Below, one piece after another: positions 1 through 64,000 of a stretch of 64,000 nt of DNA. Below the pieces are notes generated by a model. The model was not told where the DNA came from, ran no database searches, and saw nothing but the letters and a program-made list of their open reading frames with translations. The stretch is from Candidatus Cloacimonadota bacterium. Lineage in GTDB: Bacteria > Cloacimonadota > Cloacimonadia > Cloacimonadales > Cloacimonadaceae. A program made the translations under genes and the position numbers. How positions within the stretch are numbered: the stretch's first letter is position 1; every line of letters starts with the position of its first letter. The stretch is from contig JAAYEF010000031.1 of the NCBI GenBank assembly GCA_012728875.1, positions 62,001 through 126,000 on the forward strand. Direction: 5' to 3'.

Positions 1-1
1 C

Positions 2-3000
2 GATTTCCATCTGCGCGACCGCATCCTCTACAATATCGGCTATCTGAGCAGCGAAACAAAAAAGACGGATAAGACCAACAAAATAGATGATTTCTACATC
101 CGCAACCCCCACCAGGATCGTCCTGATGGCTTTAAGATCAGCGAGGCGGACTTCACCGAAGCCATCGAAGCCTACACCGAACTGACGGATTCTGGAAAAT
201 ATAACGACTCACCATACTATGACGAAGCCATCTACCGCCTGGGAATGCTGTATTTCCTGATCGGCTCCGATGCCGAGCACCCAATCGAATACTACGAAAA
301 AGCAATCCAACGTTTTGATGGTTTGGTGGCCAAACCCCAAAGCAATTACCACTTTGAAGCCCTCTATGAAAGAGCCTGGGTGTATATGAACCAAGGCGAT
401 GAAGCTGCCTTGAAGCTTGCTTTGAAAGACTTTGTGGACGTGTTGGCTGCCGCCGATTCCCGCAAGATCCGGGATGAAAATCTGGCTCAGGACTACAAGG
501 TAAATGCCATCGACAATAGCGCCTACTGTCTGATTGCTTTGGATGGCGCTGATTTTTATCAACTTGCCAAAGGCGTTCAGGAAGTGAACACCGTGATGGC
601 AGGCTATTCAGACACCCAGGTCAAGAGCCTGATTTTGGAAAAGGCGGCACAGCTGAAGGTCGATCTCGACGCTCCCTTGCAAGCCATTGACTTCATGGAG
701 CTTAAGCTGCATACATCACCTCTTGAACTCACCAACCCCGCTCTGGCGGATTCCATCATCAAGCTTTACCACACACCCGGCCTGCATTTGCGTCCTGGCA
801 CCGATCTTGCCCGCGTCCGCAGCCAAAAGTATGATGACATAAAAAGAAATTACGGCAGCGGAAAAGCTTGGTACAATCAAAATGTGATGGACAAAGATCT
901 CACAGAACCTGTTTTGGTTCAGCAGCTTGAGGTGATCCACGACGCTTACGAAAACATCCGCATTCGCCACTACAACAATCTGCTGGATTCCGCCTCTGAG
1001 GAAGATAAAACCCTTTATGATGAACACGTTGCCAGTTTTGAAGGCTATGTGGAGCTTTTTGAATCCAAGCAGGCCTTGGCAGATTTCAAGGATGAAAACC
1101 GCAGAGCTGCCACCATCCTGGCAAGTGCGATGGCTGAAAAGCGCAATAATGCGAAAGACTATCAAAGTGCTGTCCAAGTTTTGCAAGCTTACAACAACGA
1201 TTTCAAGCAAAACCCCGACTATTTCAACAACGAAGGTTTGATATATCAATATAACCAGAATATCTTCAACGAACTGAATCCGCAGTTCGACAAACCCGGG
1301 TTCAAACCCGTTGCCGGCCTGCCTCAAAGCAGGAAGGATCTTTATGAAAAGTATCGCGATGCAGCGTTGAAGTTTTACTCCGTTCTGCTGGGTTCGCAAA
1401 ATCCGGATGCCAGAAACGGTGCCCCGGCCATTTTGATGGAACTGGCGGAAGTCGAACTGAAACAGGACCGTCCCCAGGATGCCAAAACCCGCTATATGGC
1501 CATTTTGGACAGCGGCATCCGTTTGGACAAAGTCACCAGCAGAAGCCTGTATTTGAACCTCGCTCAGATCGAGGAAAAAGCAGAAAACTACACCGAAGCG
1601 GAAAGAATGTATATCGCCGCCAAGGATTTTGCCAACGATAATGCCGATGCGGTTGAGATTGAAAACCTTGTTCGCCTCCAGATTCAAAACAACTATGAAA
1701 AAGCGGAAAAATCCGGCGACCATCTCACCGTTGCGCAAGAACTTATGCGTCTTTCGGAAAAGTTTGCCAACGAGCCTGCACGCAGCCAGGGCTACGTGTT
1801 CCAAGCTTCCGAGGCTTATCTGAAAGCCGGGGAATTCAATCGCGCCATCGAGCTTAAAACCGGATTGTCCCGTCAAAAATCATCTCTCGATGAGAAATAC
1901 GCCCTCTACGAGCAAAGCTGGGTGATCGCCCGCGACAAGCTGAAAGACCCAGCCAAGACCAAGGCTCTGAAAAACGAATTCATTCGGGATTTCCCTTCCA
2001 GCAACTATGCTTTCCACCTCCGGGTTGAGCTCATTGAAGAGCTGAAAAAAGAGCCTGCCAAGCTGGGCAACGCCGCCGAAATGTATGTGCAGCTCCACAA
2101 TGACGTCAAGGCTGGTTCCATCGACAGCGGCGATCTCACCGCCCAAGACGTATATCTCTGGGCCATCGATATTTACCTTGATCAAAAAAATGAAGACAAG
2201 GTGATTGAGACCCTCAGCTACTTTGTTCGCACCTATCCCGCGCACGCAAAAACAGAGGATTTTCTTGCCATTTTGGCAGACACACACCTTGCCCGGGGCA
2301 ATGAAGACGAATTTGAAAATTACGCGCGCGAACTCTATTTGAAAAACAAAAAGAAGAGCGACCGCTATTTGGTGGTGGCAAACCGCAAGTTGGGAGCTTT
2401 GGCTCAGGAGTTCGACGCCGCCTACGAAGAAAAAAACTGGGGTCTGGCTTTTGAAAAACGTGACGATTTCAAGCAATTGGAATCCAAGTATAAGGCTGAA
2501 GGACTGAAAGTGGACACCGCCAACGCCCTGGAAGCCTTTGGCTATGCCGAGCAGGAATTTGCCGCCATCCAAGCCAGAGAAAATTTCCTGACCACTTTTG
2601 ATCGCCAGATGAGCAGCATTGAAAAAGGAACCTTCCTCACCAGCACTCCAAACCAGCTGATTCCCGTGAATGCTCAAACCACATGGCAGCAGCATCTTTT
2701 TGGCGGATCTCAAAACAGAGTGCCAAGCTTCAAGGATAGAACCGAACTCGAATTGGAAAAGATCGTGAAACTGCTCAGTAATCGGGAAGCAGACCATCTG
2801 GACAACGAACGCCGTCTTCGCGCCCTCAGCCTGAGCGCCATGATCAACGACCATGCTGCCAAAGTGGTTCAAACCCAGATTGAAAAATATATCGAAGTGG
2901 CAAGTGAGCTGTCCGGCTTCAGAGATCGCAAGAAATACAGCCAAGCCCAGTTTGATAAACTGATCAACGAGCAGATCCTGCCTTACTCACAGCCTTATGT

Positions 3001-4066
3001 GGATCTGTTTTTGGATAGCTCCAGCGCCATCTATCTGGATATTTACAACAATTATTTCACCGCCGGATACTACGATAAACACACGAACACAGCGGAAGAC
3101 AAGCTCTTGGAACGCAATCTCTTGCCGGATTATGCAGAGGAGCCCTATCCCCTGAATGCAGATTGGAAGATCAGCCTCGTGAAGCCAAACGGCAGCAGCC
3201 AAAAGCTCAATGCTTCCAGTTTCGGATTGGAAACCATGAACAACGGTCGCGACCTGGCTTCCAGCGATATCCCTGCCGGCAACAGCCTGCTTCTGGAACG
3301 CGAATTCGACTTCCCTGCAAAGCCTGAGTTTGCATACCTTTATCTTGTTTTTAACCAGCAGCCGCAGATCATTCTGAACTCACAAACCCTGGAGCCGGTT
3401 TACATTCCTGTGGACGAGCTTGGCTCTGGCAAGGTTTACGCGCTACGCATCCCCGGAGAAGCCTTCAGGGATGGAAAAAACAGCTTCAAGGGCACTTTCA
3501 CAAACGCCACCGTGGATAACGCCCCGATTCGCTTTGCCGCCAGCTTCTTCTTTGAAGCGGTTGAAGTTTCCTATGAACTGCCTCTGCAAACCGATAATAT
3601 CGTTTCGGACACGGACTGGATCGTGATTGTAAAAGATCCTGAAACCGGTGAAGAAAGCAGGTCAAACGCCGTTCTGGCAGGAAAATTTGACCTCCTTGTG
3701 GATAGATCCAGCCTGCTCACGGATTCTTCTGTGCAGACCATTTGGGCGGACGAAACGCAGGGTTTCATGTATGAAACGGTAATATTTGAAAAACAGTTTG
3801 AGGTGGAGATGGATTTGGTGGAAGCTCATCTGGATTTTGTGGCGCCGATCAGCGCCCAGATCCTCTTGAATGGAAAGCCCTTGGGCAAGCCCTACGAAAT
3901 CAGCAGCGACGCCCAACCATCATATCACGCCAATCCCATTCAGGTGGATTTGCCAACCACAAGCCTGCGCAGGGGAAAAAACACCCTCCGGATTGAGGTT
4001 TACAATACTTCCCTGGATCGCGGAATGATGGCTCAGATCAGTTTTACACAGTTCTCCCAGGAGTGA
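2..4066 (+). CDS. Giant TPR-repeat protein with C-terminal beta-sandwich repeats (5' partial)
   Basis: The frame is open from the left edge, so the start and any signal peptide lie outside the window; about 1,354 residues are visible. Most of the protein is helical TPR-like repeats (for example EYYEKAIQRFDG, KTRYMAILDSG, AERMYIAAKDF). From about base 3,150 it becomes beta-rich and contains two related segments, each with a hydrophobic strand (LLEREFDFP; VIFEKQFEV), a QI(I)LN turn and an R-x-G-K-N motif (FRDGKNSF; LRRGKNTL) like galactose-binding-type sandwich domains. It heads the operon with the ExbB/ExbD motor genes: the next start is 5 bases after its stop. I infer a periplasmic or outer-membrane-facing scaffold of that machine. 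TPR architecture is clear; the exact role is unknown. Confidence 0.8.
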   Translation, partial: DFHLRDRILYNIGYLSSETKKTDKTNKIDDFYIRNPHQDRPDGFKISEADFTEAIEAYTELTDSGKYNDSPYYDEAIYRLGMLYFLIGSDAEHPIEYYEKAIQRFDGLVAKPQSNYHFEALYERAWVYMNQGDEAALKLALKDFVDVLAAADSRKIRDENLAQDYKVNAIDNSAYCLIALDGADFYQLAKGVQEVNTVMAGYSDTQVKSLILEKAAQLKVDLDAPLQAIDFMELKLHTSPLELTNPALADSIIKLYHTPGLHLRPGTDLARVRSQKYDDIKRNYGSGKAWYNQNVMDKDLTEPVLVQQLEVIHDAYENIRIRHYNNLLDSASEEDKTLYDEHVASFEGYVELFESKQALADFKDENRRAATILASAMAEKRNNAKDYQSAVQVLQAYNNDFKQNPDYFNNEGLIYQYNQNIFNELNPQFDKPGFKPVAGLPQSRKDLYEKYRDAALKFYSVLLGSQNPDARNGAPAILMELAEVELKQDRPQDAKTRYMAILDSGIRLDKVTSRSLYLNLAQIEEKAENYTEAERMYIAAKDFANDNADAVEIENLVRLQIQNNYEKAEKSGDHLTVAQELMRLSEKFANEPARSQGYVFQASEAYLKAGEFNRAIELKTGLSRQKSSLDEKYALYEQSWVIARDKLKDPAKTKALKNEFIRDFPSSNYAFHLRVELIEELKKEPAKLGNAAEMYVQLHNDVKAGSIDSGDLTAQDVYLWAIDIYLDQKNEDKVIETLSYFVRTYPAHAKTEDFLAILADTHLARGNEDEFENYARELYLKNKKKSDRYLVVANRKLGALAQEFDAAYEEKNWGLAFEKRDDFKQLESKYKAEGLKVDTANALEAFGYAEQEFAAIQARENFLTTFDRQMSSIEKGTFLTSTPNQLIPVNAQTTWQQHLFGGSQNRVPSFKDRTELELEKIVKLLSNREADHLDNERRLRALSLSAMINDHAAKVVQTQIEKYIEVASELSGFRDRKKYSQAQFDKLINEQILPYSQPYVDLFLDSSSAIYLDIYNNYFTAGYYDKHTNTAEDKLLERNLLPDYAEEPYPLNADWKISLVKPNGSSQKLNASSFGLETMNNGRDLASSDIPAGNSLLLEREFDFPAKPEFAYLYLVFNQQPQIILNSQTLEPVYIPVDELGSGKVYALRIPGEAFRDGKNSFKGTFTNATVDNAPIRFAASFFFEAVEVSYELPLQTDNIVSDTDWIVIVKDPETGEESRSNAVLAGKFDLLVDRSSLLTDSSVQTIWADETQGFMYETVIFEKQFEVEMDLVEAHLDFVAPISAQILLNGKPLGKPYEISSDAQPSYHANPIQVDLPTTSLRRGKNTLRIEVYNTSLDRGMMAQISFTQFSQE

Positions 4067-4071
4067 CATAA

Positions 4072-4359
4072 ATGAAGAAACTTTTAACACTCAGTGCCCT
4101 GCTTCTGTTTGGCATCACGTTTTGCCTGGCCCAAACCGAAAACACATCGGTTCAGGCGCAAGACGAGATCCCAGAGCTTCAGATCCAGATCAAGGCCATG
4201 ATGCCCGACATCAGTGTGGTCCAGATCAAAACCGATACCTATGCGCCGGCCGCCAAATATGATTTCACCATCACTCCCGAGGTGATCAGGCAGGCCAGCA
4301 AACAACAACTTGAAAATTGGAACCAAAAAATAAAGAAATGGCTAGAGGAGTCAAAATGA
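4072..4359 (+). CDS. Small secreted protein of unknown function
   Basis: A 95-residue protein with a typical signal peptide (MKKLLTLSALLLFGITFCLAQ; cleavage probably after CLA). The mature part of about 75 residues is polar and ends in an amphipathic helix (QLENWNQKIKKWLEESK). No family was recognised. It sits 5 bases after the giant TPR gene and its stop codon overlaps the ATG of the ExbB-like gene (ATGA), so it is translated as part of the motor operon. A small periplasmic partner of the motor is a reasonable inference, nothing more. Confidence 0.7.
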   Translation: MKKLLTLSALLLFGITFCLAQTENTSVQAQDEIPELQIQIKAMMPDISVVQIKTDTYAPAAKYDFTITPEVIRQASKQQLENWNQKIKKWLEESK

Positions 4360-5114
4360 AAGCTAAACATATCGTTCTCGTGATCCTAACATTATTCGTT
4401 GCGGTTGGAGCCCTTTCAGCTCAAACTACAGCCACAGCCCAAACAGAAACCGTGAATCTTGCCACCATCTTCAAGGATAGCGGGGTTTTTGGTTATATCA
4501 TTGTGCTGGTTTTCCTGATCGGCATAGTTTATGCAGTCGTGCGCTATGTCCAGCTTTACCACAGGGAAAAAATCAACGCCCAAAACCTTTACAAAAGCCT
4601 CAAAGGCTACATCAAGAACAACCAGATCGATGAAGCCATCAAAATCACCGACAAGCTGAAAAGCACCACCCTCGGTTTCATCTTCTTCAGCGGTCTTTCG
4701 GTTTACAAAGATGTGCGCCAGAGCGCGAAATCCCATGAAGATCTCAGCGACCAAGTCCAGAACGCTTTCGACGAAGCCGTTCTGCAAAAAGTTTACAAGC
4801 TGGATGCCGGCCTCTTCTGGTTTGACACCCTGGCTCAGGTTTGCACCTATTTGGGGCTTCTGGGAACGATTTGGGGCCTTCTGCAAGCTTTCGCAGCTCT
4901 CAGCAACCCTGAAATCGCCGACGCCAAGAAAAACCTTCTGCTCTCAGCCGGAATCAAAACCGCCATCGGAACCACTGCGCTGGGACTGTTGGCTGCCATC
5001 CCGCTCACATTCATCAAAGGATGGCTGATGGGCAGAGCTCAAAAGCTGATCAACGAAATCGACGAATATAGCGTTAAACTGATTAACTACATCAATATCT
5101 CAGCAAAAGGATAA
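4356..5114 (+). CDS. MotA/TolQ/ExbB-family proton channel protein
   Basis: 252 residues. The ATG at 4356 is preferred over an upstream one because AGAGGAG lies just before it and it overlaps the previous stop. The N-terminus looks like a signal or anchor segment (residues 5-22), followed by three membrane segments at about 44-66, 158-180 and 200-224. The second contains YLGLLGTIWGLLQAF, the signature region of TolQ/ExbB, and the third follows GIKTAIGTTALGLLAAIP, also typical. In this family a pentamer surrounds an ExbD/TolR dimer and couples proton flow across the inner membrane to work in the periplasm. Two ExbD-like genes follow directly. Like some TolQ/ExbB relatives it has an N-terminal extension with its own hydrophobic stretch. 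Confidence 0.92.
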   Translation: MKAKHIVLVILTLFVAVGALSAQTTATAQTETVNLATIFKDSGVFGYIIVLVFLIGIVYAVVRYVQLYHREKINAQNLYKSLKGYIKNNQIDEAIKITDKLKSTTLGFIFFSGLSVYKDVRQSAKSHEDLSDQVQNAFDEAVLQKVYKLDAGLFWFDTLAQVCTYLGLLGTIWGLLQAFAALSNPEIADAKKNLLLSAGIKTAIGTTALGLLAAIPLTFIKGWLMGRAQKLINEIDEYSVKLINYINISAKG

Positions 5115-5118
5115 GAAA

Positions 5119-5655
5119 ATGGCATACCGTCCTTCAGCAGGAAGGAACCAACGCCCAGTTAGCGAGCCAAAGATTCCGGACATCACTCCGATCATGAATC
5201 TTTTTCTCACCATCATCCCTTTTCTGCTTTTGATGTTGGTGATAACCCAGGTGGCGCTGGTGGCCTTCAACTTTTCCGCCGCTCCTCCGGGTGCGTCGGC
5301 CACGGTCGATGGCACTGCTGGTCCCAAACAGGATATTCCGGATATCACAGTGATCATCATGGCCTCAAGGGATTCCCTGAACACCACCATCCCTGGCTTT
5401 GAGATCAGGGAACCCGGAAAAGCCCCCATGATTGTGGATATGGTGGATGGACGGTTTGATTATGTCGCGCTCAACGCCAGCCTGAAACGGATCAAGCAAG
5501 ATTATCCCAATCTGAACGACATCAGTGTGGCGCCATACGATAATGTGGAATACAACGATCTGATCAAAACCATCGACATCTGCCGCAGCAACGATTTTAG
5601 CGGGGTTCACTACAAAGCTCCTCAAGTTCGATATTATGTGGGAGGAAGTTCATGA
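5119..5655 (+). CDS. ExbD/TolR-family protein, membrane Asp replaced by Asn
   Basis: 178 residues: a short cytoplasmic tail, one membrane helix (about 22-47) and a periplasmic domain ending in KAPQVRYYVGGSS. The helix begins IPDITPIMNLFLTIIPFLLL, matching the ExbD pattern T-P-x-x-D-x-x-L, but the position of the essential proton-carrying aspartate is Asn27. It starts 4 bases after the ExbB-like gene and overlaps the next ExbD gene by ATGA. Family assignment is solid; with Asn in the channel it may be a structural rather than conducting member of a mixed ExbD pair (inference). Confidence 0.88.
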   Translation: MAYRPSAGRNQRPVSEPKIPDITPIMNLFLTIIPFLLLMLVITQVALVAFNFSAAPPGASATVDGTAGPKQDIPDITVIIMASRDSLNTTIPGFEIREPGKAPMIVDMVDGRFDYVALNASLKRIKQDYPNLNDISVAPYDNVEYNDLIKTIDICRSNDFSGVHYKAPQVRYYVGGSS

Positions 5656-6206
5656 GTCATCTGATGAAATCCAAAACCCTGAACCGCAAAGTGCGCAGAA
5701 AATTCCCAGAAAGCACCGGTCTTTCCATCATCTCGCTGGTGGACATCCTCACCATTCTGCTGGTTTTCCTGATGAAAAACGTGTCCATGGAAGTGCAAAA
5801 ACACACCATGCCAAACAACATGACCTTCCCCGTCACCATGGAAAAACGTGATCTGCTGGAAAACAAGGGAACCACCCTGGTCCAGATTTATACCGACCGC
5901 ATTTTGCTGGGAGAGCAAGGTCTCTATTTTGGAACTTTGGAAGAATTTGCCAGCGACTGGGAAAAACGGGAAGCCATCTTCAACTATCTGAAAAACACAG
6001 CCACTGAGATCCTGGCAGACAAAGATGCTGATGGCAATCCCAAAACCCCCACGGCACTGCTGATCCAGGCTGATCAAAGCGTACCATGCTGGTATATCAC
6101 AGAGTTTGTCAGCTTGGGAACCAGCTCATATCACGATTACATCTATTTTGCCACCCTCCTGGATACTGATTGGCTTGAAAAAAGTAAATCGAAAACCAGC
6201 GGGTAA
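5652..6206 (+). CDS. ExbD/TolR-family protein with conserved membrane Asp
   Basis: 184 residues with a basic N-terminal tail (NRKVRRKF) and one membrane helix (about 24-44), LSIISLVDILTILLVFLM, in which Asp31 occupies the ExbD/TolR proton-carrier position. The periplasmic part includes a segment reading ALLIQADQSVPCWYITEFV, resembling the ExbD core (v-x-i-x-a-D-x-x-v-x-y). It overlaps the preceding ExbD gene by four bases. Together with the Asn-bearing paralogue and the ExbB-like gene it would form the stator and plug of a proton-driven motor at the inner membrane. Confidence 0.9.
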   Translation: MSHLMKSKTLNRKVRRKFPESTGLSIISLVDILTILLVFLMKNVSMEVQKHTMPNNMTFPVTMEKRDLLENKGTTLVQIYTDRILLGEQGLYFGTLEEFASDWEKREAIFNYLKNTATEILADKDADGNPKTPTALLIQADQSVPCWYITEFVSLGTSSYHDYIYFATLLDTDWLEKSKSKTSG

Positions 6207-6215
6207 GGAGGTACG

Positions 6216-7727
6216 ATGGCAAAGACAATTTTAAACCTTCAACTGTTCTACCGCGGCAAGCATCTGGATACGATCCGGCAAAATGTCGACTTCAACAAAA
6301 GTTGGACAATCGGAACGGACAAGCATCTGTTCTGGCAGATCTTGGATACCGGCAGAAGCATGCCCCGCAAGCACAGATTCCTGGAAAAACGCGGAGCGGA
6401 CTACTATCTGCACCTCCCCGGCGGCTCAAACCTAAGCTGCAGCAAGGATGGCAGACCTCTGGATGCAAACGACCTTCAAAGCGGTGGCATCCTGTCCGGT
6501 TCTCTCTTGAAGCTGAATCCAAACCTTTCCGGAACTGTGCAGTTGAACCCGGACTATGAAATCCGCTTCGACTACACAGAACCCCGCGTTGTGGTTTTGA
6601 AACCTCAGGAACAGGCTGTGGTAAACAGCAGCATGCAGCCCAGAACCATGAGCTCCCAGGAACGCAACCAAACGGGCTTGATCCTGCTTTTCCTGATTCT
6701 GGGAATTGCCTTCGTGCTCATCTACGACCAGGTGATCAAACCCAGGCTGGACAAAGCCAGAGCGATTGTGGAACTTTCCGAACTGGAAAAAGCACGCCGC
6801 ATCGAAGCAGACAAAAGCCTTGTGGATCCTTCCAAAGCGACAACCGCGGAGCAGCTGGAACAGCAACAAACTGATGCCACTACTGGCGAAGAACCCAAAA
6901 AGACTGCCACCAGCAAATCCAAGACCGTGCCCAAAGGCACCGGAACACCCGGAGCTAAAGGCACTGGCACCACGGATGTGGGCAAGGTCTTTGGCAAACC
7001 CAGCAGCATTCCCGGAACTGGACATACAAGCTCGGGACCCCACTATAGCGTCACGAGCCTGCAGTCCTTTGTCACCGCAAACCCCGGAGTTCGTTCCGGA
7101 GATGGAATTGGTGGAATTGGCGGACCTGGCAGCTTCAATCCCAAGGCTTCCTCAGGTTTTGCCGGCACCTACGACCCGGGCAACATTCAGGGCTATGACC
7201 CCTCCGGTACCGGCGTTGGCAGGGTTGCAGACAAGCTTCCCCAGCAGGCTGGTTCGCTGTTGCCCCCCGGTGTTCCCACCCAAACCTTCACCGGCGATGC
7301 TTCCAAGCTGAGACCCTCCAGTTCCAGCCCAACGCAGTCCATTCCTTCGGCTCAGGAACAAGCCAAAAAAGTGACCCAGACAGTCACCACGCCGAAAGAC
7401 GTGAGCAAACTGGCTGAGCCGGAGGTCAAGATTCCCAAGCCTGCCTACACTGGCTCGGATGCCAACGTGATCTACAGTCAGGTTTCAGGCCGCAAAGGCC
7501 AGATCGAGCAGGCATATCGCCGCCACACTGCCATCAAAAGGCAGACCGGATCCATCACCGTTGTGATGAACATCGCTGATGATGGTGCGGTGAATGCTCA
7601 GGTCACTTCCAGCAGCAGCTCCTTTACCCCGGCGTTTCTGAACGAAGTGAAACAGATTGTGGAATCCTGGCGTTTCAACGTTTCTCAAGCAACCAAATAT
7701 CAATTTAGAGTGACTCTTACAGCCTAA
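6216..7727 (+). CDS. FHA-like / TM / TonB-AgmX-type C-terminal domain protein
   Basis: 503 residues, with GGAGG upstream of the ATG. Residues 1-120 look like a forkhead-associated fold (WTIGTDK, PRKHRFLEK, GSNLSCSKDGRPL), then a membrane helix at about 154-174 (GLILLFLILGIAFVLIYDQV), then a long Gly/Pro/Thr/Ser-rich linker (about 200-400) able to span the periplasm. The C-terminus (about 412-503; IEQAYRRHTAIKRQTGSITV, VVESWRF-like end) matches the AgmX/PglI or TonB C-terminal family. FHA-TM-linker-TonB order recalls GltG of the Myxococcus gliding machine, which works with a TolQ/TolR-type motor. It closes the operon; a terminator follows. Family parallels are knowledge of those families; the function here is inferred. 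Confidence 0.8.
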   Translation: MAKTILNLQLFYRGKHLDTIRQNVDFNKSWTIGTDKHLFWQILDTGRSMPRKHRFLEKRGADYYLHLPGGSNLSCSKDGRPLDANDLQSGGILSGSLLKLNPNLSGTVQLNPDYEIRFDYTEPRVVVLKPQEQAVVNSSMQPRTMSSQERNQTGLILLFLILGIAFVLIYDQVIKPRLDKARAIVELSELEKARRIEADKSLVDPSKATTAEQLEQQQTDATTGEEPKKTATSKSKTVPKGTGTPGAKGTGTTDVGKVFGKPSSIPGTGHTSSGPHYSVTSLQSFVTANPGVRSGDGIGGIGGPGSFNPKASSGFAGTYDPGNIQGYDPSGTGVGRVADKLPQQAGSLLPPGVPTQTFTGDASKLRPSSSSPTQSIPSAQEQAKKVTQTVTTPKDVSKLAEPEVKIPKPAYTGSDANVIYSQVSGRKGQIEQAYRRHTAIKRQTGSITVVMNIADDGAVNAQVTSSSSSFTPAFLNEVKQIVESWRFNVSQATKYQFRVTLTA

Positions 7728-7746
7728 TATCAATCACGAGAAAATG

Positions 7747-7780
7747 GGCCCTGCAAAAAAATTGCGGGGCCTCTTTTTTT
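7747..7780 (+). terminator. Rho-independent terminator after the motor operon
   Basis: GGCCCTGC (7747-7754) pairs with GCGGGGCC (7764-7771) through one G-T pair, around an A/T-rich loop, and is followed by a T tract (7774-7780). It lies 20 bases after the last gene of the operon. The 240 bases between here and priA hold no gene; they carry one copy of a 19-bp sequence repeated near 44.36 kb. Confidence 0.85.
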
Positions 7781-7818
7781 GCCTACAAAATTCTGCCTGC
7801 GCGGCATGAGCCAGCCCC

Positions 7819-7837
7819 CTTCCTCCTTGGCTCCAGC
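7819..7837 (+). repeat. 19-bp dispersed intergenic repeat, copy 1
   Basis: CTTCCTCCTTGGCTCCAGC occurs here and, in reverse complement, at 44357-44375. Both copies sit in gaps just after terminators. No longer identity around the core was seen. Confidence 0.6.
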
Positions 7838-8018
7838 CTGAAGCTTATTGCATGGCTACCCGTATGCCTCGCCAAAAAGATTTGGGAGGCATTTAGGGAA
7901 TGTATGGGAAGTGTTTAGGATGGGACCAAGGGCGGGGCAGACCGCAGGGAATGAGTTGAGTCTGAACAATTCGGCAGATTTTAATTGACACAAAAGGGCA
8001 TACCTGCAGGCTTTCACC

Positions 8019-10391
8019 ATGCTCTATCACGCTGTCCACCTGCCCCTGGCCTTGAGCCGGGATTTTCATTACAGCTCCCCGGAACCCCTGCTTCCCGGGG
8101 TGCGCGTTTTGGTATCCTTCAAAGGCAGGGACATGATTGGCATCTGCGGAGAAGCTTTACGTGAAGCCCCTTCGGATAAAATCAGTTATCGCCCTATCCT
8201 GGAGGTTTTGGATGAAAAACCCGTTTTGTCACCCAAGCTGATGGAACTGGCGCGCTTCATGGCAGACTACTATCATTGCTCCATGGGCAGCGCCTGCTTT
8301 GCCATGCTCCCCGCTTGGTTGATCCCGGATGTGGATGCCGAGGTCAATTGGCTTGCAGACGGCATTCCCGCCGGCTATGAAGAACTGGCTGCCTTATTGA
8401 AAGATGATGGACCCAAGCGCCTCTCCGAGCTTCGCAAACAGTTGCGGGGCAAGCCGGTTCTGCGTTTGGTGGAAGAGGGCGCAGAAGCTGGAATCTTGGA
8501 ACTGAAACGCAAGCTCAGCTCCAAAGACAAACCCAAAATCCTGAATTATGTCCGCCTGTTGGAACGAAATCCGGATCTTGATGTCTTTCCTGTGCGTCAG
8601 CGGGAACTGCTGCAAATGCTGTTGGAGATGCCGGATGAGGAGTTTCCTCTGGCGCGCATTGCCGATGTGGTTTCCTATTCCGTGGTTAATGCCCTGCAAA
8701 AGAAGGGCATGCTTTCCATCGCACCGAAAGAGGTGGAAAGGGAGTTTTTCAGCTATGAAGGGGGACGGGAACCCAAGACCGTGGTTTTGAACGAAGAGCA
8801 GCTTCAAGCCGTGAAAGACATTTTCGAAGGTGACGGTTCTGCCAGTGCCGACCTGCTTTTTGGCATCACAGGCAGCGGCAAGACCGAGGTCTATATTCCC
8901 CTGATTCGTGAGTGTCTGAAAAAGGGAAGCGGTGTGATTTTCCTGATTCCCGAGATTGCCCTCACACCGCAGATGGTGGAACGCTTTCAGGGTGAATTCG
9001 GCTCCATTTTGGCAATCAGCCACAGCCAACTCAGCAATCGTCAGCGCTTGGATCAATGGCGCAAAATTGCATCCGGGCAGTGCCGCATCGTGATTGGCGC
9101 CCGCAGTGCCGTGTTTTCCCCGCTGCCGGATTTGGGACTCATCATTGTGGATGAGGAGCACGAGCAATCCTACAAACAGGATTCCAGCCCGCGCTACAAC
9201 GGACGCGACCTGGCTGTGATGCGCGCCAAGATCGAGGGTGCCCGCATCGTTTTGGGCAGCGCCACTCCATCCTTGGAATCCTGGCAAAACCAAACGATCG
9301 GGAAATATGCCCTGCACACCCTTGCCAGCCGGCCCCTGGATGTGCAACTGCCGGAAGTGGAAGTGATTTCTCTGCGTGAAGACTATGACCAGCAGCTATT
9401 GTCGAACGAACTCATCGCCGCCATCGGCTCGCGCTTGGAAAAACAGGAGCAGGTGATTCTGTTTCAGAACCGGCGCGGCTTTTCCTCGTTCATGCAATGC
9501 CTGAAATGCGGTGAACTGATCAAGTGTTCAAATTGCGAGATCAGCATGTATTATCACCGCGACCGCGAGGAAATGCAGTGTCACTACTGCGGAAACAGCC
9601 ATCCCAGCCCGCGCAAATGCCCGCACTGCGGTTCGTTCAGCTTTTCCTACGGCTCTCCGGGAACCCAGAAAGTGGAGCAGATCCTGCACATTCTCTTTCC
9701 CCAGGCGCGGATTTTGCGCTTGGATTCGGATTCTGCCCGCCGTCAGGAAAGCCACAAATCCATGTATCGACGCATGAAAGACCACGAGGTGGACATCCTG
9801 CTGGGCACGCAGATGATCTCCAAGGGCTTGGATTTCCCCAACGTGACCCTGGTGGGCATTGTGAATGCGGACATCAGCCTGAACGTGCCGGATTTCCGCT
9901 CTGCTGAACGCACTTTCCAGCTTTGCACCCAGGTGGCGGGACGCGCCGGCAGAGCCGATAAACGCGGCGAAGTGATCATCCAAACCCACAACCCTGATCA
10001 CTATGCTATCGTTCATGCCGCCGCACAGGATTATCGCGCTTTTGCCCGGGAGGAGCTTTCCCACCGCAGGCAGCTCAACTATCCGCCTTTCTATCGACTG
10101 GGCAGGATTCTTTTTCAAAGCAATGACTGCGCCCAGCTTGAGCGGGAGATGGAAATTCTGGCGGATGTGGTTCATAAAATCAGCGCTTCATTCCATCCGG
10201 ATGAACTGTTTTTGCTCGGTCCAGCCCCGGCACCCATGGCTGTGATCAACAATCAGCACCGCTGGCACCTGATCTTGAAAGCGCTCACCCCCGCCATCCT
10301 GAAACGTGCCGTGGCAAAGGTTTTTGCCGTTTATTCGCCTTCCCGCGTGCTGAGGGCATACATTGATATTGACCCTTTGAACCTGATGTGA
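8019..10391 (+). CDS. priA: Primosomal protein N' (replication restart helicase PriA)
   Basis: 790 residues, somewhat longer than E. coli PriA. The N-terminal 3' DNA-binding domain begins LYHAVHLPLALSRDFHY. The helicase core has Walker A GITGSGKTEVY (about 282), DEEH (IVDEEHEQSYKQD), the GSATPSLES motif and GRAGRADKRGEV. Between the helicase lobes lies the PriA zinc module with eight cysteines in CLKC, CSNC, CHYC and CPHC pairs (about 494-537). PriA reloads the replisome at stalled forks. No good Shine-Dalgarno is visible before the ATG at 8019, but the N-terminal alignment supports this start. It stands apart from the upstream operon. Confidence 0.97.
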   Translation: MLYHAVHLPLALSRDFHYSSPEPLLPGVRVLVSFKGRDMIGICGEALREAPSDKISYRPILEVLDEKPVLSPKLMELARFMADYYHCSMGSACFAMLPAWLIPDVDAEVNWLADGIPAGYEELAALLKDDGPKRLSELRKQLRGKPVLRLVEEGAEAGILELKRKLSSKDKPKILNYVRLLERNPDLDVFPVRQRELLQMLLEMPDEEFPLARIADVVSYSVVNALQKKGMLSIAPKEVEREFFSYEGGREPKTVVLNEEQLQAVKDIFEGDGSASADLLFGITGSGKTEVYIPLIRECLKKGSGVIFLIPEIALTPQMVERFQGEFGSILAISHSQLSNRQRLDQWRKIASGQCRIVIGARSAVFSPLPDLGLIIVDEEHEQSYKQDSSPRYNGRDLAVMRAKIEGARIVLGSATPSLESWQNQTIGKYALHTLASRPLDVQLPEVEVISLREDYDQQLLSNELIAAIGSRLEKQEQVILFQNRRGFSSFMQCLKCGELIKCSNCEISMYYHRDREEMQCHYCGNSHPSPRKCPHCGSFSFSYGSPGTQKVEQILHILFPQARILRLDSDSARRQESHKSMYRRMKDHEVDILLGTQMISKGLDFPNVTLVGIVNADISLNVPDFRSAERTFQLCTQVAGRAGRADKRGEVIIQTHNPDHYAIVHAAAQDYRAFAREELSHRRQLNYPPFYRLGRILFQSNDCAQLEREMEILADVVHKISASFHPDELFLLGPAPAPMAVINNQHRWHLILKALTPAILKRAVAKVFAVYSPSRVLRAYIDIDPLNLM

Positions 10392-10462
10392 AACGTGTTT
10401 CAAACTTTTTACTTGCCAAAAAACTCAGCAGGATAAACTTGCCAAAAAATAAGGAGAATCTC

Positions 10463-10855
10463 ATGACAGATCTCGAGAAGAAAGATTGCGACTGCGGTGC
10501 AGATTGCGGATGCAACGAACACGAACACCACCACCATCACCACGCCGAAGGGCATGATGAGAACCCGGAAGTGGAACACTTCCACGATGAAGAAGACGAA
10601 AACATCATCCAGCTTGAAATGGATGACGGAACCATACAGGATTTTTATGTGCTGGGAACCTTGGACCACAACGGCAAGCAATATATGGCGTTGGCAGAGG
10701 TTGGCAGCTATGAATATGATATCCTGAACTTTGAGGTGAAGGAAGATCATGTGAGCCTGAACGTGATCGAGGACGAGGATGAATTCAACGAAGTTGCAGA
10801 CCTTTTCCACGAAAATCTGCAAAACGATTATGAGGATGAAGAAGACGAGGATTGA
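10463..10855 (+). CDS. DUF1292 protein with Cys/His-rich N-terminus
   Basis: 130 residues from the ATG at 10463, chosen because AAGGAG lies 6 bases upstream; a longer frame overlapping priA lacks a ribosome site. The last 90 residues match DUF1292 (IIQLEMDDGTIQDFYVLGTL ... EYDILNFEV), a small acidic domain common in Firmicutes. The head is unusual: four Cys within CDCGADCGC followed by HEHEH, a run of six His and further His/Asp/Glu, a likely metal-binding segment. The protein is strongly acidic at both ends. Function of the family is unknown; a metal-storage or zinc-handling role is only a suggestion from composition. Confidence 0.85.
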   Translation: MTDLEKKDCDCGADCGCNEHEHHHHHHAEGHDENPEVEHFHDEEDENIIQLEMDDGTIQDFYVLGTLDHNGKQYMALAEVGSYEYDILNFEVKEDHVSLNVIEDEDEFNEVADLFHENLQNDYEDEEDED

Positions 10856-10909
10856 GCATTTTCGCTCCATGCCATAAACCCAGATTGTTCAAGATTTGGA
10901 GGTTGAAAT

Positions 10910-12160
10910 ATGCGGGCTGACATGATTGTCAGAAACTGCCGGCAGTTGGTGACTTTGCAGGGTCCTCCCGGTCCCAGAACCGGTGCGGCGATGAACGACC
11001 CCGGCATCATCGAAGACGGTGCTTTTGCCGTTAAGGACGGTCGTATTCTGGCTGTGGGAACCAGCGTTGAGATCTTGGCGCAATACACCGCTGATCAGGT
11101 GATTTCCGCCGAAGGGAAGCTGGTTTTGCCGGGTTTTGTGGACAGCCACACCCATCCGGTTTTTGTCCACACCCGCGAGGATGAATTTGCCATGCGCCTG
11201 GCGGGGAAAAGCTATGTGGAGATTTCCCAGGCGGGAGGCGGCATTCGCGGCACGATCAAAACCACGCGTGATGCCTCTGAAGAGTTGCTTTACGATCTGG
11301 CAGCCAAGCGCTTACGTAAAATGATTTCCCTGGGAACCACCACCGTGGAAGCCAAAAGCGGCTACGGGTTGGACACCCCCAGCGAACTTAAACAGATGCG
11401 CGTGATTGGCAGATTGGCGGATGAACTGCCGATTACGGTGGTGCCAAGCTTCATGGGAGCGCACGAATTTCCAGCAGAATACAAGGACGACCACGACACT
11501 TATATCAAAATCCTCTGCGAAGAGATGATTCCTGCAGTTGCGGATCAGGGTATAGCAAAGTTTTGCGACATTTTCACCGAAGCCCATGTGTATGGCATTC
11601 AGGAATCCCGCAGGGTGCTTAACTGTGCAAAAGAGCACGGCTTGAAGCTGAAAATGCACGCCGATGAGATTGAACCCATTGGTGGGGCGGAATTGGCGGC
11701 GGGATTGGGCTGCGTTTCCGCCGACCACCTGGGAGCGGCATCGGATGAGGGAATCCGGGCGCTGAAGGAAGCCGGGGTGATCCCAGTTTTGCTTCCCGCC
11801 ACGCTCTATTCCCTGGGTAGCAAAAACTATGCACGGGGACGCTTCATGATCGACAGCAGCTTGCCCGTGGCAATCGCAACAGACTATAACCCAGGCAGTT
11901 GCAACTGTGACTCCCTGCCCTTCACGATGAGCCTGGCCTGCCTGATGATGGGCTTGAGCCCTGCGGAAGCGCTCTGCGCCAGCACCGTGAACGCCGCGTA
12001 TGCCCTCGATCTGGGCGCAGAGGTGGGTTCACTGGAAGTGGGCAAAAGGGCGGACTTTGTGTTTTGGGACATCCCCTCCATCAATTTCATTCCCTATCAT
12101 CTTGGATCCAGCCACGCAACAAGGGTTTACAGTGGCGGAGAGCTGGTTTTTTCGAACTGA
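10910..12160 (+). CDS. hutI: Imidazolonepropionase (histidine degradation)
   Basis: 416 residues with TTGGAGG before the ATG. This is an amidohydrolase-fold enzyme that opens the imidazolone ring of 4-imidazolone-5-propionate to give N-formimino-L-glutamate, step three of histidine breakdown. Visible family features are DSHTHPVFVHTREDEFAMR (metal-binding His pair and the HutI-specific stretch), MGAHEFPAEY, LKMHADEIEP, and ATDYNPGSCNCDS with the metal-binding Asp. hutH lies about 13 kb away and no urocanase gene is in the window. The next gene, a pseudokinase fusion, starts 3 bases after the stop and is probably co-transcribed. Confidence 0.96.
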   Translation: MRADMIVRNCRQLVTLQGPPGPRTGAAMNDPGIIEDGAFAVKDGRILAVGTSVEILAQYTADQVISAEGKLVLPGFVDSHTHPVFVHTREDEFAMRLAGKSYVEISQAGGGIRGTIKTTRDASEELLYDLAAKRLRKMISLGTTTVEAKSGYGLDTPSELKQMRVIGRLADELPITVVPSFMGAHEFPAEYKDDHDTYIKILCEEMIPAVADQGIAKFCDIFTEAHVYGIQESRRVLNCAKEHGLKLKMHADEIEPIGGAELAAGLGCVSADHLGAASDEGIRALKEAGVIPVLLPATLYSLGSKNYARGRFMIDSSLPVAIATDYNPGSCNCDSLPFTMSLACLMMGLSPAEALCASTVNAAYALDLGAEVGSLEVGKRADFVFWDIPSINFIPYHLGSSHATRVYSGGELVFSN

Positions 12161-12163
12161 ACC

Positions 12164-14074
12164 ATGAACGCTAATCAGGGCGAAAACGCTTACACGATCA
12201 TAGAAACGCTGCACCGCTCGCAGCAATTCCGGGTCTATAAAGCGCGAAACTACTTCAGCGGGCGGATTGTGACGATCAAAACCAACGAGCGCAGCTTCCA
12301 GGGTACGCAAACTTTGGTGGAGCAGCTGCGCAACGAAGCGGAAACCGGACGGCGTCTGAAACATCCAAACATCAGGGAAACCATTGGCCTCTTTGAAGAT
12401 GGCGGCTCCGCCTACATGGTTTGCGAATATCTGGAAGGCGATCCGCTGGACCACATTTTGGCAATCCCGAAGGTGGACATCAGTTACAGCCAGGCTTTGA
12501 AATGGACCCTGCAGATCTTGGATGCGCTGCAGCACGCACACCAACGCCTGATTCTGCATCTGAACCTGCACCCTTCAAAGATGATCATCACCACGGATTA
12601 TGAGCTGAAGATATTCGGCTTTGGCAGGCCACCCCACGCCTGGAAAAATGCGAAACCCGGCGGACAGGAATACCATCCGGTCATCTTCACCGCGCCGGAG
12701 ATCTTTTTGGAGCAAAACCCAGATCAGCGCTCGGACATCTATTCCGTTGGCGTGCTGGCACATCTGCTTTTCACCGGCAGACTGCCCTGGGAAGTGGACA
12801 AGGCTCAGCCGCCTTCCTCGCAAAAGCAGAATCTCTTGACCCAACCTCCCGTATCGCAAAGCGCTGGTGGAAAACAGATTCCCGCCTGGCTGCGGAGCAT
12901 TTTGGGCAAGGCTTTGCAGCTTGATCCCCAAAAGCGCTTCAGCTCTGCGGAGGATATGCGTGCAGCCATTGTTGGGCAAAAAGAAGTGGTGTTTGACGCG
13001 GCTCCTGGAGAGCCGGCGAGGTATCAAGCTCCTGAGACCCAGAAGTTTACCCCTGACGAAGCCGTCACCCAGCCGGGCCTGCCCAAATCGAAAGTGGTTC
13101 CCACGACCCAGATTCCGGTTCAGCGGGAATCCGGGTTCAAAAAGCCGCTCAAACCAAGAAAGGAAAAGAGCCCCAAAAAGCCCGTGGAGCTTTCCCCGGA
13201 GATGTTGAAACTGCGGAAGACCTTCAAGGTGATGGCGGTGATTTCCGCCCTGATCTTGGTTTATATTCTGTTCAAATATGTGATTTTCAACGAAAAGTCG
13301 TTTTTCAAGGGCTTCATCCAAAATGCGGTGAGAAAGGAGGCTCAAGCCGTTGCAAACCGAGCCATTGAGATGATACCGGTGAACGGCGGCACTGCGCTTC
13401 TGGGGAACGTTGTCCAGGGCGCTGGTGCGGACGAATATCCAGTTCTGCAGCTTGAGCTGAAGCCGTTTATGATTGGCGTCACGGAAGTTACGCGTGAAGA
13501 GTGGGCGATGGTCTTCCCCAGCACCGACTACCGGGAATCGGGAAAAGATCTGCCCATCACGGGGATCACCTTCGATGATGTCCTGATCTGGTGCAACAAA
13601 AAAAGCCTGCTTGACGGGCTGGACCCCTGCTATGAGATCTATGACAACGGGGTGAATTGCGACTTCAGCGCCAACGGCTATCGCCTGCCCACTGAGGCGG
13701 AATGGGAATTTGCGGCAAAAGCGGGCAAAAAGAGCAACTATTTTGTGTTCAGCGGGGCAAACTCAGCCGAACCGGTTGCTTGGTTCTTTGGCAACAGCGG
13801 TGGGAAACTGCAGGAGGTCAAGCAAAAGCAGCCCAATCAGTTTGGGATTCATGACCTCAGCGGAAATGCGGCGGAATGGGTCTGGAACTGGTATGCGCCC
13901 TACGGCTCAAGCGAGGAATCGGCCTTTGCCGGGCCGGATTATGGCTCGGACAAGGTGGTGCGCGGAGGCTCCTTCAAAAGCCAGCCCGAAGAGTTGAGAG
14001 TAACCCGGCGCGACTATGCAAAACCCTATGCACAAGAGGCAAACATCGGCTTCCGCGTGGTTCGCAAAAGATAG
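12164..14074 (+). CDS. Pseudokinase fused to a sulfatase-modifying-factor-like domain
   Basis: 636 residues. Residues 10-270 have the protein-kinase fold: Lys39 of the VAIK motif (IVTIKT), a possible alpha-C Glu near 60, the hinge MVCEYLEGDPLDHIL, and an APE-like motif (FTAPEIF). Yet the glycine loop is missing (LHRSQQFRVYKA), the HRD motif is HLN (132-134) and DFG is GFG (152-154), so both catalytic aspartates are gone. A basic/proline linker leads to a membrane helix (356-375) and a formylglycine-generating-enzyme-like domain (403-634; GYRLPTEAEWEFAAKAG, GNAAEWVWNWY, VVRGGSF). The active-site Cys normally found after RGGSW is absent (GGSFKSQPEELRVTRR). Thus a cytoplasmic pseudokinase and an outside ligand-type domain, perhaps a signalling or scaffold protein. 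Confidence 0.85.
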   Translation: MNANQGENAYTIIETLHRSQQFRVYKARNYFSGRIVTIKTNERSFQGTQTLVEQLRNEAETGRRLKHPNIRETIGLFEDGGSAYMVCEYLEGDPLDHILAIPKVDISYSQALKWTLQILDALQHAHQRLILHLNLHPSKMIITTDYELKIFGFGRPPHAWKNAKPGGQEYHPVIFTAPEIFLEQNPDQRSDIYSVGVLAHLLFTGRLPWEVDKAQPPSSQKQNLLTQPPVSQSAGGKQIPAWLRSILGKALQLDPQKRFSSAEDMRAAIVGQKEVVFDAAPGEPARYQAPETQKFTPDEAVTQPGLPKSKVVPTTQIPVQRESGFKKPLKPRKEKSPKKPVELSPEMLKLRKTFKVMAVISALILVYILFKYVIFNEKSFFKGFIQNAVRKEAQAVANRAIEMIPVNGGTALLGNVVQGAGADEYPVLQLELKPFMIGVTEVTREEWAMVFPSTDYRESGKDLPITGITFDDVLIWCNKKSLLDGLDPCYEIYDNGVNCDFSANGYRLPTEAEWEFAAKAGKKSNYFVFSGANSAEPVAWFFGNSGGKLQEVKQKQPNQFGIHDLSGNAAEWVWNWYAPYGSSEESAFAGPDYGSDKVVRGGSFKSQPEELRVTRRDYAKPYAQEANIGFRVVRKR

Positions 14075-14168
14075 GCCTCAAACCCTCAAATAACCAAGCT
14101 CTCATACCTGCCCTGCGTGATCCCTGCAAGGCAGGCAAACTCCTCAAATCATCTGCTTTTCAGCCTGT

Positions 14169-17100
14169 TCAGAAAGTGACGGGGGTTTTTCTGCTTTGGT
14201 AAAAGTCTCCCAAACGCTGCCAAAGCAGGCTGTCGGGGTGCAACACGTTGTCACGCAGGGTCTTGAGATCCACAAGCCGGGGGTCATACTTTTCTGCGGG
14301 AGCCTGCGGTGCGGTCATCAAAAGACGCTTAACCTCTGCGTTCCAGTGGTTTATATCCGCAGTTGCCGGGGATATCCAGCCCAGGCTGTAAAAGAGACGC
14401 AAGAGCTCACCCATCAGCAGGGATTTGGCGGGGTTTTTAAACTCTGCCACGCCGCCGTCATCCGCCAGGGCGCTGCCTTCAATCTCCAAGAACGAGGGTG
14501 ATGGTAAAACCAAGTCCGCCTGAGACTTGGGATCGTGGAAATGGCGGATTTCCAGCTTGAAGGCATCCTTGTCCGCAGGCTGGGCATCGCAGCCCCAAGC
14601 CGCCACAAATCCCGCTTTTTCAGGCTCGCCAAAGTTCGGTGACACCAGCTGCAAGCCATTGTAGTTCACAAAATCAGAGGTTTCCAACACGTTGCCCAAA
14701 CCGGGGACGATCCCGTGGGCTGTGTTCAAAACCAAGGCAATGGCGCGCTCGCTGATGCGGTTCAGGTTATAGATGAAAAGCTGTTCCGGTCTCAGTTCCA
14801 GCGTATCCAGCGAGGAGTGCCGTTCGTCGGCAAAGCGCAGGGGCTTGGAACCGCCGCTGCTCACGCTGGTCAGCTTTTTGCCGGTGCGCTGTTTCAGGCG
14901 CAGCATGGTGCGCAGGGTGTGGCTCACTTCGCCGATCACCACATATTCATCGAACCAATCCAAAACCGTGAAGGGCTTGGGGTTCGGATTCTGCGGCAGA
15001 TATTTGCTGCTGAAAACCCGGTGACGCGGGTCTGAATGTAGGGTTGCGCCAACGTTTTGCGCGGCTCGGCGGAAGATGAGCATTTCCTCCAGAGTGATGC
15101 TGGGGGAGATGTGGAAGCGCTTTTTCCTGGCGGCTCCAGCTCCGGCGGCGATCAGGTTCAGCGCCTCGTCCCAGCCGATGGTCTTCCAGGTTTTTCCTTC
15201 CCGGCGCATGGGCTCTTGCAGGCGTTCTTTGCCAAACAGGATCTGCCAGCCAAAGCGTCCGTCAAAGCAGAGGTTGCGGTCGTTGAAGCCGGGGTTTTCC
15301 TCGTCGGTGGTCATCAAAACGGGCAAACCGCTCTGGGTTTCGCAAACCAGATGACAGCCTACTCCGCAGAGGCCGCAATTTTGCGCTGTGCTATCCCGCA
15401 AAAGCGGGTTCAGCTTGTAGTTAACGTTCTTTTCCACCAACGCGCCAACGGGGCAGACGGCGATGCATTTGCCGCAGCTTTCACAGGTGGTTTGAGTGAG
15501 CGATTCATCGTATTCGGGAACCACCACGGCGGTGTAGCCCCGATACACATAGCCCAAAACCGCCGGGCCCTGGATTTCGGCGCAGGTTCTCACACAGCGT
15601 CCGCAGTTGATGCATTTGTTTGTGTCGCGCAGGATGAAGGGATGGCTGTGGTCGATGGGGTGTTTGTTGATGCTGCCGGGGAAGTGGAGTGCGTCCACTT
15701 TGAAATCGGTGCAATAGTCCCTTAGCAGGCAGCTTTCGTTCACCTGACAGCCGCATTCAAGGCAGCGTTTTGCCTCGTCTTGAGCATCGCTTTCGCTGTA
15801 GCCTTTCTCCACTTCCTTGAAGGTTTTGATCGCTTCTTCCAGAGTGATTTCCGGCATTTCAAAGCGCTCGATGTGCTCATATTGCTCATACTCTTGTGGG
15901 TCGATTTCCTGCACGTTATAGCCTTTTTTGGAATCGAAGCGGTAGTGGTCTTTGAAAATGGCTTTTGCGTTCAGGAGGCGGTGGATGGCTTCGGCGGCCA
16001 AGCGTCCGTCGGCAATGGCTTCGATGGCGGTGGCTGGACCGCGGCGGAAATCTCCGCCTGCAAAAACGTTTTCCAAGCCGGTGTGCATGGTGCTTTCGTC
16101 CACCACTGCGGTTTGCCAGCGGCTGAGCGGAAGCTCCTTTCCCGCAATGTGGTTTTTGGGGTCGGCAAAGATTTCCACATCCGGGATCTGGGAGATGGCG
16201 GCGATGATGGAATCAAAGCTTTCGGTGAAAAATTCGCCGGTGGGTTCGGGGCGGCGTCTGCCGCTGGAATCCGGCTCGCCCAGCTTCATCTTTTCGATGG
16301 TGACCTTGTTCAGTTTGCCGTTTTTTCCGTGATATTCCACGGGGTTGCACAGGTAGTGGAAAACCACGCCTTCATGCGCAGCGGCTTCAATTTCAAAGGC
16401 TTCGGCGGGCATTTCGTCCTTGGTGCGGCGATAGATGACGCTCACTTCGCAGCCCAGGCGGATGGCGGTGCGGGCACAGTCGATGGCTGTGTTTCCACCG
16501 CCCACGATCGCCACTCTTTTGCCCAGAGATGGCGTGTTTCCCAAGCTGTGAGCCTTCAAAAAGTCCACTCCCAGGTGGCAGCCCTTCAGGTCTGAACCTT
16601 TGACCGGCATCGGAACCGCCTTTTGCGCACCGATGGCCAGGTAAACCGCGTCATACTTTGTGCGCAGCTCATCCAGCGTGAAATCCCTGCCCAGGCTCAC
16701 GCCATATTCGATCTTCATGCCGTTGGCGCACATCAGTTCTATCTCGCTGTCCAGTATATCTTTGGGAAGCCGGTATTCCGGAATGCCATAGCGCAGCCAG
16801 CCTCCCGCTTGGGGAGCGGCTTCAAAAACGCTGACTTCGTGACCCAGATTTGAAAGATAGTATCCGCAGGTGAGCCCGGAGGGTCCGGCTCCCACAATCG
16901 CCACTCTTTTGCCCGAGGCGGCGGCTTTTTCGGGGATGTAGCTCCAAAAGTCGTTCAAGTCCTCATCGGCGGCATAACGCTTTAACTGCCTGATGGCTAT
17001 GGGGTCGTCCACGATCTGACGCCGGCATTCCCTTTCGCAAAAAGCGGGGCAAACGCGTCCGATGGAAAGCGGCATGGGCAGGGTGTCTTTGATCACCTTC

Positions 17101-17483
17101 ACCGCGTCGTGATATTGGCCGTTTGCAATCAGCGAAACGTAGCTTTGCACGTCCACATGGTCCGGGCACGCCAGCTTGCAGGGGGCTTCACAGTCGGCAT
17201 AATGGTCTGAGATCAAGAGTTCCAGCGCCATCTTGCGTGCCGCGTGGATGTCCTCGGAATCGGTCACAATCTCCATTCCGGGGGTGATGATGGTTCCGCA
17301 AGAGGTCACAAAACCGCGGCGGCCTTTCACTTCAACCGCGCAAACCCAGCAGGAACCGTATGGATTCAGCTCTTTATCGTTGCAAAGGGTGGGAATTTCA
17401 ATGCCGTGGCGCCGGGCAAGCTCCAAAACCGTGATCCCAGCTTCTGCTTTAACTTGTTTTCCGTTCAGGGTTACCGTGATCAT
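14169..17483 (-). CDS. GltD/NuoG hybrid oxidoreductase subunit of a soluble redox complex
   Basis: 1,104 residues from the ATG at 17483 (AAAGGA just upstream). In order: a [2Fe-2S] domain (NPYGSCWVCAVEVKG), a GltD-type N-terminal Fe-S region (CEAPCKLACP, GRVCPAFCERECRR), FAD- and NAD(P)-binding Rossmann folds (VAIVGAGPSGLTCGYYLSNL; VAIVGGGNTAIDC), two [4Fe-4S] clusters (CINCGRCVRTC; CESCGKCIAVCP), a fourth Cys motif of the molybdopterin family (CGLCGVGCHLVCE) and a reduced molybdopterin-oxidoreductase-like tail without an obvious catalytic Cys/Sec. It is made with NuoE- and NuoF-like subunits. The set resembles the Sporomusa-type electron-bifurcating transhydrogenase (StnABC) and related Nfn/Hyd enzymes, suggesting NADH, NADPH and ferredoxin exchange in the cytoplasm. 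The partner is inferred, not shown. Confidence 0.88.
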   Translation of the reverse strand: MITVTLNGKQVKAEAGITVLELARRHGIEIPTLCNDKELNPYGSCWVCAVEVKGRRGFVTSCGTIITPGMEIVTDSEDIHAARKMALELLISDHYADCEAPCKLACPDHVDVQSYVSLIANGQYHDAVKVIKDTLPMPLSIGRVCPAFCERECRRQIVDDPIAIRQLKRYAADEDLNDFWSYIPEKAAASGKRVAIVGAGPSGLTCGYYLSNLGHEVSVFEAAPQAGGWLRYGIPEYRLPKDILDSEIELMCANGMKIEYGVSLGRDFTLDELRTKYDAVYLAIGAQKAVPMPVKGSDLKGCHLGVDFLKAHSLGNTPSLGKRVAIVGGGNTAIDCARTAIRLGCEVSVIYRRTKDEMPAEAFEIEAAAHEGVVFHYLCNPVEYHGKNGKLNKVTIEKMKLGEPDSSGRRRPEPTGEFFTESFDSIIAAISQIPDVEIFADPKNHIAGKELPLSRWQTAVVDESTMHTGLENVFAGGDFRRGPATAIEAIADGRLAAEAIHRLLNAKAIFKDHYRFDSKKGYNVQEIDPQEYEQYEHIERFEMPEITLEEAIKTFKEVEKGYSESDAQDEAKRCLECGCQVNESCLLRDYCTDFKVDALHFPGSINKHPIDHSHPFILRDTNKCINCGRCVRTCAEIQGPAVLGYVYRGYTAVVVPEYDESLTQTTCESCGKCIAVCPVGALVEKNVNYKLNPLLRDSTAQNCGLCGVGCHLVCETQSGLPVLMTTDEENPGFNDRNLCFDGRFGWQILFGKERLQEPMRREGKTWKTIGWDEALNLIAAGAGAARKKRFHISPSITLEEMLIFRRAAQNVGATLHSDPRHRVFSSKYLPQNPNPKPFTVLDWFDEYVVIGEVSHTLRTMLRLKQRTGKKLTSVSSGGSKPLRFADERHSSLDTLELRPEQLFIYNLNRISERAIALVLNTAHGIVPGLGNVLETSDFVNYNGLQLVSPNFGEPEKAGFVAAWGCDAQPADKDAFKLEIRHFHDPKSQADLVLPSPSFLEIEGSALADDGGVAEFKNPAKSLLMGELLRLFYSLGWISPATADINHWNAEVKRLLMTAPQAPAEKYDPRLVDLKTLRDNVLHPDSLLWQRLGDFYQSRKTPVTF

Positions 17484-17487
17484 TGCT

Positions 17488-19257
17488 TCATCCTTTGGTG
17501 ATGGCATCAAACTTGCAGACTTTGTAGCACTGTCCGCATTGGATGCACTGGCTTTGGTCGATGAGATGGGGTTTTTTCACATATCCGGAAATGCAATTCA
17601 CCGGGCAGGCACGCGCACAGGCTGTGCAGCCGATGCATTTATCCGGGTTGATTTCAAAGCGCAAAAGAACGGTGCAAACCCCTGCGGGACAGCGTTTATC
17701 GTTGATATGCGCCAGATACTCATCTCTGAAATATTTCAAAGTGGTCAAAACCGGATTCGGTGCGGATTGACCCAGACCGCACAGGGAACCCTTGATGATG
17801 TTTTTTGCCAAATCTTCAAGTTTGTCAAGGTCTTCCGGCACTCCTCTGCCCTCGGTGATGCGGGTGAGAATCTCCAGCATACGCCGCGTTCCGATGCGGC
17901 AGAAGGTGCATTTCCCACAGGATTCGTTTTGGGTGAAATTCAAAAAATAGCGAGCCACGTCCACCATGCAGGTGCCGGTGTCCATCACGACCATGCCTCC
18001 GGAACCCATGATGGCGCCGGTGGCGGTGATGCTGTCATAATCCACAATGGTATCAAGCAGATCCGCCGGCACGCATCCGCCGGAAGGGCCGCCGATCTGC
18101 AGCGCTTTGAAGGGCTTGTCCGTCTTCATGCCTCCGCCAACCTTGTAGATGATATCGCCCAGCGTCATTCCCATGGGGATCTCGATCAAGCCGCTGCCGG
18201 CGATCATTCCCGCCAGTGCAAACACCTTGGTGCCCGGCGATCTCTGTGTTCCCATCTGTCTGAAAGCCTTGGCGCCGTTTTGGATGATCCAGGCGATGTT
18301 CGCCCAGGTTTCCACGTTGTTGATGTTTGTGGGTTTGTCCCAAAGTCCCCTTTCCGCGGGGAAGGGCGGCCTGATGGTGGGCATGCCGCGTTTTCCTTCG
18401 ATGGAGTGGATGAGCGCGGTTTCTTCGCCGCAAACGAAGGCTCCCGCCCCTTCCTTGATGTGGAGCTTGAAGCTGAAGCCGGTACCCAGGATGTTGTTGC
18501 CCAGATAGTTACGCTCCTGAGCGGCTTTGATGGCGGCGTTCAGATGTTTGATGGCAAGCGGATATTCCGCCCGGCAATAGATATAGCCTTCGTCCGAACC
18601 CATCGCATAGGCGCCGATGATCATGCCTTCCAGCACCTTGTGGGGGTCGCCTTCCAGCATGCTGCGGTCCATGAACGCGCCGGGATCGCCTTCGTCAGCG
18701 TTGCAGATCACATATTTTTTATCGCTTTTGGAAGCCGCGCAGAGCGCCCATTTCAAACCGGTGGAAAATCCCGCGCCTCCGCGTCCGCGCAAGCCGGAAT
18801 TTTGGATCTCGTCAATGATGGCCTGGGGCGAAAGCTTCAAAGCTTTGCGCAGGGCTGCATAGCCACCGCGTTCTTCATAGTCCCCGATAGAGAGCGGGTC
18901 GATGATGCCGCAGTTTTGCAGCACAATCCGCTTTTGGTTTGCCATAAGTTCATTGCGGACAGCGGGATGCCGTTCCGCCAAAATGATGTTTGAAGAAGGC
19001 AGTTTCCCGCTTTTATATTCCTGAACCAGGGGCAGGATGTTTTCGGGATTCACGCGCCCCAGGGTAACCTTGCCCAGGTCCAAGCCGCAAAGCTCCACCA
19101 CCGGCTCTTCAAAACACATGCCGTTGCAGGCGGTTTCCGCAAGCCGGAAGGCTCCTGGGTTTTCGCCAAGATATTCCCGCAGTTTGAGATACACGTCTTC
19201 GGCGCCAGCTGCAAGGCCGCAACTGGCAAGCCCAACTTTCACGATCATCTGTTCCAT
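17488..19257 (-). CDS. nuoF: NuoF/HydB-type NADH-binding flavoprotein subunit
   Basis: 589 residues from the ATG at 19257, chosen because GGAGG lies 6 bases upstream. Domains: a thioredoxin-like [2Fe-2S] domain (about 1-95; Cys in GLASCGLAAG and ACNGMC), the FMN/NADH domain (GLRGRGGAGFSTGLKW; CNADEGDPGAFMDR), a SLBB domain, the N3-type [4Fe-4S] site (ESCGKCTFCRIGTRRM) and a C-terminal two-cluster ferredoxin (CIGCTACARACP; CIQCGQCYKVC). This extended form is that of HydB and soluble bifurcating complexes rather than of complex I. It accepts or donates electrons at NAD(H). It lies between the NuoE-like gene, with which it nearly overlaps, and the GltD/NuoG hybrid (4 bases on). Confidence 0.95.
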   Translation of the reverse strand: MEQMIVKVGLASCGLAAGAEDVYLKLREYLGENPGAFRLAETACNGMCFEEPVVELCGLDLGKVTLGRVNPENILPLVQEYKSGKLPSSNIILAERHPAVRNELMANQKRIVLQNCGIIDPLSIGDYEERGGYAALRKALKLSPQAIIDEIQNSGLRGRGGAGFSTGLKWALCAASKSDKKYVICNADEGDPGAFMDRSMLEGDPHKVLEGMIIGAYAMGSDEGYIYCRAEYPLAIKHLNAAIKAAQERNYLGNNILGTGFSFKLHIKEGAGAFVCGEETALIHSIEGKRGMPTIRPPFPAERGLWDKPTNINNVETWANIAWIIQNGAKAFRQMGTQRSPGTKVFALAGMIAGSGLIEIPMGMTLGDIIYKVGGGMKTDKPFKALQIGGPSGGCVPADLLDTIVDYDSITATGAIMGSGGMVVMDTGTCMVDVARYFLNFTQNESCGKCTFCRIGTRRMLEILTRITEGRGVPEDLDKLEDLAKNIIKGSLCGLGQSAPNPVLTTLKYFRDEYLAHINDKRCPAGVCTVLLRFEINPDKCIGCTACARACPVNCISGYVKKPHLIDQSQCIQCGQCYKVCKFDAITKG

Positions 19258-19258
19258 C

Positions 19259-19735
19259 TCAAACCTCCGCATCCCTGAAGCGATCCAAAATGCCGGCGAT
19301 CATCTGGGGTTTCAGCTTGCCGAAGGTTTGGTCGTCCACCATGATGACAGGCGCCAGCGAACAGCAGCCCAGGCAGGCCACTTCCACCACGGTGAACTGC
19401 ATGTCCGGGGTGGTGGTTTCGCCGGCTTCCAAGCCCAGGTTTTCCAGAAGCGCAGCCTTGATCCCATTGGCGTCCGAAACATGGCAGGCGGTGCCTTTGC
19501 AGATGCGGACGATGTGCTTTCCCTGGGGCTGCAGCCGAAAGATCGAATAAAAGGTCGCCACACCGTAAATCTCGGCGGCGGGGATGCCCAGTTCATCGGA
19601 AATATATTGCAGAACAGGGCGGGAAAGATAGCCGTCAAGTTCTTGCACAGCCTGTAAAAGCGGTATCAGCGCTCCCTCTTTTTCCCGGTGGACCGAAATC
19701 AGGTGATCCAGCCTGCTGAAATCCTGTTCCATCAA
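19259..19735 (-). CDS. nuoE: NuoE/HydC-type [2Fe-2S] subunit
   Basis: 158 residues, the usual length of NuoE/HydC. An N-terminal helical bundle (LISVHREKEGALIPLLQAVQ, YGVATFYSIF) precedes a thioredoxin-like fold with the four cluster cysteines in ICKGTACHV and CLGCC. It passes electrons within the NuoF/GltD-NuoG-type complex. It is the promoter-proximal gene of the three-gene minus-strand operon; the roughly 400 bases upstream separate it from the divergently transcribed recQ-like gene. Confidence 0.95.
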   Translation of the reverse strand: MMEQDFSRLDHLISVHREKEGALIPLLQAVQELDGYLSRPVLQYISDELGIPAAEIYGVATFYSIFRLQPQGKHIVRICKGTACHVSDANGIKAALLENLGLEAGETTTPDMQFTVVEVACLGCCSLAPVIMVDDQTFGKLKPQMIAGILDRFRDAEV

Positions 19736-20136
19736 GGCTCCTTGTGAGTTTAACTGTCACGCTGCAAGAAGTTACGCCTCTTTTCAAGCGTGAAAGAACA
19801 TAATTTTTGCCCTGTGCTCTTTGTCAAACAAAATGTGGCTGAGCGGTGTTTGGCTAAAATTGACTGCTCAAACTAGAGTGAGAATATGTCTGCCAAAATG
19901 CAATCTTGAAGGCAAAAAATATCTGTGCTACCGATAAAAATACTTGACTTGAAAAGCAAACTTGAAAGCATGTTAAAAAATGTGTTAGACGTATTTGAAG
20001 CAATGGAAAAGACGACAATTGACATGGTTAACAATATGCACTGTACTAAATTGCAACTTTTTATCAAAACAGATATCTAAAAATGAGCGCAATAGAAAAA
20101 CAGAACAAAGCAAGGCAAAAATAGTTTGGAACACTC
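19736..20136. other. Intergenic region between redox operon and recQ-like gene
   Basis: About 400 AT-rich bases that must hold divergent promoters. No convincing sigma-70 pair was found. On the plus strand a short frame ending at 20080 could encode 37 codons (ATG 19970) or 52 codons (GTG 19925); its translation is amphipathic and Leu/Lys/Val-rich (LKSKLESMLKNVLDVFEAME), reminiscent of a small regulator or antitoxin, but there is no ribosome site and no recognised family. The change to AT-rich sequence begins here. Confidence 0.4.
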
Positions 20137-22164
20137 ATGAATATCGAACTAAGTAGGGAAGCAGCAGAGAAGCTGTTAAAACAAAAATTCGGTTTGGACA
20201 ATTTCTATGACGATCAATGGGAAGCCATTTCCCGGATTTTGAAGGGCGAAAGACTGCTGCTGATTCAAAGAACAGGCTACGGAAAGTCCCTGTGTTTTCA
20301 ATTTCCTGCAATTTTGTTTGAGGGCTTGACCGTGGTTTTCTCCCCCCTCATCGCATTGATGCGAGACCAAGTTAACAAACTGCAATCATTGGGCATACCC
20401 GCTAAAAGCATACACAGCAATCAGGGTGAAGAAGAGAATCTCAAAGCGATTGAGGAAGCCAAACAAGGGTTGCTGAAAATCCTTTATATTGCGCCGGAGA
20501 GACAAGATAACATGATTTGGCTGGAAGAGGTGCGGCAGATGAAGCTTTCCATGGTGGTGGTGGACGAAGCGCACTGCATTTCAATGTGGGGACATGATTT
20601 TCGACCCGCATACAGGAGGATCATCAATCTCGTAAACCTGTTGGCTGACAGTTTGCCGGTGCTTGCAACCACTGCAACTGCCACAACAAGGGTTGAGCAG
20701 GATGTTGCTTCCCAGATAGCTGGAGATCTGAAAGTGATCCGTGGAAATATGCTCAGGGAGAATCTGCGCTTATATGTCGTCAAAGTCAGGTCGGAAAAGC
20801 AAAAACTGATTTGGCTCGCCCGGAATATCAAGCAACTGCCAGGAACTGGTATCATATACACAGGAACGGTGGTTGAAACCGAAATGATAAGCAGGTGGTT
20901 TGATTTTCTTAACGTTTCTTCCAGATTCTACAATGGCAAGCTGGACAAAGATACCAGAACTGAGGTTGAACAAGGCCTGCTCAACAACTCATGGAAGTGC
21001 GTGGTTTCAACAAACGCGCTGGGCATGGGCATCGATAAACCGGATCTCAGATTCATCATTCACACTCAGTTTCCTCCGTCTCCGGTTCACTATTATCAGG
21101 AAATAGGTCGTGCCGGCAGAGATGGCTTGCCCACTGATATCATTTTATTATACAATCCCAAAGATAAAGACCTGCCGGAAGCATTTATTGAAGGAGCCAA
21201 AGCTTCCCCGGAAAAATACCGCAGACTGATAGGTGAAATAAAATATAAATCGCTTGGTGAGAGAGAGTTAATTAAAATTACAAATTTCAGACAAAAAGAA
21301 ATCGATAATATCTGTGCAGACCTGATCGACCAAGGTGTCATCAGGGAAGTGCACTCCTACAAATATAGGAAATATGAGTTCATTCCAAATTCCAAGCCGT
21401 TTGACCCCGGTTTTTACGATCGGATACGTTCGGCAAAAACTGAGGAACTGGATGCGATGATAGAATATGCAAAAACCAGGCAGTCGCGCATGTCTTTTCT
21501 GTGTGAGCATCTGGGAGACCCAACGCAAAGAGAATTCACCAATTGTGACAATACCGGTTTGAAAAAACGGCGGTACAAGCCTAGTTGGGAATTGTCAAAA
21601 AAGTTGAAAAGATTTCAGTTCAGCTACTTTCCTGAACTCAAGGTACAATCTGCGGAATCAAATCTCGTCGATGGAGTTGCCGGGTCATATTATGGCGTCT
21701 CACATGTCGGTTCAGCAATTCACAGATGCAAGTATGCAAATGGTGGGGATTTCCCGGATTTTCTCATCTCTCTCATGGTCAAGGCTTTCAATTCCAAATT
21801 CCGGAAAAATATGTTTGACCTCATTCTATACGTTCCTCCCACCATATCCGGGGACTTAGTTCGCAACTTGGCGCTCAAAGTGTCAAAGATTTTAAAAATC
21901 CCCATTTCTCATGATCTGATAAAAACCCGTCACACGCAAAAGCAAAAGATATTTGAAAACACTCTGCTCAAATCAGAAAATGTTTCCGGTGCATTTTCAG
22001 TTAAGGATCCACAATCAATCGAAGGGAAAAGGATTTTGTTGATCGACGATATCTTTGACAGTGGATGCACCATACAGGAAATTGGCAAATATCTGTCTCG
22101 TCAAGGGGCATCAAAAATTGCGCCGCTTGTGTTGGCTAAAACAGTGGGCGGAGATAAGTTATGA
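20137..22164 (+). CDS. RecQ-type helicase fused to a ComF-type phosphoribosyltransferase
   Basis: 675 residues. The helicase has the RecQ motif 0 region (FYDDQWEAI), Walker A QRTGYGKSLCFQ (Lys50), DEAH (143-146) followed by the RecQ aromatic loop CISMWGHDFRPAY, TTATATTRV, GMGIDKPDLRFIIH and QEIGRAGRDG. The RecQ zinc site is decayed: Cys456 and Cys470 remain but the other two positions are Phe467 and Thr473, and there is no HRDC domain. The C-terminal 150-200 residues form a type I phosphoribosyltransferase with the PRPP loop ILLIDDIFDSGCT (633-645), as in ComFC. Codons are rich in A/T compared with neighbours. The ribosome site is weak. A DprA-like gene follows after 30 bases. A DNA-processing or defence role is inferred. 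Confidence 0.9.
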   Translation: MNIELSREAAEKLLKQKFGLDNFYDDQWEAISRILKGERLLLIQRTGYGKSLCFQFPAILFEGLTVVFSPLIALMRDQVNKLQSLGIPAKSIHSNQGEEENLKAIEEAKQGLLKILYIAPERQDNMIWLEEVRQMKLSMVVVDEAHCISMWGHDFRPAYRRIINLVNLLADSLPVLATTATATTRVEQDVASQIAGDLKVIRGNMLRENLRLYVVKVRSEKQKLIWLARNIKQLPGTGIIYTGTVVETEMISRWFDFLNVSSRFYNGKLDKDTRTEVEQGLLNNSWKCVVSTNALGMGIDKPDLRFIIHTQFPPSPVHYYQEIGRAGRDGLPTDIILLYNPKDKDLPEAFIEGAKASPEKYRRLIGEIKYKSLGERELIKITNFRQKEIDNICADLIDQGVIREVHSYKYRKYEFIPNSKPFDPGFYDRIRSAKTEELDAMIEYAKTRQSRMSFLCEHLGDPTQREFTNCDNTGLKKRRYKPSWELSKKLKRFQFSYFPELKVQSAESNLVDGVAGSYYGVSHVGSAIHRCKYANGGDFPDFLISLMVKAFNSKFRKNMFDLILYVPPTISGDLVRNLALKVSKILKIPISHDLIKTRHTQKQKIFENTLLKSENVSGAFSVKDPQSIEGKRILLIDDIFDSGCTIQEIGKYLSRQGASKIAPLVLAKTVGGDKL

Positions 22165-22194
22165 TACAGACGAAGGTAAAAAAGGATTGAGAAA

Positions 22195-23316
22195 ATGCTA
22201 CACGATGCCGCATATTTCATCACAATTTCTCACTTAAACCAGTGGACCAATGCTCAAATTAACGACCTGATCACTCAAATATACCATGAAAACAAATCAG
22301 ATCTTCGAGAGTTTTTCAGCCTCAGCGAAGATGATTGGAAAAACCTCTATAACATCGATGAAAAGAAATTGGCTTCCCTGCGCGAAGCAAAGGAGCAAAT
22401 CGTAAACAATTCACTCCTGGCTGAAACCCTTATGAAACAAGGTTTTGAGCTGATTCCACTTTTATCGCCAGATTATTCTGAAACCTTGAAAGACAACCTG
22501 AAAAGCAACACACCACCGTTGCTATACGTCAAGGGCAATAAACAGCTTCTATTGGATGATTCCGTTGCCATCGTCGGTTCCAGGGATGCCAGCGCTAATG
22601 GCTTGAAGTTCACCGAAAACGTGGCAAAAAAAGCCACTGAAAACTATCAAGCCATCGTGAGCGGTTTTGCCAAGGGCATCGACAGGGCGGCTCTGGATTT
22701 CACCTTGAAATACATTGGACACAGCATCATTGTCCTTCCTCAGGGCGTTTTGACATTTGCTTCGGGTTACAAGACCTATTATAGTCAAATAGTTGAAGGA
22801 GATGTGCTTGTGCTGAGCACCTTCCATCCCCAAGCACCCTGGAACGTGAAACTGGCGATGGCGAGAAACCCGATTATCTATGGCTTGGCAAAGGAAATAT
22901 ACGTTGCAGATTCGGCAGAAAAGGGAGGGACTTGGAATGGTGTGAAAGATGGTCTTCGCAAGGGGCGTACAATTTTTGTGCGAAGACCTGAAGAACATGA
23001 AATCAATGCAAACAATCTGTTGATCGATATGGGCGCTCAGGCAGTTGATATATTTGGAAATCCAGAAAGCCTGCAAGTGCCGGAAAGCTTGGCTGAACCT
23101 CTGCCCAACAAGGAAGAACTCAAGGATAAGATTCTGAAACTGCTGAAAAATTCTGCTCTCACAGCTAAGGACGTATGCGAGCAGCTTGGGTCGGAGATGA
23201 CTCCACAGATGATGGGCAAAATGCTCAGCAATATGAAGGACGTGGAGAAAAAGAAAACTGGAAAAGTTGTAAAATACAGCGTTAAACAGCGACACGAATT
23301 ATTTGATATGTCATGA
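22195..23316 (+). CDS. Divergent DprA/Smf-family DNA-processing protein
   Basis: 373 residues with AAGGA upstream of the ATG. A helical N-terminal region (1-110) precedes the DprA Rossmann domain: VAIVGSRDAS (124-133), VSGFAKGIDRAA (155-166), then SIIVLPQG, and a degenerate form of the FPxRNRIIAGL motif (LAMARNPIIYGLAK). The last 60 residues look like a winged helix (TAKDVCEQLGSEMTPQMMGK). True DprA loads RecA on incoming single strands during transformation; this copy is distant from the consensus. It is AT-rich like its upstream RecQ-phosphoribosyltransferase partner, with which it forms a two-gene operon. No terminator was seen after it. Confidence 0.88.
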   Translation: MLHDAAYFITISHLNQWTNAQINDLITQIYHENKSDLREFFSLSEDDWKNLYNIDEKKLASLREAKEQIVNNSLLAETLMKQGFELIPLLSPDYSETLKDNLKSNTPPLLYVKGNKQLLLDDSVAIVGSRDASANGLKFTENVAKKATENYQAIVSGFAKGIDRAALDFTLKYIGHSIIVLPQGVLTFASGYKTYYSQIVEGDVLVLSTFHPQAPWNVKLAMARNPIIYGLAKEIYVADSAEKGGTWNGVKDGLRKGRTIFVRRPEEHEINANNLLIDMGAQAVDIFGNPESLQVPESLAEPLPNKEELKDKILKLLKNSALTAKDVCEQLGSEMTPQMMGKMLSNMKDVEKKKTGKVVKYSVKQRHELFDMS

Positions 23317-23755
23317 TGGTAACCGAATAGCTCAATCTGGCTCCATTTACATTGTGAACCATTTGTCAGCGATAATGTGCCGATCCATTTTTGACTTTCA
23401 TTTTCATAATGAATGCCCCCTTATATTAACGTAGGAGGCTTCCTTGATCTGCTCAGATTTTGTCCAATATCCGTCGTCATAAGGCACCCCAGAAAAAGGC
23501 GGGTATTCCACGAGTATCAGACAGGTAATTGGTTGGAGAGACTCAAGGGTGAAGGGAAAGCACGCAGCCCAAGCCTGAGAGTTGGAAAGTTAAGCAGATA
23601 GGAAGTGACAAAGTAACAGAGTGATGGGATTAGTAAAAACTAAAACACAACAAAGCCAAAACCGATATTTTGCTTGACACAAAAACGATAGGCATCACGA
23701 TGTCTACATTATTTTTGCAATAGATACCAAATCAAAGAATAATAATGGGGGATGA
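23317..23755. other. Intergenic region at the right edge of the AT-rich island
   Basis: About 440 bases. A 62-codon frame at 23413-23601 has no ribosome site and no recognisable similarity, so I do not call it a gene. No inverted or direct repeat matching the left edge of the island was found by eye. TTGACA near 23673 could be part of a promoter for the downstream exported protein, but no good -10 lies at normal distance. GGGGGAT before the ATG at 23756 is the ribosome site. Confidence 0.4.
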
Positions 23756-25117
23756 ATGAAAAAACTTGCATTGGTTTTCGTTGGCGTCCTGCTTCTGGGC
23801 ATGGTCGTTCCCGCGATGGCGGAAACACTCCATGTCGGAGCGGGCACCGGCACACAGAGTTTTCCTCTGGGGAATACCTTCGTCTATCAAAAAGGCCAAA
23901 CTCCGGTGTACTACACCTACAGCCTGCATCTGAACGCCAGCGACGGCGGGTCCTACGTCTTCACCGGACCCATGGATGGCAGCACCGGAATTCCCATGAG
24001 CACTGGACCGCTGGAGGAAGACTTCAACCCCTTCATCGGCACCTACACCATTGCGGAAGAAGCCCCTGAGGGCTTTTTCTGGGTGAATGAGACCGTGGAA
24101 ATCGGCGCTGATGATTTTGAAGAAGACCCAGCTGCCGCCAACTGCTTCAGTGCCAGTGGCGTGTTTGAACTCCAGCAAATCTTTACCTGGCCTCTGAAGG
24201 CTGTGATAATGCAAATGCCCGTGGAGCTGTGGCAGAAAAATTCTCAGATACAAAACCAGAGAAAGTCCTCACATACTCCCCTCGCAGGCGCCACGGTTTG
24301 GTTTGACGATGGCAGCGGCCCCGTGGAAGTTGGCAGCACCGATGCTGAAGGCAGATATGTTTTCACCAGCCAGCCTGGCAACAATCTCTATCCCGGTGCG
24401 GGTTTCTATTTTATGACCGAACCCGGATTTTTTTTCTGGAACCCAGAATATTTGGTAATGAGCGTCATGTATCTGAATGAAGATCTCGACGAAAGCATTT
24501 TCGTGGCTTGGAGCCCCACTCCGCCGTTTTTGCTCTCCTTCACCGCGCTCAGCGGCGAAAACCATGTGCAAATCAAGTGGGCTACCCTCTACGAAAACGA
24601 CCTCTTGGGCTGGTGCGTCCATCGTTCGGAACAAAACAACCATCTGGATGCGCAAAACATTACCCCAGATATGATTCCGGCTACAAACAGCAGCCAAATG
24701 CAGTTTTACAGCCTCACAGATACAGAGATTGAGCCCGGCGGCATCTACTATTACTGGTTGGAATGCGTGGAAGCCGCTTCCAGCAACTTCTATGGGCCGG
24801 TCAGCGTCACAGTGGAAGGCGAAGTCCCCGGGATTTATCCCAGCCTCAGCCAGCTTAAAAACGCCTGGCCCAATCCCTTCAAATCCCAGACCGGCACCAC
24901 CATCGGCGTGGATATTAAGGAAGGCGAAACCGGAAGCCTCACCATCTATAATGTCCAGGGACAAGCGCTGAAAACATACGAACTTGCCGCCGGCAGCCAT
25001 GAGCTTGTTTGGAACGGATTGGATGGCAATGGCAAAGCCTGTGGCAGCGGCGTGTATTTCTATAAACTCATCACGCCCAGCCTCAATCAAAGCAAAAAGA
25101 TGGTCATCATCAAATAG
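23756..25117 (+). CDS. Exported protein with type IX secretion sorting domain; internal frame oddity
   Basis: 453 residues as read. A signal peptide (MKKLALVFVGVLLLGMVVPAMA) is followed by carboxypeptidase-regulatory or SdrD-like beta segments (LAGATVWFDDGSGPVEVGST, AEGRYVFTSQPG), a fibronectin-like region, and the C-terminal Por sorting domain (NAWPNPFKSQTGTTIGV, IYNVQGQALKTYE, SGVYFYKLI, KKMVIIK). It would cross the outer membrane by T9SS and be anchored outside. Between about 24,172 and 24,283 the reading frame gives an odd, hydrophobic and Gln-rich stretch, while the frame one base over reads like normal protein; two compensating single-base indels in C runs would explain this. Substrate or role unknown. 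Confidence 0.85.
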   Translation: MKKLALVFVGVLLLGMVVPAMAETLHVGAGTGTQSFPLGNTFVYQKGQTPVYYTYSLHLNASDGGSYVFTGPMDGSTGIPMSTGPLEEDFNPFIGTYTIAEEAPEGFFWVNETVEIGADDFEEDPAAANCFSASGVFELQQIFTWPLKAVIMQMPVELWQKNSQIQNQRKSSHTPLAGATVWFDDGSGPVEVGSTDAEGRYVFTSQPGNNLYPGAGFYFMTEPGFFFWNPEYLVMSVMYLNEDLDESIFVAWSPTPPFLLSFTALSGENHVQIKWATLYENDLLGWCVHRSEQNNHLDAQNITPDMIPATNSSQMQFYSLTDTEIEPGGIYYYWLECVEAASSNFYGPVSVTVEGEVPGIYPSLSQLKNAWPNPFKSQTGTTIGVDIKEGETGSLTIYNVQGQALKTYELAAGSHELVWNGLDGNGKACGSGVYFYKLITPSLNQSKKMVIIK

Positions 25118-25140
25118 GATGTCTGACCTTTAATCCATAG

Positions 25141-25169
25141 AGCCCTGGATTTCCCCGGGGCTTTTTTTT
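25141..25169 (+). terminator. Probable rho-independent terminator
   Basis: AGCCC (25141-25145) pairs with GGGCT (25158-25162) around a 12-base loop and runs into eight T residues (25162-25169), 23 bases after the stop of the exported protein. The stem is short but GC-rich. Confidence 0.7.
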
Positions 25170-25279
25170 GGTTCACACAAGTGGTTTGACAAAAAAGCGC
25201 CACTGAAAAAGCTTGAACAAAATTTGGCTCGAGATTTCAGGCTGCTTTTGGCCTTTACGAGCCCACCAAGAGGAAACAC

Positions 25280-26809
25280 ATGCAAAAGATCATGATCGAC
25301 GGCAACAGCCTGACTTTGCAGCAGATTGAAGATATTGCCCTGAACGGGGCGCAGATCGAGCTGACCCCCCGGTGCATTGAAAAGGTGCAAAAATGCAGGG
25401 ACTATGTGGACAAGGTGATCCAGCGCGGAGACGTTGTTTATGGGCTCACCACCGGTTTTGGCAAGTTCAGCACGGTGACGGTTCCGCCCGAACACATTGC
25501 CGAACTGCAGCTTAACCTGATCCGCAGTCATGCCACAAACGTGGGTCCGCTTTTCAGCACAGCTCAGGTGAGGGCGATCATGCTTTTGCGCATCAATGTG
25601 CTTGCCAAAGGACATTCCGGAATCCGCTTGCAGACCCTGCAAACCCTGGTGGAAATGCTGAACCGTGGCGTTCATCCGCTGATTCCCATGCGCGGCTCGG
25701 TTGGCGCCAGTGGCGATCTTTCCCCGCTTTCACATCTGGCTTTGCCGCTTTTGGGTGAAGGCGAGGCGGAATATGCAGGAAAACACACCAGCGGGGCTGA
25801 AGCCATGCGGGAAGCGGGCTTGGAACCCATCAAGCTTGAAGCCAAGGAAGGCTTGGCGCTGAACAACGGCACCCAGGTGATGGCTGCTTTGGGGGTTTTG
25901 AGCCTTTTGGAAGCGCAAAGGCTTTGCCAGCAGGCGGATGTGGCGGCGGCTTGCAGCATCGACGCCCTCATGGGCACTCCGCAGGCTTTTGACCCTCTTG
26001 TTCATAATTTACGACCCCATCCCGGACAGAAAAAAAGCGCATCAAACCTGCGCAAGCTGCTGAAAAACAGTGACCTGCGGGAATCTCACGTCGATTGTGA
26101 CAATGTCCAGGACGCTTACAGCCTGCGTTGCACTCCGCAGGTTCATGGAGCCGTGAGGGATGCCCTGAAATATGCGCGTGGTGTGCTTGAGATTGAAATA
26201 AATTCCGCCACGGATAATCCGCTGATTTTTCCGGATGAAGAAATGGTGATTTCCGGCGGCAACTTCCATGGCGAACCGCTGGCTGTGGCTTTGGACAGCC
26301 TGGCAATCGCCGTTTCCGAACTGGCTTCCATTTCCGAACGCCGGGTGGAGCAAATGCTGAATCCCGCCCTCAGCCGCGGGCTCAGTCCTTTTTTGGCAAA
26401 ACGTCCCGGCATCGATTCCGGCTTCATGATTGTGCAGCTCACCGCCGCTGCCTTGATTTCCGAAAACAAGGTTTTGGCTCATCCCGCCAGCGTGGACAGC
26501 ATTCCCACCTCCGCAAACCAGGAGGACCATGTTTCCATGGGTTCGGTTTCTGCGAACAAGCTTTTGCAGGTGGTTCAAAACGTGAAAACGGTTTTGGCGA
26601 TCGAACTGATGATTGCCTGCCAGGCCTTGGACCAGCGTGGGATCCCCAGTTCTCCTGCTTTGGAGCGTGTGAAGGCTCTTTTGAGGAAAAGCGTCCCCCA
26701 TCTCGAGGAAGATAGAGTGATGTATCCGGATGTGGACGCAGCCACAGATCTGGTGGGTTCCAGCGGGATATTGGAAGAAATTCGCCAGGCGGGGATAGAT
26801 TTAGATTGA
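25280..26809 (+). CDS. hutH: Histidine ammonia-lyase
   Basis: 509 residues, normal length for HutH, with AGAGGAAA before the ATG. It removes ammonia from L-histidine to give urocanate, the first step of histidine catabolism. The electrophilic MIO group forms from Ala143-Ser144-Gly145 in GSVGASGDLSPLSH. Other family features are YGLTTGFGKF (catalytic Tyr53 region), QDAYSLRCTPQVHG, NSATDNPL and SANQEDHVSMG. It stands alone between a terminator and the acidic lipoprotein gene; hutI is 13 kb upstream and urocanase is not in the window. Confidence 0.97.
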   Translation: MQKIMIDGNSLTLQQIEDIALNGAQIELTPRCIEKVQKCRDYVDKVIQRGDVVYGLTTGFGKFSTVTVPPEHIAELQLNLIRSHATNVGPLFSTAQVRAIMLLRINVLAKGHSGIRLQTLQTLVEMLNRGVHPLIPMRGSVGASGDLSPLSHLALPLLGEGEAEYAGKHTSGAEAMREAGLEPIKLEAKEGLALNNGTQVMAALGVLSLLEAQRLCQQADVAAACSIDALMGTPQAFDPLVHNLRPHPGQKKSASNLRKLLKNSDLRESHVDCDNVQDAYSLRCTPQVHGAVRDALKYARGVLEIEINSATDNPLIFPDEEMVISGGNFHGEPLAVALDSLAIAVSELASISERRVEQMLNPALSRGLSPFLAKRPGIDSGFMIVQLTAAALISENKVLAHPASVDSIPTSANQEDHVSMGSVSANKLLQVVQNVKTVLAIELMIACQALDQRGIPSSPALERVKALLRKSVPHLEEDRVMYPDVDAATDLVGSSGILEEIRQAGIDLD

Positions 26810-26840
26810 CAGAATTTCCCCCGTGTGTGTGCCTGAAAAT

Positions 26841-29800
26841 ATGAGAAAGATTTTCGCACTTCTGGTGCTGGCCATGGCGCTGGCTTCCTGTTCGCAGGTG
26901 AATACGCTATACAATGCACGCAAATATTTCAAGGCGGCTCAGGCGCGTCCGCTCAATGCAAATGGACGTCCGAACAACCAGGCCGTTGAGGAATACACCA
27001 AAGCCATCCAAAAATGTGGCATCATCCTGAGCAACGAAAAACGGGACAGACGCACCGATGATGCGCTTTTCCTGATGGCAAGGGCGCTGTATTACAAGGG
27101 AAACAGCGCTTTTCAAGCCAAGGACCAGTTTGAATCCCTGCTCAAGGGCTTTGGGGACAGCCCCTTCGTGGGCGAATCGCACATCTATCTTGCCAAGGTG
27201 ATGCGCGAAATCAATCAGAAAGAACAGTCCTACAAGGTGATGCAGGAATTTGTGTTGGATTCCCAGCACAAAAAGCTGCACCCCAGAGCTTTGATGACTC
27301 TGGCGCAATTCAGCATCGCGGACAAGGACTATCTGCAGGCGCAGTTTTGGCTGCAAAAGATTTTGACGGAATATCCCAAGTCGGAGGAGTATCGCGAAGC
27401 CTTTTTCATCTTTGGGCAAAACTACTATATTGAAAAGGATTACGGGGCTTCGCTGGCGGAGTTCAACAAAATTTCCAAAGACCGGCGCATTCCTCAGCAG
27501 ATGAAGCTGGATGCGCGCTATTACATTGCCATGAACCAGTTTATGCTGGGTGAATATGAGCAGAGTAAAAAGACCTTGAAAAAGCTGCTGAAAGACGAGG
27601 TTCGCCCGGAAAAACAATCCCTGGCCAGGGTCTTGCAGGCACGGCTTTTCCTTGCCGAAGGCGAAGCGGACAAGGGTTTGGCAGAGATTGAGAGCATCGG
27701 CAAGACCTATCCCCGCACCCAGAGTTCCGCAGAAGCACAATATCATTTGGCTGAATACTATTTCTATGAGGCGCAGGACTTGGAAAAAGCGGGAACCGCC
27801 TATGGGCGCGTGCGCACGGAGTTTGCAAATTCGGAACTTGCCGAGCCGGGACAGCAGAGATCCACCGCGGTCAACCAGCTTAAAAACAAGGTGAAGCTCA
27901 ATCCAGAGAGCAACCTGCAGGCGTATGTGGACTACTGTATCAGCGGCGCCGAAAACTATTTCAACGTTTTTTCCCTGCCGGATTCGGCCTTGGTTTTATA
28001 TGACCGTTTGATTTCTTCCCGCGAGATCGCGGTGACGGTGCGGGACAGCGTGATGCTGGAATTTGATGCCAAGCAGGCGGTTGTGGATTCCCTTGAGCTT
28101 GCTTTGCAGGCTTTGCCAGAGCCCGAACCGGAGCCGGAACCCGCTGTGCAGGAGAGTCTTGAGACCTCTGAAGATTCTGATGATGAAGATGTCAACTTGG
28201 ATGAGCTTGAAGCTGAATCTGAACCTGAAGAGCATGAACTCGAGACGATAACAGACCTTGAGGGTGGTGCAGTTACTTTGGAAACTGAGCCCAAAGGAGA
28301 TGATACAAAAGCTTCCAAACCGAAGCCGGATGAGTTGGAATCGGGCTCCGAAGACGATGGATCTTTGGAAAGCGAGGAACCGCCGGGTCTGGATGAAGAA
28401 CCTGAAGAGCTCGACTCTGAAGTGAATCCAGATGTGGAGGATGAGGCAACTCCTTCTGAATCCGAAACTTCGGACACGGATCCTGATGAGGCTGATCCTG
28501 ATACAGAAGAACTTTTGGGGGATCAGGAAGAAAATGATCCTGAGCCTGTGCCTGTTTCAAATGAAGCTGATGAAAGCGATGCTGAAGATGTCGAGGAGCC
28601 GGAACAGGAAGAAGTTGAGCCGGAACCCAGCCTTGATGAGACAGAGCTTGACTCCGAACCCGAAATAGAGAAGGAAATTCCCCAGGACCAGGAAGAGCTG
28701 ACCGCGGAAACTGAAAGAATTGACATTCCAGCCGAGCCTTCTTTGCCGGACCTGCAGATCAAAGACTTGCCGGGGTTTGACCTGAACAAGCCTGAAAGTC
28801 CCGCATCCGACAGCCTCGATTTTGAGCTTCAGGATGAGGAATCGCAAAAGGAAGCAGAGGAAGAAAAACCCGTCATCGACGAAGAAGCCGAAGCCAGGCG
28901 CCAGATTGAGTCGCAAAGAAAGGAATTGCAGAGAAATCTGACCTCGGCGAAAAATGATCTCGACCGGGCGCAGAAGCGCCTTGATGCCCTGGATGCAGTT
29001 TTGCTGCGCTACGACAGGGAACTGGTGCCTTTGGCATTGTTTTCCAAAGCCACCATCCTTAATAAGATTGGCCCGGATCGGGAACAGATGGAAGCAATTT
29101 ATGCGGATATGCTGGAGGAATTTCCCAGCAATAAATACACCAACGCCTTGGAAGATATGCTGGCAGGCGAGCCTGTGCGCTTGATCGACCCCGAGGAGGA
29201 AGCCCAGGAAATCCTTATGGAGGAAGCACTTGGCTTGGCAGATAGCGACCCTGCTGCCATGATCTCGCGCTTGGAGGAACTGGCTGCTTCGGAATATCCG
29301 CCGATCAGCCTGAAGGCAACTTTCCGTCTGGCTTGGTATTACAGTTTTGAACTTCCGGATACCACCGCCGCCAAACCCTATCTTTCCAAAGTTTTGGAAA
29401 TGGACCGCACCGGCGAATATGGCAGCCTCACAGCCAGGTTTTTTGACGGCACCAAGTTTAAGTTTCCCAAGGACGAACCCGCGGATTCTTTGGCTCAAAG
29501 CGACAGTTTGGCAACTGATATTGAAAAGCCGGATCAGGATGAAGCACAGGATCTTGCCGAGCCGGAAATGGATTCTGAAAAGGATGATGAGGCTCCGGAT
29601 GCCCAGGCAGTCGATTTGGACGGTGAGCAGAATGAAGAGCCTCCTCCGCAGTGGCCTGAAGAAGTGAGCGAAGCTGAACTGCCGCAGGAGGATGTGAGCC
29701 TGGTATCGGAAAGTGACGGAGAGCCTCCTCCAGAGCAGGAGACGGAATCATCTGAAAATCCGGAAATAAAAACCCCGGATGAAGACAGCCCCGAAGCTGC

Positions 29801-29939
29801 TGATCCTCAGGAGCTTACGGAGCCGGAAACTGAAACCCAAACCGAGCTTGAGGAAGAGATCGAGGAAGTTCCCGAGGACGTCGAGCCTGAAAACGAAGGC
29901 GAAGACCAGATAGATCAAGAGGATGGCCAAGCTGAGTGA
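26841..29939 (+). CDS. TPR lipoprotein with long acidic low-complexity segments
   Basis: 1,032 residues from the ATG at 26841; this start gives a lipoprotein signal (MRKIFALLVLAMALASC) with Cys18 as the lipidated residue, although the ribosome site is weak. Residues 20-420 are TPR-like repeats similar to outer-membrane assembly (BamD/YfgC-like) or gliding-type TPR proteins (DDALFLMARALYYKGNSAFQ). Residues about 425-673 are almost only Glu, Asp, Pro, Ser and Leu (begins EPEPEPEP). A coiled coil and more TPR follow (about 674-876; QIESQRKELQRNLTSAKNDL, EEFPSNKYTNALEDML), then a second acidic tail (877-1032). The last 17 bases overlap the next gene. Probably a periplasmic scaffold; specific partners unknown. 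Confidence 0.82.
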   Translation: MRKIFALLVLAMALASCSQVNTLYNARKYFKAAQARPLNANGRPNNQAVEEYTKAIQKCGIILSNEKRDRRTDDALFLMARALYYKGNSAFQAKDQFESLLKGFGDSPFVGESHIYLAKVMREINQKEQSYKVMQEFVLDSQHKKLHPRALMTLAQFSIADKDYLQAQFWLQKILTEYPKSEEYREAFFIFGQNYYIEKDYGASLAEFNKISKDRRIPQQMKLDARYYIAMNQFMLGEYEQSKKTLKKLLKDEVRPEKQSLARVLQARLFLAEGEADKGLAEIESIGKTYPRTQSSAEAQYHLAEYYFYEAQDLEKAGTAYGRVRTEFANSELAEPGQQRSTAVNQLKNKVKLNPESNLQAYVDYCISGAENYFNVFSLPDSALVLYDRLISSREIAVTVRDSVMLEFDAKQAVVDSLELALQALPEPEPEPEPAVQESLETSEDSDDEDVNLDELEAESEPEEHELETITDLEGGAVTLETEPKGDDTKASKPKPDELESGSEDDGSLESEEPPGLDEEPEELDSEVNPDVEDEATPSESETSDTDPDEADPDTEELLGDQEENDPEPVPVSNEADESDAEDVEEPEQEEVEPEPSLDETELDSEPEIEKEIPQDQEELTAETERIDIPAEPSLPDLQIKDLPGFDLNKPESPASDSLDFELQDEESQKEAEEEKPVIDEEAEARRQIESQRKELQRNLTSAKNDLDRAQKRLDALDAVLLRYDRELVPLALFSKATILNKIGPDREQMEAIYADMLEEFPSNKYTNALEDMLAGEPVRLIDPEEEAQEILMEEALGLADSDPAAMISRLEELAASEYPPISLKATFRLAWYYSFELPDTTAAKPYLSKVLEMDRTGEYGSLTARFFDGTKFKFPKDEPADSLAQSDSLATDIEKPDQDEAQDLAEPEMDSEKDDEAPDAQAVDLDGEQNEEPPPQWPEEVSEAELPQEDVSLVSESDGEPPPEQETESSENPEIKTPDEDSPEAADPQELTEPETETQTELEEEIEEVPEDVEPENEGEDQIDQEDGQAE

Positions 29940-30576
29940 GGGAAAGACTTCAGTGCTCAGCGGACAAAACCTTTGGCTGAGGCTGCTGATTTTGGTGATG
30001 GCGCTTTTCTCTGCGCTGGACGCTTCCTGGCGGCAGATCATCCTCCTCATGCTGCTTTATTTAATCTTTATGCTGCTTGAACTTGACCTGTACCCCAAGC
30101 TGTGGAGGGGTTTGCGCTTTTCCCTGCCTTTTCTGGCAGCCTACTGGGTTTTTGGCACCCTTTTTGGCAGAGCTTTCCCCGATCTCGTGTTGTTTTCGCT
30201 CAAACTGATCTTTTTGATCGAAACCAGCGTCTGGTGTTTTGCAAACCTCTATATCAAGGATATTTTGCGCGACACCCGGGGTTTACAAAAGCGCAAATGG
30301 GGGAAGAAATTACTCCGTTTTGCCTTGGCAACGGGCTTGTATATCCGGGCTTATTTCAAAATGTTTGAGCGTGACAAGATCAAGGGACACAACAGCATAG
30401 GAGCGGTTTTGGACAGCATGGTGGGCGTGGGCACCCGGGTTTATCAATCCTCTGGGATCATTGAAGCGCAGCTTGAGCATATTTTAAAAACGCCTTTGGA
30501 ACAAAGGGTCAATACCCTGCCCAACCTTCTTGGCATGAGCCTTTTGGCTGTGATGGTGCTGATCAGCGCGGTTTGA
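29923..30576 (+). CDS. Hydrophobic membrane protein of unknown function
   Basis: 217 residues with about four or five membrane segments: LWLRLLILVMALFSAL, IILLMLLYLIFMLLEL, SLPFLAAYWVFGTLF, LVLFSLKLIFLIETSVWCF and a C-terminal LGMSLLAVMVLISAV. A cytoplasmic-looking basic loop (RGLQKRKWGKKLLRF) lies in the middle. The general layout recalls small EcfT/CbiQ-like transmembrane proteins, but the Ala-Arg-Gly coupling motif is not evident, so I make no family call. It overlaps the acidic lipoprotein gene by 17 bases, implying co-translation, and truA starts 5 bases after it. Confidence 0.7.
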   Translation: MAKLSEGKTSVLSGQNLWLRLLILVMALFSALDASWRQIILLMLLYLIFMLLELDLYPKLWRGLRFSLPFLAAYWVFGTLFGRAFPDLVLFSLKLIFLIETSVWCFANLYIKDILRDTRGLQKRKWGKKLLRFALATGLYIRAYFKMFERDKIKGHNSIGAVLDSMVGVGTRVYQSSGIIEAQLEHILKTPLEQRVNTLPNLLGMSLLAVMVLISAV

Positions 30577-30580
30577 AGCT

Positions 30581-31372
30581 ATGGCACGCTATTTGATGCG
30601 GATGATGTTCGACGGCACGGATTTCCGGGGCTGGCAGACGCAGTGTGCCGGACGCAGCGTGCAGGGAGATTTGATTTCCGCTTTTCACCGCATGGGAATC
30701 AGGCATCCAAATGTGACCGGAGCTGGCAGAACCGATGCCGGAGTGCATGCCCTGGCACATTTTGCCCATTTTGACTACCGTGGCAGGATGAGGCCTGAGC
30801 AGTTGATTTTGTCTTTGAACAACAAATTTCATGGAGATCTGCAGGTTACAGGCATCTGGTCTGTGCCCGAAGATTTTCATGCGCGCTACAAGGCTTTTCA
30901 GCGTGACTACACGTATCTTTTGGCTCGGGAAAAAACACCGCTCAACAGGCTGCACACCGGTTTCATGCTTCGCAGCAGGATCAGCCCGGAAGGTCTGTCC
31001 CGTTTGGGCGAAAAACTGCTGGGCAGTCACGATTTCAGTTCCTTGAGCCGGGATAATCCCCTGGTGCCAAATCACATCTGCAATATCAAGAGGCTGGAGA
31101 TCTCCGAAACCCAGGGCATCATCCGCTTCGACATCAGCGCCGACCGCTTTTTGCACCACATGGTGCGCCGCATCGTGGGAACCTTGGTGAACCTGGAGCA
31201 TTCCGGCCTGGACGGCGAAGATTTGGAAAAGATCCTGGCAGAAAAAAATCCGCGTCAAAAGCTGGTGACAACCGCCCCGGCTTCAGGTTTATACATCACC
31301 GGGGTGCACTACCCGGATTTGCAGCTTGACAGCGATGCCATCGGCCAGAAAATGTTTTTCTTTATGAGGTGA
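30581..31372 (+). CDS. truA: tRNA pseudouridine(38-40) synthase
   Basis: 263 residues, typical for TruA. It isomerises uridines 38-40 in the anticodon arm of tRNAs. The catalytic Asp lies in VTGAGRTDAGVHALAH; other family motifs are YDGTDFRGWQ-like FDGTDFRGWQTQ, FHARYKAFQRDYTY, HDFSSLSR and FLHHMVRRIVGTLV. It follows the small membrane protein by 5 bases and precedes hisS by 2 bases, forming a translation-related pair. Confidence 0.97.
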   Translation: MARYLMRMMFDGTDFRGWQTQCAGRSVQGDLISAFHRMGIRHPNVTGAGRTDAGVHALAHFAHFDYRGRMRPEQLILSLNNKFHGDLQVTGIWSVPEDFHARYKAFQRDYTYLLAREKTPLNRLHTGFMLRSRISPEGLSRLGEKLLGSHDFSSLSRDNPLVPNHICNIKRLEISETQGIIRFDISADRFLHHMVRRIVGTLVNLEHSGLDGEDLEKILAEKNPRQKLVTTAPASGLYITGVHYPDLQLDSDAIGQKMFFFMR

Positions 31373-31374
31373 AA

Positions 31375-32637
31375 ATGCGATATAAGATTCCCCGCGGGAC
31401 CTATGACATCCTGCCCCAACAAAGCTACAAATGGCAAAAGCTGTTCGCAGATTTTCGAAAGCTTGCCGCCGCTTATGGCTATGCCGAGATTAGCACGCCC
31501 ATGTTTGAACAGGCTGGACTTTTTGAACGCAGTTCCGGCGAAAGTTCAGACGTGGTGAAAAAAGAGATGTACCGCTTTACAGACCAAAAAGGGCGTGTTT
31601 TTGCCCTCAGACCGGAAGGAACCGCCCCCGTGGCGCGTGCCTACGTGGAAAACCGCATGGATATTGGTGCCGCAGTGAAAAAGCTTTACTACATCGGGCC
31701 CATGTTTCGCTATGATCGTCCGCAGGCTGGACGCTACCGCCAGTTTCAACAGTATGGCATTGAACTGATCGGCAGCGACAATCCCTTTTACGACGCCGAA
31801 GTGATTTCCATCCTCTGGTTCTTCCTGAGCGGTTTGGGGCTGAAGAATCTGAGGCTTGAGATCAACAGCGTTGGCTGTCCGAACTGTTCCCAAGCCTACG
31901 ACAAGGCGCTACAGGAATATTTTAGACCGCATTTTTCGGACTTATGTCCGGATTGCCAGGTGAGAATCGAGCAAAACCCGCGCCGGCTTCTGGATTGCAA
32001 AGTGCCAAGCTGCAAAGAGATCGCCAGTGGGGCGCCAGTGCAACTGGACTATCTGGATGAAGACTGCCGCATCCAGTTTGCCGCGGTGCAAAAGCATCTG
32101 GAACTGATGGAAATCCCTTTCACGATCAATCCGCGCATCGTTCGCGGTTTGGATTATTACACCCACACCGCCTTTGAGGTGGTTGGCGGAAGCCTTGGCG
32201 CCCAAAACTCCCTTGCCGGTGGGGGTCGTTACAACGGCCTTCTGGAGCAAATCGGAGGCAAAAGCACCCCTGCCATCGGTTTTGCCGGCGGTTTTGAAAG
32301 GCTGCTTTTGGCTTTGGAGGAAGAAGGCATCAGCCTGGGTGATGTTCCTGCACCGGATGCTTTTGCCATCCTGATTGGCGAAGCAGCTCGGGATGCATTT
32401 ACGCCATATCTGAACGCTCTGCGCCTCAAGGGGATTTTCGTGGAATTTGACCCCGATAAAAGCTCCTTCAAGGCACAGCTCAAGGCTGCCGACAATCGCC
32501 AGGCGCGCTTTGCCTTGATTTTCGGTGAAGACGAATTGGCTGCCAACAGCGTCACCCTGAGAGACTTGCAGAGCGGTGAACAGAAAAACTATTCATTGGA
32601 AAACTTGGATTTGTTGGCGGAGGCCATCCGCGGCTAA
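31375..32637 (+). CDS. hisS: Histidyl-tRNA synthetase
   Basis: 420 residues from the ATG at 31375; GAGGTG spans the end of truA and serves as ribosome site, and the sequence MRYKIPRGTYDILP fits the family start better than an upstream GTG. Class II motifs: YRFTDQKGR (motif 1-2 region), LRPEGTAPVARAYVEN, GPMFRYDRPQAGRYRQFQQ, the histidine-specific GLDYYTHTAFEV and GGRYNGLLEQIGGK, and motif 3 AIGFAGGFERLLLAL. A C-terminal anticodon-binding domain ends the protein. It charges tRNA-His with histidine. A strong hairpin follows. Confidence 0.97.
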   Translation: MRYKIPRGTYDILPQQSYKWQKLFADFRKLAAAYGYAEISTPMFEQAGLFERSSGESSDVVKKEMYRFTDQKGRVFALRPEGTAPVARAYVENRMDIGAAVKKLYYIGPMFRYDRPQAGRYRQFQQYGIELIGSDNPFYDAEVISILWFFLSGLGLKNLRLEINSVGCPNCSQAYDKALQEYFRPHFSDLCPDCQVRIEQNPRRLLDCKVPSCKEIASGAPVQLDYLDEDCRIQFAAVQKHLELMEIPFTINPRIVRGLDYYTHTAFEVVGGSLGAQNSLAGGGRYNGLLEQIGGKSTPAIGFAGGFERLLLALEEEGISLGDVPAPDAFAILIGEAARDAFTPYLNALRLKGIFVEFDPDKSSFKAQLKAADNRQARFALIFGEDELAANSVTLRDLQSGEQKNYSLENLDLLAEAIRG

Positions 32638-32667
32638 AAATCTGGATTAATACAAAAAGCAATAATA

Positions 32668-32697
32668 AACGGGGATCCACATTTTGGGATCCCCGTT
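32668..32697. terminator. Perfect 11-bp hairpin between convergent hisS and phosphohexomutase
   Basis: AACGGGGATCC (32668-32678) is the exact reverse complement of 32687-32697, with an 8-base loop. It lies between two convergent genes. A T-rich run follows on the minus strand (complement of the A-rich 32640-32667), so it may end both transcripts, more convincingly the minus-strand one. Confidence 0.75.
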
Positions 32698-32720
32698 CTC
32701 ATATCAGGTAGATTCTGTAT

Positions 32721-34073
32721 TTACAGATATTTGTTGATCTTGCCTTCCACCAGTTCGCGGATTTCGTTCATGCGCGTTTCCGATTCCGCTTCAAAGCGGG
32801 TCACCAGAACCGGGGTGGTGTTTGAGGCGCGCACCAATCCCCAGCCATCGGCAAAGGTGATGCGGGCGCCGTCGATGTCGTTGACGTCATAGCCTTCCGC
32901 TTTGAATTCATCGCAAACCTTTGCCACAATCTCGAATTTGCGAGCATCGGGACAGGGGATGTGCAGTTCCGGAGTGTTGAACATCTTGGGCTGGTCTGCC
33001 AGGAAGCTGCTCACCGGGTTTGTGGTGTGGGAAACAATCTCAATCATGCGGCAGCTGGCATAGATGGCGTCGTCAAAGCCCAGATAGCGGTCTCCCAAAA
33101 ACACGTGACCGCTCATCTCGCCGGCAAATTCCACCCCGATTTCCTTCATCTTCATCTTGATGTTGGCATGTCCGGTTTTATACATCATGGGCACGCCGCC
33201 ATGTTTTTTAATGTCGTCAAAGAGGTTTTTGGAGCATTTCACGTCGGCGATGACGGTTTTTCCGGGTTTGTTTTTCAGATAATCACGTGCCAAAATGTTC
33301 AGGATCTGATCGCCAAAAAGCATTTTGCCTTTTTCATCCACAACCCCGATGCGGTCTGCATCTCCATCCAAGCCAACGCCGATTTCATATTCCGCCGCCA
33401 CCACAGCACGGGAAAGGTCCACCATGTTTTTTTCCACGGTGGGGTCGGGGTGGTGGTTTGGGAAGGTTCCGTCCGGATCGCAATACATTTCAATCAGTTC
33501 GCAACCCAGGCGGTCAAGGATTTCCGGCAAATAGGGTCCGCCCATACCGTTGCCTCCGTCGATGGCAACCTTCACAGGCCGGTCCAGCTTGATGTTTGTG
33601 CTTATATAGTTGATATAGTCTTCATCCATGGAGGTTTCGCGGAGATACTGGCCGTTGCCGGTGGCAAATTTTTCCGCTTGGATGATGCCCAGCAGCTTTT
33701 GCAATTCCTCGGCATACACGGAACCCAGACCCAGATTCAGCTTGCAGCCGTTGTATTGGGAGGGGTTGTGGCTGGCGGTGATCATGGCTCCGCCATCGGT
33801 TTTCAGCTTCCAGATGGCATAGTAGAGCACGGGAGTGGCTGCGATGCCGATGTCAATGATGTCGCAGCCGGTTTCCAGCGCTCCTTTGGTGAAGGCATCC
33901 ATAAATTTCGGCGTGGTGAGCCGCGCGTCGCCACCCAAGGCGATACTTTTTAAGCCGCGTTCACGCAGATAGCTGCCAAAGCCTTTGCCGATCAGGTAAT
34001 AGCTTTCTTCGTTCAGCTCTTCGTCCACGATGCCGCGGATGTCATATTGACGAAATACTTGGGGTTTAATCAT
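32721..34073 (-). CDS. Phosphomannomutase/phosphoglucomutase
   Basis: 450 residues from the ATG at 34073, preceded by AGAGGAAA. The alpha-D-phosphohexomutase motifs are present: the phosphoserine loop MITASHNPSQYNG, the metal loop GLDGDADRIGVVD, the sugar loop GEMSGHVFLGD and a C-terminal phosphate-binding loop (VRASNTTPVLVTRFEA). It interconverts hexose 1- and 6-phosphates; AlgC/ManB-type enzymes of this length take glucose and mannose, which would feed the glycan genes at 57-61 kb (inference). It is the last gene of the minus-strand set DUF1232 - rdgB - mutase, 10 bases after rdgB. Confidence 0.94.
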   Translation of the reverse strand: MIKPQVFRQYDIRGIVDEELNEESYYLIGKGFGSYLRERGLKSIALGGDARLTTPKFMDAFTKGALETGCDIIDIGIAATPVLYYAIWKLKTDGGAMITASHNPSQYNGCKLNLGLGSVYAEELQKLLGIIQAEKFATGNGQYLRETSMDEDYINYISTNIKLDRPVKVAIDGGNGMGGPYLPEILDRLGCELIEMYCDPDGTFPNHHPDPTVEKNMVDLSRAVVAAEYEIGVGLDGDADRIGVVDEKGKMLFGDQILNILARDYLKNKPGKTVIADVKCSKNLFDDIKKHGGVPMMYKTGHANIKMKMKEIGVEFAGEMSGHVFLGDRYLGFDDAIYASCRMIEIVSHTTNPVSSFLADQPKMFNTPELHIPCPDARKFEIVAKVCDEFKAEGYDVNDIDGARITFADGWGLVRASNTTPVLVTRFEAESETRMNEIRELVEGKINKYL

Positions 34074-34083
34074 TTTTTCCTCT

Positions 34084-34680
34084 TTATTCAATCTCAATTA
34101 TTTCTTTCAAAGTGGGCAGAATTGCCTGCAGTGCCCTTGCCCGGTGGGAAAGCGAATTCTTTTCGGCATCGCTCATCTGGGCATAGCTGCGTCCGCCGGG
34201 GTCAGGCTCGAAAATATTGTCGTAGCCAAAGCCGTTTTCCCCTTTTTCCTCGTGGGACATCACTCCGGAAACGATGCCTTCCGAAATTGCCACCACTCCG
34301 TCCGGAGCAGCCAAAACAGCACAGGTTTTAAAATGGGCACGGCGGTTGCTTTCCCCCAAAAGCAGACGTAACGCCTTATCCCGGTTGTCCTTATAGCTGC
34401 AGTGCTCCCCGGCAAAACGGGCGGAGTGAACTCCCGGCTGCCCATCCAGGGCTTCGATGAAAAGCCCCGTATCGTCCGCCAAACTCAGCAACCCCGTTCC
34501 GCGAGCCGCTTCCAGGGCTTTCTTGGCGGCGTTTTCGCGAATTCCGGGCTGGTCCTCATCGGTGGGCGGCAGTTCAGGAAAGTCCAGCAGTGAAAAGAGT
34601 TCCACTTCCAGGCCATGCAAAAGCTCGCGCAGTTCCAGCAGCTTGTCCGGATTTCTGGAGGCAATGAGCAGCTTTTTCAT
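34084..34680 (-). CDS. rdgB: XTP/dITP diphosphatase (HAM1/RdgB)
   Basis: 198 residues from the ATG at 34680, which overlaps the upstream TGA as ATGA. House-cleaning pyrophosphatase that hydrolyses dITP, XTP and related deaminated purine nucleotides. Family features: LLIASRNPDKLLELRELL, ADDTGLFIEALDGQPGVHSARFAG, SEGIVSGVM, GENGFGYDNIFEP and SHRARAL. It is embedded between a DUF1232 gene and the phosphohexomutase. Confidence 0.95.
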   Translation of the reverse strand: MKKLLIASRNPDKLLELRELLHGLEVELFSLLDFPELPPTDEDQPGIRENAAKKALEAARGTGLLSLADDTGLFIEALDGQPGVHSARFAGEHCSYKDNRDKALRLLLGESNRRAHFKTCAVLAAPDGVVAISEGIVSGVMSHEEKGENGFGYDNIFEPDPGGRSYAQMSDAEKNSLSHRARALQAILPTLKEIIEIE

Positions 34681-35207
34681 TGTTTGTTGCGGTTGAACCA
34701 ACGCTTGATGCGGCGCATGATGTTGCGATCCAAAAACTGTTCGGCAGTGGCGGTGATCTTTTGCAAAAGATGCAGGATGTTGCCTTCGCCGCTCCAGTTG
34801 TCTTCCAGGATGTGCTGGTCGATGTCGTTCAGCAGCATGTTCAAGCCCATCACAACCATCACCAGGTCGTCCACATAGCCCAAAACCGGGATGAAGTCCG
34901 GAATGATGTCCAGCGGCAGGACCACATAGGCTATCACACCAGCCAGCATCATTTTACGCTTCACGGGCACGCGCTTGTCCACGGCAACCCTGCTCAGCAG
35001 AATAAATAAATCCGGCAGCAAAAACAGGTATTCCGCCACCTTGTTGCCGGTTTTTCCGGTCTTTTCCTTGGTCCAATCCTTGGCTTTGCTGCGCAGTTTT
35101 TCATAGAACTGCATATTTTGCGGACCGATATCCACAATGCGTTCGCGCATCTCTTCCCGCTCGGAATCGGGAATCTCTTGTCCTTCAAAAATATCGTCTT
35201 CGTGCAT
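34677..35207 (-). CDS. DUF1232 (YkvA-like) membrane-associated protein
   Basis: 176 residues with GAGGTAAAC before the ATG. The DUF1232 core is visible: LPDLFILLSRVAVDKRVPVK, AGVIAYVVLPLDIIPDFIPV and LGYVDDLVMVVMGLNML. Such proteins carry one or two hydrophobic helices with the P-x-D-x-I-P-D motif and are of unknown function. The N-terminus is acidic and the C-terminus basic (RIKRWFNRNKQ). First gene of a minus-strand set with rdgB. Confidence 0.9.
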   Translation of the reverse strand: MHEDDIFEGQEIPDSEREEMRERIVDIGPQNMQFYEKLRSKAKDWTKEKTGKTGNKVAEYLFLLPDLFILLSRVAVDKRVPVKRKMMLAGVIAYVVLPLDIIPDFIPVLGYVDDLVMVVMGLNMLLNDIDQHILEDNWSGEGNILHLLQKITATAEQFLDRNIMRRIKRWFNRNKQ

Positions 35208-35415
35208 GTTTACCTCACAAATCCAGTATTTCAGCCGTCACTAAAACAGTCAATGTTTTTTTCATGATCCGCCCTCGGCGCTGACGGAAGAGTATCTCCA
35301 GTTTTTCCTGAAAACATCCTAAAGCGGCTTTGGAAAGTGTTTTGGTTGACTTTAGGTTGTGTTTGACTTGTAGCCCGGTGCAATTTGAATGGCAGGCCTC
35401 AAATGAAATAAAAAA

Positions 35416-35440
35416 AGCCGGGACCACGAGGATCCCGGCT
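35416..35440 (-). terminator. Rho-independent terminator of ppdK
   Basis: AGCCGGGA (35416-35423) is the exact reverse complement of 35433-35440, with a 9-base loop; on the minus strand it runs into six T residues. It lies 29 bases past the ppdK stop. The 35208-35468 gap has nothing else that I recognise. Confidence 0.88.
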
Positions 35441-35468
35441 GGTTTATATCTTGTTGTTATGTCTTAAC

Positions 35469-38189
35469 TTAGCGCAGGGCAGCCATTGCGGCGGCAAGCC
35501 TGGCAATCGGCACGCGGTAGGGTGAGCAGCTCACGTAGTTCATGCCCACACGGTGGCAGAATTCCACAGAACTGGGCTCTCCGCCGTGTTCACCGCAGAT
35601 GCCAACCTTGAGATTGGGTCTGCCCTGGCGTCCACGCTGAACAGCCAGATCAACCAACTGTCCCACACCTTCTTGATCCAAAATCTCGAAGGGGTCGTGT
35701 TTCAGGATGCCCTTTGCTTTATAGATGGGCAGGAACACTCCGGCGTCGTCGCGGGAATAGCCAAAGGTCATCTGGGTCAGGTCGTTTGTGCCAAAGCTGA
35801 AGAATTCGGCACTTAGGGCAACCCTGTCTGCCATCAGGCAGGCGCGGGGAATTTCGATCATGGTGCCAACCAGGTAGTCCAGTCTGTCACCTTTTTCGGC
35901 GAACACTTTTTCCGCGGTGTTGCGGATGATCTCTTCCTGCAGCTTGAATTCAGCTTCGGTGCCGATCAGCGGAACCATGATTTCGGGAAGCACGTTAATG
36001 CCTTTCGCTTTCATGTTCAGCGCTGCTTCGATGATGGCGCGGGCCTGCATTTCGGTGATTTCGGGATAGGTGTTGCCCAGGCGGCAGCCGCGATGTCCCA
36101 GCATGGGGTTGAGTTCATGCAGGGAAGCCACGCGTTCCTTCACGTGTTGCAGGGTGATGCCAAGTTCCTGGGCCAGTTCCTGTTGCTGGGCTTCTTCCTG
36201 GGGCACAAATTCATGGAGCGGCGGATCCAAAAGTCTGATAGTGACGGGGAGGCCGTCCATGGCTTCAAAGATGCCTTCAAAGTCTGAACGCTGAATGGGC
36301 ATCAGCTTGTCCAAGGCTTTGCGGCGTCCTGCTTCGGTTTCCGCCAGGATCATTTCGCGCATGGCTTTGATGCGGTCGCCTTCAAAGAACATGTGTTCGG
36401 TGCGGCAGAGTCCGATTCCCTTGGCGCCAAAGTTGCGTGCAATGGTGGCATCCTTGGGGGTGTCGGCGTTAGTGCGCACATCCATGCGGGTATATTTTTC
36501 CGCCAAATCCATGATCTGGGCAAAGTCGCCGCTCAGTTCGGGATCCTGGGTGTCGATGGCACCTTCCAAAACCTGGCCGGTGCTGCCGTTGAGGGAGATC
36601 CAGTCTCCTTCCTTATATGCTTTTCCATCCACGTTCATCACGCGGTTTTTATAGTCGATGTTAATGCTTCCCGCGCCGGAAACGCAGCATTTACCCATTC
36701 CGCGGGCAACCACCGCAGCGTGGGAGGTCATGCCGCCCTTTGCAGTGAGGATACCCTTGGAAACCGTCATTCCGCGCAGGTCTTCCGGTGAGGTTTCCAC
36801 ACGACAGAGCACCACTTTCTTGCCTTCTGCCGCCCATTTTTCGGCATCTTCAGCAAAGAAAACGATCTGTCCGGTGGCGGCGCCTGGTGAGGCGGGAAGG
36901 CCTTTGGCGATCACTTTTGCGCCAGCCAAGCCCTTCTGGGTGAAAACGGGGTGCAAAAGTTCGTTGAGCTTGTTCGGCTCCATGCGCAGCAGGGCTGTCT
37001 TTTCATCGATCAAGCCTTCGCGCACCATGTCCATGGCAACCTTCACCATGGCAAATCCGGTGCGTTTGCCGCTGCGGGTTTGCAGCATCCAGAGCTTGCC
37101 GTCCTGGATGGTGAATTCCACGTCCTGCATGTCCTTGGTGTGGGTTTCCAGCTTTTTTTGAATGTCGAAAAGCTCCTGGTAAGCGGCGGGCATGGCTTCT
37201 TCCAGGGAAGGATAGTTCGCGGCGCGATCTTCCTCGGAAACGTTGGCGAGCTTTGCCCAGCGCTGGGAACCGATCTTGGTGATTTGCTGCGGGGTGCGGA
37301 TGCCTGCCACAACGTCTTCGCCCTGGGCGTTGATCAGGTATTCACCGTTGAAAAGGTTTTCTCCGGTGGCGGCGTCGCGGGTGAAAGCCACGCCGGTGGC
37401 GCTTGATTCGCCCATGTTTCCAAACACCATAGCCTGGACGTTGACGGCGGTGCCCCAGTCATCCGGGATGTCGTTCAATTGGCGATAGTAAACGGCACGG
37501 TCGTTGCCCCAGCTGTCAAACACGGCAAAGATTGAACCCCAAAGCTGTTCCCAGGGATCATCCGGAAAGTCGTGTCCGGTGCTGTCTTTCACGGCTTTTT
37601 TGAAGCGACGGACCAATTCCTTCAGGTCGTCGGCGGTCAAATCAAGGTCGTTTTCCACGCCCTTTTCTTCTTTCATCTCGTCGATGATCACTTCAAAGGG
37701 GTCGCGCTCTTCTTTGCTGGCGGGCTTGAGCCCCAACACAACGTCGCCATACATCTGCACAAAGCGGCGATAGCTGTCCCAGGCAAAGCGGGCATTTGCT
37801 GTGCGGGCAATCAGGCCCTGCACGGCGTTGTCGTTCATGCCCAGGTTCAGGATGGTGTCCATCATGCCGGGCATGGAGGCGCGGGAACCGCTGCGCACGG
37901 AGAGCAGGAGCGGGTTTTCGTTTGAGCCAAAGCTCGTTCCCATCAGCTTTTCCACATACTGGACAGCTTTTTTTACTTCGTCCAGCAGGCGCTCGCGGAC
38001 TTTGTCTTCTCCGTCGCGCGTGTATTCATTACAAGTATCTGCGGTAATTGTGAATCCAGGGGGGACCGGCACTCCGATCAGGTTCATTTCGGCCAGGTTG
38101 GCCCCTTTGCCGCCAAGGATGGCTTTCATGTCGGCATTGCCTTCGGCGCTTCCGTTGCCGAAGAGGTAAACACGTTTTGTTTCTGGCAT
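35469..38189 (-). CDS. ppdK: Pyruvate, phosphate dikinase
   Basis: 906 residues, close to the usual 870-900, with GGAGGAT before the ATG. It interconverts pyruvate, ATP and phosphate with PEP, AMP and pyrophosphate, and in fermenters may run in the ATP-forming direction. The ATP-grasp domain (GGKGANLAEMNLIGVPVPPG) is followed by the swivelling phosphohistidine domain (GGMTSHAAVVARGMGK, catalytic His) and the PEP-binding TIM barrel (GLCRTEHMFF, EIMVPLIG, FSFGTNDLTQM, ICGEHGGEPSSVEF). Monocistronic, with its own terminator. Confidence 0.98.
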   Translation of the reverse strand: MPETKRVYLFGNGSAEGNADMKAILGGKGANLAEMNLIGVPVPPGFTITADTCNEYTRDGEDKVRERLLDEVKKAVQYVEKLMGTSFGSNENPLLLSVRSGSRASMPGMMDTILNLGMNDNAVQGLIARTANARFAWDSYRRFVQMYGDVVLGLKPASKEERDPFEVIIDEMKEEKGVENDLDLTADDLKELVRRFKKAVKDSTGHDFPDDPWEQLWGSIFAVFDSWGNDRAVYYRQLNDIPDDWGTAVNVQAMVFGNMGESSATGVAFTRDAATGENLFNGEYLINAQGEDVVAGIRTPQQITKIGSQRWAKLANVSEEDRAANYPSLEEAMPAAYQELFDIQKKLETHTKDMQDVEFTIQDGKLWMLQTRSGKRTGFAMVKVAMDMVREGLIDEKTALLRMEPNKLNELLHPVFTQKGLAGAKVIAKGLPASPGAATGQIVFFAEDAEKWAAEGKKVVLCRVETSPEDLRGMTVSKGILTAKGGMTSHAAVVARGMGKCCVSGAGSINIDYKNRVMNVDGKAYKEGDWISLNGSTGQVLEGAIDTQDPELSGDFAQIMDLAEKYTRMDVRTNADTPKDATIARNFGAKGIGLCRTEHMFFEGDRIKAMREMILAETEAGRRKALDKLMPIQRSDFEGIFEAMDGLPVTIRLLDPPLHEFVPQEEAQQQELAQELGITLQHVKERVASLHELNPMLGHRGCRLGNTYPEITEMQARAIIEAALNMKAKGINVLPEIMVPLIGTEAEFKLQEEIIRNTAEKVFAEKGDRLDYLVGTMIEIPRACLMADRVALSAEFFSFGTNDLTQMTFGYSRDDAGVFLPIYKAKGILKHDPFEILDQEGVGQLVDLAVQRGRQGRPNLKVGICGEHGGEPSSVEFCHRVGMNYVSCSPYRVPIARLAAAMAALR

Positions 38190-38483
38190 TTATCCTCCAT
38201 AGGTAGGGATTTTATTGTTTCCATCACTCAAAAATTTTGAGGGAGTTTTTGTCAACTACAAAAGCGGGAGGGTGTTTTTTGCGCATCACCTTGAAAAATC
38301 TAAATTTGCCTCCATCGGCTGGAGCTTTTTTTCAGTTTGCCGAACCATGTTTTTCGTCGTGGTTTAGCGCTTCTCGGCTGGCTTGAATAAAAAAAGCTTT
38401 ACAGATTGACAGCAGTCCACAGAATGTATTCTCAGTGAAAAAGCAATGATTTTCAAATGTATAAAGCATAGTAAGGAAAAGCG
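38190..38483. other. Divergent intergenic region ppdK / HhH-barrel gene
   Basis: About 294 AT-rich bases carrying both upstream regions. Ribosome sites are clear (GGAGGAT for ppdK, TAAGGAAA for the plus-strand gene) but no confident promoter elements were found. A CTCC/GGAG mini-hairpin followed by T residues near 38310-38335 is too weak to call a terminator. Confidence 0.35.
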
Positions 38484-41105
38484 ATGAAAAAGTTATTTGC
38501 CATCCTCTTTGCCCTCTTTTGCCTGGGCTTCCTGGCCGCGAAGGTGGATCTGAACACCGCCGGCTACGAGGAATTGCTGCAGCTGCCCATCTCGGCAAAG
38601 CAGGCTCGGGACATCCTGGACTACCGAACCTACATCAGCGTTTTCTCGGATATCTATCAGCTTCGGGAAATCCCGTCCATCGACCAGAAGACACTGCTCC
38701 GGATCAAGGATCTGGCTGTGGTTTCCCTCTGGCTGGAAGAAGACGAGGTTGCAGCCCGGCGCGCCGAAATCCGGGACCTGCTGGAACGCCTGGACAGCAA
38801 TGAAGGAGCCTCGGAAGGGATGTCCGACGTTTGGGAAGATTATCTGATGACGCCGCAAAATGTGAACAAAATGCTTTTTGACGACTTCATCAGCCTGCCA
38901 AACGTCTCCGCCATCGACGCCGTGGGCATTTTGAAAAGAACCGCCAGAGGAGACACCATCTCCGACATGCGGGACCTGCGCAACTCTCCCGGACTCAGCT
39001 ACTACGGCTACACAAACCTGCGCAGCTACGTCTATTACAGGGAACCCCCGGTGAAAAACCGTTTCATGTGGGAAGCCCAGATGCAATACTTCACCAGCTA
39101 TTACCAGGAAGGCGTGCACGACATGTATCACGAGCCCTTCCTGCGCAGCAGCTATGGAAACGCCAGCGTCGTGATCCCAAACCGCAAGGACCTCTCCTAC
39201 TGGGGCTACTTCGACCTGGGCAAGCTTGATCCGGACTACATGCTGAAGCTGCGCGCCCGCTATGGAAATCACGTGAAAGTTGGCTGGATGTACAATAGCC
39301 CCAAGGGTGAAACAGACATGTGGGAAAAGGATCCCGGCGAGTTTGTGGCGGATTCAAAATTTTATGCCGGCTATGAGACCGGCTCGCTGCCGCTGTTGAA
39401 AAACACACGCCTGAAAACTTATTTGGGACACTACCGCGCCACCTTCGGCGAAGGCCTGGTGATGGAAAACACGGATTTCTACAACGCCCGCAAAACCGGA
39501 TACGGCTTCAGCAAGCGCATCCTGGGCATCACGCCGGATCTTTCCAGAACTCAGGAATTTGCCTTGCGCGGAGCGGCGCTGGAAGTCACCAATCCTTGGT
39601 TTGGCGCAGCCGCCTGGGTTTCCCGGGATAAGAAGGATGCGATCGCCTATCTGGACCGGGACGGCAACATCGTTCAGGAAAGCGGACGCAACAAGCTGTT
39701 CAGCTATGTGATTCCCACCACGCGTTTCGACAATGAAGAACTACGCGAAGCCGAAGCCTATTTCAACACGGAGATACAGAGCGGAAGCCCCTATGCCACA
39801 GACTACGTGAACCTTGCCTATCGCAAGGACGTTTTGAACGAAACGCTGTGGGGCATGCATTTGCAGGCCAACCCCTTCCTGGGCACAAAGCTGGGCTTCA
39901 CCACCTACACTGCGCTGTATGACAATGCCTTCTTTGCCGTGCCAGACTGGAACAACCTGAATATGCTCCTGGTGCGCGACTCCTATTACTATCCAAAATT
40001 CAAGATGCTGGATGCCGAAATCGCCGGACTCTACAGCACTCTCACAGACAGCTATGCCCGCGACTACCGCCGTGTTTTGGGCTTCGACGCCCAAACCACC
40101 ATCAGCAACGTTTCCGTGCAGGGCGAATATGCAGAGCTCACGGTTGACGGCTCGGACTTCAAGCTGGGAGACGACCCAAAAGCTTATCTGGTGAGCGCTT
40201 ACACGCAATATGACAACCTCTATTTCCTGGCGCTCTATCGCCATTACGACATCGGTTTCGACAACCCTTACAGCAACTCCTTCTCCGAGCACGAGCGCTT
40301 CACCGGCACCATTTTGGAAAAAAACATCTATGCACTCACCAACCCCACGCTCTCCGACCTTTTCCAAAACAGCCCCCACTCTCAGCCTGAAAAGGGTGTT
40401 TATTTTGAGACCCGCTACAAATTCGACACATTATTCACCCTGGGACGCAGCTATCTGGATATGTGGGAACGCCTGGCTGATGGCCGCCGCTCCGTGAGGC
40501 TGCAAACCGAACTGGAGTTCCGTCCGCTGTTCCAGCTTGCCCTGCGCGCCCGTTATAAGAATCAGGTGAACCGCTACAGCGACTTTGCCGACCGCGGCGT
40601 CTCCAAAACGGACGAATACACCTTCAGCGTTCGCACCTTCCTTTCAAACCGGGATTTCCTGGAATTTGAATATCGCTACAACACGGTTTTGAGCCCGCCC
40701 TACACCTCGCTCACAAACCCGGCTCAGCCCGGTGACAACAGCATTGCGGGCGCCATGACCCTGATGACCGGAGACTACATCGGCGTGAACTACACCCACA
40801 ATTTCAACGCCAACCTGAAGCTGCAGGGCTCGGTGATCTACTGGTTTGGGCATGGCATTTCCCACTGGGATTGGGAAGATATGGAAATCGACTTTATGGG
40901 CGACAAAGGCATGAAAGCCTGGGTGAACCTGCATTCCCGCATCTCCAAAAATATGTACCTTTCCCTGAAATTCCGTCATAAAGCCTATGAAACACAGGAT
41001 CTCAGCATCCGTAAATATAACGTGCCAGTGGATGGCGAAAACCTTTTCCGGAGGGTGGAACGCAAGGAAAACACCGTCCGTCTCAGCCTTGAATACCGCT
41101 ACTAA
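38484..41105 (+). CDS. Exported helix-hairpin-helix protein with probable outer-membrane beta-barrel
   Basis: 873 residues: a signal peptide (MKKLFAILFALFCLGFLAA), then a ComEA-like helix-hairpin-helix domain (VDLNTAGYEELLQLPIS, ARDILDYRTYISVFSDIYQL, about 20-75) and a second related copy (DDFISLPNVSAIDAVGILKR, about 131-175). The GIG hairpins of classical ComEA are degenerate. The remaining 680 residues have alternating aromatic and polar strands, with many Tyr, and end in VRLSLEYRY, the usual aromatic terminus of an outer-membrane barrel. TAAGGAAA precedes the ATG. It starts an operon with a PorV/FadL-like protein and a 5'-nucleotidase. The barrel is inferred from pattern; function unknown, nucleic-acid contact outside the cell is possible. 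Confidence 0.8.
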   Translation: MKKLFAILFALFCLGFLAAKVDLNTAGYEELLQLPISAKQARDILDYRTYISVFSDIYQLREIPSIDQKTLLRIKDLAVVSLWLEEDEVAARRAEIRDLLERLDSNEGASEGMSDVWEDYLMTPQNVNKMLFDDFISLPNVSAIDAVGILKRTARGDTISDMRDLRNSPGLSYYGYTNLRSYVYYREPPVKNRFMWEAQMQYFTSYYQEGVHDMYHEPFLRSSYGNASVVIPNRKDLSYWGYFDLGKLDPDYMLKLRARYGNHVKVGWMYNSPKGETDMWEKDPGEFVADSKFYAGYETGSLPLLKNTRLKTYLGHYRATFGEGLVMENTDFYNARKTGYGFSKRILGITPDLSRTQEFALRGAALEVTNPWFGAAAWVSRDKKDAIAYLDRDGNIVQESGRNKLFSYVIPTTRFDNEELREAEAYFNTEIQSGSPYATDYVNLAYRKDVLNETLWGMHLQANPFLGTKLGFTTYTALYDNAFFAVPDWNNLNMLLVRDSYYYPKFKMLDAEIAGLYSTLTDSYARDYRRVLGFDAQTTISNVSVQGEYAELTVDGSDFKLGDDPKAYLVSAYTQYDNLYFLALYRHYDIGFDNPYSNSFSEHERFTGTILEKNIYALTNPTLSDLFQNSPHSQPEKGVYFETRYKFDTLFTLGRSYLDMWERLADGRRSVRLQTELEFRPLFQLALRARYKNQVNRYSDFADRGVSKTDEYTFSVRTFLSNRDFLEFEYRYNTVLSPPYTSLTNPAQPGDNSIAGAMTLMTGDYIGVNYTHNFNANLKLQGSVIYWFGHGISHWDWEDMEIDFMGDKGMKAWVNLHSRISKNMYLSLKFRHKAYETQDLSIRKYNVPVDGENLFRRVERKENTVRLSLEYRY

Positions 41106-41117
41106 TGTGGAGGAACA

Positions 41118-42521
41118 ATGATTAAAAAACAATTTATCCTGATATACGCTTTGCTCTTGATCGCAGCCACGCTCAGCGCTTGGTCGCTCACCGATGACTA
41201 TTTTGGAAACCGTTTTGGCAGCCTGAACGCACGCAGCCAAGCCATGGGCGGAACCGGCCTTTTTGAAGATACCCGCGTGGGCGGAATTGCACTGAATCCC
41301 GCCAATATCACCCTCATGGAAAAATGGGTGGGACTGGAAGTCGCCGGATTTGTGAACCGCAACGAAGACCACCGCGCCCTGCCGTTGTACAACTCTTTCG
41401 ACAACTACATCGACGACGCGGTCTATGCCTCAAGCATCAATTTCAATGACGACTTTGCCGGCGCGGCTTTTGGCGCAGTGAAGTTTGGCTCGGCAAAGCT
41501 GGGACTCGGCTTGAGCTACAGACCCATTTTGAGCTTCGACAGCAGCTATTTGGAGCAGATCCGCAACAACCGCAACACCGACAACGACACCTATCCCGAG
41601 CTCGTTGCCGTCAACCGCATCGAAAACGAAGGCAAGCTGATGCAGGCCTCCGCGCTTGCCAGCCTGGGATTTCGCCTGGGCGAATATGCCGACCTGAACC
41701 TCGGCTTTGAATTTGGCAAGCTCATGGGCGGCAGCACCAGCTTGAAAACCATCCGCTGGAGCCAGTGGGCTGTGGAAACCGTTGGTGAAAACGTTTTGCC
41801 GGAATATACCTACGACGGGAAAGTGGATCTGGATGGCATGCTGCTGAAAAGCGGCTTCGCCGTCAGGCTGAACGAACGCTTTGGCTTGGCGGGAACCTGG
41901 CAGCTCAAGTCAACCCTCGACCGCGCAGTGGATTACAGCATCCACAAAGACGCCTACAGAGGCCACGCCGCCATCGATTCCACCGCTTCCTTCACCGAGG
42001 ATTTCATCCTCCCCAGCCAATTTAATATCGGGCTTAACTATCAGCCCCGCAATATCATGCGCACTCGCTTCAACCTTGAGGCAGAGTGGGTGAGACATTC
42101 CGAGATCTCCAGCCACTACGACGATTGCCTGAACTTCTACACCGGAGTGGAACACCACGTTAATAACCGTCTGCCCCTGCGTTTGGGCTTCCAAGCCGTG
42201 AACAGCTATTTGCGCGACGTGGAAGACGACGGTGCCATCATCGTGAAAAAAGTGCTGACCCCCATGATCACCGGCGGCAGCAGCATTCCGCTCAGCGACA
42301 ATCTGCATCTGGATTTGGGCTTGGGCTATTCCTGGCGCGAATATGAAGCGCTCGACCTTTTTGGCGATACCTACTACAACGACAAACAATACACCGGGCT
42401 TGGCAGCTACAAGCTTTGGCCAAACCAACACATTGTTCTGTCCGACCGCGGCTGGGACAACCCGGACAAGGTGCGCGAGAGCAATGTTAGCCTGAGCGCC
42501 AGCCTGGGCTTCACATGGTGA
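41118..42521 (+). CDS. PorV/FadL-like outer-membrane beta-barrel protein
   Basis: 467 residues with a signal peptide (MIKKQFILIYALLLIAATLSA). The mature start, GNRFGSLNARSQAMGGTG, with ALNPANITLM a little later, is the signature of FadL/PorV-type and UPF0164-like barrels (arrays of glycine, small residues and an NPA motif). The rest is amphipathic strands ending LSASLGFTW. GGAGGAAC precedes the ATG, 12 bases after the HhH-barrel gene. PorV is the T9SS shuttle and FadL carries hydrophobic molecules; the subfamily cannot be settled here. Confidence 0.8.
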   Translation: MIKKQFILIYALLLIAATLSAWSLTDDYFGNRFGSLNARSQAMGGTGLFEDTRVGGIALNPANITLMEKWVGLEVAGFVNRNEDHRALPLYNSFDNYIDDAVYASSINFNDDFAGAAFGAVKFGSAKLGLGLSYRPILSFDSSYLEQIRNNRNTDNDTYPELVAVNRIENEGKLMQASALASLGFRLGEYADLNLGFEFGKLMGGSTSLKTIRWSQWAVETVGENVLPEYTYDGKVDLDGMLLKSGFAVRLNERFGLAGTWQLKSTLDRAVDYSIHKDAYRGHAAIDSTASFTEDFILPSQFNIGLNYQPRNIMRTRFNLEAEWVRHSEISSHYDDCLNFYTGVEHHVNNRLPLRLGFQAVNSYLRDVEDDGAIIVKKVLTPMITGGSSIPLSDNLHLDLGLGYSWREYEALDLFGDTYYNDKQYTGLGSYKLWPNQHIVLSDRGWDNPDKVRESNVSLSASLGFTW

Positions 42522-42526
42522 TACAA

Positions 42527-44185
42527 ATGAAAAGAATATTGATACTTACGGCGATCTGCCTGGCTTTGACGGTCGGGCTTTTTGCCGAAGATCTGCGCCT
42601 GGACATTGTTTTCTCAAACGACATCCATGGCGGCATCGACCGTGCGGAAGCCACGTTCATGAACCCTGACTTTCCGCCTCAACTGGGTGGAGGGGCTTCC
42701 GCAGCCACTCTCATCAATCATGTGCGCTCGCTTGCCGGAAAAAAACGCGACATGCTGCTTCTGGATGCGGGTGATTTTTTCCAGGGACGCCCTGTGGGAA
42801 CCGTTACCAAGGGCCGCGCCGTGATTGAATATATGAACGCGATCGGCTATGATGCCATGACCATTGGAAACCATGAATATGACATCGTGGAAGAAGAACT
42901 TACGGAAACCCTCAAAGCGGCAAATTTCCCCATCCTGAGCTGCAATATCCAGGATAAACGCACTGGGGAGCTGCCCTGGTATGTGGTGCCCTATCGCATT
43001 GTAAACCGCATGGGCCTGCGCATCGGCATCATCGGTTTCACCACCACGGACACCGAGAAAATGAGCTTTCCCGACCACATCAAAAATATCCGCTTTCTGG
43101 ACGAAAAGGAAAGCGTAGGCAAATATGTGGACATCGTTCGCAATCAGGAAAAAGCCGATATCGTGATCGTTTTGGGTCACGCCGGTTTGCCTTACGACAA
43201 CGAGGAAACCTACCTGACGCGCTACAACACCAAGGGCGAAAGGCTTTCTGAAGAACGCTACGCCGCCTGGGGTTGGGACGCTCAGGAAGTTGCCCGCGAG
43301 GTGCCTGGCATCGATCTTTTCATCGGTGGCCACATCCACAAAGGCATTGCCAAACCTTGGATCGACCCTTACACCCACACCATGGTGATCCAGGGCTACG
43401 CCTATGGCAGCAACCTTGGCTGGATGACGCTCACCATCGATCCTGAGACCAAATCCGTGAGCGGATACGAACTGCCCGCCCTGCGCGAGGGCTTGATGAT
43501 CACGCTCTTTGAAGACCAGTTCATCCCCGATCCCGATATTTCCAAAACCATCGAAGCCCAGGTTGCCATTGCCGAGAAAGGCATGGACGAGATCATCGGA
43601 AGCGCCGCAGTCCATCTTTCGCGCACCAACGTGGACGCTCAAAGCCTGATGGGAAATACCATCACGGACGCCATGCGCAACGAGGTGAACGCCGACTTTG
43701 CCTTTTTGAACCTGGGCGGAGTGCGTGCCGAAATCAAAAGCGGCCCCGTGACCTATCGCGATATCTTCCAGGTGATGCCTTTCGACAATATGCTGGTCAG
43801 CTTCCGCTGCACCGGTGAGTTTTTGCGCCGCATCATCGAAACCCGCGTGGAAGGCGGACGCCACGGCTTGGTGGTTTCCGGTGTGAACGTGGTTTATTCC
43901 AAGAAACGCCCCAACTTCGACAGGGTTACCACCCTCAAAATTGGCGGCGAACCCTGGGACAAAAACAAGATTTACACCTGCGCCACCACGGACTTCCTGT
44001 TGCAGGGAAATGCAGGACTCACCCTGCTGACCCAGGTGCCTCAGGAAGACATTTTCCAGCATCAAATCAACCTGCGTGACGCCATCGTGAACTATTTCAG
44101 GCAGAAAAGCCCCATTCGCACGAAGATTGACGACCGCTGGAAACGTGATGACAGCGCCAAACAAAGTCTGGAAATGATGCAATAA
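42527..44185 (+). CDS. Exported 5'-nucleotidase / UDP-sugar hydrolase family phosphoesterase
   Basis: 552 residues from the ATG at 42527, chosen because MKRILILTAICLALTVGLFA forms a clean signal peptide; GGTG lies before it. The metallophosphoesterase domain has NDIHGG (metal-binding), LLLDAGDFFQG, TIGNHEYD, LGHAG and GGHIHKG. The C-terminal nucleotide-binding domain includes MGNTITDAMR, NLGGVRAEI and QVMPFDNMLV with a conserved aromatic region. It would remove phosphate from nucleotides in the periplasm or outside. Operon partner of the HhH-barrel and PorV-like proteins; a terminator follows. Confidence 0.93.
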   Translation: MKRILILTAICLALTVGLFAEDLRLDIVFSNDIHGGIDRAEATFMNPDFPPQLGGGASAATLINHVRSLAGKKRDMLLLDAGDFFQGRPVGTVTKGRAVIEYMNAIGYDAMTIGNHEYDIVEEELTETLKAANFPILSCNIQDKRTGELPWYVVPYRIVNRMGLRIGIIGFTTTDTEKMSFPDHIKNIRFLDEKESVGKYVDIVRNQEKADIVIVLGHAGLPYDNEETYLTRYNTKGERLSEERYAAWGWDAQEVAREVPGIDLFIGGHIHKGIAKPWIDPYTHTMVIQGYAYGSNLGWMTLTIDPETKSVSGYELPALREGLMITLFEDQFIPDPDISKTIEAQVAIAEKGMDEIIGSAAVHLSRTNVDAQSLMGNTITDAMRNEVNADFAFLNLGGVRAEIKSGPVTYRDIFQVMPFDNMLVSFRCTGEFLRRIIETRVEGGRHGLVVSGVNVVYSKKRPNFDRVTTLKIGGEPWDKNKIYTCATTDFLLQGNAGLTLLTQVPQEDIFQHQINLRDAIVNYFRQKSPIRTKIDDRWKRDDSAKQSLEMMQ

Positions 44186-44208
44186 ACGCTGTCACCATAG
44201 AACTTATG

Positions 44209-44242
44209 CCGCCCTTGGGATCGTTTCCGGGGCGGTTTTTTT
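44209..44242 (+). terminator. Rho-independent terminator after 5'-nucleotidase
   Basis: CCGCCC (44209-44214) pairs with GGGCGG (44230-44235), followed by seven T residues (44236-44242), 23 bases beyond the stop. The following 147 bases before the next stop codon hold one copy of the 19-bp repeat at 44357-44375. Confidence 0.85.
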
Positions 44243-44356
44243 GCTTTGAACCCTGCCTCGTCCCCAGGCCCCAGGCAAGTTCCCAGCCGTTTCCCCCTGG
44301 TGACCCACCCGCCTTTTTTACGGGAGAGACACAGGGACGAAGGCTGGACGCTTAAA

Positions 44357-44375
44357 GCTGGAGCCAAGGAGGAAG
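44357..44375 (-). repeat. 19-bp dispersed intergenic repeat, copy 2
   Basis: Reverse-complement partner of the repeat at 7819-7837, with the same 19 bases. It lies between the terminator of the 5'-nucleotidase gene and the start of the unknown minus-strand gene's stop region. Confidence 0.6.
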
Positions 44376-44389
44376 GCGGTCTGGCGCTT

Positions 44390-44959
44390 TCACAAGCTCC
44401 TGTAATAGCGATGGTTTGCCATCAGATCCGCCAGGGGAAGCTTTCCCAGTTCCGGTTTAAAAACCGCCAGGTTTTGGATCAAGGTTTGGTCTTCCGCTTC
44501 ATTTTTGCATTGTGCTGCCAGACGTGCAGCGTGTATGCTTTGAAGGCTGCGTCCCAAAACCAATGCCGCGCAAAGCTGGTAGCGTCCAAGGCTTTCCACC
44601 CAGTTGCGACCTTCGCTCAGCATGGAATCCGGATTGCCAAAAAGATTTTGGCGGCGTTCCTCCATGTTGGGGTCATTGACTGGGCGCAGGGTCCAGTCGT
44701 GATATGGATCCAAATCCAGCACCATTTTCATCACCACCGCCTGCTTAGGATAGTGATCCACAAAGTCCAGCAGGGGATAGTGGAAGTGCAAAATGGAATG
44801 CAGTTTGTCGCCGGTGGGGCCATAGGTGTTGAAATCCTGAACCAGGCGGGCTGCCAAACCTTCATTTTCGGTGAGAACCGCGTTCCCAGCCGGGGTGTGC
44901 ACCACGCTGCCATCCTTCACAATAAGATGGATGCCATTTTCATTGATTTTTTCATACAT
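44390..44959 (-). CDS. Conserved-looking hypothetical protein
   Basis: 189 residues from the ATG at 44959, preceded by GGGAGAA. No family recognised. The N-terminal half is rich in His, Asp and Tyr (LHSILHFHYPLLDFVDHYPK), the middle has DLDPYHDWTLRPVNDP and the C-terminal half is helical (LGRYQLCAALVLGRSLQSIH). No signal peptide or membrane segment, so probably cytoplasmic. It is single, on the strand opposite to its neighbours. Codon use looks like that of the surrounding genes, supporting a real gene. Confidence 0.7.
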   Translation of the reverse strand: MYEKINENGIHLIVKDGSVVHTPAGNAVLTENEGLAARLVQDFNTYGPTGDKLHSILHFHYPLLDFVDHYPKQAVVMKMVLDLDPYHDWTLRPVNDPNMEERRQNLFGNPDSMLSEGRNWVESLGRYQLCAALVLGRSLQSIHAARLAAQCKNEAEDQTLIQNLAVFKPELGKLPLADLMANHRYYRSL

Positions 44960-45322
44960 AGTTTTCTCCCGTGAGTTGAGTCTTGGTGTTTGTCTTGTTT
45001 CCCTGTGTTTACAGAGTTCCATAGAATCAGATAAGTTGCCGCCTTAGCCAGAAACTGGCACAAAATTGCCGCGCTGTTTTGTGTGATTTTTGAGGACCTG
45101 AGGTCCGCCGGGAATCCGCACATAGAACGATTCCTCCTTTTCATGTTGTCTTTGCCTTTTTCCGAGACAAATCATCTTTTACGGGGGTGGGGAAATATGT
45201 CAAGCGAAAATTCGATGTTTGGGGCAGGCTTGAGCTTTGCAGGGCTTAAACGGCTTGACAAATAGTTGCCCTTTCTTTTGTGGTCACTTAAACTTGAAAC
45301 TTGGTTAAGTGTAAGGAAAGAC
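44960..45322. other. Intergenic region upstream of tyrS
   Basis: About 360 bases separating divergent genes. I found no T-box anti-terminator or other leader structure for tyrS. TTGACA at 45254-45259 might be a -35 element, but no good -10 lies 16-18 bases on. The ribosome site AAGGAAAG is at 45313-45320. Confidence 0.35.
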
Positions 45323-46525
45323 ATGAAGTTCGAACGTGAAATTAAGATTATAAAAAGAGCCGTGGATGAGATTATTCCGCTGGAAGGCTTGATCGCAAAA
45401 CTGGATAAAAGCCAGAAAACCGGAAAGCCTCTGCGGGTGAAATTTGGCATCGATCCCACCGGCTATGATGTGCATTTGGGGCATCTGGTCCCCATCCGTA
45501 AAATGCGCGAATTTCAAGACCTTGGGCACACCGGTGTGATCATCATTGGAGATTTCACCGCCCAGATCGGTGACCCCACCGGGCGCGATGAATCTCGCCC
45601 GCCCCTCACGCATGAAGAAATTTTGTCAAATAGCGAAAAGTATATGGAGCAGCTCTATACGGTGCTGAAACCCGAGCAAACCGAGGTGCGCTGGCAGAGC
45701 GAATGGTTCAGTTCCCTGCATTTGGCGGATGTGCTCAAGCTTTTGGGTCGCTTCACTTTGGCACAGTTTATGGCGCACGACACCTTCCGTTCGCGCTATG
45801 AACAGGGGCAGTCGCTTGGCATGCACGAGATCATGTATCCGGTTTTGCAAGCCTATGACTCCGTTGCCATCCAGAGCGACATCGAGCTGGGTGCCACCGA
45901 GCAGAAATTCAACATTCTCTGCGGACGCGACATGCAGCGCCACTTTGGTCAGGAAGAGCAGGTGGCGGTGCTTTCGCCCATCCTCACCGGCACGGACGGA
46001 GTGAACAAGATGGGAAAATCGCTGAACAACTACATCGCCGTTTTCGACCCGCCTGCCGAGAAATTTGGCAAGGTGATGTCCATTCCAGACAGCTTGATCA
46101 TCAACTATTTCACCTATGCGGCAAATGCCGATGAAAATACTCTGGAAGAGGTGAAAGCCGAGCTTGACGGTGGCGTGAACCCCATGCTTCTGAAAAAGAG
46201 GCTGGCGCGCGAGATCGTGGGTTTTTACCATGGGGAAGAGGAAGCTTTGAAGGCGCAGGAAGGCTTTGAACAGCTTTTCTCCCGCCGAGAGGTTCCGGAC
46301 GAAATGCCCGAATACGAAGTTTCCGAAGCCAGCGTTCGGGTGACCAAACTGCTCACAGACAGCGGATTATGCGCCAGCGGCGGAGAGGCAAAAAGGCTGA
46401 TCCAAGGCGGCGGCGTGAGCGTTGATGACGAAAAAGTCGGCTCCGTGGATGCCGAGCTGGAAGTGAAGGACGGCATGGTATTGCGTGCCGGGAAACGTAA
46501 ATTCCTGCGCTTGAGGAGAAAATGA
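45323..46525 (+). CDS. tyrS: Tyrosyl-tRNA synthetase
   Basis: 400 residues from the ATG at 45323 (AAGGAAAG upstream); a longer frame adds residues outside the family. Class I signatures are HLGH in GYDVHLGHLVPIRKM and KMGKS in VNKMGKSLNNYI, with GDFTAQIGDPTGR and the tyrosine pocket nearby. A C-terminal S4 RNA-binding domain (SVRVTKLLTDSGLCASGGEA) ends the protein. This is the TyrS type lacking the larger C-terminal region of E. coli, common in FCB bacteria. It overlaps the M50 protease gene by ATGA. Confidence 0.96.
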   Translation: MKFEREIKIIKRAVDEIIPLEGLIAKLDKSQKTGKPLRVKFGIDPTGYDVHLGHLVPIRKMREFQDLGHTGVIIIGDFTAQIGDPTGRDESRPPLTHEEILSNSEKYMEQLYTVLKPEQTEVRWQSEWFSSLHLADVLKLLGRFTLAQFMAHDTFRSRYEQGQSLGMHEIMYPVLQAYDSVAIQSDIELGATEQKFNILCGRDMQRHFGQEEQVAVLSPILTGTDGVNKMGKSLNNYIAVFDPPAEKFGKVMSIPDSLIINYFTYAANADENTLEEVKAELDGGVNPMLLKKRLAREIVGFYHGEEEALKAQEGFEQLFSRREVPDEMPEYEVSEASVRVTKLLTDSGLCASGGEAKRLIQGGGVSVDDEKVGSVDAELEVKDGMVLRAGKRKFLRLRRK

Positions 46526-47178
46526 ATTTTACCCAAATCCCCGACAGTGTGATTCGCCACAGCCTGACTGCCATCATCATCGTGATGGTGTTCTATTCCA
46601 TCATTTTGCATGAAGTCAGCCATGCGCTGGTTTCATTTTGGCTGGGCGACGACACCGCCAAACGCATGGGCAGGCTTAGTTTGAATCCCCTGAAACACAT
46701 CGACTGGTTTGGCACGGTGATTTTGCCCTTGATGATGTATTTCACCATGGGTGTGATCTGGGGTTATGCCAAGCCGGTGCCGTTGAACCCATATAACTAC
46801 AAGGATTACAAGCTTGGTACCGGGCTTTCCGCGCTGGCTGGTCCGGTTACGAACATCCTGATCGCCATCGTTTTTGCCATTTTGTACCACTTGATGCCCG
46901 CAAATATGCTTTGGGCATACATTTGCCAGATGGTGATCTTTTTCAACCTGCTGCTGGCTTTTTTCAATTTGATTCCGATTCCCCCGCTGGATGGAAGCAA
47001 GGTCTTGGGCATGGTGCTGTCCGACGACGCCTATCACAGATGGACAGCACAGGAAAGAATGGGTATGTATGTGCTTTTCGGCATTCTGATCGTGTCAAGA
47101 CTGTTTGGGCTGAACATCATCGGCAAAATCGTGATGCCGCCCATAACCCTTTTCATGAACCTGCTGGGGGTTCTCTAA
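46522..47178 (+). CDS. Site-2 protease-like M50 family membrane metalloprotease
   Basis: 218 residues, about five or six membrane helices. The zinc motif HExxH is in SIILHEVSHALVSFWLGD and the second, aspartate-bearing motif is in NLIPIPPLDGSKVLG (N-x-x-P-x-P-x-L-D-G). AGP in SALAGPVTN is also typical. No PDZ domain, so it belongs to the minimal YwhC-like group. Substrate unknown. Translationally coupled to tyrS by a four-base overlap and followed by glnA 48 bases later. Confidence 0.94.
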   Translation: MNFTQIPDSVIRHSLTAIIIVMVFYSIILHEVSHALVSFWLGDDTAKRMGRLSLNPLKHIDWFGTVILPLMMYFTMGVIWGYAKPVPLNPYNYKDYKLGTGLSALAGPVTNILIAIVFAILYHLMPANMLWAYICQMVIFFNLLLAFFNLIPIPPLDGSKVLGMVLSDDAYHRWTAQERMGMYVLFGILIVSRLFGLNIIGKIVMPPITLFMNLLGVL

Positions 47179-47226
47179 ACACCTGATTTTATAAACAAAT
47201 ATAAAAATACACACAAGGAAGTGAAC

Positions 47227-48648
47227 ATGGACACAAGTAAAGTGAAAGAACTGATCAAGAAGCACGGCGTGAAGGCTGTGGACTTGAAATACACCGGCCT
47301 TGACGGGCGCTGGTATCACATCACATTTCCCACCAGAGGTTTGGATGAAGTGATTGACCTGGGCATCCCTTTTGATGGATCCTCCATTCCGGGCATGACC
47401 TCTGTGGAATCCGGAGACATGGTATTGATGCCGGATCTCTCCACCGCCCAGATCGACCCGTTCTATGAAACTCCCACCCTGCGTCTGATTTGCAGCATCT
47501 GCGAAGCCGATACCCGCATCGGGGTGAAAAAAGACCCGCGCAGCGTGGCTTTGAGAGCCCAGGATTTTCTGAAATCCACCGGCATTGCCGAGATCAGCAC
47601 CTGGATTCCCGAGCTGGAATTCCACCTTCTGGACACCGTTGAATATAACAGCGATGAGTTTTCAAACGGCTACACCGTGACTTCGGCTCAGGATAAGGCT
47701 GCTCTGCCTTTTGACTTTGAAGACGACGACGCTGTCGCCCAGCAGGGCCGCAAAGGCTATCACATGGATACGCCTTTCGACCGCTACTATGAGATTCGCC
47801 AGGAAATGGTGAACCGCATTGAAGATATGGGCATCAAAGTCCGCTATCACCACCACGAAGTGGGACTTCACGCCCAGCAGGAAATCGAGCCGGAACTACT
47901 TGAATTTCCAAAGATTTGCGACGACACCATGGTGATGAAGGACATCATCCGCCGCACCGCCCTGGAATTTGGCCTCACCGCCACCTTCATGCCCAAACCC
48001 ATTTACAATCAGGCTGGAAACGGCATGCACTTCCACATGATGCTGCACAAAAACGGCAAAAACCTTTTCTATAAAAAAGGCGGCTATGCCGATCTTTCCG
48101 ATGAGGCCATCTGGTACATCGGCGGCATTCTGAAACATGGACGCGCCTTGGTTGCCCTCACAAACCCCAGCACAAACAGCTTCAAACGCCTGCTGCCCGG
48201 TTTCGAAGCCCCGGTGAAGCTTTTCTATGGCTTGGCAAACCGCAGCGCCGCCATCCGCATTCCCAAATATGTGAACACCCCGGAAACCAAGCGCTTTGAA
48301 TTCCGCACCGGCGACGGCACCTGCAACCCCTATTTTGCAATGAGTGCACTGCTATTGGCAGGCCTGGACGGCATCATCAACAAGATCGATCCTGCAAAAT
48401 ACAACCTCGGCCCGTTTGACGACAACGTTTTTGCCTGGAGCGAAGAGAAAAAAGCCAACTTGCTCTCCATTCCTGCGAACCTGGCGGAAGCCATGCGCGC
48501 TTTGGAGGAAGATCATGAATTCCTGCTGGCTGGAAACGTGTTCAACGAAGAATTGATCGAGTCTCACATCAAGCTGAAAATGGCTGAACACCAGGCGATC
48601 ATGAATCGTGTTCATCCTCATGAGTTTGAACTGTATTACAATCTTTAA
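47227..48648 (+). CDS. glnA: Glutamine synthetase, type I
   Basis: 473 residues from the ATG at 47227 (AAGGAAGTG upstream). It makes glutamine from glutamate, ammonia and ATP; type I forms dodecamers. Features: GLDGRWYHITFP, FDGSSIPGM, the metal site region FMPKPIYNQAGNGMHFHMML, NSFKRLLPGFEAPV, NRSAAIRIP and the glutamate loop. The usual adenylylation stretch (N-L-Y-x-L-P-P-E) reads NLGPFDDNVFAWSEE, with no Tyr at the expected place, so adenylylation control of the classical kind is unlikely. GQHE of GS I-alpha is replaced by AQQE. Ammonia released by HutH could feed it. Confidence 0.95.
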   Translation: MDTSKVKELIKKHGVKAVDLKYTGLDGRWYHITFPTRGLDEVIDLGIPFDGSSIPGMTSVESGDMVLMPDLSTAQIDPFYETPTLRLICSICEADTRIGVKKDPRSVALRAQDFLKSTGIAEISTWIPELEFHLLDTVEYNSDEFSNGYTVTSAQDKAALPFDFEDDDAVAQQGRKGYHMDTPFDRYYEIRQEMVNRIEDMGIKVRYHHHEVGLHAQQEIEPELLEFPKICDDTMVMKDIIRRTALEFGLTATFMPKPIYNQAGNGMHFHMMLHKNGKNLFYKKGGYADLSDEAIWYIGGILKHGRALVALTNPSTNSFKRLLPGFEAPVKLFYGLANRSAAIRIPKYVNTPETKRFEFRTGDGTCNPYFAMSALLLAGLDGIINKIDPAKYNLGPFDDNVFAWSEEKKANLLSIPANLAEAMRALEEDHEFLLAGNVFNEELIESHIKLKMAEHQAIMNRVHPHEFELYYNL

Positions 48649-48711
48649 AAATTGGAACATTGATTGCATCACCTCTTGGGTGAAACTCTATTTTGCTCAA
48701 GAAGGTGGTTG

Positions 48712-51700
48712 ATGAAAAAACATATCTTACTGCTATTTGCGGCGCTTTGCGTGGCAGTTGTCTTTGCCGGTGTGGCTGAGTTTGAGCCCACCCAGGCAAG
48801 CCAGGCCTTCAAGGTGACCGCGAAGGCATCAAACCATACTGACATTCGTTTCGAGCTTCCCGCTTGGGACATTGAACTTGTTGAAGCGGGAGGCTCGTCC
48901 TTTCAAAAGATCATTTTGCCCGGGGCTGGGAACACCCTGGAAAGCGGGCTGCCTGAATTGCCCACCCTTTCCATGAATCTTGCCATCCCACGCCAGGGCG
49001 GAGTTCAGCTCAGCGTTTTGGGACGGCAGCACAGCGTTGTTCCCGAATTTATGGCATACCCCGTGCAGCAGGGCTTGCAGGAAGAGTATCCCAAAAGCTT
49101 TGTGATCAATCAGGATTTCTATGTTGCCGGGGTTCAATATCCTTCCGAACTTGTTCAACACAGCGATCCCATGATCCTGCGCGATTTCAGGATTGTGAAC
49201 GTGGTGGTGAATCCCTTCAGCTGGGATCCGCAAACCAAAACTCTGCAAGTGAATCAGCAGATCGATCTGCGGATCAGCTATACGGATGAACCCGGAGTCA
49301 ATGAAATGGAGGGTGAGCTGCTTTCAGTTTCGCCGTCCTTTGAAAAAATTTATGAGGCGATGATCCTCAACTTTGACGACTATCGCTATCTGATGTTTGC
49401 AGACCAGCCGCCCCGCTATCTGATCATCCATGGAAACAGCAGTGATGCAAACTTCCTGACAGCTTTAAATGAATTTGTGCTGTGGAAAAAGCAAAAGGGC
49501 GCGGATGTGGACCTGGCAAGCACAGCACCCAGCGAAGCCGGCTCCAGTTCTTCCTCCATCAAAACTTATATTCAAACAGCCTACAACAATCCCGCCACGC
49601 GGCCGGATTATGTGGTCCTTTTGGGCGACACTGTCGGAAGCTATCCGATTCCAACCTTTACGGTTAGCGGTGGAGAAGGAGATTATCCTTACACCCATTT
49701 GGAAGGCAACGATATTTTGGGCGATTGCTTCATTGGTCGCATCTCGGTGGAAAACCTTGTCCAACTGCAAAACCTGCTTTCAAAAATCTACCTTTATGAG
49801 CGTGACATAAATCTGAACTTGGCACAGTGGCTGAACAGAATGCTGCTGGTGGGAGACTGGAGCCCTTCTGGAATTTCCACGATGTATATCAGTAAATACA
49901 TCAAGGAACGGGCTCTTTACGTTAACCCAAACTACACGTTCACAGAGATTTACAATGACTCTCCTTCCGCTGCGGATATCAACTCCGCCATCAACCAAGG
50001 CGTGGGTTTTTACAGCTACCGCGGTTATATCGACTTTGCACCGCCTGCGGAATCGGCTTTGACCAATCTCTACCGCATGCCGCATTGCGTGAATATCACA
50101 TGTGGGTCAAACAATTTTGCAAGTTCTTATGCTTCAGAGATGGAGCAGTTTGTGCGCTATGGCACAACAGCCATGCCCAAAGGCGCCATCACCGGCATCG
50201 GAATGAGCACTTCCAGCACCCACACCGGTTTCAACAACGTTTTGCACGGCGGAATTTTTGGAGGAATCCTGCAACACGGGATGCGCACCATGGGCGAAGC
50301 ACTGCTCTGCGGAAGGCTGTATATGTCTTCCATCTATGGAGTTACAGCTCCGAGTTATACCACCAGTTTCACCCACTGGTGCAACCTGATTGGCGACCCC
50401 ACCATGGAGGTTTTCACAGGAATACCAGACCGCTTTGAGGTGGAAACCCTGCAGAGCATCCCACTGGGCTTGAGCCTCATGGATATGCATGTGGCAAACG
50501 GAAGCGGGGAAGCGGTTGCAAATGCATCGGTTACCCTGAGTCAGGGCGCCTCCATCATCAGCCGCGGCTATACGGATGTGGAGGGAAACCTGATCCTCAC
50601 CCTGCCTCAATCCATGACGGTAAACCCCTGTGTGTTAACCGTTTCCAAGCACGATTTCAAGCCTTTGCAAATGAGCATTCAGGTTGATAATAGCGGAACT
50701 TTGGTTCCGGGCAGCATCGTGATCGACGACGACAATGTTGGCGCCTCAAGCGGTAACAGTGACGGCTTGGCTCAGGGCGGCGAGACCTTGGAAATTCTGT
50801 TTGGCCTCACCAACACAAGCACCGAGACCATTTCCGGTCTCAGCGGTTCGGTTCAAACCGACAATCCCTGGGTGAGCTTTGTGGATTCCCTGGTGGTGTA
50901 TCCAAACGTTCAAGCCAGCCAGATGGCTTTCAACGCCAACCCTGTGGTGATACAGGTTGCATCAGATGCACCGCATGGTTCGATGCTGCGTTTACACGTT
51001 TTGCTTACCGACAGCCAGGGCAATGAATATGATATTTCGGAATTCATTCCTCTCCACAATGCAAAAATGCTGTATATTGGAAATCTGGTCACCAACGGCG
51101 GCAACCAGGTTTTGGATCCCGGTGAAACCGCCGGATTCACGGTCACCGTGGCAAACACCACACCCAATGGCGTCTCCGAAGTTTGGGGCAAGCTATACAG
51201 CCACAACGACTTGGTGAGCGTTACCGACAACACGGCCTGGTATGGGGACCTGCTGCAAAACGTGCAGGTGACTCCCGCGGCCGATATGTTCGAGCTTTTT
51301 GGGCGTCCCATGCTTCTGCCGGGAATGGTGATCCCGATGAGCCTGAAGCTCTACAACGACGCCGGTTTTGAACAGTGGCTCGGTTTTTCCCTCACCGTGG
51401 GTCAGGTTTCAGTGAATGATCCCCTAGGTCCGGACGCCTACGGCTATGTGATTTATGACGATCAGGACTATGCTTACGAAGAGTGTCCGGTTTATGATTG
51501 GATCGGGATCTCACCTTCCGAGGGAGGTTCCGGAACCCTGCTGACAATTTCGGACGGTTGGGTGAACGGCAACGAAGGCGACCAGGTGGCAGCCAACTCC
51601 CTGGCAGTGGTGGACTTACCCTTCCCTTTCCAGTTTTACGGCCTGCTTTACGATCAGATCACGGTTTGCTCGAACGGCTTCATTGCCATGGGCGTGACCG

Positions 51701-54171
51701 AAAATGCGGAATTCAGGAACTACCGTCTGCCCGGACCGATGGGCCCAAACCCGATGATCGCACCGTTTTGGGATGACCTCACCACCCACAACGGCGGTGC
51801 GATTTACACTTGGTTCGATCGCAACAACCATGCTTTCATCATACAATGGAACAACATGAAAAACGGCTGCAACGGCAGCAGCCCGGAAACCTTCCAGGTC
51901 ATTTTGTATGATCAATCCATGTATCCAACTTCCATGGGCGACGGCCCCATCAAAATCCAATATCACACCTTCAACAACGTTGATGCCACCACGGACACCA
52001 AAAAACACGGAAACTATTGCACCATCGGGATCGAAGACCACAGCGGCGAGATCGGCTTGGAATACAGCTATTCAAACACCTGGCCCACAGCGGCTTCACC
52101 CCTTGGAAACCAGCGTGCCATCTATATCACAAACATTCCCATCTACCACTATGAGCCTCATGTGATCCTGGGCGAAACCTATATCAACGACCAAAATGGC
52201 AACGGCGTTTGCGAGCCCGGCGAGACTGTGGAACTGGGCATACAGCTCAGAAACATTGGAAACCAAGCCGCTGAAAATATCACCGCCACCCTGAGCACCA
52301 CAAACAGTTACGTGACCATCAGCACCCCCAGTGCGGAATACTTTCCCCTGCACGGTGACGCTGCCGGAGTGAACCGCAATCCCTTTGTGTTTGAGGTGAG
52401 CCCGGATTGTCCCAACGGCACGGTGGTGAACTTTGTGCTCAATGTCGAATCCGGTGAAACAGTCTGGGAAAGGAATTTCAGCCTGCGGGTGGAAGCTTCC
52501 GTGCTGACCTATGAATCATTTTTGATCAACGATGCGGAAGCCGAATACAACGGAGTGATCGATCTTTTGGAGACCGTGAAGCTGGTGGTGAACATTAAAA
52601 ACCGGGCGGATGTGCAGTCGCGCGATGTGCAGGCCACCCTTTCCACTTCCAGCGCGGATGTGATTATCGCTGACCCGATCATCATCCTGCCCATCATCGA
52701 GGCCAACGCTGTGATGCAGTTTGTGTTCGAACTCCAGTTTGTGGGCGTGGGTTCCCAAGGCGGCTACATTCCCTTCCAGTTCAATGTTTCCCTCTCAAAC
52801 GGAAACCCGCTGAATTCGAACCTGATGATTCCATATAATATGCCCAACATTTTCAACGATTTTGAAACCAACTCCGGCGGATTCATCTCTGAAAATGGCT
52901 GGACTTGGGGCACACCAACCCAGGTGTCGCCCTATTCCGGAACCAAGCTTTGGGCCACCGGCCTCACCGGAAACTATCCCGACCTGGTGAACTATCTCCT
53001 TGTGACTCCGGCCTTTACGCTTTCTCAGGGAAGCGTGCTCAGCCTGCAGCATCGCTATGGCTTTGAAAACAATTACGACGGCGGAAACGTGAGCATCTCC
53101 ACCAACGACGGAGCCAGTTGGACTGTGATCTCTCCTCTGGGAGGATATACCCACAACAACCTTTCCGGGCTTGGCGGCGAACCGGGTTTCTCCGGCTCCA
53201 TCCCGAACTGGCAGTCTCTGCAGTTCAATTTGAGCCAATATGGCGGACAGACGGTACGTTTCCGGTTCCGCATGGGCTCGGATAGTTCGACGACCGGCAT
53301 CGGCTGGTTCCTCGACAACTTTGAGCTGAGCGGGGTGGACCAAAAAACCGGATATATGCACGGCACAGTGATTCCCATTTCCGATACACCCGCCAGCGAA
53401 GCCCTGGTGAAGGCAAACATCGGCTATTCGACTCATCCGGATGAAGATGGAAACTACCGTCTCTATCTGCCCTTTGGAACCTTCAATACCACAGTGTCTT
53501 TGTTGCACCATCAATCCTCGAGTTTGAACAACGTCACCATCAGCCCTTCCAATCCGATCCGCCAGGCAGATTTTACTCTGATCAGCCTGCCCGCTCCGGA
53601 AAATGCAGCGTTTACGGTTGACAACGTCACCGGAACCGTGGTTCTGTTTTGGGATGAGCCAAACGATCCTGTGCTGCCGGTGATGAGCTACCGCGTTTAT
53701 AAAAAGTTCGATACCGGAAGCTTTGAATTGATCCAAACAACCACGGGATTCAGCCACACCGACCAGATATCATTGTACGGAAATTACGCCTACTACGTCT
53801 GCGCAGTGTATATGAACAACGAAGGCAGCCCGTCCAGAACCATGGCGTTTGAATATCCTTATGTTTCAAATGATGACGATGGCGCGCCCGGACTGGTGAC
53901 CCGACTGCAGAGCAACTATCCCAACCCCTTCAATCCCAGCACCACCATCGCCTTTGAGCTTGCCCAGGGTGGAGCCACCAAACTTGACATTTACAACGTC
54001 AAGGGTCAACTGGTGAAAACCCTGGCCAGAGGAGACTTCAAGCCCGGCAGCCATCGCGCAGTTTGGGATGGCAAAGATGAAAGCGGACGCGAAGTGTCTT
54101 CCGGCGTCTATTTCTATCGCTTGGAAGCTCCGGGATATGTCTCCACGCGCAAGATGCTGATGCTAAAATAG
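48712..54171 (+). CDS. C25 (gingipain-like) family exported protein with T9SS sorting domain
   Basis: 1,819 residues from the ATG at 48712 (AAGGTGG upstream). A signal peptide (MKKHILLLFAALCVAVVFAG) is followed by a gingipain-type propeptide (about 30-220), the C25 catalytic region (about 235-590; PPRYLIIHGNSSD, DYVVLLGDTVGSYPIP), several beta-sandwich domains (CARDB/invasin-like, a MAM-like region near LQHRYGFENNYDGGN, a fibronectin III domain) and the Por sorting domain (SNYPNPFNPSTTIAFEL, GVYFYRLEAPGY, RKMLMLK). The likely nucleophile Cys464 (ITCGSNNF) is present, but the expected GHG histidine region reads SYRGY (Arg437), so activity is doubtful. It should be displayed or released by T9SS. 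Confidence 0.9.
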   Translation: MKKHILLLFAALCVAVVFAGVAEFEPTQASQAFKVTAKASNHTDIRFELPAWDIELVEAGGSSFQKIILPGAGNTLESGLPELPTLSMNLAIPRQGGVQLSVLGRQHSVVPEFMAYPVQQGLQEEYPKSFVINQDFYVAGVQYPSELVQHSDPMILRDFRIVNVVVNPFSWDPQTKTLQVNQQIDLRISYTDEPGVNEMEGELLSVSPSFEKIYEAMILNFDDYRYLMFADQPPRYLIIHGNSSDANFLTALNEFVLWKKQKGADVDLASTAPSEAGSSSSSIKTYIQTAYNNPATRPDYVVLLGDTVGSYPIPTFTVSGGEGDYPYTHLEGNDILGDCFIGRISVENLVQLQNLLSKIYLYERDINLNLAQWLNRMLLVGDWSPSGISTMYISKYIKERALYVNPNYTFTEIYNDSPSAADINSAINQGVGFYSYRGYIDFAPPAESALTNLYRMPHCVNITCGSNNFASSYASEMEQFVRYGTTAMPKGAITGIGMSTSSTHTGFNNVLHGGIFGGILQHGMRTMGEALLCGRLYMSSIYGVTAPSYTTSFTHWCNLIGDPTMEVFTGIPDRFEVETLQSIPLGLSLMDMHVANGSGEAVANASVTLSQGASIISRGYTDVEGNLILTLPQSMTVNPCVLTVSKHDFKPLQMSIQVDNSGTLVPGSIVIDDDNVGASSGNSDGLAQGGETLEILFGLTNTSTETISGLSGSVQTDNPWVSFVDSLVVYPNVQASQMAFNANPVVIQVASDAPHGSMLRLHVLLTDSQGNEYDISEFIPLHNAKMLYIGNLVTNGGNQVLDPGETAGFTVTVANTTPNGVSEVWGKLYSHNDLVSVTDNTAWYGDLLQNVQVTPAADMFELFGRPMLLPGMVIPMSLKLYNDAGFEQWLGFSLTVGQVSVNDPLGPDAYGYVIYDDQDYAYEECPVYDWIGISPSEGGSGTLLTISDGWVNGNEGDQVAANSLAVVDLPFPFQFYGLLYDQITVCSNGFIAMGVTENAEFRNYRLPGPMGPNPMIAPFWDDLTTHNGGAIYTWFDRNNHAFIIQWNNMKNGCNGSSPETFQVILYDQSMYPTSMGDGPIKIQYHTFNNVDATTDTKKHGNYCTIGIEDHSGEIGLEYSYSNTWPTAASPLGNQRAIYITNIPIYHYEPHVILGETYINDQNGNGVCEPGETVELGIQLRNIGNQAAENITATLSTTNSYVTISTPSAEYFPLHGDAAGVNRNPFVFEVSPDCPNGTVVNFVLNVESGETVWERNFSLRVEASVLTYESFLINDAEAEYNGVIDLLETVKLVVNIKNRADVQSRDVQATLSTSSADVIIADPIIILPIIEANAVMQFVFELQFVGVGSQGGYIPFQFNVSLSNGNPLNSNLMIPYNMPNIFNDFETNSGGFISENGWTWGTPTQVSPYSGTKLWATGLTGNYPDLVNYLLVTPAFTLSQGSVLSLQHRYGFENNYDGGNVSISTNDGASWTVISPLGGYTHNNLSGLGGEPGFSGSIPNWQSLQFNLSQYGGQTVRFRFRMGSDSSTTGIGWFLDNFELSGVDQKTGYMHGTVIPISDTPASEALVKANIGYSTHPDEDGNYRLYLPFGTFNTTVSLLHHQSSSLNNVTISPSNPIRQADFTLISLPAPENAAFTVDNVTGTVVLFWDEPNDPVLPVMSYRVYKKFDTGSFELIQTTTGFSHTDQISLYGNYAYYVCAVYMNNEGSPSRTMAFEYPYVSNDDDGAPGLVTRLQSNYPNPFNPSTTIAFELAQGGATKLDIYNVKGQLVKTLARGDFKPGSHRAVWDGKDESGREVSSGVYFYRLEAPGYVSTRKMLMLK

Positions 54172-54225
54172 TTATGAAAAAAGCCCTTTGGCTTTGATGC
54201 CAACGGAGCTTTCGAAATCAATCAG

Positions 54226-54252
54226 ACCCCGGACTCTGTGCCGGGGTTTTTT
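54226..54252 (+). terminator. Rho-independent terminator after the C25 family gene
   Basis: ACCCCGG (54226-54232) pairs with CCGGGGT (54241-54247) around an 8-base loop, followed by a T run to 54252; 55 bases beyond the stop. The rest of the gap to the next gene is AT-rich, with nothing else recognised. Confidence 0.85.
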
Positions 54253-54395
54253 CATGCCGGAGCTTTGAGCAGGGAAATCTACTGCGAAATTCAGGCTCAA
54301 ATGGAGATCCATATTTAAGTCATAATCCGGGAATGTAATTCTATCAAGCTTGCATTATATCCTGAGAAACCTATTATATGGATGAGGTAAGAAAA

Positions 54396-55085
54396 ATGAA
54401 AAAGCTTATCATATTCGTCCTGCCCTTGCTGCTGCTTTCAGCTTGTTCCATCATGGATATCAGTCTGCAGGAAACCGCCATGCCGCTTCCTGGGGGAACG
54501 GTGGATGTTGCCGTGTATGAGGGTCTTGGCATCGAGCTTTCCACCATGCTGAGGGAAGGCGATGCTGATGAAGGAATCTTTATGCCAGGCTGGTTCGTCA
54601 GCGGCTTCAAGCTTGGCGTTCCTCTTGCTTACAACCTCGATTTAAACAGCCGTATCTATCTTTCGAGCAATACGATGGGCACTAAAATCGGCCCCAAAAT
54701 TGTTATCAGTGAAAGAAACGAACACTATCTTGCTGCCATTCCTGCATTTACAGCAATGATAAGTCGCAATGTGGAGCAGGATTATGATAAATATGCGTCT
54801 TTGGGAGCCGAGCTTACTCTGGTGTCCACTTGGGCAGGGAACCCTGTGGTGTTACCTTCCGTGAGTGCGCGTTTCAGCTACGATCGCCTTTTTGAGGAAG
54901 ACCGCTGGCGGGATCCGCCACTTCGGGCCTATGATTTGATGCATGGCGGACTGGGCACCAGCCTGAGAATTTCACTGGGTTCCCTGTATCTGCATCCCGA
55001 ACTTGGCGTTGAACTTGTGCCCATGCTGGATGGCGCGATCAAGCTTCTTCCCAACGGTTCTTTGGGGCTCGGTTTGGAATTATGA
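54396..55085 (+). CDS. Lipoprotein of unknown function, tandem paralogue 1
   Basis: 229 residues from the ATG at 54396, with GAGGTAAG 8 bases upstream. Lipoprotein signal MKKLIIFVLPLLLLSAC, Cys17 lipidated. The mature part begins IMDISLQETAMPLPGGTVDV and contains beta-rich repeats (SRIYLSSNTMGTKIGPKIVI) and a Gly/Leu-rich end (LPNGSLGLGLEL), like a small outer-membrane-associated barrel or sandwich. It is clearly homologous to the next gene (same lipobox, ETA-x-PLP start, KIGPK motif and HYLAAIP). No known family recognised. Confidence 0.82.
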   Translation: MKKLIIFVLPLLLLSACSIMDISLQETAMPLPGGTVDVAVYEGLGIELSTMLREGDADEGIFMPGWFVSGFKLGVPLAYNLDLNSRIYLSSNTMGTKIGPKIVISERNEHYLAAIPAFTAMISRNVEQDYDKYASLGAELTLVSTWAGNPVVLPSVSARFSYDRLFEEDRWRDPPLRAYDLMHGGLGTSLRISLGSLYLHPELGVELVPMLDGAIKLLPNGSLGLGLEL

Positions 55086-55505
55086 TTGTTTGCTTGGATC
55101 GGGCAGGGATTTGGGTTTGATTTGATCTCAATTCATTGGCAGGAGGGCAGTCAGGCATCGGCAGCTGTTTTTCCCTGCCCAGGGGCGGAGTTGCGGATTA
55201 CAGCGATGGAGCCTTGATTTCAGCTTGCTTAAATTAGGCAGGATTGTGTTCAAATTCGGTAAACATGACAGGACCCAAACCTCAAGGGGTGATTGTTATG
55301 AAAATTGTTATGAAAATTGTTCTTGACATAAAAATGAAAACTTAAGATCATGCATTCGGTCGTTTGATCTGACATAGTGTGTACACAACGAGGGCAGTCA
55401 AGCGCCCTCTGCCAGCCTGAAAAACTAAGAATCGAATTTTTACATAAACGTTTGGACCCCAATTTTTTATCCCTGATAAAAGAATATATGGATGAGGTAA
55501 GAAAC
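55086..55505. other. Gap between the two tandem lipoprotein genes
   Basis: About 420 AT-rich bases. They include a 12-bp tandem repeat (ATTGTTATGAAA twice plus half a copy, 55292-55321) followed by TTGACA at 55323-55328, and, just before the next start, a 20-base leader (TATATGGATGAGGTAAGAAA) shared with the first lipoprotein gene. No terminator was found after the first gene. Confidence 0.45.
55292..55321. repeat. 12-bp tandem repeat upstream of lipoprotein paralogue 2
   Basis: ATTGTTATGAAA is present twice in tandem (55292-55303, 55304-55315), followed by ATTGTT, and then TTGACA at 55323. The array lies about 190 bases before the second lipoprotein's start. Confidence 0.7.
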
Positions 55506-56192
55506 ATGAAAATGCTTAGCGTTTGTATCCTTCCCCTGCTGCTGCTTTCAGCTTGTGCAGTCTTGGATGTCACCATTCAGGAAACCGCAGTTCCGCTTCC
55601 CGAGGGGAAAGTGGAAGTTGTCGCTTACACAGGTTCGGGAATAGAGCTTTACGATTTGAACCCGGAAAACCCCCCGGAAGGTAATGTGGATACAGGTTGG
55701 TATCTTGCGGGCATAAAATTTGGGATTCCCCTCTGCGAAAGAATGGATCTAAATAGCCGCATCTATTCCACAGGCAGCATCACTGGTGTCAAGATCGGGC
55801 CAAAGCTTGTGTTCGGCGGAAAAAAAGGGCACTACCTTGCCGCAATTCCCGCAGTTTCAGGGTTGGTATCTCACCACAGGGGTTCAAGTAGCAGGCGCTA
55901 CTCGTCCCTGGGTGGCGATTTGACTTTGGCCTCGTCCTGGGCCAAAAACCCCAGGGTCGTTCCCACTCTGAGCGCCCACGTTAGCTACGATCACATTTTT
56001 GAGGATATTTCCAGCCCCATACCCTCCAAAACAAATTATGATCTGTTGCGTACCGGATTTGCCACAAACCTCATGCTTTCATACAAATCTATTTTCCTGC
56101 GTCCCGAGCTCGGCATCGAATATATGCCCCTGCGGGATGACGGATTAAAGTTTTTCCCCACCTTTTCTTTGGGTCTTGGTTTCCAACAATAG
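55506..56192 (+). CDS. Lipoprotein of unknown function, tandem paralogue 2
   Basis: 228 residues from the ATG at 55506 with the same GAGGTAAG ribosome site as paralogue 1. Signal MKMLSVCILPLLLLSAC with lipidated Cys17. The mature part begins VLDVTIQETAVPLPEGKVEV, shares KIGPKLV, HYLAAIPA and the Gly/Leu-rich tail (FSLGLGF), and keeps the same spacing of aromatic residues. The two proteins are similar throughout, suggesting a tandem duplication followed by divergence. A terminator follows. Confidence 0.85.
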   Translation: MKMLSVCILPLLLLSACAVLDVTIQETAVPLPEGKVEVVAYTGSGIELYDLNPENPPEGNVDTGWYLAGIKFGIPLCERMDLNSRIYSTGSITGVKIGPKLVFGGKKGHYLAAIPAVSGLVSHHRGSSSRRYSSLGGDLTLASSWAKNPRVVPTLSAHVSYDHIFEDISSPIPSKTNYDLLRTGFATNLMLSYKSIFLRPELGIEYMPLRDDGLKFFPTFSLGLGFQQ

Positions 56193-56206
56193 ATTGCTTT
56201 ACTCGG

Positions 56207-56230
56207 CCAAGCTTGGCTTGGGCTTTTTTT
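56207..56230 (+). terminator. Terminator after lipoprotein paralogue 2
   Basis: CCAAGC (56207-56212) pairs with GCTTGG (56216-56221) around a three-base loop and a T run of seven follows (56224-56230). It overlaps a 12-base perfect palindrome, GCCAAGCTTGGC. Confidence 0.75.
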
Positions 56231-56297
56231 ATCGGTTTATAGGTAACTAGTTCCTGTCAGCCAGATCGTTGTCCGGAATCGCGGTTCCGCGCATGAT

Positions 56298-56483
56298 CTA
56301 TGATATGGACGCCGAACCGCTGATCCCATAATAACGTGCAGCTTGTGCAACCGTCATTGTTCCCATTTCAATTTCTTCCACTACCATAGGTTTAAATTCT
56401 TCGCTATAGCGAACTTGCGGACGTGTCTTCTTCAAAGTTTCTCTCTTTAATCTGGGTTTTCGGTCAACCTGGGTCAGGATGGG
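56298..56483 (-). pseudogene. Transposase N-terminal helix-turn-helix remnant
   Basis: On the minus strand the frame bounded by stops (end 56298, upstream stop at 56484-56486) reads about 61 codons, including ETLKKTRPQVRYSEEFK and VVEEIEMGTMTVAQAARYY, then GISGS and a TAG. This is the typical helix-turn-helix start of IS3-type transposase OrfA proteins (E-E-F-K ... V-x-E-I ... T-x-x-x-A-A-R-x-Y-G-I). It stops where OrfA would continue and no OrfB is present, so it is a decayed insertion fragment. Confidence 0.65.
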
Positions 56484-56513
56484 TCAACCTTGTCTCACGG
56501 CGTCAATCACTTC

Positions 56514-56584
56514 TTAATCAAGCCTTAATCAAGTCTTAATAATTAACGCTTGATTAAGGCTTGATTACCACTTGATTAAGGCTT
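56514..56584. repeat. 11-bp repeat array forming a 20-bp near-perfect palindrome
   Basis: TTAATCAAGCCTTAATCAAG (56514-56533) is the reverse complement, 19 of 20 bases, of 56549-56568, with a 15-base centre. Each arm consists of 11-base direct repeats (TTAATCAAGCC type on the left, CTTGATTAAGG type on the right), with a further right-hand copy at 56571-56581. The region is AT-rich and lies between the transposase remnant and the next gene. It could be a protein-binding cluster or a recombination scar. Confidence 0.8.
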
Positions 56585-56782
56585 TGGCTCAAGAGTGGGA
56601 ACGGCTTGAAATTGTGAGAGATAGAGCAATTATTGGTAATTTTGCCAAGGTTGTCGCTCCTCACAAAAAAACGGGATTTGGTCTTTTTCAAGCTCTTTTA
56701 GGAGCTGTGGTAACGATTTTGCTTGACATTTTGGAAAAAGGAGAATCTGTGGTAAAAAAAAGATTTTTACGGTGAGCTGCGC

Positions 56783-58450
56783 ATGATCTCGATTTTTATA
56801 GACTACAAGCTGGCAAGGTTTCAGCACGAGATAAAATATGCTTTCAGCTTCATATTCCAGACCCTGGGATACGGTTTCTGCTTCATTTCAGACACCGGGC
56901 AGCTGAAAGACAACGATATTCTCATCATCTACACCTATTCCGAACCCACGGTGGAAGAGCTGAAGGGGATTGCGCGCCATTTCATCACAATTTTCATACA
57001 AAGTGAACCGGACCTTTTCGACCCGAGCACCCAGGATCCGGAAAAGCTTCGCAAGAGCTTTAAAACCATTAAGTTACTTTCCAAAACCCCGGTGCTTTGT
57101 GCCCGCAATTTCTCCTACCCGGCAGAAAACTATTCCGAAAGCGAGGTGCATGCCGGCAAGATCAATTTTGACCTGGTGGGCAACATCTTTTTCCATTTGG
57201 CTGGTTTGGAGCCGCAGATTGACCCGACGCGCGATGCGGAAGGCTGCTACCCGGAATCTGCCGGCGTTTTTTATGAGCATCGCGACACTCCTTTTGTGGA
57301 TAATCTGCTTTGGCTGATCGACAGCATGATCAAGGAACACAGCCGCGCCAAGGGCATCCGTCTGGCGCAAAAACAGTATTGGCCGCAGGCTCAGGAAGGG
57401 GCAGCGCTGCTTTCCCACAGTGTGGATTCTTTGCAAAAATGGAACTATGCCAATTTTTTCCTTTCCATTGGCAGCGATCTGGCCATGCTTTTTTCCCTGA
57501 ACTTGCGTCAGTATTTTCATAGCATTGGCAGCAAAATCCGATATATGCTCACGAATGTGGAGTTTTATTGGAATTTTGAGGAATATCGGCAGTTGGAGCA
57601 GGACGCCGGCTTTCGCAGCACCTTTTACATCGCTCCGGAAAAGAACGAATATATAAACTACAGTCTGGACGAAACCGATCTGCAGGACGAAATTCGCCAG
57701 CTTGGCAGGGCAGGACACGAGGTGGGCCTGCTGCTTTCTCCGGACAAAGCCACACGTGACAGCTTTGTATCACGCAAGCAGATCATGCTGCATCAACTGC
57801 GCAAGGACCAGATTGGGATCCGCCAGCTTGACTTTAAGGTGAACGACACCCTGCGCGACCTGCACAACAGGATGGGTCCCTCCTACAGCCAAAGCACCTC
57901 ACGCAAGGATGAGCCCGGCTTCATCAGCGGGGTCAGTGTTCCCTACCAACCTTGGATTGGCGGCTTGAAAAGCGACTGGTGGGAGCTTCCCACCACCTAT
58001 CGCAATTCGCATCTCCGCGTGGGACGCTATAAAACCCTGCAACTGGAACAGGCCAAACAGATCTTGAAAAAAAACCTGCAAACTGCTCTGCGCGCCCGAG
58101 GAGTTTTCAGCCTGGAACTCGACATGGCCTCCTATGCGGACATCCCCTACGTGAAAAAACTTTATACCTATGCACTTGCGCTCTTGAAAGCAGGACGGAT
58201 TTGGGTGCCCACAGCTTCCGAGCTTGCAGCCTGGTGGGACAAACGCACCCGGGTCACCATCGAGGAAAGCGAACACGAGATCAGTGTCTATTTTCCCGAT
58301 GAGATGGAGCATTTCGCGCTTCAGATCCTGAATGAGGATAAGATCCGCGAGGTGGACGGACTGCCCGCCCGGGTGGAGGGGAACATGGTCTATTTCAGCG
58401 ATGTCCCCGCCGATGCGATTGCAGTGATCAGGCTGAATCGGGAACCGTGA
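56783..58450 (+). CDS. Polysaccharide-deacetylase-like protein, probably without catalytic metal site
   Basis: 555 residues. The N-terminal 200 residues resemble the extra domain found before some NodB-type deacetylases. The deacetylase region has LSHSVDSLQKW (canonical T-H-D-V-D-x-L-x-x-W), AGFRSTFYIAPE and GHEVGLLLSP, but the first Asp of HDVD is Ser213 and the usual final His of GHEIGLH is Leu317, so the metal and base residues are incomplete. No signal peptide. It begins the glycan operon and overlaps the GT4 gene by GTGA. It may be a non-enzymatic or altered member. Confidence 0.8.
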   Translation: MISIFIDYKLARFQHEIKYAFSFIFQTLGYGFCFISDTGQLKDNDILIIYTYSEPTVEELKGIARHFITIFIQSEPDLFDPSTQDPEKLRKSFKTIKLLSKTPVLCARNFSYPAENYSESEVHAGKINFDLVGNIFFHLAGLEPQIDPTRDAEGCYPESAGVFYEHRDTPFVDNLLWLIDSMIKEHSRAKGIRLAQKQYWPQAQEGAALLSHSVDSLQKWNYANFFLSIGSDLAMLFSLNLRQYFHSIGSKIRYMLTNVEFYWNFEEYRQLEQDAGFRSTFYIAPEKNEYINYSLDETDLQDEIRQLGRAGHEVGLLLSPDKATRDSFVSRKQIMLHQLRKDQIGIRQLDFKVNDTLRDLHNRMGPSYSQSTSRKDEPGFISGVSVPYQPWIGGLKSDWWELPTTYRNSHLRVGRYKTLQLEQAKQILKKNLQTALRARGVFSLELDMASYADIPYVKKLYTYALALLKAGRIWVPTASELAAWWDKRTRVTIEESEHEISVYFPDEMEHFALQILNEDKIREVDGLPARVEGNMVYFSDVPADAIAVIRLNREP

Positions 58451-59568
58451 CCAAGCTTTTGCATCTCCAGCTTTTGCCGCTGCTTACCGGCGTGCAAAAC
58501 TTCAGCCTCCATCTTTTGGATGGCCTGCCCCGTGATGAATTTGATATTTATGTGGCAAGCGCACCCGGTGGAGACCTCGTTCAGGCGGTTGAAGAGCGTG
58601 GCTTCACCCATATTCCTTTGAAACGCATGGTGCATCAGCTTACGCCGATGGACAGCCTGGCATACACGGAGCTTTTGGGCGTCATGCGCAGGCATCGCTT
58701 TGATATTGTGCACACAAATTCTTCCAAGCCAGGCCTTTTGGGACGCATGGCAGCCAGGCAGTTGGGGGTTCCGCTGATTTTGCACACAGCTCACGGCACT
58801 TCCTTTCAGCAGGATCAGCCCCGGGCTCAGCAGCTTATGTTACAGAAACTGGAAAAACTGGGCAACGCCCTGGGGCACAAGACGATATTTGTAAATAATT
58901 CCGATCGGGAAAACTGCGTTTCCCTGGGCCTTTTGCCTGCCGAAAAAGCGGTGACCATCTACAATGCCGTGCCCTCTGAACAGGCGGAAAAGCTGGAAAA
59001 GATCGCTTCCGAGCGTCGCTTTGATCCAGACAAGGAAGATTTTGTGATTGGCAGTACGCTCAGGTTTTCCATGCAAAAGAACGTGCTGAATGTGATCGGT
59101 GCCGCCTGCCAAGCCTGCCGTCTGGAGCCCAGTCTGCGCTTCATTTTGCTCGGAGAGGGCGAATATCTGGAGCTCTGCCGCCAGATTGTGAAATCCCACA
59201 TGCTGAACCACAGAATAATCCTGCCGGGATGGGATAGCGACATCGCTTCCTGGCTGCCCGTTTTCGATGCCTTCATCCTCTATTCACGCTGGGAGGCGCA
59301 GCCCTTCAGCATTATCGAAGCCATGCACGCCGGCCTGCCAATTTTGGGTTCAGATATTCCTTCCATCCGCGAATTGGTGGATGCTGAAACCGGTTGGCTG
59401 GTTCCGTTGGATGAACAGGAAGAGCTGATTCAATGCCTTGTTTCCGCTGCGAACCCGACAGAAAAAACCTTTGAAATGGGACAAAATGCTGCTGCAAAGA
59501 TCAGGCGGATATGCTCTTACGACGTGATGGTTGAATCGTACCTAAAACTCTACATGGAAGGCGCGTGA
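58447..59568 (+). CDS. Glycosyltransferase family 4 (GT-B) protein
   Basis: 373 residues beginning with a GTG that overlaps the preceding stop (GTGA). The N-terminal half has GVQNFSLHLLDGLP (acceptor-domain start) and IVHTNSSKPGLLGRMAAR; the C-terminal half has the donor-domain motifs GSTLRFSMQKN, FILLGEGEYLELCRQI and the E-x7-E region EAQPFSIIEAMHAGLPILGSD. GT4 enzymes transfer sugars from nucleotide donors; substrate not predictable. It is followed by a lipid-carrier sugar transferase whose GTG or ATG overlaps its stop. Confidence 0.93.
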   Translation: MTKLLHLQLLPLLTGVQNFSLHLLDGLPRDEFDIYVASAPGGDLVQAVEERGFTHIPLKRMVHQLTPMDSLAYTELLGVMRRHRFDIVHTNSSKPGLLGRMAARQLGVPLILHTAHGTSFQQDQPRAQQLMLQKLEKLGNALGHKTIFVNNSDRENCVSLGLLPAEKAVTIYNAVPSEQAEKLEKIASERRFDPDKEDFVIGSTLRFSMQKNVLNVIGAACQACRLEPSLRFILLGEGEYLELCRQIVKSHMLNHRIILPGWDSDIASWLPVFDAFILYSRWEAQPFSIIEAMHAGLPILGSDIPSIRELVDAETGWLVPLDEQEELIQCLVSAANPTEKTFEMGQNAAAKIRRICSYDVMVESYLKLYMEGA

Positions 59569-60611
59569 ACATGGAAATGGCGCTGCCCGTGGTCTTGCTT
59601 GGAATCGGCATTCATCTGCTCACCCATCTTTTGGTGCCTCTGAACATGAGGTTTTCCACAAGGCTGGGCATTTTGGCGCAACCGGGTGAACGCAAAATCC
59701 ACAATGGCAGCATTCCCGAAGCGGGAGGATTGTCTTTTGCCCTGCCCATCATCCTGTCCCAAATCGTTTTAGCACTGTTTTTACCCCAGCCTGAGCGCGG
59801 AAGAATGTTTTGGCTGGCGGGAGTGGAAGTGGCTACCCTCATCCTGGGTTTTATGGACGACCGTCACGACACCCGCGCCTGGCTTAAGTTTTTGTTGCAG
59901 ATAGGGATAGGCGTGGCGATGTATCTGATCGGATTCCGGGTGGAATCGCTCACCAATCCCTTCGGCTCGGAAATCATGCTCGGTTGGGCATCTTTTCCGG
60001 TCACCCTGCTTTGGTATTTGGTGGTGATGAACGCCATCAATTTGATCGATGGCATCGATGGCCTCGCCAGCGGAATTTGCGTTATCGTCTGCGCGGTGCT
60101 GCTGATCGTGGGCATCAAGGGACAAAACTTGATTGCTGCGGCACTTTCAGCATTTCTGATGGCGGGGAACCTGGCCTTTTTGCGCTTTAATTTCCATCCT
60201 GCCAAAATCTTTTTGGGAGATACCGGCGCGCTGTTTAACGGTTTGGTCATCGCGGCAATTGCCACAACTGGAACCCAGCAATACAAAGGAATTACCACCA
60301 TGACGCTGATCATCCCGCTTTCGGTGCTGGCAATTCCGCTCATCGACATCAGCCTGGCGGTGTTGCGCCGCCTGAGATTTGGCAATATATTTGTGGCGGA
60401 CAAGGCTCATTTGCACCATGCCATGCTGGGGCTGGGACTTTCGCAGAAAGCGATTTCGCTCATCGCCTGGGTGGTCACGCTGCTTTTCGGGCTGATCGCC
60501 ATCGGTTTTTCTTTTTCCACCAAACGCATTCTCTTTTTGGTGCTGTGGGGGCTTTTGGCTTTGGGCGTGATTATGGCGTATGTGGTGATGCAACACGGGA
60601 GAAAAAAATGA
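59565..60611 (+). CDS. WecA/MraY-family undecaprenyl-phosphate sugar-1-phosphate transferase
   Basis: 348 residues, about ten membrane helices. The start may be GTG 59565 or ATG 59571 (GGAAGG before it). Active-site motifs: LGFMDDRHDTRAWLKF (DDxxD), NAINLIDGIDGLASGI, KIFLGDTGALFNG and HLHHAMLGLG (His-rich loop). It links a HexNAc-1-phosphate to undecaprenyl phosphate and starts lipid-linked glycan synthesis at the inner membrane. Closer to WecA/RfbD types than MraY, because the MraY UDP-MurNAc-pentapeptide motifs are not evident. Overlaps the next gene by ATGA. Confidence 0.93.
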   Translation: MNMEMALPVVLLGIGIHLLTHLLVPLNMRFSTRLGILAQPGERKIHNGSIPEAGGLSFALPIILSQIVLALFLPQPERGRMFWLAGVEVATLILGFMDDRHDTRAWLKFLLQIGIGVAMYLIGFRVESLTNPFGSEIMLGWASFPVTLLWYLVVMNAINLIDGIDGLASGICVIVCAVLLIVGIKGQNLIAAALSAFLMAGNLAFLRFNFHPAKIFLGDTGALFNGLVIAAIATTGTQQYKGITTMTLIIPLSVLAIPLIDISLAVLRRLRFGNIFVADKAHLHHAMLGLGLSQKAISLIAWVVTLLFGLIAIGFSFSTKRILFLVLWGLLALGVIMAYVVMQHGRKK

Positions 60612-63079
60612 AACGGACTTTTTTGACGCTGCTTCTGGTTTTAAGCTGCATGTTTTTGACTGCGGCAACCTGGCAGACCATCACAAACCGCAGCCACGTA
60701 TATGATATGGCGAGTCACAGTTCCGGAATATATTTTGCCACTTGGGGCGGAGTTGAAATCTCTCTTCCGGATGGGGTGGACAGCGTAAAATCCGGATTCC
60801 CATCGGTTTTGACCACCGCCGACGGTTTGGTTTCAAACGATATCCGCACCCTGGAATATATTCAGATGAACAACAGTCTTTGGATGGGAACCGCGAACGA
60901 TGGCATCACGATTTACACACCGCTGGGGGTACAGCAGCTCAACACCTCGCTGGGTCTGCTTTCAAACCGTGTGGTGCGAATTTTGGAACACGATGCCCAG
61001 GTTTTGGTTGCCACCAAAGGCGGCTTGGCTTCCTACTACTATTTGGAAGGCGTGAACTTTCCGCTTTTGATGCATAAATATACCACGCAAACCACTGCGG
61101 GCATGCTTTCCAATTCCATCGACGCCATGGAACTGGCTGAAAACGGTTATCTCTTTTTAGGCAGCGCACAGGGCATCAATTTTGTCCACTTGGACTCCCT
61201 GGACATTGATTCTGCCTGGCACAGTTTTGACAACTTTCCCGGTTCCAGCGAAGAAAACCGCAAAATGGCTTTGCGCCCGGGATATTTGACCGTGAACGGG
61301 ACCAGCACAGTTTATGTTCATTCAGACGACCCCTGGAGCGGGATTTGGCGCAGCTACGGTGCAAACGATGGACTGCTGGCGGAGCCAATTTCAAGTGCGG
61401 CAATGGATTCCAGAGGAGCGCTCTGGGTTTCTTACGGCTCTTGGGATGAAAACAATATGCTTTACAAGCGGAATACGGATGTGCTGCTGAGCAGGGTGGA
61501 CGCCCAGGGCAACGTTGAGCACCGGCGCGAACAGGAGGAAGGGCTGGGATCCAAAAGCATAAGCAGGATCATTTCCCAGTATAACTCGATTTTTCTTTGC
61601 AGTTGGGGCGACGGTGTTTTTTTCCAAACTGACAGTGCAGACAATCTTTGGTCCCAATTTCAGGCGGGCGGGCTCGGTTTTCCCAAAATAAGCTGCATCA
61701 CCACCGATCACAACAATGCGGCGTGGTTTGGCAGCGGGGGTTTGAGCCCTGTTCCCATGCCACAGGGCACCTTGGGCGCCAGCCGCTATCTGGATGGATA
61801 TTGGAAAAATTATACCATAGCAAACAGCCCCATCCACACGGACAACATCGTGAGCATCGCAGTGGACAGCCGCAACCGCAAGTGGTTCGGAAGTTATAAT
61901 ACAAACCAAAACAGTCCTGCCGGCTGGAAATATGCCGTCACCATCTTTGACGAAGAAGAAAACATTTGGAAATATCTGGAACGTGACGGGATAAAGGTTT
62001 GGGACGAGGAAAGCCAGAGTTGGGGCGCGGTGGTGCCGGGTTCACCCCAGCTGCTGGGAAACACTGATGTGCATGTTGCCAAAGACTTATATGGCAATAT
62101 GTTCATTTCCTGCTATGACGACGGTTTCACGGTGCTTAACCCCAACGACGAGCTTTTGGCGGAATTTCGCATTCCCAATAGCATCCATCAGCGTTCCATC
62201 TATAGCTATCACAATGGCAGACAATATTTTATCGGCACAAACAACGACCGCGGCCTGGTGATCTGGAACCATGATTCCATGCCCGAAACGGATGGGGCGC
62301 ACTGGCTGATCCCGGAACCCGCCGAACTGAGCAACTGCGTGATTTACGGCGTGGTGAGCCTGCAAAACCCATATGAGGGCATCCAACACTGGGTGGCTGC
62401 CAGCACAGGGCTTTTCATGTGGAACGAAAATGATTGGTTCCGCTGGGATACCGCCATCAAGCGTTATAAATACAATAAAACAACCCGGACCTGGACGAAC
62501 GACATCCTTTACTATGAGGATGAGGAACGGCTTTACGGCTCGGTGCGCACCACGCCCACAGCCATTTATCTGGATCCTTTCAACCGGGTTTGGATTGGCA
62601 GTTTGGAAAACGGCATCAGCATGTATGACCCTGTTATAGAGAGGTTTACAAACTATTTTCAGGATAATTCGCCACTGCTTTCAAATCACATCACCGCGCT
62701 GGGCTATCTGCCCCAGGAAGGAGTTTTGCTGATTGGCACTCCGGAGGGGTTAAATACGCTCAGGATAGGAATCTCTGAAAAGCCGGATACCGAATTGCGG
62801 CAGTTGGTGGTCTTTCCCAATCCCTTCCATCCGGAAGAGGGTGAAAAAGCCATCATCAGCAACCATCCTGCCGAAACCATGCCTCCGGGGTTGAATCAAT
62901 GCAGGATCTACGATGCTGCCGGTGCATTGGTGAGAATCCTGGAGGAAAACGAATTTGCCCGTTTTTCATGGGATGGAAAAAATGAGGCGGGAAAAGCCTG
63001 TGCCAATGGGGTTTATTTTGTGGTGGTGAGTTCTGAAAAGGGGCAGAGGCGGACGGCGAAGATAGCGCTGTTGCGCTAA
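60608..63079 (+). CDS. Exported two-component-regulator-type propeller protein with T9SS sorting domain
   Basis: 823 residues from the ATG at 60608, overlapping the previous stop (ATGA; GGGAG upstream). A signal peptide (MKRTFLTLLLVLSCMFLTAA) is followed by a WD-like propeller built of Reg_prop-type repeats: GLVSNDIRTLEYIQMNNSLW, GLLSNRVVRILEHDAQVLVA, GMLSNSIDAMELAENGYLF, HTDNIVSIAVDSRNRKWF and LLSNHITALGYLPQEGV. The last 85 residues form the Por sorting domain (FPNPFHPEEGEKAII, RIYDAAGALVRIL, NGVYFVVVSS, KIALLR). Free-standing exported propellers of this type lack kinase parts; role unknown, perhaps glycan recognition. The stop overlaps the convergent gene's stop by four bases. Confidence 0.88.
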   Translation: MKRTFLTLLLVLSCMFLTAATWQTITNRSHVYDMASHSSGIYFATWGGVEISLPDGVDSVKSGFPSVLTTADGLVSNDIRTLEYIQMNNSLWMGTANDGITIYTPLGVQQLNTSLGLLSNRVVRILEHDAQVLVATKGGLASYYYLEGVNFPLLMHKYTTQTTAGMLSNSIDAMELAENGYLFLGSAQGINFVHLDSLDIDSAWHSFDNFPGSSEENRKMALRPGYLTVNGTSTVYVHSDDPWSGIWRSYGANDGLLAEPISSAAMDSRGALWVSYGSWDENNMLYKRNTDVLLSRVDAQGNVEHRREQEEGLGSKSISRIISQYNSIFLCSWGDGVFFQTDSADNLWSQFQAGGLGFPKISCITTDHNNAAWFGSGGLSPVPMPQGTLGASRYLDGYWKNYTIANSPIHTDNIVSIAVDSRNRKWFGSYNTNQNSPAGWKYAVTIFDEEENIWKYLERDGIKVWDEESQSWGAVVPGSPQLLGNTDVHVAKDLYGNMFISCYDDGFTVLNPNDELLAEFRIPNSIHQRSIYSYHNGRQYFIGTNNDRGLVIWNHDSMPETDGAHWLIPEPAELSNCVIYGVVSLQNPYEGIQHWVAASTGLFMWNENDWFRWDTAIKRYKYNKTTRTWTNDILYYEDEERLYGSVRTTPTAIYLDPFNRVWIGSLENGISMYDPVIERFTNYFQDNSPLLSNHITALGYLPQEGVLLIGTPEGLNTLRIGISEKPDTELRQLVVFPNPFHPEEGEKAIISNHPAETMPPGLNQCRIYDAAGALVRILEENEFARFSWDGKNEAGKACANGVYFVVVSSEKGQRRTAKIALLR

Positions 63080-64000
63080 TCCGCTTGGATCAAGGCTTCA
63101 AAGACCTGCATGCCCACTTCGATGCAGGCTTCGTTTGGCAAAAACTTTGAGGAATGCAGTGGCTCGGAGCATCCCGAGCCCAGCCAAAACAGCAGACCGG
63201 GATAAATCGAGGTGAAAAAGCCGAAATCCTCGCCGGTGAGCACGATTTCAGCTTCCTGGAAGCTGATGCCGGTCTGAGCGCAGGCGTCTTTTAATCTTTC
63301 TACCAGATCAGTGGCATTGACCACGGGATCGTAGCTGCTCAGCAGCTCAAACTCAAAATCAGCACCGTGTTTTTGGGCAGCCTGTGTGGCATTGTGTTTG
63401 ATAAGTTGGTTGATCTGATCGCTCAGCGCTTTTTCCAGACTGCGTTGCGTGCCCTGCAAAACACAGCGTTCGGGCACCACATTGCGCACGGTGCCTGCCT
63501 CCAGTTTGCCCACATGGAAGATAAGCCTGTGATCAGCAGAGAGTTTTGCCATATCCTGATCCATCAGATCCAAAAAATCCCTGGCAGCGGAAAGGGCGTT
63601 CACACCCTCTTCGGGGAAGGCTGCGTGGGCGGATTTGCCGATGAAGGTAACGTCAAACTCCTGGGGAATGCCGAAAAAAATGCCGGCACGGCTGGAAACC
63701 GTCCCCACAGGCAGGCCGAAAGCTACGTGCAGGGCGAAAGCTGCCTTCACATCGTATTCCTGGATAAGCCCTTCCGCCAGAACGCTTTGTGCGCCACCCT
63801 GACCTTCTTCGGCGGGCTGGAACAGGAAAAGCAGATTGCGCTCAGTGGCTTGGGAAACCACACGTTCGATGAGACCCAAAAGCACCGTCATGTGGATATC
63901 GTGACCGCAGGCATGCATCAGTCCCGGATGCTGTGAAGCAAAATCACAGCCAGAGTTTTCCGACACGGGCAGGGCATCCATATCTGCGCGGAAAAGCATG
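63076..64000 (-). CDS. M20D-family amidohydrolase (5' end outside window)
   Basis: 307 residues are visible; family members have about 80 more at the N-terminus, so the gene continues past the right edge. Metal ligands are visible: RADMDALP (first Asp), HACGHDIHMT (His), QPAEEGQGGA (catalytic and metal Glu), ALHVAF and GEDFGFFTSIYPGLLFWLG near the C-terminus. M20D enzymes remove N-acyl groups from amino acids; N-acetyldiaminopimelate deacetylase and hippurate hydrolase belong here and cannot be told apart from this fragment. Convergent with the propeller gene. Confidence 0.9.
   Translation of the reverse strand, partial: MLFRADMDALPVSENSGCDFASQHPGLMHACGHDIHMTVLLGLIERVVSQATERNLLFLFQPAEEGQGGAQSVLAEGLIQEYDVKAAFALHVAFGLPVGTVSSRAGIFFGIPQEFDVTFIGKSAHAAFPEEGVNALSAARDFLDLMDQDMAKLSADHRLIFHVGKLEAGTVRNVVPERCVLQGTQRSLEKALSDQINQLIKHNATQAAQKHGADFEFELLSSYDPVVNATDLVERLKDACAQTGISFQEAEIVLTGEDFGFFTSIYPGLLFWLGSGCSEPLHSSKFLPNEACIEVGMQVFEALIQAD

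Follow-up and report, generated by a model that had tools for sequence, protein, structure and literature searches.

Two published systems share the architecture in which a RecQ-type helicase is fused to a phosphoribosyltransferase (PRTase) and followed by a DprA-like protein: syrTA/PsyrTA, described by Sberro et al. in 2013 according to the accounts given in PMC9122126 and PMC8790059, and RqlHI, described in 2015 in ExPEC E. coli by Russell and Mulvey (PMC4670107). In E. coli, RqlH alone led to SOS induction and filamentation; its toxicity required the PRTase, the D663A substitution in this domain restored the titers of a helicase mutant, and the effect was modulated by the helicase (PMC4670107). 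RqlI countered RqlH and rescued growth, and it co-precipitated with RqlH only when the PRTase part was present (PMC4670107). The related ShosTA system (PMC9122126; structures 8zva and 9vzo) also pairs a PRTase toxin with a DprA-like antitoxin, and ShosT is described as having both PRTase and pyrophosphatase activity and as perturbing purine metabolism (Pu et al. 2025, cited in PMC12593503). A pair of DprA and PRTase proteins gave protection against T7 and lambda (PMC9122126), and one native E. coli PsyrTA conferred no detectable protection against the phages tested under the conditions used (PMC12409345). Here, we analyzed a gene pair of this architecture in a 64,000-nucleotide stretch of Cloacimonadota DNA (referred to as the window), and we consider it, with a probability of roughly 85%, to be a PsyrTA (RqlHI) toxin-antitoxin module.

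The gene pair in the window

Both genes lie on the forward strand. The first one (psyrT/rqlH, 20137..22164), identified with the PADLOC PsyrT profile and Pfam, encodes a fusion of a RecQ-type helicase and a PRTase, the putative toxin, of 675 amino acids, whereas the second (psyrA/rqlI, 22195..23316), identified with the PADLOC PsyrA profile and a fold search, encodes a DprA-like putative antitoxin of 373 amino acids. The open reading frames are intact, co-oriented and separated by 30 bases (22165..22194), a spacer that measures 29-30 bases at the loci of the closest relatives, and they form a genuine operon. Scanning of the 19.6-24.0 kb region for promoters, terminators and repeats revealed nothing clearly above chance. 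The pair is AT-rich (GC 0.44, GC3 0.48-0.49) in comparison with the other window genes checked (GC3 0.57-0.72). A psyrA-like gene was found directly 3' of psyrT, on the same strand, at 23 of the 25 loci inspected, among them G014, whose gene product resembles PsyrA at the N-terminus only; the exceptions were G052, where it is located 514 bases 3' of psyrT, and an archaeal locus without such a gene, while a Nonomuraea locus yielded no usable open reading frame. Pairwise identities of PsyrT and PsyrA covaried (Spearman 0.92, over pairs that are not independent of one another), pointing to parallel divergence of both genes.

These data agree with the sequence-only reading of this DNA in that it had described a fusion of a RecQ-type helicase with a ComFC-type PRTase (confirmed by Pfam domains and motifs at the positions given above and below), a DprA-like gene 30 bases further on (confirmed by the open reading frames and the Pfam DNA_processg_A match) and an AT-rich pair (confirmed by GC3). 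It had also proposed that the module was undescribed, which does not hold, since the pair is matched by the PADLOC PsyrT and PsyrA profiles and corresponds to the published RqlHI, syrTA/PsyrTA and related ShosTA systems.

Domain make-up of the two proteins

The PADLOC PsyrT profile (PDLC03928) matched residues 6-673 of the fusion protein with 824 bits, covering positions 4-688 of 689. Pfam DEAD, Helicase_C and Pribosyltran were each detected above the gathering score, and the same search found neither RQC nor HRDC. The RecQ helicase core (residues about 25-330; 20209..21126, forward strand) was matched by DEAD, Helicase_C and, above its cut-off, by TIGR00614 (321.6 bits). It contains the Walker A motif TGYGKS (20272..20289, forward strand), of which T46, G47, G49, K50 and S51 were invariant in our alignment of homologs (A1), and a DEAH box (20563..20574, forward strand), of which D143, E144, A145 and H146 were all invariant in A1. 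The RecQ aromatic loop WGHDFRPAYR is also present and is kept in relatives. The PRTase domain (residues 579-667; 21871..22137, forward strand; Pribosyltran 35.2 bits, cut-off 26.3) includes the PRPP-binding loop LLIDDIFDSGCT (22036..22071, forward strand), in which D637, D638, S642, G643 and T645 were invariant in A1. When compared using hhalign, this domain matched the RqlH PRTase with E=4.5e-29 and the genome's own ComF, entered as a single sequence, with E=1.4e-14. The recQ equivalog model TIGR01389 scored 356.9 bits against a cut-off of 640.2 and matched residues 11-359 only. An AlphaFold2 model of the fusion protein had a mean pLDDT of 51 and was left out of the analysis.

Since the helicase core is about as close to canonical RecQ as to RqlH, we considered whether the fusion had arisen independently. 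This is unlikely, as the middle and PRTase regions are homologous to RqlH from end to end: residues 346-675, C-terminal to the helicase, aligned with the RqlH clade over 319 columns (E=2.8e-38), but with the C-termini of canonical RecQ proteins over only 48 columns, zinc hook included. The helicase tree, which lacks an outgroup, cannot decide between a single and a repeated fusion, and a one-clade test on it was invalid because the row taken as RecQ (L160) was an RqlH-like actinobacterial protein. Judged from its sequence, the fusion protein is thus homologous to RqlH and does not merely resemble it.

The PADLOC PsyrA profile (PDLC03927) matched residues 26-328 of the partner protein with 249.8 bits. 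The latter contains a DprA-type Rossmann domain (residues 80-284; 22432..23046, forward strand; DNA_processg_A 139.9 bits, above the gathering score), followed by a predicted winged-helix-like C-terminal region (residues about 306-363; 23110..23283, forward strand), as judged from how helices and strands succeed one another in the AlphaFold2 model, where pLDDT is mostly 76-87; a C-terminal HTH has been reported for RqlI, too (PMC4670107). The dprA equivalog model TIGR00732 scored 107.6, below its cut-off of 191.15. A fold search of the PDB with the model (mean pLDDT 66) gave DprA (3maj) and ShosA (8zva) as the top matches.

Taken together, the window pair shares with PsyrTA/syrTA the helicase-PRTase fusion, the DprA-like gene directly 3' of it and a full-length profile match. 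It differs in that its clade is only about 31-33% identical to proteobacterial and cyanobacterial copies, its DprA-like protein is shorter and its zinc hook is mostly gone. With RqlHI it has its architecture in common, as well as the order of the genes and the conserved catalytic motifs, and an E. coli plasmid copy (L050) aligned across 99% of the window protein; however, the plasmid copy has the four zinc cysteines that are mostly gone here, and the toxicity and binding experiments concern E. coli RqlHI only. Sequence and predicted fold relate PsyrA to ShosA, but ShosT has no helicase domain, while the window PRTase is fused to one; accordingly, the PADLOC ShosA and ShosT profiles matched the pair more weakly than PsyrA and PsyrT, with ShosT giving 24.6 bits at the PRTase end only. 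The features of PsyrTA/RqlHI found at this locus were a RecQ-like helicase with a C-terminal PRTase and without RQC or HRDC, a DprA-like gene immediately 3', intact Walker A and DEAH motifs together with intact acidic residues of the PRPP loop (K50, D143, E144, D637, D638) and an accessory, mobile distribution. The tetracysteine zinc hook, another typical feature, is absent from the window protein.

Its remnant lies at 21466..21555 (forward strand), where an alignment of 25 PsyrT homologs, a four-cysteine sister group and a tree indicated that C456 and C470 are kept. In the window clade canonical cysteines 1, 2 and 4 are gone and cysteine 3 is retained as C470, whereas C456 is specific to the clade and lies off the canonical RecQ/RqlH positions. 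Hence, the earlier statement that two of four zinc cysteines were lost was correct in that two cysteines remain, though only one of them is canonical and three were in fact lost. The four-cysteine hook is present in the E. coli, Acinetobacter, Nostoc and several Cloacimonadota PsyrT copies. Four sister species (G076, G111, G114 and G085) have both the canonical hook and the clade-specific cysteine, and in the tree they stand beside the cysteine-poor lineage, which fits loss of the hook within the clade, with the caveat that a Bacteroidales copy was placed outside both groups. The S. meliloti PsyrT has separately lost all four hook cysteines, suggesting that the hook is not strictly defining for PsyrTA/RqlHI. 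The cysteine loss may have altered the helicase. It is doubtful, though conceivable, that the Cloacimonadota/Bacteroidales clade represents a mechanistically distinct PsyrTA subtype, in which an altered helicase would sense or release the PRTase toxin in a manner unlike RqlH. We regard the pair as a new, somewhat divergent PsyrTA member that is ordinary except for its partly dismantled zinc hook.

Distribution and genomic neighborhoods

Within the genus, full-length copies were found in three of 13 genomes, and the pair was absent from 10 of the 12 congeners, the nearest (G003) included. Full-length or nearly full-length copies occurred in 11 of 61 genomes and, across the phylum, in about 18 of 125, together with two fragments at contig edges. 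The nearest named copies, from Cloacimonadota MAGs, are 63% identical to the window protein, and two genomes of the window genome's family (G068 and G069) carry PsyrT proteins identical to those of these MAGs, which makes a Cloacimonadota bacterium the most likely source of the window. In the congener G007 the pair is flanked by hisS and a phosphomannomutase gene; in the window these two genes are adjacent (32637/32721, 83 bases apart), and the pair is found about 9 kb from them, upstream of the gene for an aromatic amino acid lyase. The G007 stretch from psyrA to the phosphomannomutase gene that is missing from the window (L042:10340-11050) contains a 109-aa open reading frame with no Pfam match and could be a mobile element that has decayed.

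The neighbors of the pair in the window are a NADH-dehydrogenase/hydrogenase-like cluster, the aromatic amino acid lyase and a secreted protein that contains a FlgD-type Ig domain; the small subunit encoded by the cluster carries a thioredoxin-like 2Fe-2S domain. A defence island around the pair was rejected, as no recognized defence system was present among the scanned neighbors, which gave generic kinase matches only. One of the window proteins (12164-14074) is a fusion of a protein kinase with a formylglycine-generating-enzyme-like (FGE-sulfatase) domain, and its PADLOC PD-T4-6 matches probably reflect just the generic kinase domain. A second AT-rich stretch (54000-57000, GC 0.44-0.49) encodes lipoprotein-like open reading frames.

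On an E. coli plasmid, a relative of the pair lies within a type I restriction-modification operon, and in Acinetobacter one lies within a BREX operon; others adjoin BREX genes in G014 or occur close to a type III restriction fragment in UBA5456. A pattern-based scan of IMG/VR viral contigs found no relative. At the G014 locus (L046:7577-12166; same family), PsyrT lies beside the BREX genes pglX, pglZ and brxL. Its 466-aa partner matches PsyrA in the first 210 residues only and carries a DUF488 domain at its C-terminal end; the next gene encodes a DUF488 protein that stands alone (PADLOC candidates PDC-M45B and PDC-M45C). The locus appears to be a PsyrTA variant whose DprA domain has been replaced. 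In G004 (L044:1223-5873), PsyrT is located directly 3' of a DEAD/MZB helicase bearing an HNH domain.

Alternative explanations and putative mode of action

The sequence-only reading had suggested that the pair rebuilds the ComFA/ComFC/DprA competence set for DNA uptake with a different helicase. The PRTase and DprA domains are indeed homologous to those of ComFC and DprA, and the RqlHI authors noted the same resemblance to competence proteins, discussing and doubting such a role (PMC4670107). However, a separate canonical dprA (TIGR00732, 249.4 bits, above the cut-off that the window protein does not reach), comF and comEC are all present elsewhere in the genome, so the pair is not the competence set; furthermore, eight of the 10 congeners without the pair show another kind of DprA-like match, and relatives sit inside BREX and restriction-modification operons. 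We therefore hold this explanation to be very improbable. The same reading had named two outcomes that would speak against a non-housekeeping module, a syntenic position conserved in all related genomes and the lack of a second dprA. Both are excluded, because the insertion site differs in G007 and the canonical dprA is present. Its view of the pair as an accessory module of the defence type looks right, considering the patchy distribution and the BREX and restriction-modification contexts of relatives, while its idea of a nucleotide signal is unsupported, as the relatives studied in the literature point to a toxic PRTase and a disturbance of purine metabolism.

It had further called for a search for a separate canonical recQ. 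None was found in the genome, whose assembly is estimated to be 90% complete, and the only match to the RecQ-family model above the cut-off was the window fusion gene itself. This raises the question of whether the fusion has taken over the housekeeping role of RecQ in repair, with the DprA-like protein loading or protecting single-stranded DNA, the more so as the M. smegmatis RqlH is reported to be an active helicase (as cited in PMC4670107) and RqlH occurs alone in most Gram-positive genomes (PMC4670107). Yet the ten congeners without the pair also lack a comparably strong RecQ-like match (best E 1.2e-42, compared with about 1e-80 to 1e-100 for canonical RecQs of relatives), so RecQ seems to be dispensable in the genus. 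Since the pair is also patchily distributed over differing insertion sites and has a conserved PRTase active site that a helicase-only role would not need, we find a repair function unlikely. Finally, the loss of three zinc-hook cysteines and the stop codon interrupting the G042 copy might indicate an inactive, decaying relic of a defence system, but both window genes are intact with conserved ATPase and PRPP motifs, and the cysteine loss is common to the whole clade, most members of which are intact. Decay is thus hardly credible as an explanation.

The PsyrTA assignment is based on the homology and domain make-up of the two proteins, their intact catalytic motifs, the arrangement of the operon and the parallel divergence of both genes, as well as on the patchy distribution, differing insertion sites and defence neighborhoods of relatives. 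Against it we counted the housekeeping neighbors, the unprotective E. coli PsyrTA, the negative IMG/VR result and the loss of zinc cysteines. The best explanation is a defence module of the toxin-antitoxin type that moves horizontally, its PRTase toxin being restrained by a DprA-like protein. The pair has all the motifs needed for RqlHI-like action, and by analogy with published relatives its toxicity, neutralization and binding would proceed as follows. The DprA-like partner would bind the PRTase domain directly and keep the fusion protein inactive, as in the tested E. coli systems. Infection or DNA stress, the presumed trigger, might disturb this complex, and the freed PRTase, with the helicase assisting and gating it, would then act on nucleotide or DNA metabolism through a reaction that we can only surmise. 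The resulting DNA damage, filamentation and growth arrest could stop phage spread, if the pair has anti-phage activity.

With these findings, the range of a known defence family of the toxin-antitoxin type comes to include an uncultured candidate phylum. The mobility of the module is evident from the comparison of occupied and empty sites and from its different locations within one genus, and the different degrees of zinc-hook loss in a single clade provide natural variants for probing the role of the helicase in PsyrTA.
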